Part shown: positions 1 through 37,126 of the stretch, piece by piece
How the letters are laid out: every line of letters starts with the position of its first letter
How positions within the stretch are numbered: position 1 is the first letter of the stretch
Source: Candidatus Aveggerthella stercoripullorum
Lineage (GTDB): Bacteria > Actinomycetota > Coriobacteriia > Coriobacteriales > Eggerthellaceae
Direction of reading: 5' to 3'
NCBI GenBank assembly: GCA_018712955.1
Contig: DVGB01000078.1
Location: 1-37,126 of the forward strand
Length of the DNA stretch: 37,126 bases
Made by a program: the position numbers and the translations under genes
The notes under the pieces: model-generated
The model's input: only the letters and a program-made list of their open reading frames with translations
The model's database searches: none
What the model was told of the DNA's origin: nothing

Positions 1-648
1 CGCGAAGTGAAGGTGGACGACGTGTACGTGTCCAGTGCTGCCGTGAAGGTGACACCGGATGCCGACATCGTCGTGCGCGGGCGGAAACAGTTTGTCTCTC
101 GCGGCGGCCATAAGCTCCAGGGTGCGCTCGATGCGTTCGGGCAGGACGTGGCAGGTATGCACTGCGTGGACATCGGCTCTTCCACGGGCGGGTTCACGGA
201 CTGTCTTTTGCAGGCGGGCGCTGCGAGCGTGGCGTGCGTGGACGTGAACTACGGCCAGCTGGCGTGGAAGCTGCGGCAGGATGCGCGCGTTGCGGTGTTC
301 GAGCGCACGAACATTAAAACGGCGGACCCGGCTGAGCTGGGCGCTCCGTTCGACGTGCTGGTGGCAGACCTGAGCTTTATCGGGCTCGCGCAGTTGGCGG
401 GCGTATTCGCACGGCTTTCGCATCCGGGCAGCGTGTTCGTCGGGCTCGTGAAGCCTCAGTTCGAAAGCCGCCACGACGAGACTGACCATGGCGTCGTGCG
501 CGATCCCGAAGTGCGCCAGCGCACGGTGGACGAAGTGAGCGAAGCGCTTGCTTCAGTGGGCTTCGACGTGACCGGTGTCGTGGAAAGCCCCATCACAGGT
601 CCCGAAGGCAACGTGGAATACCTGGTCCGAGCGGTGTACGAAGGCTAA
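1..648 (+). CDS. tlyA: TlyA family rRNA methyltransferase / hemolysin A homologue, 5' end cut by window
   Basis: The reading frame is open from base 1 and ends at TAA 646-648, so the gene starts upstream of the window. TlyA proteins are usually about 250-275 residues, so some 50 residues of the N-terminal S4 RNA-binding domain are missing. What remains begins inside the S4 domain and runs into an FtsJ-like Rossmann methyltransferase. Visible motifs are the linker SRGGHKLQGALDAF, the SAM-binding segment VDIGSSTGGFTDCLLQAGA, the acidic VADLSFIGL strand and VKPQFE near the end. Known TlyA enzymes 2'-O-methylate cytidines in 16S and 23S rRNA; that this copy does so is inferred from the family. 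The GTG at 7 is internal, not a true start. Confidence 0.9.
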   Translation, partial: REVKVDDVYVSSAAVKVTPDADIVVRGRKQFVSRGGHKLQGALDAFGQDVAGMHCVDIGSSTGGFTDCLLQAGAASVACVDVNYGQLAWKLRQDARVAVFERTNIKTADPAELGAPFDVLVADLSFIGLAQLAGVFARLSHPGSVFVGLVKPQFESRHDETDHGVVRDPEVRQRTVDEVSEALASVGFDVTGVVESPITGPEGNVEYLVRAVYEG

Positions 649-740
649 GCGACGAAACAATTGTCTGCTGGCGTGAGCGATTGGCACAACAATGCGCGTG
701 AGAGGGCCTGAGCGGGCGGGCTATTCCTTTGCGACTGCGC

Positions 741-755
741 TATACTGTGCGTCCT
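741..755 (+). promoter_or_regulatory. -10 box TATACT close to the U32 gene start
   Basis: TATACT lies at 741-746, only nine bases before the ATG at 756. A start of transcription 6-8 bases after the box would leave almost no 5' untranslated region, and no Shine-Dalgarno sequence lies between. I see no convincing -35 hexamer. The transcript may be leaderless. Confidence 0.45.
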
Positions 756-2069
756 ATGAACACCGAACAGTACATTCCCTCTGAAACCGCGCGGCCCTTG
801 CATGCCTTTCCGCGTCCGAAGCCGGAGCTTTTAGCCCCGGCGGGCGGTATGGACCAGCTGCGCTATGCCCTCTACTATGGCGCGGATGCCGTGTACCTGG
901 CGGCTGACCGGTTCGGCCTGCGCCAGCGCGCGTCGAACTTTTCCCTGGACGACATCCCGTCGGCAGTCTCTTTTGCGCATGATTACGGTGCGAAAGTTTA
1001 CGTGACCTGCAATGTGCTCATGGAGTCGGCCGACCTCAAAGTCCTGCCTGGCTATCTGGAAGCACTCCAGGATGCAGGCGCAGACGCCGTCATCGTGAGC
1101 GATCTGGGCGCGCTGTCCTTGGCGCGCCGCCATGCGCCGAAGCTCGCGGTCCATGTGAGCACGCAGGCGTCCGTGGCAAACGCCGAATCCGCACGCGTGT
1201 GGCATGAGCTGGGCGCGAGCCGCATTGTCTGCGCGCGCGAAATGAGCGTGGACGACATCGCGGACATGCGCGCGCACATTCCGAACGACCTGGAGCTTGA
1301 GGTCTTCGTCCATGGGGCTATGTGCATGGCAGTTTCGGGGCGCTGCCTTATCAGCGACTATCTAGCAGGGCGTTCTGGCAACAAGGGCAATTGCACGCAG
1401 CCGTGCCGCTGGAACTACCGTATGGAATACCGCGTGGAAGAGGAATACCGGCCGGGCGAATGGATGCCCGTTGACGAGGACGAGCGAGGATCGTACCTGT
1501 TCAATGCCCGCGATATGAACATGCTGGCGCACGTGGACGACCTGTGTGCGGCAGGCGTCGACTCGCTGAAGATCGAAGGGCGCAACAAGAAGGCGTTCTA
1601 TGTTGCTACCGTGGTGAACGCATACCGCCAGGTGCTCGACGGCGCGGACCCTGCTTTGTTCGAGCCGGAGCTTGAGACTATCTCCCATCGCCCGTACTCT
1701 ACGGGCTTTTACTACGGTCGCGGAAAGCAGGCTCCCGAGCAGGACGGCTACGTGCAAACCCACCTGCATGCGGCCACGGTGGAAGCATGCACGCCGTGCG
1801 GAGACGGCGTATGGCGTGCTCAGGCGCGTTGCCATAACCGCTTCTGCGAAGGCGATGCGGTGGAAATCATCTCGCCGCGGCAGCCCATTCGCTCGGTCGA
1901 AGTGCGCAACCTTCAGCTCCTGCACCGCGACGAAGACGGGACCTCGGGCGAATGGGCCGAAAAGGTTCCCGTAGCGAACCGCTCCATGGAGATTTACGCG
2001 TTTGATGCCCCTTTCGAACTCCGGAAGCACGATTTGCTGCGCATTCGCAAGAACGGAGCCGCAGTCTAG
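756..2069 (+). CDS. trhP: U32 family protein, TrhP (YegQ)-like tRNA hydroxylation factor
   Basis: The 437-residue protein matches the U32 'peptidase' family in length and motifs: [17 protein letters not shown] with GADAVYLA near the N-terminus, EVFVHGAMCMAVSGRCL in the middle, and [10 protein letters not shown] later. Four cysteines (C190, C197, C213, C217) form the conserved cluster thought to hold an iron-sulfur centre. The same spacing recurs in the second U32 protein at 33259. The shorter length and the C-terminal beta-barrel-like region fit TrhP, which works with prephenate in 5-hydroxyuridine formation at tRNA position 34, better than RlhA; this assignment is inferred. An in-frame TTG at 729 would add nine residues but lies across the -10 box, so ATG 756 is preferred. 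Confidence 0.85.
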   Translation: MNTEQYIPSETARPLHAFPRPKPELLAPAGGMDQLRYALYYGADAVYLAADRFGLRQRASNFSLDDIPSAVSFAHDYGAKVYVTCNVLMESADLKVLPGYLEALQDAGADAVIVSDLGALSLARRHAPKLAVHVSTQASVANAESARVWHELGASRIVCAREMSVDDIADMRAHIPNDLELEVFVHGAMCMAVSGRCLISDYLAGRSGNKGNCTQPCRWNYRMEYRVEEEYRPGEWMPVDEDERGSYLFNARDMNMLAHVDDLCAAGVDSLKIEGRNKKAFYVATVVNAYRQVLDGADPALFEPELETISHRPYSTGFYYGRGKQAPEQDGYVQTHLHAATVEACTPCGDGVWRAQARCHNRFCEGDAVEIISPRQPIRSVEVRNLQLLHRDEDGTSGEWAEKVPVANRSMEIYAFDAPFELRKHDLLRIRKNGAAV

Positions 2070-2214
2070 CGCACGGCGGGTTCTCCCACATGGGTGCCTT
2101 CGGTTTGCCGAAACGTTTGGTAGCTTGGCTTTCCTGCTTTCCGCCTGCTTGCGTTCGAAGTGTTTCAGCCGAGGAAAACCTGCACGCATGCCGACTTGCG
2201 CGCATGCGGCGGGC

Positions 2215-2220
2215 TATACT
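2215..2220 (+). promoter_or_regulatory. Putative -10 box for the metF operon
   Basis: TATACT, identical to the box upstream of the U32 gene, lies about 93 bases before the metF start. No good -35 hexamer is seen at the usual distance. The long 5' leader this implies contains a small hairpin at 2239-2264. Confidence 0.4.
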
Positions 2221-2238
2221 TTCCCCCACGTGAAGAAA

Positions 2239-2264
2239 CCACAGGCCGGGCGCTTTGGCTGTGG
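2239..2264 (+). other. Hairpin in the metF leader
   Basis: CCACAG (2239-2244) pairs with CTGTGG (2259-2264), and CC/GG extends the stem past a bulged G around a nine-base loop. It does not match a SAM or cobalamin riboswitch that I can recognise, and no terminator-like U run follows it. Its role is unknown. Confidence 0.3.
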
Positions 2265-2312
2265 CCCGCGAACAAGCAGGAAGGTCGACACGACGGCGGC
2301 AGGGAGGCCAGC

Positions 2313-3185
2313 ATGAAAAAAATCTCGGACGTGTTCTCTTCGTCCTACCAGCCTATTTCCTTCGAGATGTTTCCGCCGAAGGGCGACCTGACGCTCGAGC
2401 AGGCGCGCGAGGTGGTCAAAGGGCTCGCGCCGCTCGCCCCTGATTTCGTGAGCGTGACATATTCCGCCGGCGGCAGCGGCAACTCCCAGGCAACGGCGAA
2501 GATTGCCCAGATGATTCAGGAAGAACACGGTATTCCTGCGGTAGCGCACCTGACGTGCATCAACACGAGCCTGGAAGACGTTGACGGCAAGATTGCCGAA
2601 ATGAAAGAGCTTGGCGTCTGCAACGTGCTTGCCTTGCGCGGCGACCGTGTGCCCGGTGCCGAGGCGAAGGACTTCCGTTATGCGAAAGACCTCATACCGC
2701 GCCTGGTCGACGCCGGGTTCTGCGTAGGGGCCGCGGCGTATCCGGAAGGGCATATCGAATGCGACGACCTGCGTACGAGCGTGGAGCATTTGAAAGAGAA
2801 GCAGGACGCGGGCGCTTCGTTCTTCGTCACGCAGCTGTTCTTCGACAACGAATGCTTCTACCGATTCCGCGACCTGTGCGACCGCGCGGGCATTACCGTG
2901 CCTATTACCTGCGCCATTATGCCTTTCATGAGCAAATCCCAGATCTCTCGCATGGTCTTTATGTGCGGGGCTTCGCTGCCCTCGCCTGTCATTAAGCTGC
3001 TGGCGAAATACGAGGACTCCGACGAGGATTTGCGTCGAGCAGGCGTCGAGTACGCGAGTGCCCAGCTGGTCGATCTGGCGAAGCATGGTGCAGAAGGCTT
3101 GCATGTCTACGCGATGAACAAACCAGAAGTCGCGCGAGCGTGCACGGTTGCCATCCGCGAAGCGCTCGGCACGACAGGTCGGTAA
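2313..3185 (+). CDS. metF: 5,10-methylenetetrahydrofolate reductase
   Basis: The 290-residue protein has the MetF TIM-barrel hallmarks: ISFEMFPPKG with the likely catalytic Glu18, SVTYSAGGS for flavin/folate binding, LALRGDR with Asp111, and FFVTQLFFD followed by GITVPITCAIMP. The enzyme reduces methylene-THF to methyl-THF in the cytoplasm and so supplies the methyl donor for MetH, encoded two genes downstream. ATG 2313 is chosen because AGGGAGG (2301-2307) sits six bases ahead; the longer frame upstream has no such site and reads through the leader. It heads a three-gene unit: the next frame begins one base after this stop. Confidence 0.95.
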   Translation: MKKISDVFSSSYQPISFEMFPPKGDLTLEQAREVVKGLAPLAPDFVSVTYSAGGSGNSQATAKIAQMIQEEHGIPAVAHLTCINTSLEDVDGKIAEMKELGVCNVLALRGDRVPGAEAKDFRYAKDLIPRLVDAGFCVGAAAYPEGHIECDDLRTSVEHLKEKQDAGASFFVTQLFFDNECFYRFRDLCDRAGITVPITCAIMPFMSKSQISRMVFMCGASLPSPVIKLLAKYEDSDEDLRRAGVEYASAQLVDLAKHGAEGLHVYAMNKPEVARACTVAIREALGTTGR

Positions 3186-3186
3186 C

Positions 3187-3909
3187 GTGGCGCTCGCATG
3201 CCATGTCGACCGGTCCGAGACCCTGCGCTATCTCGGATATCGCGGGCAGGAGCTGACCGAAGAGCTTGAAGGGCGCATAGACGGCGTGATCGAACGGTGC
3301 GAGCGCGATCTGCGCCCCGATGGTCTGTTCGCGGTATATCCGGTATCTGCGCCTGCCTCTCCCGGTGCGCTGCAGGAGGTGCCTCGCCTTGAGCTTGCGG
3401 GGGCGAACATGGTGCTGGAGGGGGCTTCCATCTGCGAGCATCTTCGCGGTGCGCGCGAAGTGGCGCTTATGGCCGTCACGCTGGGCGCGCGCAGCGAGCA
3501 GGAGCTGCGCCGTCTGTCGGCGCTCGACCCGCTGGAAGCGCTCGTGTACGACGCTGCTTGCTCGTCGTTCGTCGAAGCGGCGGCGGATGCGCTCGAAGAT
3601 GAGGTCGTCCGCTATGCGGATGCATGCGGCATGGTAACGAACGGCAGGTTCAGTCCGGGTTATGGGGACTTTCCGCTCGAGGCGCAGCCGTCCATTGTGC
3701 GGACGCTTCGCGCCGACATTAGGCTGGGGCTCACGGTGCTTCCGACGCATCTGCTGTTGCCTACGAAAAGCATCACGTCGGTACTAGGCCTTTTCGACGT
3801 TTTGCCCTCCCGCCATGAGGAGAACGAAGCATGCGCGTCGTGCGCCTTGCGCGCAACGTGCGAAATGAGGAAGAGAGGAGTGGTGTGCCATGGGCGCACG
3901 CGAACATAA
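3187..3909 (+). CDS. Stand-alone MetH reactivation (AdoMet-binding) domain protein
   Basis: This 240-residue protein looks like the C-terminal activation domain of cobalamin-dependent methionine synthase on its own polypeptide. The signature RFSPGYGDFPLE is at about residues 154-165, and the end carries a small cysteine cluster (C216, C219, C225). In full-length MetH this domain binds SAM and remethylates oxidised cob(II)alamin. The MetH encoded next lacks it, so the two proteins should act in trans, as in the split system known from Thermotoga. The start is taken as GTG 3187, one base after the metF stop, implying translational coupling; an in-frame TTG at 3148 is the alternative. The 3' end overlaps metH by 20 bases. 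Confidence 0.85.
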   Translation: MALACHVDRSETLRYLGYRGQELTEELEGRIDGVIERCERDLRPDGLFAVYPVSAPASPGALQEVPRLELAGANMVLEGASICEHLRGAREVALMAVTLGARSEQELRRLSALDPLEALVYDAACSSFVEAAADALEDEVVRYADACGMVTNGRFSPGYGDFPLEAQPSIVRTLRADIRLGLTVLPTHLLLPTKSITSVLGLFDVLPSRHEENEACASCALRATCEMRKRGVVCHGRTRT

Positions 3910-6469
3910 GGCGCAGGAGATTTCCTGCCGGAAATCGGCGCCGTGCGCTGAAGGGGCGCTCGATCCGCTTGCGGGGCTTTCCCTCAAGGACGACCGTCTG
4001 CGCGCTGCCTTGGAAGGACGTGCATACCTTGTGTTCGACGGGGCGATGGGCACGATGCTTCAATCGCGCGGCCTGGAAGCAGGCGAGCTGCCTGAGCTTT
4101 TGAACCTCGCGCATCCCGACGAGGTCACGGCGATTCACCGCGCGTACGTGGAGGCGGGCTCTGACGTGGTGACCACGAACACGTTCGGCGCGAACGCGCG
4201 AAAGCTCGGGGATGCCGCAAGCGTGGACGAGGTTTTCGCCGCTGCCATCCAAGCAGCGCGCGCCTCGGGCGCACGCTATGTCGCTGCCGATATCGGGCCG
4301 ACGGGCGCACTGCTCGAGCCGCTGGGCACGCTTTCGTTCGAGGAAGCATACGGCCTGTTCAAAGAGCAGGTTGTGGCGGCAGAACATCATGGTGCGGACC
4401 TTGTTCTCGTGGAGACGATGGCGGATTTGCTGGAGGCGAAAGCAGCCGTGCTCGCAGCGCGCGAGAACACGAATCTGCCGGTCTTTGCCACCATGACTTT
4501 CGGCGAAGACGGCCGGACGTTCTTGGGCACGACTCCCGAGATTGCGGCGACCGTGCTTTCGGGGCTCGGCGTGCAGGCGGTGGGCATCAACTGCTCGCTT
4601 GGCCCGGACGCGCTTGCGCCGCTCATCGAACGCATGGCTCCTTTCGCACGCTGCCCCCTCATGGTCCAGGCGAACGCAGGGCTTCCCCAGATTGTCGAAG
4701 GCCGTACGGTATACGGCATAACGCCGGAGGATTATGCCGCCTCTGTTGCGTGCATGGTGGAAGCCGGCGTTTCCGTCATCGGCGGTTGCTGCGGCACGAA
4801 TCCTGACTACATCCGGCTGCTGGCACGCCTGGTGGAAGGTCGCACGCCAGGTGCGCGGACGGCCGCGGACGCGCTTACGGTGGCAAGTTCGCAGCGCTTG
4901 GTCGAGCTTGCATGCTGTCGCAATGACGTTGCCGTCATCGGAGAGCGCATCAATCCGACGGGCAAAAAACGCCTGAAAGAGGCGCTTCGTGCGGGTGACT
5001 ACGATTACCTGATCGGGGAGGCGGTCTCTCAGCAGGAAGCAGGCGCCGACATCCTCGACGTGAACGTAGGATTGCCCGAGCTGGACGAGCCCGTCGTGCT
5101 CGCAGAGGCGGTCCGCCGCATTTCCGCCATTACGCCGCTGCCGCTTCAGGTCGACTCGTCCGACGTTGCGGCGGTGGAGGCTGCCGTGCGCACCTATGCG
5201 GGCAAACCGCTCATCAACTCCGTAAACGGGAAGCGCGAAAGCCTTGGGACGGTCCTGCCCGTTGCGAAGAAGTACGGGTGCGCGGTGGTCGGGCTCACGC
5301 TTGACGAAGACGGCATTCCGTCGACGGCGGAGGGACGCTACGCCATTGCAGAGCGTATTGTGGCCGAGGCGGAGCGCAGAGGCATCCCGCGGTGCGACGT
5401 GGCAATCGACTGCCTGGTGATGGCGGCTTCCACGAACCAGAAAGAGGCGCGCGAAATCCTGCGCGCGGTTTCGCTGGTCAAAGAGCGTTTGGGCGTCAAG
5501 ACGGTGCTGGGCGTTTCGAACGTGAGCTTCGGGCTTCCGCAGCGCGAGCTGGTGAACGCCACGTTCCTTGCAGCGGCGTTCGGAGCGGGGCTTGACCTGC
5601 CCATCCTGAACCCGCTTTCGCAGCGTTACATGGATACGGTTTCGGCATACCGCGTGCTGAACGCCCAGGACGAAGGGGCAGCGGGATTCATCGAAGCGTA
5701 CGCAGTCTGGAACGACCCGTACAAAGCGGGCGCAGCAGGCGTTTCCGCGACAGGTGGGTCGCAGGGCGTGACTGCGCGCGATAGCGGGGCGTCCGCTGCG
5801 GTCGACGACGCGAAAGGCGCGGAAGAAGACGACCGTTCTGCGGAAGCGCGAGCGCGCCATGCCATCCTGACCGGACGCAAGGCTGATATGACGGTGCTCA
5901 CTGAAGAGCTGCTTTCGCAACGTGAGCCGCTTTCGGTCATCAACGAAGTGTTTATCCCCGTGCTTGACGAGGTGGGCGCGAAATTCGAATCAGGAGCGTT
6001 CTTCCTGCCGCAGCTCATGTCATCGGCCGAAGCGGTGAAAGTCGGGTTCGACGTCGTGAAGCATGCGTCCACGTCAGGCGCTGCCGTTGCGGACAAAGGC
6101 ACGGTCGCGCTCGCTACGGTCAAAGGCGACATCCACGATATCGGCAAGAACATCGTGAAGATGCTGCTGGAAAACTACGGCTACGAAGTGGTCGACCTTG
6201 GGCGGGATGTCGACCCGCAGAAAGTGGTCGACACGGTGCGCGAGCGCGACATCAAGCTGGTGGGGCTTTCCGCGCTCATGACCACCACCGTGCGCGGCAT
6301 GGAAGAGACCATCGCGCTGTTGCGCCAGGAAGTGCCGGACGTCACGGTGTTCGTGGGCGGTGCGGTGCTCACTCCGGAATACGCGCGCATGGTGGGGGCG
6401 GACTACTACGCCAAGGACGCGGCGGAAAGTGCACGATTGGCGGGAGAGTTCTTTTCCGGCACGGCGTAA
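3890..6469 (+). CDS. metH: Cobalamin-dependent methionine synthase lacking the activation domain
   Basis: The 859-residue protein carries, in order: a homocysteine-binding barrel with zinc ligands C235, C300 and C301 (INCSLG, GGCCGTNP); a pterin-binding barrel starting near VIGERINPTGKKRLKEAL; a cobalamin cap region; and a B12-binding Rossmann domain with the D747-x-H749-xx-G752 motif (GDIHDIGKNIV). It ends about 20 residues after the B12 domain, where a classical MetH of about 1,200 residues would continue into the activation domain. The function is methyl transfer from methyl-THF to homocysteine. A linker of about 45 residues rich in Ala, Gly, Asp and Glu separates the pterin and cap domains. 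ATG 3890 is preceded by GAGAGGAG. Confidence 0.95.
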   Translation: MGAREHKAQEISCRKSAPCAEGALDPLAGLSLKDDRLRAALEGRAYLVFDGAMGTMLQSRGLEAGELPELLNLAHPDEVTAIHRAYVEAGSDVVTTNTFGANARKLGDAASVDEVFAAAIQAARASGARYVAADIGPTGALLEPLGTLSFEEAYGLFKEQVVAAEHHGADLVLVETMADLLEAKAAVLAARENTNLPVFATMTFGEDGRTFLGTTPEIAATVLSGLGVQAVGINCSLGPDALAPLIERMAPFARCPLMVQANAGLPQIVEGRTVYGITPEDYAASVACMVEAGVSVIGGCCGTNPDYIRLLARLVEGRTPGARTAADALTVASSQRLVELACCRNDVAVIGERINPTGKKRLKEALRAGDYDYLIGEAVSQQEAGADILDVNVGLPELDEPVVLAEAVRRISAITPLPLQVDSSDVAAVEAAVRTYAGKPLINSVNGKRESLGTVLPVAKKYGCAVVGLTLDEDGIPSTAEGRYAIAERIVAEAERRGIPRCDVAIDCLVMAASTNQKEAREILRAVSLVKERLGVKTVLGVSNVSFGLPQRELVNATFLAAAFGAGLDLPILNPLSQRYMDTVSAYRVLNAQDEGAAGFIEAYAVWNDPYKAGAAGVSATGGSQGVTARDSGASAAVDDAKGAEEDDRSAEARARHAILTGRKADMTVLTEELLSQREPLSVINEVFIPVLDEVGAKFESGAFFLPQLMSSAEAVKVGFDVVKHASTSGAAVADKGTVALATVKGDIHDIGKNIVKMLLENYGYEVVDLGRDVDPQKVVDTVRERDIKLVGLSALMTTTVRGMEETIALLRQEVPDVTVFVGGAVLTPEYARMVGADYYAKDAAESARLAGEFFSGTA

Positions 6470-6537
6470 AATCCACGTCAAAGCTGGTATCATGAAGCCA
6501 TCGTTATTATCTGCCGCCCAGTGAAAGGGGTCCGACT

Positions 6538-6843
6538 ATGGGAATGAAATCTGAAGAGGTTCTCGAGATCGGATACGACGAGTTCCCCACCTACCTGCAC
6601 GCGAACCATTCCGTGTACATGCAGTATGGCGAGGACCTGTACTACCTGACCGACGCCAATGACATTTACTGGCGCGCTCAGGACACCACGAAGTTCAACG
6701 AAAAGGACCATTACGTGGACTGCAGCGAGCTCGTCCCGGTGCTTTCCGAGTTCCTGAGGCTTCCTTTCCTGGCTGACGGCAAGTGCATCGAAGACGTCTT
6801 TGAAGACGCCACCTTCTACGCTTCCTACAAGCCCGAGGCGTAA
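6538..6843 (+). CDS. Small acidic protein of unknown function
   Basis: This 101-residue protein is not recognised. It is rich in Tyr, Asp and Glu, with no membrane segment, signal peptide or Cys-x-x-Cys motif. Only two cysteines are present, in YVDCSEL and DGKCIED. GAAAGGGG lies seven bases before the ATG, and codon use resembles the neighbours, so it appears to be a real gene. It starts 68 bases after metH and is followed by a strong hairpin, so it may be the last gene of the met unit or have its own promoter (a TATCAT-like box near 6488). The sequence gives no direct link to methionine metabolism. Confidence 0.7.
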   Translation: MGMKSEEVLEIGYDEFPTYLHANHSVYMQYGEDLYYLTDANDIYWRAQDTTKFNEKDHYVDCSELVPVLSEFLRLPFLADGKCIEDVFEDATFYASYKPEA

Positions 6844-6896
6844 GCCGGGTACTGCATGCCCGAATGGACTTCGGGCGATACAACAGAATACTTTGA

Positions 6897-6924
6897 GAAG
6901 GACCTCGCGAAAGCGAGGTCCTTC
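6897..6924. terminator. Hairpin between the small gene and tetR, likely bidirectional terminator
   Basis: A perfect 12-bp stem (GAAGGACCTCGC with its complement) closes a GAAA loop. It separates two convergent genes. A weaker hairpin lies just before it (6858-6876, GCCCGAA/TTCGGGC). Neither strand shows a long U run, so termination strength is uncertain. Confidence 0.6.
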
Positions 6925-6987
6925 CATGCGGCGTCCTGTCGGCAGGGCGCTGTTTGTTTTTCTGCGCGAAGACTGGGCTTCGTGCGG

Positions 6988-7695
6988 TTATTCGGCCCAT
7001 GTCCAGTCGGCAGGGTCGTCCGGTGTGCGCCAGTTGCAGTTTTCAGGTCCGAGGATTGCCTTTATTCCGGCGATGACCACATCCAGTCCACGATGGAAAT
7101 TCGCTTCACCGTTCGCTTCTTCGTAAAGGCGGGTCCATGCTCCATGCTCGTCGGGGTCGTCGGTTTTGTGCTCCTGCGCAACCATACGGAAGACTTCGGC
7201 ATTGATGGCGCCTTGCAGATAGGCTTGAAGGGTGTCGTAGAGCAGCTCGTAAGCGTCTTCGGGCATGCCTTGGTCGGCGTGCAGCAGGTAGATGCGCTTA
7301 TTGTGCCGTTGCGGCCATTTGACCTGTTCGTGAATCTGCATGAGCCGCAGATGCGGATGCGCGATCGAATTCTCGCGGATTGACCCGCAGATGCGGTGCA
7401 GCGTATCTTCCCAGCGCTCGCCCGGAACAGGGCGGTTGTCAATGCCGGCGCGCATTTTCTCCAGCACGCCGAAGAGCAGCTGGTCTTTCGACTTCGTGTA
7501 CGTGTACAGGCTCATGGGCGACATGCCCATTTCTGCAGCGAGCGCGCGCATGGAGAACCGTTCGTAGCCGTGCACGTCGATGAGGCGGAAAGCGGCGTCC
7601 ACGACCTGCTCTTTGGTGAAAGAGGGGGCGACGCCGCGCTTCGGGCTGTGGCGTGCGGGGGCTTTGTCGATTGAGCTGTGTTGCTGGCTTTTCAC
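6988..7695 (-). CDS. TetR/AcrR family transcriptional regulator
   Basis: The 235-residue protein has a TetR N-terminal helix-turn-helix at about residues 26-75 (FTKEQVVDAAFRLIDVHGYE, then MRALAAEMGMSPMSLYTYTKSKDQL) and a longer alpha-helical C-terminal ligand domain that I cannot place in a subfamily. GTG at 7695 is chosen because AAGGAG lies 11 bases upstream; the open frame extends to 7818, but those added residues look like untranslated leader. It is transcribed away from the flavoprotein-cytochrome pair, with a perfect 25-bp inverted repeat between them. It is therefore probably the local repressor, releasing the operon when a substrate or related molecule binds. The ligand is unknown. 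Confidence 0.88.
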   Translation of the reverse strand: MKSQQHSSIDKAPARHSPKRGVAPSFTKEQVVDAAFRLIDVHGYERFSMRALAAEMGMSPMSLYTYTKSKDQLLFGVLEKMRAGIDNRPVPGERWEDTLHRICGSIRENSIAHPHLRLMQIHEQVKWPQRHNKRIYLLHADQGMPEDAYELLYDTLQAYLQGAINAEVFRMVAQEHKTDDPDEHGAWTRLYEEANGEANFHRGLDVVIAGIKAILGPENCNWRTPDDPADWTWAE

Positions 7696-7769
7696 GAAAC
7701 GCAAGTCTCCTTGAAGTGCTTTGGAGAGGCTGCAAGAGAGGTGCCGTCGGCATCTCCGCAACTTTTTAA

Positions 7770-7797
7770 ATTGTAGCGCGAGTTCGAAGGCTTCAAA
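7770..7797 (-). promoter_or_regulatory. Putative tetR promoter
   Basis: On the minus strand TACAAT (7775-7770) follows a TTTGAA-like -35 (7797-7792) with a 16-base spacer. It points towards the GTG at 7695, giving a leader of about 65 bases. The inverted repeat at 7840-7864 lies upstream of this promoter rather than over it. Confidence 0.4.
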
Positions 7798-7802
7798 CAT
7801 TC

Positions 7803-7831
7803 TTGAAAGTTGCTGCAAAAATGTCTAACAT
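7803..7831 (+). promoter_or_regulatory. Promoter of the flavoprotein-cytochrome operon
   Basis: TTGAAA (7803-7808) and TAACAT (7826-7831) are separated by exactly 17 bases, a good sigma-70-type arrangement. The expected transcription start is around 7838, immediately before the inverted repeat at 7840. Confidence 0.65.
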
Positions 7832-7839
7832 CCTCTGTG

Positions 7840-7864
7840 TTATTCCGTACAGTGTACGGAATAA
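7840..7864. promoter_or_regulatory. Perfect 25-bp inverted repeat, probable TetR operator
   Basis: The arms TTATTCCGTACA (7840-7851) and TGTACGGAATAA (7853-7864) are exact complements around a single central G at 7852. Length and symmetry fit a TetR-family operator. It begins about nine bases after the -10 box of the flavoprotein operon, so a bound repressor would block promoter escape. The TACAGTGTA core resembles many known TetR-family sites. Confidence 0.75.
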
Positions 7865-7915
7865 ACAAGGAAGGACGGCGGTGCCGTCCAAGGGGGATAG
7901 TTCTAAGGAGGAAAA

Positions 7916-9664
7916 GTGGGAAAGGAGACGAAGGGAGCGTTGAGCCGCCGTGGGTTCGTGCGCGCGGCGGGCGTGAGCTTGCTTGGCGCTGCGGCCGCTG
8001 CAGGGGCTTTCGGCCTTTCTGGCTGCTCGACCGCCGCTGCGGAAAGCGGCCTTGCCTACGAGACGCGTGGTGGCTGTGGCGACTTCAGCGAAACCATCTA
8101 CACTGATGCTTTCCCGGTCAAGACGCGCAGCATCCCGGTGCTCGATGTCGAAAGCGACATCGTTCGCCAGGGTCCGGTCGCTTTCGAGCTGCGCGACATT
8201 CCCGAGACGGAAATCGTGCGCACCGAAGAGACGGACGTCCTCGTTATCGGCTGCGGCCTGACAGGCTCGGTGGCTGCTCTTTCGGCGTCTGACGACGGCA
8301 CGACAAAGGTCATGTGCATCGAGAAGATGGACGTGGGCCGTGGCATCTTTGAGGGCATGGGCGTTACGGGCGGCAAGAAGATGGACGAGGCGGGCAACGT
8401 CATCGACAAGGCGGAAATGATGGACCGCATGCGCCATGCTGCCTACTACCGTGTGCCGATCGATCCCATTAAGCTGTGGGGCGAGCGTTCGCCCGAGGCG
8501 GCCGACTGGTTGCAGGAGAAGTTCGACGAGGGCGAAGGCCAGATCGAGACGTTCTTCAAGGCGGGATCGCCGAACGCGCACAACTTCGACGTGCCGCAGA
8601 CTGAGATTTCCTTCCGCAGCCCGCAGTGGAGCGAAACGACCACGAAGAACGCGGGCGGCATGGGCATTTACATCGTGAAGGACCTGGCAAACACGCTCAG
8701 CAAGCGCGCGAACGCTGATTTGCGCTACAACACGCCTGCGGTGCAGCTTGTTCGCAGCGACGAAGGCCGCGTTACCGGGTGTATCGCGAAAGACGCTGAC
8801 GGCTACTTCCGCATCAATGCTTCCAAGGGCGTCATCCTGGCAACGGGCGGCTTCGACAACAACCCGGCTATGCTGAAGGCTTGGTGCCGTGCCGAGGACA
8901 TCGCGCATTGCGCATCCTGGGTTCCGACCTTGGGCACCACGGGCGACGGCCAGCTCATGGGCCTGGCGGTCGGCGGACAGATGGATCCGCTGCCGGCGGC
9001 CATCATGAACTTCGACTTCGGTAGCCCCGAGTCGTTCTACAGCAGCAATCTGGGCATCACGAGCCTTGTTTCGAGCGGCATCATGGTCAACGAGCAGGGT
9101 CGCCGCTTTGCAAGCGAAGGCCTTCCGTTCCAGGCGCGCAGCAACGCTATCACCGCGCAGCGCCACTACGGCGAGAGCACGTGGCGCGTTGCCAGCACCA
9201 CGCAGATGGGCGCCAATGCAGCTACTATCCGAGAAAAGCTTCAGCCGTTCATCGACAAAGGGTGGGCGTTCGAAGCGACGAGCCTCGATGAGCTGGCGTC
9301 CATGATGGAGGTTCCGGCGGACACCCTGAAGGAGACCGTGGAGCGTTTTAACGGCTTCTGCGATGCCAAAAAGGACGAGGATTTCAACCGTCCCATGGAG
9401 AAGGCAACCAAGATCGAAGGCGAAAAATACTACGCCATCAAGCACCAGTCGTCCATCTTGGCGACGGTTTCCGGCCTGGTGGTGGACTACAACTGCCATG
9501 TGCTCGACTACGACAACAATGTCATCGAGGGCCTGTATGCCGCTGGCGGCGCGTCGGGCGGCTTCTTCTCGGGCAATTATCCGCGCCATATTTTCGGACC
9601 GTCCGTCGGCCGCTGCGTGACGTTCGGTTACGTGTCCGGTCAGAACGCGGCGCAGGGGGTGTAG
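7916..9664 (+). CDS. Tat-exported FAD-dependent fumarate-reductase-like flavoprotein
   Basis: The 582-residue protein starts with a twin-arginine signal (SRRGFVRAAG, residues 10-19) and a lipobox-like LSGC ending at Cys37, so it should be exported folded and may be lipid-anchored. A dinucleotide-binding motif (VIGCGLTG, GxGxxG at 112-117) opens the FAD-binding domain, and GTTGDG lies mid-protein. The end has the FAD-closing stretch EGLYAAGGASGGFFSG. This is the FAD_binding_2 / fumarate reductase flavoprotein family, which also includes urocanate, cinnamate and other enoate reductases; the substrate cannot be told from sequence. The GTG start follows AAGGAGG at 7905-7911. The next gene, a cytochrome, starts three bases after the stop and is the likely electron donor. 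Confidence 0.9.
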   Translation: MGKETKGALSRRGFVRAAGVSLLGAAAAAGAFGLSGCSTAAAESGLAYETRGGCGDFSETIYTDAFPVKTRSIPVLDVESDIVRQGPVAFELRDIPETEIVRTEETDVLVIGCGLTGSVAALSASDDGTTKVMCIEKMDVGRGIFEGMGVTGGKKMDEAGNVIDKAEMMDRMRHAAYYRVPIDPIKLWGERSPEAADWLQEKFDEGEGQIETFFKAGSPNAHNFDVPQTEISFRSPQWSETTTKNAGGMGIYIVKDLANTLSKRANADLRYNTPAVQLVRSDEGRVTGCIAKDADGYFRINASKGVILATGGFDNNPAMLKAWCRAEDIAHCASWVPTLGTTGDGQLMGLAVGGQMDPLPAAIMNFDFGSPESFYSSNLGITSLVSSGIMVNEQGRRFASEGLPFQARSNAITAQRHYGESTWRVASTTQMGANAATIREKLQPFIDKGWAFEATSLDELASMMEVPADTLKETVERFNGFCDAKKDEDFNRPMEKATKIEGEKYYAIKHQSSILATVSGLVVDYNCHVLDYDNNVIEGLYAAGGASGGFFSGNYPRHIFGPSVGRCVTFGYVSGQNAAQGV

Positions 9665-9667
9665 CAG

Positions 9668-10249
9668 ATGAGCGAAGAGAAGAAGGACGCGCAGAACGTC
9701 GCCCGTGCGCCTGAGGGCGCGTCGAAGAAGCGCGTAAAGCGCTGGCAGATCGTGCTCGGTGTCGTCGTGGTGGTGCTTCTTGCCGCTGGCATCGGCTTCT
9801 ACGCATGGCACAACACGCCGGGGTTCTGCGGCACCATGTGCCATGACAGCATGGGCGAGCATCTGGACAACTACAACGGCGTTGATGCGTCGGGCGGTGC
9901 CGGGCAAGCCAGCTGGCATGCGCAAAACGAGGGCACGACGTGCCTCGACTGCCACGAGGCTGACCTGGAGACGCAGGTCGCGGAGCTTGGTTCGCAGTTG
10001 CGCGGCGAGACCGACAACCTGGGTCTTGCCGACCGCTACTACGTCGACAATGAGAAATGCCTGTCCTGCCACGGCGGTTCCTACGACGCGCTCGCCGAGC
10101 TGACGGCCGATTTGGGAGACTACAACCCGCACAAGAGCCCGCATGGGCAGATGAACTGCAACGAATGCCACAAGGGCCATGCTGCCCAGGTAAACACGTG
10201 CGGACAGTGCCACGACAACGGCGGCCAGACCATGCGCGGCAACAACTAG
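9668..10249 (+). CDS. Membrane-anchored multihaem cytochrome c
   Basis: The 193-residue protein has a basic N-terminus, one transmembrane helix at about residues 26-46, and an exported haem domain. Four canonical CXXCH sites are present (C92, C131, C164, C178). The first site is CGTMCH (C54-C58-H59), with three residues between the cysteines. The layout resembles small NapC/NrfH- or cytochrome c3-type quinol-oxidising electron donors. It probably passes electrons from menaquinol to the flavoprotein encoded just upstream, making an anaerobic respiratory reductase. The genes are three bases apart and surely cotranscribed. Whether the CX3CH site binds haem is an open question. Confidence 0.9.
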   Translation: MSEEKKDAQNVARAPEGASKKRVKRWQIVLGVVVVVLLAAGIGFYAWHNTPGFCGTMCHDSMGEHLDNYNGVDASGGAGQASWHAQNEGTTCLDCHEADLETQVAELGSQLRGETDNLGLADRYYVDNEKCLSCHGGSYDALAELTADLGDYNPHKSPHGQMNCNECHKGHAAQVNTCGQCHDNGGQTMRGNN

Positions 10250-10418
10250 GGAAGCGCGTTCGGCATTTTGTGCGCTGAGCTGTTCGCACGAGACTTCCCG
10301 CCCTTTCGGCGGGGGTTCGAGTCAAGGCGGGCATGAAGCGTCGTTTCTTTCGCGCCATCCCAGCTTTGCACTCTGCCGAAAGCGGCTCTGCAAGGTTCAA
10401 CTCGGTGTTTTTCAACAG

Positions 10419-10450
10419 GCGAGGTCGGATGTATCCGGCCTCGCTTTTTT
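10419..10450 (+). terminator. Intrinsic terminator before rnhA
   Basis: GCGAGG (10419-10424) pairs with CCTCGC (10439-10444), with an inner GGA/TCC helix, followed directly by six Ts. A second hairpin without a U run (CCCGCC/GGCGGG, 10297-10313) lies closer to the cytochrome gene. The rest of 10250-10530 holds nothing I can identify, apart from a TACACT box at 10494-10499 that may serve rnhA. Confidence 0.8.
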
Positions 10451-10530
10451 CGTACGGTCCCTCAAAGCGGAGCGTGCAGGGCCGTTGATGCTCTACACTT
10501 GCCAACGTTCCCTCGAAAAGAAAGGGCAAG

Positions 10531-11028
10531 ATGGAAGTCACTATATACTCAGACGGGTCTTCGCGCGGAAATCCAGGACCGGGCGGGTACGGCACCGTTC
10601 TCCAGTTCGTCGATCGCAATGGCCGCCTGCATGAAAAAGAGCTTTCAAAAGGATTCGAGCGCACCACGAATAACCGCATGGAGTTGCTTGGCGCCATCAA
10701 GGGTCTTGAAGTCCTGAAACATCCGTGCACGGTCACGCTGTACTCCGACTCCCAGTATCTGTGCAACGCGTTCAATCAGCACTGGGTTCGCGGATGGCTC
10801 AAGCGCGGCTGGAAGAACGCAAAGGGTGATCCGGTCAAGAACGTCGATCTGTGGCAGCGGCTGCTCAAGGCGAAAGAACCCCATGAGGTGACGTTCGTGT
10901 GGGTGAAAGGCCACGCGGGCCATCCGGAGAACGAGCGTTGCGATGCGTTGGCGACTGCGGCTGCGGACGGCGAAGGTCGCGCGGTGGACGAAGGGTACCT
11001 TGCTGCTGAGCGGGCAGGCTTGGCGTAA
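10531..11028 (+). CDS. rnhA: Ribonuclease HI
   Basis: The 165-residue protein is a bacterial type 1 RNase H. The catalytic acidic residues are visible as D8 ([14 protein letters not shown]), E51 ([10 protein letters not shown]), D73 (LYSDSQYL) and D138 (NERCDALA), with the helper histidine H128 in [14 protein letters not shown]. The basic handle region [14 protein letters not shown] is present. It cleaves the RNA strand of RNA-DNA hybrids, such as replication primers and R-loops. AAAGGG lies shortly upstream of the ATG. The tail of about 15 residues after the catalytic core is ordinary. It appears monocistronic, between two hairpins. Confidence 0.95.
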
Positions 11029-11052
11029 AGGCTGCGCAGGCTGTGTGAAAAA

Positions 11053-11078
11053 GCCCAAAGCACGTATGCGCTTTGGGC
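11053..11078. terminator. Hairpin after rnhA
   Basis: GCCCAAAGC (11053-11061) pairs perfectly with GCTTTGGGC (11070-11078). On the plus strand no U run follows. On the minus strand the stem is followed by five Us, so it would terminate leftward transcription better than rnhA, although no minus-strand gene lies nearby. Confidence 0.55.
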
Positions 11079-11319
11079 CTGAGGGCGGTTTCTGTTCGGC
11101 CCTGGCTTCGGCATCCTTTTGTTGCAGGGCACTTTATTCGGGCATTCTGTTCGGTGAGCGTGCAGGGTTGTGGCGTCATGCGCGACGAAACCGCGGACTT
11201 CGGCTAGACTTAGTGCCACAAGACGAACCGCCGGGCATGCTCGGCGCCGGGATGGAGAACGGAGCGTTCAATGTCCCGGGCGGCCATTGTGGCCGCGCGC
11301 TAGAAAGGAGCTCACGGAA

Positions 11320-11745
11320 ATGAGCAACGAAGGAAAAAAGGTCAGGGTTCACTACACGGGAACGCTGGCAGACGGCACGAAGTTCGATTCTTCCCTCGAC
11401 CGTGGCGAGCCGCTTGAGTTCACGTGCATGGCTGGCCAGATGATTCCGGGATTCGACGCTGCCGTGAAGGACATGGAGCTCGGCGAGAAAAAGACCGTCG
11501 TCATCCCTGCGGCGGATGCCTATGGCGAATACCGCGAAGACCTGCTCCAGAAGGTTCCGGTCGACCAGATTCCGAACGGAGAGGCGCTGCCGGTCGGTCA
11601 GACGGTCTACATGCAGGGTCCGGGCGGTCAGCCGTTCCCGGTGCTTGTGCGCGATATTTCTGATGGCATGGTGACGTTCGACATGAACCATGAGCTTGCG
11701 GGCAAAGATCTCACGTTCGAAATCGAGCTGGTGGAGATTCTTTAG
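11320..11745 (+). CDS. SlyD-like FKBP-type peptidyl-prolyl isomerase
   Basis: The 141-residue protein has the SlyD-type FKBP layout: VHYTGTLADGTKFDSSLDRGEPLEF, then MIPGFDAAVKDMELGEKKTVVIPAADAYGEY, an inserted 'flap' domain, and the closing strand VTFDMNHELAGKDLTFEIELVEI. It lacks the His-rich metal-binding tail of Escherichia coli SlyD. Such proteins catalyse proline isomerisation and act as folding chaperones in the cytoplasm. ATG 11320 is preceded by AAAGGAG (11304-11310); the longer open frame upstream is leader. A TAGACT box at 11205-11210 may be its promoter. A second, more divergent member lies at 17661-18218. Confidence 0.92.
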   Translation: MSNEGKKVRVHYTGTLADGTKFDSSLDRGEPLEFTCMAGQMIPGFDAAVKDMELGEKKTVVIPAADAYGEYREDLLQKVPVDQIPNGEALPVGQTVYMQGPGGQPFPVLVRDISDGMVTFDMNHELAGKDLTFEIELVEIL

Positions 11746-11873
11746 GGCACGAAATCTTTAAGAGCACGAAGTCAGGCGAGACTCTCGCAGCCTTCGAGAA
11801 CGCTGTTTCGGTGATTACCCAGCCTGCCTCCCTTCTTCGGATGTTCTTTGCGAAGAACGTGAAAGGTGCAATA

Positions 11874-11919
11874 AAGGCTCCGAACGCATCCCAGATGCTG
11901 CGTTCTGAGCCTTCTTTTT
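11874..11919 (+). terminator. Intrinsic terminator after the FKBP gene
   Basis: AAGGCTC-C-GAACGCA (11874-11888) pairs with TGCGTTC-T-GAGCCTT (11899-11913), with one C/T mismatch. The U-rich tail CTTTTTC follows. Confidence 0.8.
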
Positions 11920-11959
11920 CGTTTGCGCTGCGCGCAGGCACATCTGTGGTCATTATTGT

Positions 11960-12008
11960 CGATAGAGACGCTCGCTTTTGCGGTTGAGCGTCTCTATCGT
12001 CATTTTTT
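11960..12008 (+). terminator. Second intrinsic terminator, 14-bp stem and T6 run
   Basis: CGATAGAGACGCTC (11960-11973) is an exact complement of GAGCGTCTCTATCG (11986-11999). After TCA come six Ts (12003-12008). The last four of these Ts are also the first bases of the next hairpin. Confidence 0.75.
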
Positions 12009-12049
12009 GCCCTGTTTCCCTGTGTTGAGGGCAGGGAAACAGGGCAAAA
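12005..12049. other. Perfect 18-bp hairpin overlapping the terminator tail
   Basis: The arm 12005-12022 (TTTTGCCCTGTTTCCCTG) is an exact complement of 12032-12049 around a nine-base loop. The arms begin with Ts and end with As, as in a bidirectional terminator. Because it shares bases with the U run of the preceding terminator, the two structures may compete. Confidence 0.65.
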
Positions 12050-12243
12050 GTTCCTTGCAGGCTAAAAAGCAGCGTCTTTATCGGAAAAAATGACCACGAA
12101 AGGGCCCTATCTCCGCAATCTTGGCCTTGAGGGCAAGCGCCGAGGCACGCACGCGCACGCCATGGGCTGGCACAAGGAAAGCGACAGGCACGAGCCGAGC
12201 GCGCGCACGCGCATTCGGCCCCTCTTCTTCACGGCGTTTCTTT

Positions 12244-13539
12244 CTACAGATCTTGCAGAATGCGCTGCTTGGCAGCTTCGACGTGCGCTTTCGCTTCTTC
12301 CACGTCGACGGTCGTCCAGTTGCCGTCGCGGTAGAGTACGCGCCCGTCCACCATGGTGAGCACGACGTCGGCACCATGGCCTGCGTACACGGCGTGTGAA
12401 GCGGCGTCTCCTGTCGGATGCCACGAAGGGCCGCTCGCGTCAAGCACCACCAAATCGGCGCGCATGCCTTCGCGCACAAGGCCGCAGTCCTCGCGCCCTT
12501 GCGACAGTGCGCCATTGCGCGTGGCAATGCGCAATGCCTGAGAAGGCGATATAAGCGTTGGGTCGCTTGCAGCGCCCTTGCAGACGAGCGCAAGCACGTA
12601 GAGGTCCTGGAACATGTCGAGATTGTTGTTCGATGCGCAGCCGTCCGTGCCGAGCGCCACGTTGATGCCGCGCTCAAGCATGCGCGGGATGGGCGCGAAT
12701 CCGCTTGCAAGCTTCATGTTCGACACCGGATTTGCCGCGACGGTTGCGCTGCGGTCTGCCAAGATGTCGAAGTCCTCGCCCTCGATCCATACGCAATGGG
12801 CTGCCGTCACGGGCACGTCGAACAGCCCTAGGCTGTCGAAGTATTGCACGGGGGTGAGGCCCCCGTGACGTTCTTTGCATTCTTCGTGCTCGCTGTGCGT
12901 TTCCGACACGTGTACTTGGACGCGCACCCCTGCCTCTTTGGCAGCTTTAGCCAGCGTGCGTACGGAAAGGGGGTTGGTGGTGTACTCGGCGTGCACGTTA
13001 AAGTCTATGAGGATGCGCCCGTCGTCGGCGCCTTGCAGCTCTTCCAGGTACGCGCGGTTGGCGGCTGCAAGCGGATACTCGTCATAGGATTTCTCTTGCG
13101 GCGCGATAAGCGTGTCGCTCATGTTGCATTTCATGCCCGCTTCGCGCACGGCGCGCACGCAGTCGCGCGAATGATAGTACATGTCCGAAAAAGACACGGT
13201 GCCGTATCGCAGCATTTCGGCACAGGCGAGCTTCGTTGCCCAGTAGCAGTCCTCTGCGGTCATCTTCGCTTCGAAGGGGAAGATGCGTTCGAACAGCCAG
13301 GTCTGCAAGGGCAGGTTTTCGGCGTAGCCGCGCAGGAGCGTCATAGGGGCATGGCTGTGCGCATTGTACAGGCCGGGCATGAGCACGCGGTCGTGCCCAG
13401 GATAGACCTCGCCGAAACGAGCGGGGTCTTCGGGCGCAGTGTCGCCTACGTAGGCAATGCGGCCATCGATGGTGCCGATCCACTGGTGCTCTTGCGAAGC
13501 GAAGTTCTCGTCAATGAGGGTGATGTCGGAAAAGAGCAT
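12244..13539 (-). CDS. mtaD: Amidohydrolase, 5'-methylthioadenosine/S-adenosylhomocysteine deaminase type
   Basis: The 431-residue protein belongs to the TRZ/ATZ branch of the amidohydrolase superfamily. Metal ligands are visible: H61 and H63 (GLYNAHSHAPM), H210 (VQVHVSETHSE), H248 (VTAAHCVW) and D299 (LGTDGCASNNNLDMF). This pattern is typical of MTA/SAH/adenosine deaminases, cytoplasmic enzymes that convert these nucleosides to inosine derivatives. A related aminohydrolase such as guanine or chlorohydrolase-type cannot be excluded. It could recycle S-adenosylhomocysteine in an organism that also encodes MetF and MetH. ATG 13539 is chosen for GAAAGGA five bases upstream; the longer frame to 13782 is not supported. 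Confidence 0.85.
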   Translation of the reverse strand: MLFSDITLIDENFASQEHQWIGTIDGRIAYVGDTAPEDPARFGEVYPGHDRVLMPGLYNAHSHAPMTLLRGYAENLPLQTWLFERIFPFEAKMTAEDCYWATKLACAEMLRYGTVSFSDMYYHSRDCVRAVREAGMKCNMSDTLIAPQEKSYDEYPLAAANRAYLEELQGADDGRILIDFNVHAEYTTNPLSVRTLAKAAKEAGVRVQVHVSETHSEHEECKERHGGLTPVQYFDSLGLFDVPVTAAHCVWIEGEDFDILADRSATVAANPVSNMKLASGFAPIPRMLERGINVALGTDGCASNNNLDMFQDLYVLALVCKGAASDPTLISPSQALRIATRNGALSQGREDCGLVREGMRADLVVLDASGPSWHPTGDAASHAVYAGHGADVVLTMVDGRVLYRDGNWTTVDVEEAKAHVEAAKQRILQDL

Positions 13540-13595
13540 AAAATCCTTTCGGTCAGGGGTTTCCATCGGCCTGTGCGATGCGGCTCGGCTTGAAC

Positions 13596-13601
13596 AGTAT
13601 A
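13596..13601 (-). promoter_or_regulatory. -10 box for the amidohydrolase gene
   Basis: TATACT on the minus strand lies about 57 bases upstream of the ATG at 13539 and matches the boxes at 741 and 2215. It lies in the 359-base divergent gap 13540-13898, which otherwise holds only the CIRCE-like element and the mrp -10 box. Confidence 0.5.
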
Positions 13602-13788
13602 GCGGGAGGGAGGCATCGCCGCTCTCATCCTGCGCGCATCGTCTCTTCCGGGCATTGGGCGCAAAAGGTCGGTGTGGTAGGGTAGGCCTTTTGCGTCTAG
13701 GCAGGCAGCGCCATCGGGCGCATGCGGGCAAGGGCAAGCAAGCGGCTGTTTTGCGCGGAGAGGGCGGTGTCGTGGTGCACAAAGAGGG

Positions 13789-13815
13789 TTGGCACTCTCT
13801 GGCAACGAGTGCGAA
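13789..13815. promoter_or_regulatory. CIRCE-like element (HrcA operator)
   Basis: TTGGCACTC (13789-13797), a nine-base spacer and GAGTGCGAA (13807-13815) match the CIRCE consensus TTAGCACTC-N9-GAGTGCTAA with one mismatch per arm and the exact spacer length. CIRCE is the binding site of the heat-shock repressor HrcA, normally found before groESL and dnaK operons. Here it lies 84 bases before the mrp start, on the side facing mrp. Confidence 0.7.
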
Positions 13816-13844
13816 AAAGCCCTATCAGGATGTGAGGGGTGTGC

Positions 13845-13850
13845 TACCAT
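13845..13850 (+). promoter_or_regulatory. Putative -10 box for mrp
   Basis: TACCAT lies 48 bases before the mrp ATG. An alternative -10, TATCAG at 13823-13828, has a TGGCAA-like -35 17 bases upstream that overlaps the CIRCE-like repeat. Which of the two is used cannot be decided here. Confidence 0.35.
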
Positions 13851-13898
13851 TTGCGAGAAAGGATAACCCCTCCCAAGACGAGAAGAAAGAAGGCTGTC

Positions 13899-14753
13899 AT
13901 GGCTGAATGCTCGCACTCCTGCTCGAGCTGCGGTGTCGAAGGCTGCGGCGAGCGCACTGCTCCGCAAAGCAGCGTGCTTGCGCCGAACTCCCGCTCCTCC
14001 ATCAAACACGTGATCGGCGTCGTGTCCGGCAAAGGCGGCGTGGGCAAATCCCTGGTGACCTCGCTCCTTGCTTCTGAAATGCAAAAGCGCGGCAAGAAGG
14101 CCGGCATCCTGGATGCTGACGTTACCGGCCCGTCCATCCCGAAGGCTTTCGGCGTGAGCAACCCGCTCACTGCGGACAAAGACGGCATCCTGCCCGCACA
14201 GACCCCGTCGGGCATCAAAATGGTTTCCACGAACCTCATGCTGCCGGAAGACGACATGCCCGTTGCCTGGCGTGGTCCGGTCGTTTCCAATGCTGTTCGC
14301 CAGTTCTTCAACGAAGTGAACTGGGGAGATCTCGACTATCTGTTCGTCGACATGCCTCCGGGAACTTCGGACGTACTGCTGACCGTGTTCCAGAGCCTGC
14401 CGGTGGACGGTATCGTGACCGTTTCCGCTCCTCAGGAGCTTGTTGCCATGATCGTCGGCAAAGCCGTCCACCTGGCACAGCAGATGGACGTCGCCATTCT
14501 CGGCCTCGTCGAAAACATGGCTTACTACACCTGCGACGAATGCGGCAAGAAGCATTACATCTTCGGCCAGCCGCAGGGCGAAGAAGTCGCCAAGCACTAC
14601 GAGATCCCCGCGTACTCCACGCTGCCTATCGATTCTGAGTTCGCTCACTTGTGCGACCTTGGCCGCGTCGAGGATTACGACGTGAAGGGCGCGCTGGATG
14701 CGGTTATCGCGAAGATCGACGAGCTGGACGAAGAAGCTTCTGCCGCCGAATAG
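13899..14753 (+). CDS. mrp: Mrp/NBP35 (ApbC) family iron-sulfur cluster carrier ATPase
   Basis: The 284-residue protein has an N-terminal cysteine cluster (C4, C8, C11, C16), a deviant Walker A motif SGKGGVGKS at 43-51, the switch-like LFVDMPPGTSD, and the C-terminal CxxC at C212 and C215 (YTCDECGKK) that bridges an Fe-S cluster in the dimer. It binds and transfers Fe-S clusters to apoproteins in the cytoplasm. The extra N-terminal cysteines put it with the NBP35-like rather than the short ApbC forms. ATG 13899 follows GAAAGAAGG, and the upstream part of the open frame crosses the promoter. The CIRCE-like element suggests heat-shock control. Confidence 0.92.
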   Translation: MAECSHSCSSCGVEGCGERTAPQSSVLAPNSRSSIKHVIGVVSGKGGVGKSLVTSLLASEMQKRGKKAGILDADVTGPSIPKAFGVSNPLTADKDGILPAQTPSGIKMVSTNLMLPEDDMPVAWRGPVVSNAVRQFFNEVNWGDLDYLFVDMPPGTSDVLLTVFQSLPVDGIVTVSAPQELVAMIVGKAVHLAQQMDVAILGLVENMAYYTCDECGKKHYIFGQPQGEEVAKHYEIPAYSTLPIDSEFAHLCDLGRVEDYDVKGALDAVIAKIDELDEEASAAE

Positions 14754-14827
14754 CATGAGGGGATATGCCGAAGGGGGCATTTCCTTCGAGAGTCTGGCGC
14801 TCCTGAACAACTGTATAAGTGTTTCGA

Positions 14828-14865
14828 ACGGGCCTTCGGACGGCAGCGGTCGTCCGAAGGCCCGT
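14828..14865 (+). terminator. Hairpin after mrp
   Basis: A perfect 15-bp stem (14828-14842 with 14851-14865) closes an eight-base loop. No U run follows, so it may act with Rho or as an mRNA 3' end. The remaining bases to 15033 hold only a CATAAT-like -10 candidate at 14974-14979. Confidence 0.55.
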
Positions 14866-15033
14866 CTGCGAAGTGCGCGGTGCGCGTACGAGCGGCTTTG
14901 CGCGGCGCCTCGTGTGTCGAGTGACGTTTTTTTGACTGGGGGCAGCAGGCCGTAAGGAAGCCGCTGATTGCTGCATAATAGAATGGCGCCGTGTGGATAC
15001 CGGTCGGCGCAAAGCGGACAGAAAGGATATTCA

Positions 15034-16218
15034 ATGGGCAGGTCGTTCGGAGGAGGAGGCGGCTTCGGAGGGGGCGGCGGCTTCGGCGGTGGCTTTTCCG
15101 GCGGTGGACGTGGCGGCGGCTTTTCCGGGGGCGGCGGTCGCTCTTTCGGAGGGGGAGGCTTTCGCGGTCACTCCCTTGGGGGCGGCTATCCGATGGGCGG
15201 CGGCTACTCAGGCGGCTTCGGAGGAGGCGGTTTCTTGAACGGCGTGATTATCGGCAGTCTGCTGGGCGGGCGTCGTGGTGGGGGCAGCATGCCGCCGCAG
15301 GGTCCTCAGCAGCCTGGTGGGCCGAACCAGCCAGGGAGCAATGGGTCTCGCGGCATGTCCGGCTGCTCTATTGCCCTTATCGTGGCAATCGTTCTGGTGA
15401 TCGTGCTCGTGGTGTTTGGCGGCTCTTCTTGCAGCGGCTCTGGCGTGGAGGCGTCCACCGTGCAGCGCGAGGCGCTTCCTGCAGGAGCGGTCCAAGAGAC
15501 GGCATACTACACGGACGACGGAGGCTGGATTTCCAGCCCTTCGACGCTCGAAGCGGGCATGCGCCATTTTTACGAGAAGACGGGCGTGCAGCCGTTCCTT
15601 TACATCCTTCCCAACGGGGCGACTTCGTCCACGCAGGAGTTGAGCACGTACGCGCAAGAGCTTTACGGTCAACTGTTCGCTGACGAAGGCCACTTCCTCT
15701 TGGTGTTCTGCGACAATAACGCCGGGTCATATGCATGTGGTTACTGGATAGGCGCCCAGGCGGAAAGCGTGCTCGACGACGAGGCAATCACGATTCTTTC
15801 GCAGTACCTCGACCGGTACTATTACGACACTTCGCTGTCCGAAGAAGAGCTGTTCTCGGAAACGTACGCGAGCACGGCGGATCGCATTATGGAGGTCACG
15901 CCGTCTCCTGTCGTGCCGGTGGCGGTATGCATAGCGGTCATCGTCGTGGTCGGTGGCGTGATTGTCATCGTGCGGCATCGCTCGAAGGCGAAAGCGGAAG
16001 AGCAGCGACGTCAGCAGGAGATTCTCAGCACGCCGCTTGAAAAGTTCGAGGACGGCGCTGTCGAAGACTTGGCAGAAAAGTACGCTGCACAGAAGACGTC
16101 GGCTACAGGCGGCGAAAACGCGCCCGCCTCGGCTCCGCTGGAGACATTCGGTGACCAGGCTCTAGACGAGCTTGAAAAGAAGTACGCAAACGGGCAGCAG
16201 TCCGGGAAGAACGACTGA
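15034..16218 (+). CDS. TPM (YgcG-like) domain membrane protein with Gly-rich N-terminus
   Basis: The 394-residue protein has an N-terminal low-complexity region of Gly, Phe and Ser to about residue 84, a Pro/Gly-rich stretch, a transmembrane helix at about 112-129, a TPM-like domain at about 140-290 (STLEAGMRHFYEKTGVQPFLYIL), and a second helix at about 293-313. The cytoplasmic tail carries two copies of an 18-residue motif, at 334-351 (PLEKFEDGAVEDLAEKYA) and 368-385 (PLETFGDQALDELEKKYA), identical at 10 of 18 positions. YgcG/TPM proteins are poorly characterised membrane proteins often found beside LemA or PspA. The PspA gene starts 12 bases after its stop. GAAAGGA precedes ATG 15034. Confidence 0.75.
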   Translation: MGRSFGGGGGFGGGGGFGGGFSGGGRGGGFSGGGGRSFGGGGFRGHSLGGGYPMGGGYSGGFGGGGFLNGVIIGSLLGGRRGGGSMPPQGPQQPGGPNQPGSNGSRGMSGCSIALIVAIVLVIVLVVFGGSSCSGSGVEASTVQREALPAGAVQETAYYTDDGGWISSPSTLEAGMRHFYEKTGVQPFLYILPNGATSSTQELSTYAQELYGQLFADEGHFLLVFCDNNAGSYACGYWIGAQAESVLDDEAITILSQYLDRYYYDTSLSEEELFSETYASTADRIMEVTPSPVVPVAVCIAVIVVVGGVIVIVRHRSKAKAEEQRRQQEILSTPLEKFEDGAVEDLAEKYAAQKTSATGGENAPASAPLETFGDQALDELEKKYANGQQSGKND

Positions 16219-16229
16219 AAGGAATCTAC

Positions 16230-16910
16230 ATGAGCATTCTTGATCGCTTTGCCACCATCGTGAAGGCGAACATCAACGACCTGCTGGACAAGGCAGAGGA
16301 TCCGGCGAAGATGATCGACCAGCACCTGATTGACATGACCGAAAGCCTGGCGGAGGTCAAGCAGGAGACCGCCGGCGTCATGGCGGAGGAGACGCGCACC
16401 AAGCGCCTGGTGGACGAGAACACTGCCGAGGTGGAGAAGTACGCGAATCTTGCTCGCACGGCTCTGCAGGCGGGCAACGAAGGCGATGCGCGCACGTTCC
16501 TGGCGAAGAAGCAACAGCTTGAAGCTAAGGGCCAGAGCCTGCAGGAGTCCTACGCTGCCGCGAAGGCGAACGCGGACAAGATGCGCCAGATGCATGACAA
16601 GCTGGTGAGCGACATCGAGGAGCTCAAGGGTCGCCGCGAGGCCATCAAGGCGAAGGTCGCCGTTGCGAAGACGCAGGAGAAGGTCAACGACATGACTTCT
16701 GCCGCCGGTAAGGCGGAGGGTGCCATGAGCGCATTCGACCGCATGGAGGCCAAGGCCGACGCGATGCTCGACCGCGCGAACGCGGAAGCCGAGCTGAACG
16801 CTGCGCCGTCCGATCCGGTTGCAGCCCTCGAAGAGAAGTATGCGAACGCAGGTAGCAGCGCATCCGTCGATGCTGAGCTGGAAAAGCTCAAGGCGGAGAT
16901 GGGGCTGTAG
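16230..16910 (+). CDS. pspA: PspA/IM30 family membrane-stress protein
   Basis: The 226-residue protein is almost entirely alpha-helical coiled coil. The PspA amphipathic start MSILDRFATIVKANINDLLDKAEDP is typical and is followed by DQHLIDM. These ESCRT-III-like proteins bind the inner face of the membrane and preserve its integrity under envelope stress. The tail DPVAALEEKYANAG (195-208) resembles the repeated motif LEKKYANG in the TPM protein encoded 12 bases upstream, suggesting the two proteins share a binding partner or bind each other. The GAAAGGA Shine-Dalgarno overlaps the end of the upstream gene, so they form an operon. Confidence 0.85.
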   Translation: MSILDRFATIVKANINDLLDKAEDPAKMIDQHLIDMTESLAEVKQETAGVMAEETRTKRLVDENTAEVEKYANLARTALQAGNEGDARTFLAKKQQLEAKGQSLQESYAAAKANADKMRQMHDKLVSDIEELKGRREAIKAKVAVAKTQEKVNDMTSAAGKAEGAMSAFDRMEAKADAMLDRANAEAELNAAPSDPVAALEEKYANAGSSASVDAELEKLKAEMGL

Positions 16911-16935
16911 TCCTCTGAATCCGCTTTCTGCGACA

Positions 16936-16968
16936 GGGCGTTTTGAAAAAAGTCAAAATTCCCTCTTT
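16936..16968 (+). terminator. Candidate terminator of the TPM-pspA operon
   Basis: GGG-cg-TTTTGA (16936-16946) faces TCAAAA-tt-CCC (16953-16963), followed by TCTTT. The stem is A/T rich with a small internal loop, so it is only moderately convincing. The tRNA promoter begins within its tail. Confidence 0.4.
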
Positions 16969-16993
16969 ACAAGGGTTTGAAATGAAGTAATAT
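16966..16993 (+). promoter_or_regulatory. Promoter of the tRNA-Ala gene
   Basis: TTTACA (16966-16971) and TAATAT (16988-16993) are 16 bases apart in an otherwise GC-rich region. They lie about 55 bases before the mature tRNA 5' end. A GCGCT/AGCGC hairpin occupies the 5' leader. Confidence 0.55.
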
Positions 16994-17048
16994 ATTCACT
17001 CGTCGAAGCGCTCCGGGAGAGCGGAAAGCGCCAAGACAAACCCATTTC

Positions 17049-17124
17049 GGGGCATTAGCTCAGTTGGGAGAGCGCATGACTGGCAGTCATGAGGTCAGGG
17101 GTTCGACCCCCCTATGCTCCACCA
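17049..17124 (+). tRNA. tRNA-Ala (anticodon GGC)
   Basis: A 76-base cloverleaf with encoded CCA fits completely. The acceptor GGGGCAT pairs with ATGCTCC and includes the G3:U70 pair that identifies alanine tRNAs. The D arm is GCTC/GAGC. The anticodon stem is CATGA/TCATG with loop CTGGCAG, giving anticodon GGC for GCC codons. The T arm is AGGGG-TTCGACC-CCCCT. Its last 22 bases plus five flanking bases are repeated 170 bases downstream. Confidence 0.97.
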
Positions 17125-17129
17125 TTAAT
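17103..17129 (+). repeat. Direct repeat, copy 1 (tRNA-Ala 3' end)
   Basis: These 27 bases run from the T loop of tRNA-Ala through CCA into the flank. They are identical to 17273-17299. T-loop-to-3'-end duplications are the usual trace left by tyrosine integrases that target tRNA genes. Confidence 0.85.
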
Positions 17130-17132
17130 GAC

Positions 17133-17163
17133 ACGGCCGCCAACGAAAGTTGGTGGCCGTTTT
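17133..17163 (+). terminator. tRNA-Ala terminator
   Basis: ACGGCCGCCAAC (17133-17144) pairs over 12 positions, one G-U, with GTTGGTGGCCGT (17149-17160) around a GAAA loop. TTT follows and the stem itself ends in T. It begins nine bases after the tRNA CCA. Confidence 0.85.
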
Positions 17164-17172
17164 CGTATACCC

Positions 17173-17222
17173 CGCAGGGGTCGAACCCCGCGAGGGGACG
17201 ACAGCCCAGTGGGCTGTCGTCC
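17173..17222. repeat. Palindromic repeat, copy A
   Basis: About 50 bases made of a T-arm-like element (AGGGGTCGAACCCC), GCGAGGGGACG, and a long perfect palindrome in which GACGACAGCCCA (17198-17209) and TGGGCTGTCGTC (17211-17222) flank a G. The first 28 bases are identical to 17604-17631, and CAGCCCAGTGGGCTGT is also shared. Confidence 0.8.
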
Positions 17223-17272
17223 GAGGAGGGCGGAGCCCGACGTACCGAGACGCGACCGGAGGGAGCGGATCG

Positions 17273-17299
17273 TCGACCCCCCTATGCTCCACCATTAAT
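17273..17299 (+). repeat. Direct repeat, copy 2 (displaced tRNA-Ala 3' end)
   Basis: Exact 27-base duplicate of 17103-17129. The bases before it do not form the 5' part of a tRNA, so this is not a second complete gene. It is followed at once by its own strong terminator. Confidence 0.85.
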
Positions 17300-17302
17300 T
17301 CA

Positions 17303-17327
17303 ACGCCTGCCTTTCGGCAGGCGTTTT
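17303..17327 (+). terminator. Intrinsic terminator after repeat copy 2
   Basis: ACGCCTGCC (17303-17311) pairs perfectly with GGCAGGCGT (17316-17324) around TTTC, and a run of Ts continues to 17327. It may be the original tRNA terminator, displaced by the intervening 170 bases. Confidence 0.85.
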
Positions 17328-17337
17328 TGCTGCCGCT

Positions 17338-17444
17338 GCGAAGCCCTGCGGCACCGAACCTTGCCGTTCAGCGGGAGCGCGGCGGCCCTCAGGCCAGCCG
17401 CGCCCCCGCTTCAAGGCAATCTTCGGCACCGCAGGGCTTCTCGC
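17338..17444. other. Long imperfect hairpin of about 107 nt, unassigned RNA or element
   Basis: Successive helices are GAAGCCCTGC/GCAGGGCTTC (17340-17349 with 17431-17440), CCGAA/TTCGG (17354-17358 with 17422-17426), TTGCC/GGCAA (17361-17365 with 17415-17419), GCGGG/CCCGC (17371-17375 with 17405-17409) and GCGCGGC/GCCGCGC (17377-17383 with 17397-17403). They are separated by small symmetric internal loops and capped by GGCC-ctca-GGCC. This regular rod looks like selected RNA secondary structure. It lacks the SRP RNA apical motif and the large 6S RNA bubble. No coding frame fits. Confidence 0.55.
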
Positions 17445-17480
17445 TGTCTTTTCGGCGACCTGCGGGACAAAAAACGAGTT

Positions 17481-17582
17481 AATCCGGAGCGCTCCATAGC
17501 AGGCTTTGCACTAGAGCGCTCACTTCTCGGATTCTGGGGGGCTTTCACAAGAGTCGGTGCTGCCTGGCTTGGGGCAGGACTC
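17481..17582. other. Two further inverted repeats in the tRNA-downstream gap
   Basis: AATCCG-GAGCGCT (17481-17493) faces AGCGCTC...CGGATT (17515-17533), with a six-base insertion in the right side. GAGTC...CTGCC (17551-17564) faces GGCAG-GACTC (17573-17582). No U runs follow. With the repeats on either side they make 17125-17660 almost wholly structured, and I find no gene in it. Confidence 0.5.
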
Positions 17583-17603
17583 GGTATTCCGCTTTTGCCA
17601 TTT

Positions 17604-17654
17604 CGCAGGGGTCGAACCCCGCGAGGGGACGGGCAGCCCAGTGGGCTGTTGTCC
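17604..17654. repeat. Palindromic repeat, copy B
   Basis: Second copy of the element at 17173-17222. The first 28 bases are identical. Then GG replaces A, CAGCCCAGTGGGCTGT is retained, and one C-to-T change follows. It ends six bases before the stop codon of the minus-strand FKBP-like gene and could also serve as that gene's 3' hairpin. Confidence 0.8.
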
Positions 17655-17660
17655 CCTCCG

Positions 17661-18218
17661 CTAGCGGACGGGCAGGTCGGCGATTCCGTGCAAGGTCATT
17701 TCCACGGAGAATGACCGGCAGACGGCGTCGTGGTTGAGATCGAAGGTGACCGAGTCGCCCTCAACGGCGATAACGCGCGCAGGATGGACGTTGCCGTCAG
17801 GACCTTCCAGATGCATCACGGCGCCTTTCTCGAAGACGCATTCGGCTGGCAGCTTGCGACGTTCGATACGCAAGATGCGCTCGGGCGAACGCTCTTCGTA
17901 TGCTTCGTCGGCACCAACGTGCGCAGTATTCGTCTCGCCGACCGCAAGCGTGCGTGCGCACGCGAAAAGCGCAGGTGGCATCAAACGCGCATCGCAAGGA
18001 AGCTCTACGGGATCAGGCTGGTCCAGAAGGACCGTGCCGTCGTCGAAAACTACGCGGTAGGTTATGCGCACGAGCTTCCCGGCGTTGTCTGGCGTATCGT
18101 GCACGGCGCCATGGCTTGATGCCGGGGGAATCAAGCTCTCGGCATCAAGGTGCGCGGGAGCTTGATTTCTCGCCTGCAAGACGCCTTGAAAGCTTTTTCG
18201 CTCATTGTCTTCGTGCAT
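17661..18218 (-). CDS. Divergent FKBP/SlyD-like protein
   Basis: The 185-residue protein has an uncharacterised N-terminal stretch of about 48 residues, followed by an FKBP-like fold: GKLVRITYRVVFDDGTVLLDQPDPVELPC at the start and VTFDLNHDAVCRSFSVEMTLHGI at the end, aligning with the SlyD-like protein at 11320. The usual active-site segment around IPGFDxA is replaced by LMPPALFACARTLAVGE, so isomerase activity is doubtful and a chaperone role is possible. It starts 26 bases after the glutamate-cysteine ligase stop, in the same direction, so they are probably cotranscribed. Only a weak Shine-Dalgarno sequence (GAAAAA) precedes the ATG. Confidence 0.75.
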   Translation of the reverse strand: MHEDNERKSFQGVLQARNQAPAHLDAESLIPPASSHGAVHDTPDNAGKLVRITYRVVFDDGTVLLDQPDPVELPCDARLMPPALFACARTLAVGETNTAHVGADEAYEERSPERILRIERRKLPAECVFEKGAVMHLEGPDGNVHPARVIAVEGDSVTFDLNHDAVCRSFSVEMTLHGIADLPVR

Positions 18219-18244
18219 GGCGTTTTTCGTGTTGCTGCGTGCGC

Positions 18245-19534
18245 TTATGCTGTTCGGGCGGCAATCTCCGCCAGCGTAATGCGGCTCGCTGCCAACTTCG
18301 CCAACGGCTCCAGATAAGAACGGTCTGTTTCTGGAAGGCCTTTGCGGGCATCGGCGATGAGGTCGTCCAACAGCGTGCCTATCTCTGTGCCGTACACCTT
18401 TGCATCCCAGCCGTGCTCCATAAGGTCGGCCTTCGCGCGAACGACGTCTGCATTTGTTACAGCCGCAAACCTGCTCAGCCAACGCTCCACGTTGTCTTCG
18501 TCGTAGAAAAGTCCCTTGACGAGAGAAGCGTACGCGACCGCGTACGGTACGGGCATTGCGTCCGCAGGGCGAATCTCGACGTAGGTTTTCAGGCGCACGT
18601 CGTTGAAGAACATGGACAGCGCATGCTCGACGTCCGCGCGCGTCATGGGCGTCTCGGCGTAGACCTCGCCGAACGTCTGAGAAGTGGCGCGCCAACGCTC
18701 GCTTGCATCCGGTACAAGGATGGCGGGCGTATCCAGGATGTACGCGGCGTAGCGGCGGAGGTTGAAATCAGGGTCAAGCACGCCAGGCACCAGGCGACAG
18801 CGGTCGGGGTCGCATTCGTTCCAGATCTCCGTGCGCACCAGATAGTGCTCGCGGGGGCGTCCTTCGAATGCAGGCGCATTGTCTGAGACGAACGAGAGCA
18901 GCGGCACAAGCGCGCTTGCAAGACGCATTTTGCGCAGGCAGTCGTCGGTCGAGTCGTAGTCGATAGAGACTTGCGTCGAGCACGACCCGCGCATCATGCG
19001 CTGGCCGAAAGGCCCGATTTTTTCGAAATAGTCGTTCATGAAGCGGTAGCGTCGCTTCGGAATGAGCTCGAGGTCGAGGGCCTTCGCGGTAGGGTGGTAT
19101 CCCAGCAAAAGCGCCTGCATGCCTTGCGGACGGAGGATGCCCTCAAGCTTGCGCTCGAACGTGTCCAGAGCCGTGTACGCCGTCGGCATGTCGTTGAACG
19201 GCCCGGCAGAGATTTCCAGCTGAGCGGCGGGCTCGATGGTGATGGCCTCCCAAGGGCGTACGACGCCAATAAGGTCGCTCCCGTCCATGAGGGGCGTGGG
19301 GTAGTCTTCCTGCAGCTGCGAGAGAATCCAGTGCACGCCGTGTTCGTCGCTGTACGAAACAGGCGTTTTGTCCTCTCCGCGCACGATAGTGTGCTCCAGC
19401 TCGATGCCCACATTCTCGCAGGAATCTTTGATGCCGCTTTCGAAATAAGCAATGATGGCTGCGATGTTCTGCTCGCGTGCAGGCTGGGCGTCTGCTTCAG
19501 AGCGAGCGGGGCAGCCCTTGGCTGCGTAATTCAT
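18245..19534 (-). CDS. gshA: Glutamate-cysteine ligase, GCS2 family
   Basis: The 429-residue protein fits the GCS2 (plant-type / EgtA-like) family of carboxylate-amine ligases: GIELEHTIVRGEDKTPVSY near the N-terminus, the active-site region EPAAQLEISAGPF, MMRGSCSTQVSIDYDS, and YVEIRPADAMP with the following conserved helices. The reaction is ATP-dependent formation of gamma-glutamylcysteine. No gshB, egtB or mycothiol gene is nearby, so the final product cannot be inferred. ATG 19534 is preceded by GGGAGGAAGG with an eight-base spacing. It is divergent from the 4,6-dehydratase gene, and the 179-base gap between them contains a 16-bp palindrome. Confidence 0.85.
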   Translation of the reverse strand: MNYAAKGCPARSEADAQPAREQNIAAIIAYFESGIKDSCENVGIELEHTIVRGEDKTPVSYSDEHGVHWILSQLQEDYPTPLMDGSDLIGVVRPWEAITIEPAAQLEISAGPFNDMPTAYTALDTFERKLEGILRPQGMQALLLGYHPTAKALDLELIPKRRYRFMNDYFEKIGPFGQRMMRGSCSTQVSIDYDSTDDCLRKMRLASALVPLLSFVSDNAPAFEGRPREHYLVRTEIWNECDPDRCRLVPGVLDPDFNLRRYAAYILDTPAILVPDASERWRATSQTFGEVYAETPMTRADVEHALSMFFNDVRLKTYVEIRPADAMPVPYAVAYASLVKGLFYDEDNVERWLSRFAAVTNADVVRAKADLMEHGWDAKVYGTEIGTLLDDLIADARKGLPETDRSYLEPLAKLAASRITLAEIAARTA

Positions 19535-19620
19535 GGAGTGAGCCTTCCTCCCGGTTACTTTCGCGCACCATAATAGACCATTCTTGTACAATGGCAGTTC
19601 GGAGCAACGACTGTTTGTGT

Positions 19621-19636
19621 TTTGTTGCGCAACAAA
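19621..19636. promoter_or_regulatory. Perfect 16-bp palindrome in a divergent promoter region
   Basis: TTTGTTGC and GCAACAAA abut with no spacer. It lies between gshA (minus strand) and the dehydratase gene (plus strand), where a shared operator would be expected. The binding protein is unknown. Confidence 0.4.
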
Positions 19637-19713
19637 GCCGTGCATACGTGGTGCGCGAGGGCCCTTGCGGCGGCCGGATGCTGTGCGCAGAACTGGGAAG
19701 AAGACGGATCTAG

Positions 19714-21558
19714 ATGGAACTCCATATCACGAGGAGAACGGCGCTCCTGCTGTTTCTCGATATCGCCGCCACGTACGCGGCGTACTGGCTGGCGTCGGTC
19801 TTGACCGACGTTCGGGGCGAGGTGTTCTTCAACAACGAGATCTACTTCATCTTGGGCATCCTTGCGTTCATCAACATCGCCGTGCTCGGCATAAGCCGCC
19901 TTTACAACAACTTATGGGAATACGCTTCGGTTGACGAGGCCATCCAGATCGTGCTGTCTTTGGGCTTGTCCACGTTCGGCGGTGCCGTGTTCCTCTGGGT
20001 CATCGACGTTCGCCTGCCCATTCGCGTGTTCTTCGTCTCGTTTTTCCTGCTCATCTTTTTCTGCGGCGGCGTGCGCATGGTCTACCGCGTCATGCGGCAG
20101 AAAAAGCGTGTGCTCGCTTCGGGCGCGAAGTCTTCTGACCGTCCGCGCACGCTGGTGGTGGGAGCAGGCGAAACGGGGTCGCTCACTATCGATCGCATGG
20201 CGTCGAAAGACCCGCTCATGCCGGGCATCCCTATCGTTGCCACTGATGACGACCCCGCGAAACGCGGCCTGCGCATCCATGGCGTGAAGGTCGTCGGCGG
20301 AAGCGAAGACATCTTGGATTTGGTGGACAAGTACGACATCGAGCAGATTGTCGTCGCCATTCCCTCTGCCACGCTCGAGGAGCGTCGGCGCATCTACGGC
20401 ATTTGCACGCAGACGGATTGTCGCCTGCGCACGCTTCCGAACGTGCGCGAGCTGCGGACCGACGAGCTTGACGACGTAAGCTTGCGTGACGTCGATGTTG
20501 CCGACCTTCTAGGCCGCGAGGAGATCATCCTCAATACCCGTGCGGTCTCCAGTTACATTGCGGGCGAAACCGTGCTCGTGACCGGCGGTGGTGGATCTAT
20601 CGGTTCGGAGTTGTGCCGCCAGCTCTGCACGGTGGCGCCGAAGCGCATCGTCATCTTCGACATGTACGAAAACGACGCTTACCTGTTGCGTCGCGATCTT
20701 TCGGCCGCGTATGACGACATCGACGTGGTGGTGGAGATCGGTAACGTGTGCGATAAGGCGCGCATCGAGGAAATATTCGAGAAATACCAGCCGGGCGTAG
20801 TCTTCCATGCGGCGGCGCACAAGCACGTCCCGCTCATGGAGCGCTGTCCGCGCGAAGCCGTGCAGAACAATGTCTTCGGCACGCTCAACACTGTTCGGGC
20901 GGCGGACGAGCACGGGGTGAAGCGTTTCATCTTCATCTCCACCGATAAAGCGGTCAATCCTACTTCCGTCATGGGCGCTACTAAACGCATGGGCGAAATG
21001 ATCATGCAGTATTACGCACGCACGTCCAAGACGGTGTTTTCTGCCGTTCGTTTCGGCAACGTGCTCGGCAGCAACGGCAGCGTCATTCCCGTGTTCAAAC
21101 GCCAGATTGCCGAAGGCGGCCCCGTGACGGTCACGCATCCGGACATCGAACGTTACTTCATGACCATACCCGAGGCGTCTCGCCTGGTCATTCAGGCAGG
21201 AGGCATGGCCGAAGGGGGAGAGATCTTCATTCTCGACATGGGCGATCCGGTGAAGATCGTCGACCTTGCGCGCAGCCTTATCCAGCTTTCGGGACTGACG
21301 CCCGACGTGGATATCCAGATCGCGTTCACTGGATTGCGCGAAGGCGAGAAGATGTACGAGGAGCTGCTCATGGACGAAGAGAGCACGCTTCCTACGGACA
21401 ATTCTTCCATCATGGTGTCGACAGGCCAGGAGATAAGCTACGAAGAGGTTGCGCGAAAGCTCGATGAGCTTGAGGAATGCATCGAGATGAGCGACGAGCA
21501 GGCTATCGCCGTGCTCGAAGACGCCGTCCCCACCTACCATCACACCCCAAACTGCTAA
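19714..21558 (+). CDS. Membrane-bound nucleotide-sugar 4,6-dehydratase (PglF/CapD/FlaA1-like)
   Basis: The 614-residue protein has about four transmembrane helices in residues 10-125, a first Rossmann domain starting at VVGAGETGS (about 148), and a catalytic SDR domain with the NAD-binding motif TGGGGSIG (290-297). The active-site segment STDKAVNPTSVMGATKR (409-425) has Met in place of the usual SDR Tyr, as in C. jejuni PglF and other UDP-GlcNAc 4,6-dehydratases. These make UDP-4-keto-6-deoxy sugars for glycans or protein glycosylation. The exact sugar is not determinable. No glycosyltransferases lie next to it, which is unusual for this family. The ATG at 19714 is preceded by a weak GGGAAGAAG. 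Confidence 0.9.
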   Translation: MELHITRRTALLLFLDIAATYAAYWLASVLTDVRGEVFFNNEIYFILGILAFINIAVLGISRLYNNLWEYASVDEAIQIVLSLGLSTFGGAVFLWVIDVRLPIRVFFVSFFLLIFFCGGVRMVYRVMRQKKRVLASGAKSSDRPRTLVVGAGETGSLTIDRMASKDPLMPGIPIVATDDDPAKRGLRIHGVKVVGGSEDILDLVDKYDIEQIVVAIPSATLEERRRIYGICTQTDCRLRTLPNVRELRTDELDDVSLRDVDVADLLGREEIILNTRAVSSYIAGETVLVTGGGGSIGSELCRQLCTVAPKRIVIFDMYENDAYLLRRDLSAAYDDIDVVVEIGNVCDKARIEEIFEKYQPGVVFHAAAHKHVPLMERCPREAVQNNVFGTLNTVRAADEHGVKRFIFISTDKAVNPTSVMGATKRMGEMIMQYYARTSKTVFSAVRFGNVLGSNGSVIPVFKRQIAEGGPVTVTHPDIERYFMTIPEASRLVIQAGGMAEGGEIFILDMGDPVKIVDLARSLIQLSGLTPDVDIQIAFTGLREGEKMYEELLMDEESTLPTDNSSIMVSTGQEISYEEVARKLDELEECIEMSDEQAIAVLEDAVPTYHHTPNC

Positions 21559-21617
21559 AGAACGGAGCGTCGGCATCCATGCCAAAGACGCCGTTCCGGA
21601 AGCCATCTCTGCCCAAA

Positions 21618-21634
21618 TTGCATTTTCTTGGCAA
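21618..21634. promoter_or_regulatory. Possible ARG box 1 upstream of argC
   Basis: TTGCATTTTCTTGGCAA is an imperfect inverted repeat with TTGC/GCAA ends. ArgR operators of Actinobacteria often contain TTGCA/TGCAA half-sites. It lies 109 bases before argC. Confidence 0.3.
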
Positions 21635-21683
21635 ATTAACGCAAGAATGCGGTTAAAAGAGAGTATGCTTGCACGCGAAAAAA

Positions 21684-21703
21684 AATTGTGCACTTGCACA
21701 ATT
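21684..21703. promoter_or_regulatory. Perfect 20-bp inverted repeat upstream of argC, candidate ArgR operator
   Basis: AATTGTGCA (21684-21692) and TGCACAATT (21695-21703) flank CT. The size and A/T-rich ends resemble an ARG box. An argR gene lies in the same cluster, and the site is 40 bases before the argC start. The binding protein is inferred from context only. Confidence 0.5.
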
Positions 21704-21742
21704 CTGCCGTGCGCATTGTTGACCGCGCGAAAGGGGATAAGC

Positions 21743-22804
21743 ATGGCACTCAAAGCGGGCGTAGTAGGGGCTGCGGGCTACGCAGGGGCGGAACTGATTC
21801 GCCTGTTGCTTGCGCACCCTGAGTTCGAACTGACCGTCATCACATCGAACGCAGACGAAGGGCAGCCGCTTACGGCAGTCTACCCCTCGTTCGTCGGGGC
21901 ATGCGACCTTGCGTTCACGCGCCACGACAACCCGGCGCTTAAAGAATGCGATGCGGTGTTCATGGCCGTTCCCCATACGGCGGCCATGGCGCAGGCGCCT
22001 GCGCTTTTGGAAGCGGGCGTTTCCGTCTTCGACCTTTCGGCCGACTACCGGCTGGACAGCGTCGAAGTCTACGAAGCGTGGTACAACGCGGAGCATACTT
22101 CTCCCGAACTGCTGAAGACGCGCGCTTTTGGCCTGCCGGAGCTTTTCCCGGAAGGGCTTGCGCGTATTGCGGCCGATGCGGCAGCGGGCAAACCGGTGCT
22201 CGTGGCGTGTGCAGGCTGCTATCCGACTGCCACGTCCCTTGGCGCGGCTCCTGCCGTACGCGCAGGCTGGGTTGACGGCACGGTCATCGTAGACGCCATT
22301 TCGGGCGTGACGGGCGCGGGCAAGCGCGCGACGCAGCGCACCCATTTCTGCAGTGCGTCCGACAACTTCGAAGCCTATGGCGTGGGCAGGCATCGCCATA
22401 CTCCCGAAATCGAACAGATTCTGGGCTTGAAGGACCGACTGGTCTTCACGCCTCACCTCGCTCCCATCAACCGCGGTCTTCTTTCAACGGTGAGCATGCC
22501 GCTGTCGCAGGAGGCGCGCAGCATCTCCCTGGAAGAGGTCGTCGCGCATTACGAAGCGTTCTATGCGGACTGCCCGTTCGTGAGCGTGCTTCCGGCCGGC
22601 AGCCTGCCGCGTACGGCTTCGGTCGAAGGAACGAACGCGTGCCACATCGGCCTTGCTTTGCACGAAGCGTCCGGAACGCTCATCGCGATCTCTGCTATCG
22701 ACAACTTGTGCAAAGGCGCGGCAGGGCAGGCGATTCAGTGCGCCAATCTCGTGTACGGCTTTGGGGAGACGTGCGGTCTTCCGCCGGTCGCGCTTCCGGT
22801 GTAA
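21743..22804 (+). CDS. argC: N-acetyl-gamma-glutamyl-phosphate reductase
   Basis: The 353-residue protein opens with the NADP-binding motif VVGAAGYAGAELIRLLLAHPEF. The active-site cysteine is in VACAGCYPTATSLGAAP, and the conserved HRHTPEIEQ and FTPHLAPINRGLLSTV follow. It catalyses the third step of arginine synthesis, reducing N-acetylglutamyl phosphate to the semialdehyde. ATG 21743 is preceded by AAAGGGG; the longer frame upstream reads through the candidate operator. It heads argCJBD, with argJ starting about 100 bases downstream. Confidence 0.95.
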   Translation: MALKAGVVGAAGYAGAELIRLLLAHPEFELTVITSNADEGQPLTAVYPSFVGACDLAFTRHDNPALKECDAVFMAVPHTAAMAQAPALLEAGVSVFDLSADYRLDSVEVYEAWYNAEHTSPELLKTRAFGLPELFPEGLARIAADAAAGKPVLVACAGCYPTATSLGAAPAVRAGWVDGTVIVDAISGVTGAGKRATQRTHFCSASDNFEAYGVGRHRHTPEIEQILGLKDRLVFTPHLAPINRGLLSTVSMPLSQEARSISLEEVVAHYEAFYADCPFVSVLPAGSLPRTASVEGTNACHIGLALHEASGTLIAISAIDNLCKGAAGQAIQCANLVYGFGETCGLPPVALPV

Positions 22805-22906
22805 GGCATTTTGGAAAGATACCGCCGCGCGCTGTGCACGGTGGTTTCGCAGGCAATAGGGTCCTGGCGGTCTGTCAGGATGTGGACATGGGGTAAAGGA
22901 GGCGAA

Positions 22907-24169
22907 ATGAACGCATCGGCATTCGAACTCTCTCCGCTCGAGGGCGGCGGCGTCACGAGTGCAGCTGGCTTCAAGGCCGGGGGCATCCATGCTGGTTTTC
23001 GCAAGAAAACGCCCGACCGACTTGACCTTGCGTTGGTCGAGGCCGACGAAGTGTGCTCTGCGGCAGGCGCGTTTACCACGAACGTGTTCTGCGCTGCGCC
23101 TGTCATCGTCTCGCGGGAGAACCTGGGCGAAGGCTGCGCGGGGACGGCTCGCTGCATTGTCGTGAACTCGGGCAACGCAAACGCTGCCACGGGTGATGTG
23201 GGCTTGACCACCGCGCGCCGCGAATGCGAGATTGCGGCGGAGGCTGTCGGTTGTGCAGCGGAGGACGTGCTTGTCGCGTCGACGGGCGTTATCGGACAGC
23301 ATCTGCCGTTAGAGCCTTTCGAGACAGGCTTGCCGGCGCTTCATGCGAAGATCGACGCCGCAGGCGGTGCGGAAGCGGCGCGCGCCATCATGACGACGGA
23401 CACTGTGCCGAAGGAGTGGGCAGTCTGCTACCAGAGCGCCGATCCTGCCTACGACGGTGCGACGTTCACTGTGGGCGGCATGTGCAAGGGCTCAGGCATG
23501 ATCATGCCGAACATGGCTACCATGATCGCGGTCGTCACCACCGACGCTCCTGTTGCGCCAAGCGCGCTCCACGAAGCGCTGCTTTCGGCAGTGAGCCAGT
23601 CGTTCAACAAGGTCACCGTCGACTCGGACACGTCGACCAACGACACGTGTTTTGCGATGGCGAGCGGTGCGGCAGCGCCCGAAGCTCGTCCGATCGAGCT
23701 CGGCACGCCTGCGTACGAAGAGCTCGCGGCTGCCATGCTCGAAGTCTGCATGCAGCTTGCGCGCAAGATCGCCACGGACGGCGAAGGTGCCACGCGCCTA
23801 GTGACCGTTACGGTGACGGGCGCGGCAGACGATGCCGACGCGGATCGAGCTGCGCGCACGGTGGCAAACTCGCCGCTTGTGAAGACTGCCATTTACGGGC
23901 ATGACTGCAACTGGGGCCGCATTGCGGCGGCTCTTGGGAAGTCGGGGGCTCGTTTCGACGCAAGCAACGTTTCCATCGACATCATGGGCATTCCGGTCTG
24001 CCGCAACGGCCTGACCGTCCCCTTCGACGAGGACGAGGCGCTTCGGCGTTTTGAGGATCCCGAAATCACCATCGCCGCGGACCTTGGTCAGGGGCGTGCA
24101 GCGACCACGGTCTGGACGTGCGATTTCACGCACGAGTACGTTACGATCAACGGAGATTACAGGACATGA
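22907..24169 (+). CDS. argJ: Glutamate N-acetyltransferase / amino-acid acetyltransferase (ornithine acetyltransferase)
   Basis: The 420-residue precursor has the ArgJ signatures NSGNANAATGDVGL, VLVASTGVIGQHLP and KGSGMIMPNMATMIAV. It should cleave itself between Ala204 and Thr205, Thr205 becoming the nucleophile of the beta chain. It transfers acetyl from N-acetylornithine to glutamate, closing the acetyl cycle; whether it also uses acetyl-CoA cannot be read from sequence. ATG 22907 is preceded by AAAGGAGG. Its TGA overlaps the argB start (ATGA). Confidence 0.95.
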   Translation: MNASAFELSPLEGGGVTSAAGFKAGGIHAGFRKKTPDRLDLALVEADEVCSAAGAFTTNVFCAAPVIVSRENLGEGCAGTARCIVVNSGNANAATGDVGLTTARRECEIAAEAVGCAAEDVLVASTGVIGQHLPLEPFETGLPALHAKIDAAGGAEAARAIMTTDTVPKEWAVCYQSADPAYDGATFTVGGMCKGSGMIMPNMATMIAVVTTDAPVAPSALHEALLSAVSQSFNKVTVDSDTSTNDTCFAMASGAAAPEARPIELGTPAYEELAAAMLEVCMQLARKIATDGEGATRLVTVTVTGAADDADADRAARTVANSPLVKTAIYGHDCNWGRIAAALGKSGARFDASNVSIDIMGIPVCRNGLTVPFDEDEALRRFEDPEITIAADLGQGRAATTVWTCDFTHEYVTINGDYRT

Positions 24170-25113
24170 AGTACGCACGAGACACGCGCCCGAGCAGGCT
24201 TCCCGAGCGCACCGCGCAGACGCTGTTCGAAGCGCTGCCGTGGATTAAGAACATCACGGGCAAAACGGTCGTCATCAAGTACGGCGGTTCTGCCATGGAG
24301 GACGAAGCCCTGCGCAGCGACGTCATGAGCGACATCGTTCTCTTGAAGATTATCGGCATGAACCCGATCATCGTTCATGGCGGCGGCAAGGCTATCAACG
24401 CCGAGCTCGAGCATTTCGGCCTGCCCGTCGAGTTCCGCAACGGTCAGCGTGTGACCACAAAAGAAATCATGAATGTTGTGCGCGAAGTGCTCGTCGGCCA
24501 GGTGAACCAGGATTTGGTCCATGCGATCAATTCGCACGGTAACCTGGCGGTCGGCGTTTCCGGCTCTGACGCAGGCACCATCATTGCGCACCAGATGAAT
24601 CCTGAGCTTGGGTACGTGGGAGAGGTCACGAAGATCAACACTGACTATCTCGACGACCTGATCAGGAGCGAGTACATTCCCGTGGTGGCGACGGTGGCGA
24701 TGGGCGAAGAAGGCGGATACTACAACATCAACGCCGACATGGCTGCGGGCCAGATTGCTGCAGCGTTGCACGCTCACAAGATTATCTTCCTGACCGATGT
24801 CGACGGTTTGTACGAAGACTTCTCGGACAAGGACACCTTGATCTCGAACCTCACGTTAGACGAGGTGAAGGAAGCGCTAAGCTCGGGCAAGGCTGCAACG
24901 GGCATGATTCCGAAGCTCTCGTCTTGCGTTGCCGCTTTGGAAGCGGGCGTGTTCCGTGCGCACATCATCAACGGCAAGATTCCGCATTCTCTCTTGCTGG
25001 AGCTCCTGACCGACTGCGGCGTCGGCACCACGATGCACTCCACCGAGGAAGCTTGCGAATTCGACGCGCATCCGCTCGGTGCGTTCGCGTCGCGTTTGGT
25101 GGGCAACCATTAA
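24166..25113 (+). CDS. argB: Acetylglutamate kinase
   Basis: The 315-residue protein is an amino-acid kinase family member: VVIKYGGSAMED for phosphate binding, NPIIVHGGGKAIN for substrate, GYYNINADMAAGQIAAALHAHKIIFLTDVDGLY and GKAATGMIPKLSS near the end. It phosphorylates N-acetylglutamate. The N-terminal extension before the fold (SRLPERTAQTLFEALPWIK) is the helix that in arginine-sensitive enzymes builds hexamers, so feedback inhibition by arginine is likely (inferred). The ATG overlaps the argJ stop by four bases. Confidence 0.95.
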   Translation: MKYARDTRPSRLPERTAQTLFEALPWIKNITGKTVVIKYGGSAMEDEALRSDVMSDIVLLKIIGMNPIIVHGGGKAINAELEHFGLPVEFRNGQRVTTKEIMNVVREVLVGQVNQDLVHAINSHGNLAVGVSGSDAGTIIAHQMNPELGYVGEVTKINTDYLDDLIRSEYIPVVATVAMGEEGGYYNINADMAAGQIAAALHAHKIIFLTDVDGLYEDFSDKDTLISNLTLDEVKEALSSGKAATGMIPKLSSCVAALEAGVFRAHIINGKIPHSLLLELLTDCGVGTTMHSTEEACEFDAHPLGAFASRLVGNH

Positions 25114-25124
25114 ATGAGGCTACC

Positions 25125-25157
25125 GAGGCCGAGTGAGCAATCGAGCCGCTCGGCCTC
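25125..25157 (+). other. Hairpin between argB and argD
   Basis: GAGGCCGAG (25125-25133) pairs with CTCGGCCTC (25149-25157). It lies in the 120-base argB-argD gap and has no U run, so it may stabilise or partly terminate the transcript. Confidence 0.4.
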
Positions 25158-25233
25158 TTCGCTGGATCGAACTCCGTTCGCAACGCCCGCTTTACCGAGT
25201 GCGGGGATGACGGAAAAGGAGAAAGGACCGCTC

Positions 25234-26445
25234 ATGTCTTTGGAAGAGACCCAATCCCTTGAATCGACCTATGTAATGCACACGTTCGCGCGCAAGCCGG
25301 TGAAGCTGGTGGAAGGCTGCGGGATGGAAGTGCGCGACGATGAGGGCAAAACCTACGTTGACTTCATTGCCGGCGTGGGCGCTGACAGCTTGGGACATTG
25401 CCATCCGAAGGTGGCGGGCGCTATCGCCGAACAGGCGCAGCGTCTTATCCACGTGAGCAACTACTATTACATCGAGGGGCGCGCCGAGCTTTCGAAGAAG
25501 ATTTCCGACTTGCTGAACACGCTTGTTCCCGAAGGGGAGCGCACGCCGTGGCAGAGCTTCTATGCCAACTCTGGCGCCGAAGCGAACGAATGCGCCACGA
25601 AGCTTGCGCGCCTGTGGTCCAAGCGCTACAGCCACGGTGGGCAGAACATCGTGACGCTCGATCGGAGTTTCCACGGTCGCACGCTTGCCACGTTGGCGGA
25701 AACTGCGCAGCCTGCAAAACAGGAGCTGTTCCGTCCGCTGCCCGGCGGTTTTCTGCACACGCCCATCAACGACATCCCGGCGCTCGAGCAGATGTTCGCC
25801 GACCATCCGGACGGCATCTGCGGCATTCTTATCGAGCCTATCCAGGGAGAGTCGGGCGTTCATCCCTGCACGCCTGAATTCCTGCAGGCGGCCGAGCGCC
25901 TTGCGCACGAGAACGGCGCGCTTCTTATGCTCGACGAAGTCCAGACGGGCATATACCGCTGCGGCGATTACCCGTTCGCCTTCCAGCATTTCGGCGTGAC
26001 GCCGGACATCGTGTCCATCGCAAAAGGCATCGCTTCCGGCTTCCCGACGGGCCTGTGCGCAGCGCGCGAGTCGGTAGCGCGCGCGTTCGAGCCGGGCGAC
26101 CATGGCTCTACGTTCGGCGGCTCCTGCCTGGCCATTGCTGCTGCGAGCGCGACGCTGGCGGCCATCGAAGAGGAAGGCATCGCCCAGCGCGTCACGGAGG
26201 TCGGCGCACACCTGCGCGAAAGGCTCTCGCAGATTGAAGGCATCGTAGAGGTGCGCGGCCTTGGCCTTATGGTCGCTGCGGAGCTTGCGGAAGGAATCGT
26301 TGCCTCCCAGGTAGTCGAGCGCGGTTTGGAGGCAGGTCTTCTGCTGAATTTCACGGGCCCGCACACGCTTCGGTTCTTGCCGCCGTTGGTCTGCTCGAAG
26401 GCCGAGGTTGACCTTTTGGCGGAAAAATTGCCTGGACTTTTGTAA
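25234..26445 (+). CDS. argD: Acetylornithine aminotransferase
   Basis: The 403-residue protein is a class III PLP aminotransferase: FIAGVGADSLGHCHPKV early, NSGAEANECATKLAR, RSFHGRTLATL, LLMLDEVQTGIYRCG, and VSIAKGIASGFPTG with the PLP-binding Lys264. It converts N-acetylglutamate semialdehyde to N-acetylornithine, and related enzymes also act in lysine synthesis. ATG 25234 is preferred for its AAAGGA; an ATG at 25207 would add nine residues but has a poor ribosome-binding site. Confidence 0.95.
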   Translation: MSLEETQSLESTYVMHTFARKPVKLVEGCGMEVRDDEGKTYVDFIAGVGADSLGHCHPKVAGAIAEQAQRLIHVSNYYYIEGRAELSKKISDLLNTLVPEGERTPWQSFYANSGAEANECATKLARLWSKRYSHGGQNIVTLDRSFHGRTLATLAETAQPAKQELFRPLPGGFLHTPINDIPALEQMFADHPDGICGILIEPIQGESGVHPCTPEFLQAAERLAHENGALLMLDEVQTGIYRCGDYPFAFQHFGVTPDIVSIAKGIASGFPTGLCAARESVARAFEPGDHGSTFGGSCLAIAAASATLAAIEEEGIAQRVTEVGAHLRERLSQIEGIVEVRGLGLMVAAELAEGIVASQVVERGLEAGLLLNFTGPHTLRFLPPLVCSKAEVDLLAEKLPGLL

Positions 26446-26446
26446 A

Positions 26447-26475
26447 AGCGCTTGCCCTCGAAAGAGGGCAGCGCT
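26447..26475 (+). terminator. Hairpin after argD
   Basis: AGCGCT-T-GCCCTC faces GAGGGC-AGCGCT around a GAAA loop, with one bulged T. Only a short A/T-rich tail (ACTATT) follows, so it may be a partial terminator between argD and argR. Confidence 0.5.
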
Positions 26476-26484
26476 ACTATTCCA

Positions 26485-26497
26485 TTGCATAATATTT
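26485..26497. promoter_or_regulatory. argR promoter region with possible ArgR half-site
   Basis: TTGCATAATATTT includes a TTGCA half-site like those upstream of argC and a CATAAT -10 box (26488-26493). An ArgR bound here would repress its own gene. Only one half-site is clear. Confidence 0.35.
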
Positions 26498-26573
26498 CTC
26501 GTTTCTTAAAAATCTTCGTATGAAAGAAGCGAGAGCGGCAAGCTTTATCGGATACGCAAGGACGGTTTCACGC

Positions 26574-27002
26574 ATGAGAAAAAGGATGCAGAGACACGAC
26601 GTGATTCGCAGCATCGTGCGCGAAAACAACGTCCGCACCCAGCGTGAGCTGGCCGAGAAGCTTCAGGCCGCAGGCTATGACTGCACGCAAGCTACTATTT
26701 CTCGCGATATTACCGACATGGGGCTCGTCAAATCCGAGTCCGGGAACTATGAGCTGCCAGAAGATATGCGGCTTCAGCGCATGGTTTCTGAGCTGGTGGA
26801 GGAAGTGTATCTAGCGGGCAACATGGTCGTCGTGAAGACGTTTCCCGGTGGCGCCCCCGGCGTGGCGGGCGCCATCGACAAAGCCGGCGTGGTCGGCTCT
26901 CTTGGCACGGTCGCAGGCGACAATACCATCATGATCGCTGCGAAGACGACCGACGACGCCGAGAAAATCCAGCAGACGCTGAACGGCCTGCGACGACGAT
27001 AG
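26574..27002 (+). CDS. argR: Arginine repressor
   Basis: The 142-residue protein has the ArgR winged helix-turn-helix (HDVIRSIVRENNVRTQRELAEKLQAAGYDCTQATISRDI) in its first 70 residues and the C-terminal hexamerisation and arginine-binding domain with PGGAPGVAGAIDKAG and GTVAGDNTIMIAAKTTDDA. With arginine bound it represses the arg genes around it. The start is taken as ATG 26574 with AAGGA 11 bases ahead; ATG 26586 and 26520 are weaker choices. The coding end is folded into its own terminator. Confidence 0.95.
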   Translation: MRKRMQRHDVIRSIVRENNVRTQRELAEKLQAAGYDCTQATISRDITDMGLVKSESGNYELPEDMRLQRMVSELVEEVYLAGNMVVVKTFPGGAPGVAGAIDKAGVVGSLGTVAGDNTIMIAAKTTDDAEKIQQTLNGLRRR

Positions 27003-27014
27003 TCGTCGTCTTTT
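26992..27014 (+). terminator. argR terminator with the stop codon in the loop
   Basis: GACGACGA (26992-26999, last codons of argR) pairs with TCGTCGTC (27003-27010), and the three-base loop is the TAG stop codon itself. Four Ts follow (27011-27014). Confidence 0.7.
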
Positions 27015-27326
27015 CCTGTCTGGGGTAGGCACCCCGCTTTCCATCCAAGGGACACGTGTATCGTCCCGTCTGTTCTCAGGGTTTCCAGCCCCTGAGGCGT
27101 GCCCTCTCGAGGACCGTTGCGTTTGCAGGCTATTTCGCACAGTGCGAAGTGTCGAATTGGACAAATCCTGGTTTCCTTCATCCCTGCCTGCGCAAGGACA
27201 TGCAATCTCGGGCGGTCTGGCTCCCTGAGCAGTCTGTATCCGCAAACCCACCGGCCATTCGTCGGAGGGCGGAGCACTGCCATGTGCCGGGCGGCGTGCT
27301 CGGCGCCATCGAGAAAGGGAAGAACC
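27015..27326 (+). promoter_or_regulatory. Long argG leader with a perfect inverted repeat
   Basis: This gap of more than 300 bases between argR and argG holds no supported gene. At 27134-27148 TTCGCAC and GTGCGAA flank a single A, a perfect 15-bp inverted repeat that could be an operator for argGH. I cannot place a promoter with confidence, and there is no T-box motif. Confidence 0.4.
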
Positions 27327-28583
27327 ATGGCTAAAGAAAAAGTCGTCCTTGCGTATTCCGGCGGTCTTGACACGTCCTGTTGCATCAAATGGCTTCAGGA
27401 AAAGCACGGGCTTGACGTGGTGGCGGTCGTCGGCGACGTCGGTCAAGAGCACGAAGGGCTTGAGCCTATTCGGCAGAAAGCCCTTGCTGCGGGTGCTATC
27501 GCCTGCGAAGTCGTCGACATGCGGCGGCAGTTCGCGGACGAATACCTGACGAAAGCGTTGGCCGCGAATGCGATGTACGAGAACAAATACCCGCTCGTAT
27601 CGGCCCTTTCGCGCCCGCTCATCTCGAAGCACCTGGTCGACGGCGCGCACAAGCACGGTGCTTCTTTCATTGCCCATGGCTGCACGGGCAAAGGGAACGA
27701 CCAGGTGCGCTTCGAGTCCAGCATCCTCATGCTCGATCCTTCCTTGAAGATTCTGGCCCCGGTGCGCGAGTGGGATTTGAGAACGCGTCCCGAGGAGATC
27801 GAATGGGCACAGGAGCACGGCATACCGGTTCCCGCCACGAAGGAATCTCCGTACTCCATTGACGACAATCTGTGGGGGCGCGCTATCGAGTGCGGCGTGC
27901 TGGAAGACCCGTGGGCGGAGCCTCCAGAGGACATCTACACGATGACGTCCGACCCGCGGTCTGCGCCTGACGAGCCTGAATACGTCGACGTGGAGTTCGT
28001 CCGGGGTATCCCGAAAAGCCTGAACGGGAAAGCGCAGGGTTTCCTTGAGGTCATCGAAGCATTGAACCAGGTTGCCGGTGCGCATGGGTTCGGGCGTATC
28101 GACATGATCGAAAACCGGCTTGTCGGCGTAAAAAGCCGCGAATGCTACGAATGTCCTGCCGGGCTTGCGCTTGTGACGGCGCACAGAGCGCTCGAGGATT
28201 TGGTGCTTGAGCGCGAAGTACTGCACTACAAGCTCTCTATCGAGCAGTCATGGGCGAATGCGGTCTACAACGGGCAATGGTTCAGCCCGCTCAAGGAAGC
28301 GCTCGATGCGTTCTGCGCTTCGACCCAACGGTGCCTTTCGGGCGTCGTGCGCCTGAAATTCTACAAGGGAGGGTGCACGGTGGTCGGGCGCAAGAGTCCT
28401 TACTCCCTCTATGACCATGGCCTTGCTACCTACGATGTCGGCGATTGCTTCGACCATGGCGCGGCGAAGGGGTTTATCGAGCTCCAGACGCTTTCGACGA
28501 AGGTCTGGGCGGAGAACCGGCGCGAGCAAGGTGCGCCGGCCGAACTGTTCGACGCGCAACGCGCAGTCGGGCCTCTGGCGTAG
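27327..28583 (+). CDS. argG: Argininosuccinate synthase
   Basis: The 418-residue protein has the PP-loop ATPase motif AYSGGLDTS (9-17), then GDVGQEHEGLEP, AHGCTGKGNDQVRFE and ESPYSIDDNLWGRAIECG, all typical of ArgG. It joins citrulline and aspartate with ATP. ATG 27327 is preceded by GAAAGGGA; the open frame extends upstream to 27099 through leader sequence. argH begins 13 bases after its stop, so argGH is one transcript. Confidence 0.96.
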   Translation: MAKEKVVLAYSGGLDTSCCIKWLQEKHGLDVVAVVGDVGQEHEGLEPIRQKALAAGAIACEVVDMRRQFADEYLTKALAANAMYENKYPLVSALSRPLISKHLVDGAHKHGASFIAHGCTGKGNDQVRFESSILMLDPSLKILAPVREWDLRTRPEEIEWAQEHGIPVPATKESPYSIDDNLWGRAIECGVLEDPWAEPPEDIYTMTSDPRSAPDEPEYVDVEFVRGIPKSLNGKAQGFLEVIEALNQVAGAHGFGRIDMIENRLVGVKSRECYECPAGLALVTAHRALEDLVLEREVLHYKLSIEQSWANAVYNGQWFSPLKEALDAFCASTQRCLSGVVRLKFYKGGCTVVGRKSPYSLYDHGLATYDVGDCFDHGAAKGFIELQTLSTKVWAENRREQGAPAELFDAQRAVGPLA

Positions 28584-28596
28584 GAAGGGGATGGTC

Positions 28597-30006
28597 ATGG
28601 CATTGTGGTCAGGGAGGTTCGAGCACGACGCAAGCGCCTTCGCCCAAGAGTTCGGAGCGTCGTTGCCGGTCGACCGGAGGATGTATCGACAGGACATTGC
28701 CGGTTCGCGGGCTCATGCTGCTATGCTCGCGCAGCAGGGCATTCTGTCTTGCGAGGACGCACGCGCTTTAGACGAAGGACTGGCGCGCGTGCGTGAGCGC
28801 ATGGAATCAGGCGAGTTCGCGTTCGACATTCGCGATGAGGACGTCCATATGGCGGTGGAACGGGCGCTCATTGAGGACATCGGCGACGCCGGAGCGCGCT
28901 TGCATACAGGAAGATCGCGCAACGACCAGGTAGCGACCGATGCGCGCATGTATGCGAAAGAGTGCTGCCGCGCGCTGATGGAGGGCAACCTTTCCTTACG
29001 CCGTGCGCTTGTCGAACGGGCGCGTTCAAGCGACGGCTGCATCCTGCCTGGCTACACCCATCTGCAGCATGCGCAGCCAGTGCTGTTCGCGCACCATCTT
29101 CTTGCGTACGCATGGATGCTTGCGCGCGATTTCCGCCGCCTGCAGGCTGCCTACGATGCCGCCGATGCCTGCCCGCTCGGCGCGGCGGCCTTAGCGGGGA
29201 CCACGTATCCGCTTGACCGGCAAGCGACCGCACAGGCGCTCGGATTTGCGCGCGTGGTTCAGAATTCGCTCGATGCCGTGTCCGATCGCGATTTTTTGCT
29301 CGACCTTGAGTACGCGTGCGCAGTCTGCATGGTGCACCTTTCTCGCCTTTGCGAAGAGATCGTGTTGTGGGCAAGCTCCGAATTCGGCTTCATTGTGCTT
29401 GCAGACGAGTTTTCGACGGGGTCGTCGATCATGCCCCAGAAGAAGAATCCCGACTTCGCTGAACTCGTACGCGGTAAGACAGGACGTGTCGTGGGGGACC
29501 TGACGGCCCTGCTCGTGACCTTGAAGGCGTTGCCGCTTGCATACAACAAAGATCTTCAGGAGGACAAAGAAGGGGCGTTCGATGCCGTGGATACCCTGCA
29601 AGGCGCCTTACAGTGCGTGGAGGGCATGGTCGCGACCATGGAAGTGAACGACCGCGCCATGCGCGCGCAGGCAGAAAAGGGACATATGGCGGCGACGGAC
29701 GTTGCCGACTATCTGGCGAAACGTGGGCTTCCGTTCCGCGAAGCGCATGCGGTGGTCGGCCGTTTGGTGCTTCAGTGCGAGAAGCGCGGATGCGAGCTTT
29801 CCGAGCTTCCGTTCGAGGAGTTCAAGGCGGCAAGCAGCCTGTTCGAAGAAGATGTCGCTTCCTGCCTTTCCGTCGAAGGCATTGTCGCGGCGCGCACGAC
29901 AGAGGGCGGCACGGCTCCGTGCGCGGTCGAAGCGCAGCTTGCCAACGTTGAAGAGGGGATCTCCTGCGACGAGGCGTTTCTTTGCTCGGTGGAAGCCCCT
30001 GAATGA
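28597..30006 (+). CDS. argH: Argininosuccinate lyase
   Basis: The 469-residue protein opens with MALWSGRFEHDASAFAQEFGAS, and contains HTGRSRNDQVATD, PGYTHLQHAQPV and the superfamily signature GSSIMPQKKNPD (about residues 275-286). It splits argininosuccinate into arginine and fumarate. ATG 28597 sits six bases after AGGAAGGGG; an ATG two codons upstream is possible. The fumarate released could feed the organism's reductases, though no such link is shown here. Confidence 0.96.
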   Translation: MALWSGRFEHDASAFAQEFGASLPVDRRMYRQDIAGSRAHAAMLAQQGILSCEDARALDEGLARVRERMESGEFAFDIRDEDVHMAVERALIEDIGDAGARLHTGRSRNDQVATDARMYAKECCRALMEGNLSLRRALVERARSSDGCILPGYTHLQHAQPVLFAHHLLAYAWMLARDFRRLQAAYDAADACPLGAAALAGTTYPLDRQATAQALGFARVVQNSLDAVSDRDFLLDLEYACAVCMVHLSRLCEEIVLWASSEFGFIVLADEFSTGSSIMPQKKNPDFAELVRGKTGRVVGDLTALLVTLKALPLAYNKDLQEDKEGAFDAVDTLQGALQCVEGMVATMEVNDRAMRAQAEKGHMAATDVADYLAKRGLPFREAHAVVGRLVLQCEKRGCELSELPFEEFKAASSLFEEDVASCLSVEGIVAARTTEGGTAPCAVEAQLANVEEGISCDEAFLCSVEAPE

Positions 30007-30051
30007 GCGCAATATCTCGAAAAATCCCGAAACTCCTGAATCGATTCTCCA

Positions 30052-30096
30052 TAAAGGGCGATGAGCTGGCATTTTATGATGCCTCATCGCCCTTTA
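30052..30096 (+). terminator. Hairpin after argH
   Basis: TAAAGGGCGATGAG (30052-30065) pairs with CTCATCGCCCTTTA (30083-30096), continuing as GCAT/ATGC past a small bulge. No U run follows, but a stem of 14 bp or more at the end of the arg cluster suggests an mRNA 3' end. Confidence 0.6.
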
Positions 30097-30163
30097 CGAC
30101 CGTACATCGCCGGGATAGCACACTCAACGGGCTTCTGCACCTCCAGGCATTGTGCAGGCGCGA

Positions 30164-30172
30164 TGATAGAAT
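30164..30172 (+). promoter_or_regulatory. Extended -10 promoter of the penicillin-binding protein gene
   Basis: TGATAGAAT reads as TG-n-TAGAAT, an extended -10 element, 27 bases before the ATG. No -35 is needed in such promoters and none is clear. GGAGG at 30188-30192 is the Shine-Dalgarno sequence. Confidence 0.5.
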
Positions 30173-30198
30173 GTGCCCAGTTTAATTGGAGGTGTTAC

Positions 30199-32478
30199 AT
30201 GGCTTCACGCGCGGCAAAGAACCGGGCTGGAAAAAGGACCAAGCAGCCCTACGTCGGCTTGCTGGTTTTTCTGGCGATTGTCGTCGGCGTCCTGTGCGCT
30301 GGCGGTGCCGGGCTATGGGCGCTCGGCAACGAATGGCTCAAAGATCTTCCCGACTACACGGACGTTGATGCCTACAACACGGCGCAGAAGACCACGGTCC
30401 TTGCGAGCGACGAATCTACGGTCTTGGCCGAGTTCTACGTAGAAAACCGCGAACCGGTCAACTGGGACGAGGTCAACGATTACGTCAAAAAAGGCACGAT
30501 CGCTACGGAGGACGAACGTTTCTACGAGCATGGCGGCTTTGACCTGTGGGGCATTATGCGCTCGGTCGTCGTAAACCTCATGGGAGGCCAAGAGGGTGCG
30601 TCTACGATCACACAGCAGTTTGTGCGCAATACCATTCTGCTCGACGAGATGAACGAAATTTCCTTCAAGCGCAAAGTGAGGGAAATCTATATTGCGGTGA
30701 AGCTTGAGGAGCAGTACACCAAAGACGAGATACTCCTCATGTACCTCAATACCATCAACTACGGCAACGGCGCATACGGCATCCAGGCTGCTGCGCAGGA
30801 GTATTTCTCCAAGGATGCGAGCGACCTGTCTATCGTGGAAGCGGCGACGCTCATCGGCATCCCGCAGTCGCCTACGGCGAACAATCCCCTCGAAAATCCC
30901 GACACGTGCGAAGCGCGCCGCAATGTCGTGCTCGACCGCATGCGGTCAAACGGCGTCATCACGCAGGAAGAGTACGATGCGGCGATCGCGACTCCTTTGT
31001 CCGATTACCTGAACCCCACGCAGGACGACGACAGCAACAACGGCATCTACCTGTACCCGTACTTCACCAGCTACGTACGCCAGCTTTTGCTGGAGCAGTA
31101 CGACCAGAACGAGGTCTTCAAGGGCGGTCTGACCGTTGTGACGACGCTTGATCTGCGCGTGCAGGAAGCGGCGGAAGCGGCTGCCGCCACCAAGCGCGAG
31201 AGCATGTCGGACGAATACGACGTTGCCTTCACGGTCATCGACCCTGACGACGGCTATATCAAAGCCCTCATCGGAGGCCGCGACTTCCAGGCCGACCAAT
31301 ACAACCTCGCAACGCAGGCTTATCGTTCCCCGGGCTCTTCCTTCAAGACGTTCACGCTGGTAGGAGCGCTCGAGGAAGGCGTCTCTCCGCAGACGATGGT
31401 CGACTGCTCGTCCCCTGCGAACATCAACGGCTACGAGCTCGAGAACTACAACGGAGCCAGCTACGGCACGCGCACTATGGCAAGCGCGTTCGCGATTTCT
31501 TCGAACACGGGCTTCGTGCGTCTGTCTGAGTACATTGGGGCGGACCGTGTGGCGGAGACAGCAAACCGCATGGGCATCGAAACGGAACTTCCGGCGAACC
31601 AGTCCCTTACGCTCGGTACCACTGAGGTCACGACGAAAGAGATGGCTCAAGCCTATGCGACTATCGCCAACGGCGGCACGGCGCGCGAAGGACAGGCCAT
31701 TCAGAAGATTACCGACCGCAATGGCAAGACTATTTTCGAAGCTGACACGACGGGCACGAAGGCTCTTGAGCCGGAAATTGCGTATGCGGCAACCCAGGTC
31801 ATGGAAGGTGTGCTCACGAACGGAACGGGCACCCAGGCTATGCCAAGCTGCGGACAGGTGGCAGCAGGCAAGACGGGCACGTCCGAGAACTGGCGCGACA
31901 GCTATTTCTGCGGCATCACGCCGCAGTACTCTGTTGCAATCTGGGTCGGCTCGCGCACTGAAGCGCAGATGCCCGAAAGCCTGACGGCAGCAAGCGTGTT
32001 CGCCGACTTTATCGATCGGGTTATGGAGGGGCAGCCGCACGAAGAATTCCCGACGGCCGGCCAGCCTACCTATCGTTCCGATGTCTACGACGCTAACCTG
32101 CACATCGGCTCGGGCTCCTACAGCTATGATGGCGACGATGACGACGATGATGATTCGGACAACGACGGCCATTATTCGTCCGGACGGAATGATTCCGACG
32201 ACGATTCCGCGGCATCAGGCGGGACTTCCCACGGTACGAGCGGGCCTTCGACGGGCGGCACCATCGGTGGCGGCGCCAGTGGTGGCATCAGCGGCGGTAC
32301 CGGCGGTACCGGCGGTGAGATTGGCGGCGGTGCCAGCGGCGGAGGCGGCGATGTCGGCGGCGGTGACGTCGGAGGCGGCGACGACATCGGCGGCGGCGGA
32401 GGCGACGACGTCAGCGGCGGCGGTGGCGAAACCGCAACGGATCCTGGCGGCGGCGGCGAAGCCAGTTCGGCAGAATAG
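30199..32478 (+). CDS. Class A penicillin-binding protein (transglycosylase/transpeptidase)
   Basis: The 759-residue protein has a short basic cytoplasmic start and one transmembrane helix at about 18-42. A GT51 glycosyltransferase domain follows, with ATEDERFYEHGG (catalytic Glu104) and GASTITQQ (133-140). The transpeptidase domain has the active-site S380-S-F-K383, SSN (434-436) and KTG (558-560). It polymerises and crosslinks peptidoglycan outside the membrane. From about residue 645 the end is low complexity: an Asp-rich run, a Ser/Asp/Asn stretch, then about 85 residues dominated by Gly with Asp, Ser and Thr. Gly-rich tails are known in actinobacterial PBPs; this Asp run is more unusual. 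Confidence 0.95.
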   Translation: MASRAAKNRAGKRTKQPYVGLLVFLAIVVGVLCAGGAGLWALGNEWLKDLPDYTDVDAYNTAQKTTVLASDESTVLAEFYVENREPVNWDEVNDYVKKGTIATEDERFYEHGGFDLWGIMRSVVVNLMGGQEGASTITQQFVRNTILLDEMNEISFKRKVREIYIAVKLEEQYTKDEILLMYLNTINYGNGAYGIQAAAQEYFSKDASDLSIVEAATLIGIPQSPTANNPLENPDTCEARRNVVLDRMRSNGVITQEEYDAAIATPLSDYLNPTQDDDSNNGIYLYPYFTSYVRQLLLEQYDQNEVFKGGLTVVTTLDLRVQEAAEAAAATKRESMSDEYDVAFTVIDPDDGYIKALIGGRDFQADQYNLATQAYRSPGSSFKTFTLVGALEEGVSPQTMVDCSSPANINGYELENYNGASYGTRTMASAFAISSNTGFVRLSEYIGADRVAETANRMGIETELPANQSLTLGTTEVTTKEMAQAYATIANGGTAREGQAIQKITDRNGKTIFEADTTGTKALEPEIAYAATQVMEGVLTNGTGTQAMPSCGQVAAGKTGTSENWRDSYFCGITPQYSVAIWVGSRTEAQMPESLTAASVFADFIDRVMEGQPHEEFPTAGQPTYRSDVYDANLHIGSGSYSYDGDDDDDDDSDNDGHYSSGRNDSDDDSAASGGTSHGTSGPSTGGTIGGGASGGISGGTGGTGGEIGGGASGGGGDVGGGDVGGGDDIGGGGGDDVSGGGGETATDPGGGGEASSAE

Positions 32479-32579
32479 CGTCGACGATCGTACGCGCCGT
32501 ACAAGCTAGGGGCTTCGTGCAGACCGGCAACGGGAAGGGAACATCTCCTTCCGGGTGCGCTTTTGCAAGAAGTTGAAGG

Positions 32580-32585
32580 TATACT
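32580..32585 (+). promoter_or_regulatory. -10 box for the small lipoprotein gene
   Basis: TATACT lies 34 bases before the lipoprotein ATG. TTGCAA at 32563-32568 is too close to be its -35. A GGAAGG/CCTTCC hairpin (32533-32552) between the PBP gene and this box may end the PBP transcript. Confidence 0.45.
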
Positions 32586-32619
32586 CGAGAAAACATACAT
32601 CTACGACGAAAGATACCGA

Positions 32620-33120
32620 ATGAGACTTACCATACGCTTGCTTTCTATCGTGTGCGCGGCAGCTCTTGCTTCCTTTGCCTTGGCAGGATGCGCAGGCAAC
32701 GCTCAGCAGAACGCCGTTTCCGACGAGCAGTCTCGGAATCGCCAGTTCATGTCCCAGGTGAACGAAACCGTCGAAGAAATGGGCGAAAGGCTGGAGGGCT
32801 TCGACGACGCGGCTGCGCGCGGCGATGTGGTGACCATGCGCTCTGCTGCACAGAATGCATTCGAATGCATTAGCACGCTGGAGTCCATGGAGGCTCCTGA
32901 AGCGCTGACGGACATCAAGCAGCAATACGTTGACGCGTGCGGTACGCTACGCGATGCGTTGAGCGCCTACGTTGACCTGTATGCAGAGGTGGAAAGCGCA
33001 ACTGACGACGCGCCGTTTGACTACAGCTCGTACGAAGCTCGCCTGGCAGAAATCCAGGACCAGTACAACAAGGGCATCGAGCTTTTGCAGAATGCCGACA
33101 AAGCGGCGACCGAAGCGTAG
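32620..33120 (+). CDS. Small predicted lipoprotein of unknown function
   Basis: The 166-residue protein starts with a signal peptide and lipobox LAGC, lipidated at Cys24. The mature part is predicted from sequence to be a helical bundle (QVNETVEEMGERLEGFDDAAARGD, IKQQYVDACGTLRDAL). It is acidic and contains two further cysteines. I do not recognise a family. ATG 32620 is chosen because the signal peptide begins there. It lies between a cell-wall synthase and a U32 gene with separate signals, so its role cannot be inferred from neighbours. Confidence 0.7.
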   Translation: MRLTIRLLSIVCAAALASFALAGCAGNAQQNAVSDEQSRNRQFMSQVNETVEEMGERLEGFDDAAARGDVVTMRSAAQNAFECISTLESMEAPEALTDIKQQYVDACGTLRDALSAYVDLYAEVESATDDAPFDYSSYEARLAEIQDQYNKGIELLQNADKAATEA

Positions 33121-33195
33121 CGTTACGTTCAAGGCTTGCGCGGTGGCGGCATGCGCGGTCCCGCTTTTGCGGGGTGCCGACCGAGAAGAGGACCA

Positions 33196-33237
33196 AGCGG
33201 GGTTCCATCCCGGCGGAAAGCCGGAGGGAATCCCGCT
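33196..33237 (+). other. Strong leader hairpin just before the second U32 gene
   Basis: AGCGGGGTTCC (33196-33206) pairs over 11 positions, one G-U, with GGAATCCCGCT (33227-33237), and CCGGC/GCCGG inside closes on GGAAA. TTTC follows, and the ATG is 21 bases downstream. A smaller CCCGC-tttt-GCGGG hairpin lies at 33160-33173. This could be a leader attenuator or an mRNA-stability element. Confidence 0.45.
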
Positions 33238-33258
33238 TTCATGTGCGAAGGGAACATC

Positions 33259-35703
33259 ATGACGACGAAAAGACCGGAGTTGCTTGCTCCTGCAGGCAGC
33301 ATGGCGTGCCTCCATGCTGCTGTTCAGGCGGGTGCTGACGCAGTATATCTGGGCGCCGAACAGTTCAACGCGCGTCGTGGCGCCGAGAACTTCACGCTCG
33401 ATAACTTGCGCGAAGCGTGCGACTACGCCCACCTGCGTGGGGTGAAGCTGTATTTGACCGTGAACACTGCCGTGCTGCCGCGCGAGACGAAATCGGCCAT
33501 GGAGCTGGTTCGCCAAGCGTACCGTGCGGGCATCGACGCTTTCATCGTGCAGGACATCGGTATTGCCGCCGAAATCAAGCGCACGCTCCCTGGGGCACGC
33601 GTGCACGCCTCAACTCAGATGAACACGCACAGCGCATCCGGCATCGAAGCGGTTGCGGCGCTCGGCGTGAAGCGCGTGACGCTTGCGCGCGAGCTGAGCC
33701 TTACCGAAATCGAGCATTTGGCGAACAGTGCGCATGAGGCGGGCCTTGAAATAGAGGCGTTCGCCCACGGCGCGCTTTGCGTGTGCTATTCGGGACAGTG
33801 CTTCATGTCTTCCATGGTTGGCGGCCGCTCCGCCAATCGCGGCATGTGCGCGCAAGCGTGCCGCCTTCCCTACGAGCTCCACAACCGTGCGCTCCATAAG
33901 AGCAAAGCGCTCGAGGCACCGGGCGAGCATCTCCTTTCCCCCAAAGACCTCTGCACGATAAATCTGCTTGGAGTGCTTGCGGCTATAGGGGTTGATTCGC
34001 TGAAGATCGAAGGGCGCATGAAGTCGCCCGAATACGTGCATACGGTCGTCTCTGTTTATCGCGCGGTGCTCGACCGCGTGTACGCTCACGGAGAGCCCGA
34101 CCCGTCGGTTCGTGCGTCGGAAGAGGAGATGCAGGCGCTTTCCGAGGCGTTCTCCCGTGGATTTACTACGGCATACCTCGAGGGCGAACGCGGCAACGAC
34201 ATCATGAGCTACGGTAGGCCGAACAATCGCGGCGTCTTCGTGGGACGCGTTTCGTTCGCGCGCGGGAGGGAGGTCTCGGTCGACGCGGCGGAAGAGCTCC
34301 ATGAAGGCGACGTGCTCGAATTCTGGACGAGCAAAGGCCATTTCACGCATGTTTTGGCGGACTATACGTTCGACCGCAACGGGCATGTTCGATTCGAGGC
34401 GTCGCAGCGTGCGAACAGGGGAGACCGCGTGTTCCGCGTGCGCAATGCGGCGACGGCCTTCCAGGACGATCCGTCCTTGCCGAAGATTGCAGTTTCCGGG
34501 TCGGTGAGGCTTGAGATTGGTAGCCCTCTTTTGGTTGCCTTCTGGACCGAAGAGGGCGTGCGGGCAGAGGCGGAAGGCGCTGTTGTGGAGCCCGCGCGCA
34601 CGAAGCCTGTTGACGAAGAGGAAGTGCGCGAGCACGTCGACCGCATGGGCGCAACGCCGTTTCTGCTGAAAGAGCTTTCGGTCGAGCTGGACGATGGGGT
34701 GGGCATCGGCTTTTCGCAACTGCATAAAATTCGCGCGCGTGCGCTGAAGAACCTGGAGGAAGAGCTCCTTTCCTCGTATCGTTCCCGTACGCTCGAGCGC
34801 ATGCCGAAGCCTGACTTCCTGCCGCATCATTGGCGCAGCGCTGCCACGGTTGTGGCTCTTGCGACCAATCCTGCCTGTGCGCGCGCTGCGAGGAAGGCGG
34901 GCGCGACGGCGGTTTACGTGCCGGTCCTGAACTACAAACGAGGCGAAGCGGTCGTTGCGGGCCAGCTGTCTTCGACTGTGGAACAGGCCGGGTATCCCAA
35001 AGACGTCATTTTCGCGCTGCCGACCGTGAGCCATGATGCGGTAACGGGCGCTCGCGAAGAGGCGGTCGGCTTCGATGCGTGGACGCCATTGAAGGAGGGC
35101 CGACCGGTCCTGGTCGAAAACTACGGGCAGCTTTTCGAAGCGAACAATCGCGGTATGCTTCCCGAAGTGGGGCCCCATCTGCCCGTTCTGAACAAGCTGG
35201 CACTGGAGGCTGCAACGCGCGCGGGTGCGCGCCGCGTGTGGCTTTCGCCTGAGCTTACGCTTGCCCAGATCAAGGAGCTGGGAGAAGATGCTCCGGTCGA
35301 TCTGGGGTTGACCGTTATAGGCCAAACCGAGCTGATGGTCACGGAGCATTGCCTGCTTATGAGCCAAGGGCCGTGCAACGAAGACTGCAAATCATGCGCG
35401 CGCCGGAAAAGCCCGCACTATCTCAAAGACCGCAAAGGCTACGAAATGCCGGTGGTGACCGACTGTTGTGGGCGAAGCCATTTGTACAACGCTGTGCAAA
35501 TGGACGTTGCCCACCTGCTTCCCGAGCTTCTGACCGCGGGCATTTCCACGTTCATGGTTGACACCACGCTCATGAACGTTTCGGAAACGACCGAGGCGGT
35601 AAAACGCGCGGTCCGCGCATGCGAGCTCGCGGTCAAGGGCACCGGCGCCGTCTCGAAGAAAGAAGGAGCGACGAGCGGCCATCTGTTCAGGGGCGTGCAA
35701 TAG
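33259..35703 (+). CDS. rlhA: U32 family / DUF3656 protein, RlhA-like
   Basis: The 814-residue protein begins with [31 protein letters not shown]. It carries the U32 cysteine cluster C174, C181, C197 and C201 ([20 protein letters not shown]), with the same spacing as the protein at 756. After [12 protein letters not shown] comes a region consistent with DUF3656, and the C-terminus adds a second cysteine-rich segment ([26 protein letters not shown]). Family member RlhA hydroxylates C2501 of 23S rRNA; function here is inferred. E. coli RlhA is about 650 residues, so this is a long form. ATG 33259 has GAAGGGA five bases ahead; an in-frame ATG at 33241 adds six residues. Confidence 0.85.
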
Positions 35704-35743
35704 GGGCATGCAACGAGCGGCATGCTCGGTACGCTATGTGTGG

Positions 35744-35749
35744 TACCAT
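35744..35749 (+). promoter_or_regulatory. Putative -10 box for tyrS
   Basis: TACCAT lies 34 bases before the tyrS ATG, giving a short leader. The 80-base gap after the U32 gene is too short for a T-box riboswitch, and none is visible. Confidence 0.4.
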
Positions 35750-35783
35750 GCGCAGACAAGACTGCAAGCATCGATGCAAGGAG

Positions 35784-37007
35784 ATGAGTCCGATAACTCC
35801 CGAAGAGCAACTGCATATCATCAAGTCGGGTACGGCGCAGATCGTTCCCGAAAGCGCGCTTCTGGAAAAACTGAAGCGCGGCAAGCAGCTCAACATTAAG
35901 CTGGGCGTCGACCCGACCGCGCCGGACATCCATCTAGGGCATGCGGTCCCGCTCCGCAAGCTTCGTGCCTTTCAGGACTTGGGCCATCGGGTGACGCTTA
36001 TCATCGGTGATGGCACGGCGCTCATTGGCGATCCGTCCGGCCGCAACACGACGCGTCCTCAGTTGACGCGCGAGCAGATCGCGGCGAACGCGCAGACCTA
36101 CGTTGACCAGGCGTTCAAAATCCTCGACCCTGAAAAGACCACGCTTCGTTACAACTCGGAGTGGCTGCTTTCCATGAACCTGGAGGGCTTGCTGAAGGTT
36201 GCGAGCAAGTTTTCGGTCGCGCGCATCCTTGAGCGCGATGACTTCCATAATCGCTATACCAACAACCAGTCCATCAGCCTGCACGAGTTCCTTTACCCCA
36301 TTATGCAGGCGTACGACTCAGTCGTGATCGAAGCTGACGTGGAGCTGGGCGGCACCGACCAGCTGTTCAACCTGCTGGCCGGCCGCGAGCTGATGGAAAA
36401 GATGGACATGGAGCCGCAGGTCTGTCTGACCTTGCCGCTTTTGGAGGGTACCGACGGCGTGCGCAAGATGTCCAAGAGCTACGGCAACTACATCGGCCTG
36501 ACCGACGAGCCGGCGGATATGTTCGGTAAGGTCATGTCCATCCCCGACGAGATGATGGTCAAATACTATCGACTCGCCTCGACGCTGCCGGTCGATCAGA
36601 TCGATGCTATCGAAGCTGGATTGGCGAACGACGAGCTGCACCCGAATCGCGTTAAGCGCGATCTGGCGCGCAACATCGTTGCTGCCTATCATGGCGCCGA
36701 AGCTGCCGAGGCGGCCGAAGCAGAGTTCGACCGCGTGTTCAAACAGCACGAAATCCCCGAGGACATCGAAGAGTTCGCTGCGGATTTGACGCCGAACGAT
36801 GAAGGCAAGGTCTACCTTGCAAAGCTTTTGGCAGAAGCAGGGATGGCCAGCTCGGTAGGCGACGCACGCCGTCTTATCGACGGCGGTGGTGTGAAGGTGA
36901 ACGGCGAGGCGGTTCCTGCGAAAGCGTACAATGTCGAGCCCGAACTCCTGCGCGATGCGGTTGTGCAGGTGGGCAAGCGCAAGTTTGCAAAGATCGTCGA
37001 GCGCTAG
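35784..37007 (+). CDS. tyrS: Tyrosyl-tRNA synthetase
   Basis: The 407-residue class I synthetase has the HIGH motif as HLGH (50-53, in [18 protein letters not shown]), GDPSGRN, the KMSKS motif at 228-232 ([10 protein letters not shown]), and a C-terminal S4-like RNA-binding domain ([24 protein letters not shown]). It charges tRNA-Tyr. Length and the HLGH form fit the TyrZ-type subgroup. The start at 35784 matches family N-termini ([13 protein letters not shown]), but AAGGAG lies directly against the ATG with no spacer. An ATG at 35748 is in frame but overlaps the -10 box. Confidence 0.95.
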
Positions 37008-37126
37008 GAGCTCCCGAACGACGCAAACGGCGTACGACGCGTTTTCTCTGCGCGCAAAACGAAACGCGCGGTGGCGCTAAGGAGTTATGTGCGTGCCGTT
37101 AAAACGCGAATAACGTATATAACATC
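37008..37126. other. Downstream flank of tyrS, no gene seen
   Basis: The last 119 bases hold a CGTTTT/AAAACG-type inverted repeat soon after tyrS (37039-37062 region), an eight-codon frame behind AAGGAG (ATG 37087), and TATAAC at 37118-37123 at the very edge that could be a -10 box for a gene beyond the window. None is strong enough to call. Confidence 0.3.

What the first reader, a model, noticed from the sequence alone, without database searches (positions are those of the whole stretch)
17103..17299. tRNA-Ala 3' end exactly duplicated 170 bp downstream
The 27 bases from the T loop of tRNA-Ala through CCA and five flanking bases recur exactly at 17273-17299, each copy followed by a different strong terminator. 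This is the geometry left by a tyrosine-integrase element using the tRNA 3' end as its attachment core, but only 170 bp separate the copies and no integrase is present. It could be the scar of a deleted island, a minimal non-autonomous element, or a live attachment site.
Basis: partly seen in the sequence, partly recalled or inferred. Interest (0 to 1): 0.7.

Follow-up and report, generated by a model that had tools for sequence, protein, structure and literature searches.

The report
tRNA-anchored T-arm-mimic repeat unit
The repeated tRNA end is not the scar of a lost genomic island but one copy of a small non-coding repeat, found behind at least 20 kinds of tRNA gene in gut-associated Coriobacteriia, that carries both a copy and a mirror copy of its neighbour tRNA's tail and folds like the classic E. 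coli tyrT/RtT repeats.

Summary
The interpretation needs replacing. Between the copies lies a ~100-nt structured element (17177-17280). Its left end is the reverse complement of the tRNA's T arm, its right end is the tRNA 3'-end copy, and three more hairpins lie between. A covariance model found 113 such elements in the Coriobacteriia loci I fetched. 94 follow an intact tRNA (21 anticodons); most of the others follow truncated tRNA 3' halves or lie at contig ends. Overall, both ends match the element's own tRNA far better than other tRNAs. Covariation is overwhelming. Closely similar cores occur behind unrelated tRNAs of one genome (96% identical, Ser/Ala). Sister species lack the unit at the same tRNA, and their tRNA flank matches the sequence after the window's second copy, so the unit comes and goes as a block. 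No locus holds an island between the copies. The architecture equals the E. coli tyrT 178-bp repeats (RtT RNA, RF00391), but Rfam's RtT threshold is not met. I read it as a class-wide, RtT-like, tRNA-anchored mobile repeat. Whether it acts as folded DNA or RNA is unresolved; I lean to DNA.

The parts
17049..17124 (+). tRNA-Ala(GGC), the anchor gene
   Evidence: ARAGORN; Rfam tRNA 65 bits
17103..17129 (+). direct copy 1: T loop to CCA+5 of the tRNA
17130..17172 (+). unit spacer with terminator hairpin (stem 17133-17160, T-tract); related spacer follows the tRNA-Ala(CGC) of the same genome
17177..17280 (+). structured element (covariance model R1, 109 bits, E 1.4e-27; the window copy is one of the ten sequences the model was built from)
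17177..17189 (+). left end: reverse complement of the T arm (GGGGTCGAACCCC); 17177-17184 pairs with 17273-17280 (P1)
   Evidence: (I3)
17188..17195 (+). P2 mini-hairpin closed by a GCGA tetraloop
   Evidence: fold; covariation
17196..17222 (+). P3 hairpin with conserved AGT loop
   Evidence: fold; covariation
17225..17241 (+). P4 hairpin flanked by tandem GA mismatches
   Evidence: fold
17246..17272 (+). P5 hairpin
   Evidence: fold
17273..17299 (+). direct copy 2: tRNA 3' end copy; its first 8 nt form the 3' strand of P1
17300..17330 (+). terminator after copy 2; homologous to the tRNA-Ala(GGC) flank in element-free sister species
17604..17687 (+). second, decayed element of the same family (42 bits, E 1.8e-9), no tRNA-3' copy after it
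   Evidence: (D2, D3)

Best explanation
The window holds one intact unit and one decayed unit of a family of small non-coding repeats that live immediately downstream of tRNA genes in Coriobacteriia. A unit is [tRNA 3' end copy - short spacer, often a terminator - reverse complement of that tRNA's T arm - GNGA loop - P3/P4/P5 hairpins - tRNA 3' end]. Shown: the tRNA-sense strand has a conserved, strongly covarying fold in which the inverted T arm pairs with the distal tRNA-3' copy, rebuilding a T-arm duplex with the P3-P5 hairpins bulged at the T-loop position. Shown: both ends track the local tRNA. Shown: units are present or absent at the same tRNA in sister species, and near-identical cores sit behind different tRNAs of one genome. 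Inferred: units are gained, lost and multiplied as DNA by exchange within the tRNA 3'-end repeats, possibly by a trans-acting tyrosine recombinase or by replication template switching on the folded single strand. The latter would also explain why the left arm is re-matched to the right one. The unit keeps the tRNA intact because it brings its own correct 3' end and CCA.
For: 27-bp copy and inverted T arm. Covariance model hits in 71 of 138 Eggerthellaceae genomes and 64 of 298 Coriobacteriia genomes at E<=1e-3 (some weak hits are a different hairpin), but 1 weak hit outside the class in a phylum sample of 296. 113 elements: 94 with an intact tRNA upstream, 21 anticodons, median spacer 53 bp; left arm exact match to own tRNA median 13 nt versus 7 to others; right copy 21 versus 6. 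Most of the others follow a truncated tRNA 3' half or lie at contig ends. Covariation: 96.2% of cells paired, 189 cells with changes on both sides, 0/500 shuffles as high. Sense strand folds better than its complement in 91/113 (RNA) and 103/113 (DNA). Cores 96% identical at tRNA-Ser and tRNA-Ala of one genome while arms and spacers differ. Element-free or decayed states in sisters G001, G002 and in several Adlercreutzia; the flank after copy 2 matches element-free sisters (0/500 shuffles) while spacer 1 does not. Tandem units. DNA-level hints: terminator in 49/56 Eggerthellaceae spacers, G-T pairs 1.5-2.3% versus about 5.7% in tRNA stems, 117/240 triloops of type GNA.
Against: No recombinase is linked. 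Y1/RAYT transposase presence is not associated (Fisher p=0.48). No circular intermediate or strain-level excision could be seen: one genome per species. Duplication boundaries vary (mostly 18-22 nt before, 0-55 nt beyond the tRNA end), unlike a single fixed crossover. RNA energy parameters reproduce the consensus fold of the window unit, DNA parameters do not. The relative RtT is a detected RNA. The model was seeded on tRNA-linked copies, so copies elsewhere could be missed; hairpins sharing only P3 occur away from tRNAs.
Confidence: 0.6

Rival explanations
1. An RNA function, as in RtT: the unit is transcribed with the tRNA and released as a small structured RNA with a tRNA-like 3' end, modulating tRNA processing or the stringent response; repeats and matched arms are kept by selection on the RNA fold.
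For: E. coli rtT has the same architecture and ends exactly at the copied CCA. RtT RNAs were seen on Northern blots beside Asn and Lys tRNAs in A. pleuropneumoniae (PMC4986893). The sense strand folds better; RNA MFE equals the consensus. P2 loops are often GNRA. Non-Eggerthellaceae units often lack a terminator in the spacer (11 of 19).
Against: 49/56 Eggerthellaceae units lie behind a terminator-like hairpin. G-U pairs are 2.5-4 times rarer than in tRNA stems of the same loci. The copy extends through CCA and often the terminator, beyond anything the fold needs. Sporadic presence within genera.
Confidence: 0.25
2. Pair of att sites or scar left by a tyrosine-integrase island in tRNA-Ala.
For: tRNA 3'-end direct repeat; islands do use the same tRNAs (truncated tRNA halves upstream of units in L100, L126, L129, L139; a recombinase-like fragment in L139).
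Against: Same small unit behind tRNAs of 21 anticodons, never seen with cargo between copies. Conserved fold and inverted T arm are not part of an att pair. Distal copy lacks the left half-core.
Confidence: 0.05
3. Passive repeats: tandem duplications and gene conversion among tRNA 3' ends, with inverted arms perfected by quasi-palindrome correction, no dedicated enzyme and no function.
For: Variable duplication ends, tandem arrays, spacers sometimes duplicated; scarcity of G-T pairs fits template-switch correction.
Against: P3-P5 with a conserved AGT loop and compensatory change in hairpins not derived from tRNA, and a strand-asymmetric fold, suggest selection; 80-bp cores are shared between unrelated tRNAs.
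Confidence: 0.1

Closest known systems
E. coli tyrT 178-bp repeats / RtT RNA (Rfam RF00391, rttR)
   Same: Unit of 170-180 bp behind a tRNA, each unit ending in the tRNA 3' end with CCA, an inverted copy of the T-arm/acceptor strand (GGGGAAGGAT) about 100 bp before it, hairpins with GNA triloops between. Model R1's four best hits in the tyrT region are the four RtT units. The only RF00391 hit in six Coriobacteriia genomes lies on an element of this family.
   Different: No hit above Rfam's threshold (best 23.4 versus 45 bits); different hairpins (AGT loop); terminator in the spacer; occurs behind many kinds of tRNA (21 anticodons), with arms re-matched to each.
Integron cassettes / attC sites
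   Same: Works-like parallel: tandem small units, recombination site rebuilt by folding of one strand.
   Different: No coding cassettes seen, no linked integrase; site sequence is dictated by the tRNA; order of arms differs from attC as I know it (not searched with an attC model).
REP/REPIN elements with RAYT transposases
   Same: Small non-coding palindromic repeats spreading within a genome.
   Different: tRNA-anchored, 100 nt multi-hairpin; RAYT absent from many carriers and not associated.

Membership tests
RtT RNA (RF00391) | Score at or above the curated gathering score (45 bits) | tested here: not met
   No match in the window; none over cut-off in six genomes, best 23.4 bits in A. caecimuris; none at E<=5 in 16 loci
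RtT RNA (RF00391) | Unit follows a tRNA and ends in its copied 3' end, with an inverted T-arm arm and hairpins between | tested here: met
RtT RNA (RF00391) | Stable RNA released from the tRNA transcript | not testable with these tools
   needs RNA-seq or Northern blots
Tyrosine-integrase island or attachment-site pair | Integrase gene between or beside the repeats | tested here: not met
   no PF00589 domain on the contig
Tyrosine-integrase island or attachment-site pair | Related genomes with cargo between the same copies | tested here: not met
   113 elements, spacers directly behind the tRNA mostly 18-76 bp, no cargo
Integron / CALIN | attC sites with coding cassettes and an IntI integrase | tested here: inconclusive
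   units are 100-430 bp and were judged non-coding by reading; attC models and IntI were not searched
REP/RAYT | Associated Y1 (PF01797) transposase | tested here: not met
   29/52 carriers versus 42/86 others, Fisher p=0.48
Decayed tandem tRNA gene | Remnants of the tRNA 5' half before the second copy | tested here: not met
   sequence before 17273 is the P5 hairpin; ARAGORN finds one tRNA

The most novel reading that the evidence does not exclude
These units are the cassettes of an integron-like system in which the T arm of ordinary tRNA genes serves as the attachment site. A folded single strand rebuilds the T-arm duplex and is recombined into tRNA 3' ends by a trans-acting recombinase. E. 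coli's tyrT/RtT repeats would be a distant branch of the same system.
Probability: 0.2. Interest if true: 0.85.

Novelty: new variant of a known kind. Interest (0 to 1): 0.62.

Why it matters
The E. coli tyrT repeats have been known for decades as an oddity of a few tRNA operons. A class-wide family with the same plan, at many tRNA species and with arms that re-match each tRNA, suggests a general, unexplained way for small DNA to colonise tRNA 3' ends. It gives a large comparative data set and named hosts (e.g. Adlercreutzia caecimuris B7) to test DNA versus RNA mechanisms. It also warns that tRNA 3'-end repeats are not by themselves evidence of a genomic island.

Tried and rejected
Island scar or att pair: no cargo or integrase and the arrangement is too widespread. 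Decayed tandem tRNA: only the last 22 nt of the tRNA are copied. RAYT-driven REP: no association. Known Rfam family: nothing for the element in the window even at E<=1; RtT below threshold. Phage carriage: no viral contig has the P3-P4 pattern, one pattern tried. Spread beyond Coriobacteriia with this model: 1 weak hit. The original RtT paper (PMC329039) was not held. Paper searches found no description of such units in Coriobacteriia, in an open-access library only. Weak model hits in G063 (L145) and one in L138 are a different hairpin sharing only P3 and were left out.

Full report
OBSERVATION. tRNA-Ala(GGC) occupies 17049-17124. Its last 22 nt plus 5 flanking bases, TCGACCCCCCTATGCTCCACCATTAAT, recur exactly at 17273-17299, 170 bp on. 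Each copy is followed by a terminator-like hairpin. In the assembly the 27-mer has one further relative (2 mismatches), at the tRNA-Ala(CGC) gene on another contig, which is also followed by a related, truncated unit. So the duplication is real and not chance.

ANATOMY. Between the copies lie a terminator spacer and a structured element. The element begins with GGGGTCGAACCCC (17177-17189), the exact reverse complement of the tRNA's T arm GGGGTTCGACCCC (pair I3), and ends with the second tRNA-3' copy. The tRNA-sense strand folds so that GGGGTCGA pairs with TCGACCCC of the second copy (P1). CC pairs with GG across a GCGA loop (P2), and three hairpins follow: P3 with an AGT loop, P4 with tandem GA mismatches, and P5. 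Read together, P1 and P2 rebuild a double-stranded T arm with P3-P5 bulged out at the T-loop position. This last sentence is my reading of the fold.

FAMILY. A covariance model from ten copies hits 71 of 138 Eggerthellaceae genomes at E<=1e-3 and 64 of 298 Coriobacteriia genomes, including other families. In a phylum-wide sample only one weak hit lies outside the class. Some weak hits are a different hairpin sharing P3. Named hosts include Candidatus Aphodovivens, an uncultured Slackia and Adlercreutzia caecimuris B7. In the fetched loci I kept 113 elements: 94 have an intact tRNA upstream, of 21 anticodons (Ala, Ser, Phe, Val, Glu, Trp, Arg, Met, Leu, Gly, Pro, Asp, Lys, SeC), with a median spacer of 53 bp for those directly behind the tRNA. 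Most of the others lie at contig ends or behind a truncated tRNA 3' half, as if an island had entered the same tRNA.

TRACKING. For 75 elements directly behind a tRNA, the left arm matches the reverse complement of its own tRNA over a median 13 nt (7 for other tRNAs), and the right copy matches over 21 nt (6 for others). In the window's genome the GGC and CGC units differ at one T-arm position in the tRNA and change the arm accordingly. In a set of 27 sequences not used to build the model, 96.2% of cells are paired and 189 cells carry changes on both sides; no shuffle in 500 comes near. That alignment was fitted to the model, so the counts lean towards the structure; the slid controls (27-47% paired) still lie far below.

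DYNAMICS. Cores behind different tRNAs of one genome can be nearly identical (G034 Ser-CGA versus Ala-GGC 96%; G027 Phe/Val 87%; G153 Ser/Ala 86%) against a typical 57% between genomes. In the G034 pair the shared stretch is the P3-P5 module; arms and spacers are those of each tRNA. At the window's own locus two congeneric genomes have the same upstream gene and tRNA but no unit. Their tRNA flank matches the sequence after the window's second copy (0 of 500 shuffles) and not the unit's spacer. The unit was therefore inserted, or in the sisters removed, as a block at the tRNA 3' repeat. At the orthologous tRNA-Ala(GGC) of Adlercreutzia, species carry a full unit, a decayed unit or none, with several different terminators. 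Tandem units occur; the window itself has a decayed second unit at 17604-17687.

KNOWN RELATIVE. I recalled the E. coli tyrT repeats and tested them. K-12 carries three 178-bp units behind one of its two adjacent tRNA-Tyr genes, each with the last 19 bp of the tRNA, and another RtT match between the two tRNA genes. Each unit also holds the inverted arm GGGGAAGGAT and hairpins with GCA/GAA triloops. Rfam calls these RtT. With filters off, my model's four best hits in the 2.7-kb tyrT region are the four RtT units (14-12 bits; weak). RF00391 gives a single sub-threshold hit in six Coriobacteriia genomes (E 0.042), which falls on an element of this family in A. caecimuris. It gave none in sixteen other loci. 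The plan is the same; common descent is possible but unproven, so I do not file it as RtT. RtT RNAs are known as transcripts beside Asn and Lys tRNAs in Actinobacillus (PMC4986893).

DNA OR RNA. For RNA: RtT is an RNA; RNA energies reproduce the consensus for the window unit and P1 appears in 103/113 RNA folds versus 92/113 DNA folds. For DNA: 49/56 Eggerthellaceae spacers hold a terminator-like hairpin (8/19 elsewhere); G-T pairs make up 1.5-2.3% of pairs against about 5.7% in tRNA acceptor and T stems of the same loci; half of the triloops are GNA, loops that from general knowledge are exceptionally stable in DNA; copies run past CCA and often through the terminator. The sense strand folds better than its complement with both parameter sets, so a single strand is probably the functional form. 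I lean to DNA-level recombination or template switching. The enzyme is unknown: Y1 transposases are not associated, and phage integrases exist in the genome but not on this contig.

LIMITS. One genome per species; the window is from a fragmented assembly; the model was seeded on tRNA-linked copies, so copies elsewhere are under-counted; no expression data; the literature search covered open-access papers only.

Noticed in passing
window 17340-17440: 100-bp inverted repeat (80% complementary arms) inside the second unit; homologous copies are dispersed many times in the two congeneric genomes (query 2305-2472 hits), a separate genus-specific repeat.
   Followed up: partly
L145 4740-4835 and 5547-5654 (-); L138 3173-3256 (-): A different dispersed long-stem hairpin, not at tRNAs, that contains the same P3 hairpin (ACAGCCCAGTGGGCTGT); P3 may be a recognition module shared by several repeat families.
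   Followed up: no
L139 761-836 to about 3980: Intact tRNA-Phe, then a recombinase-like 104-aa fragment and other genes, then a tRNA-Phe 3' half followed by a unit: an island or its remnant between tRNA and unit.
   Followed up: partly
L200-L206 and L047 (Adlercreutzia tRNA-Ala GGC loci): The terminator directly behind the same orthologous tRNA differs among congeneric species (several unrelated hairpins), showing rapid turnover of tRNA 3' flanks.
   Followed up: partly
G000:C1:1164-1586 (L087) and G000:C25 end (L088): The window's genome has two further loci, at two tRNA-Arg(ACG) genes, each with two tandem units.
   Followed up: partly
L178 1872-2082: A unit sits 19 bp behind a selenocysteine tRNA gene, with arms matched to it.
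   Followed up: no
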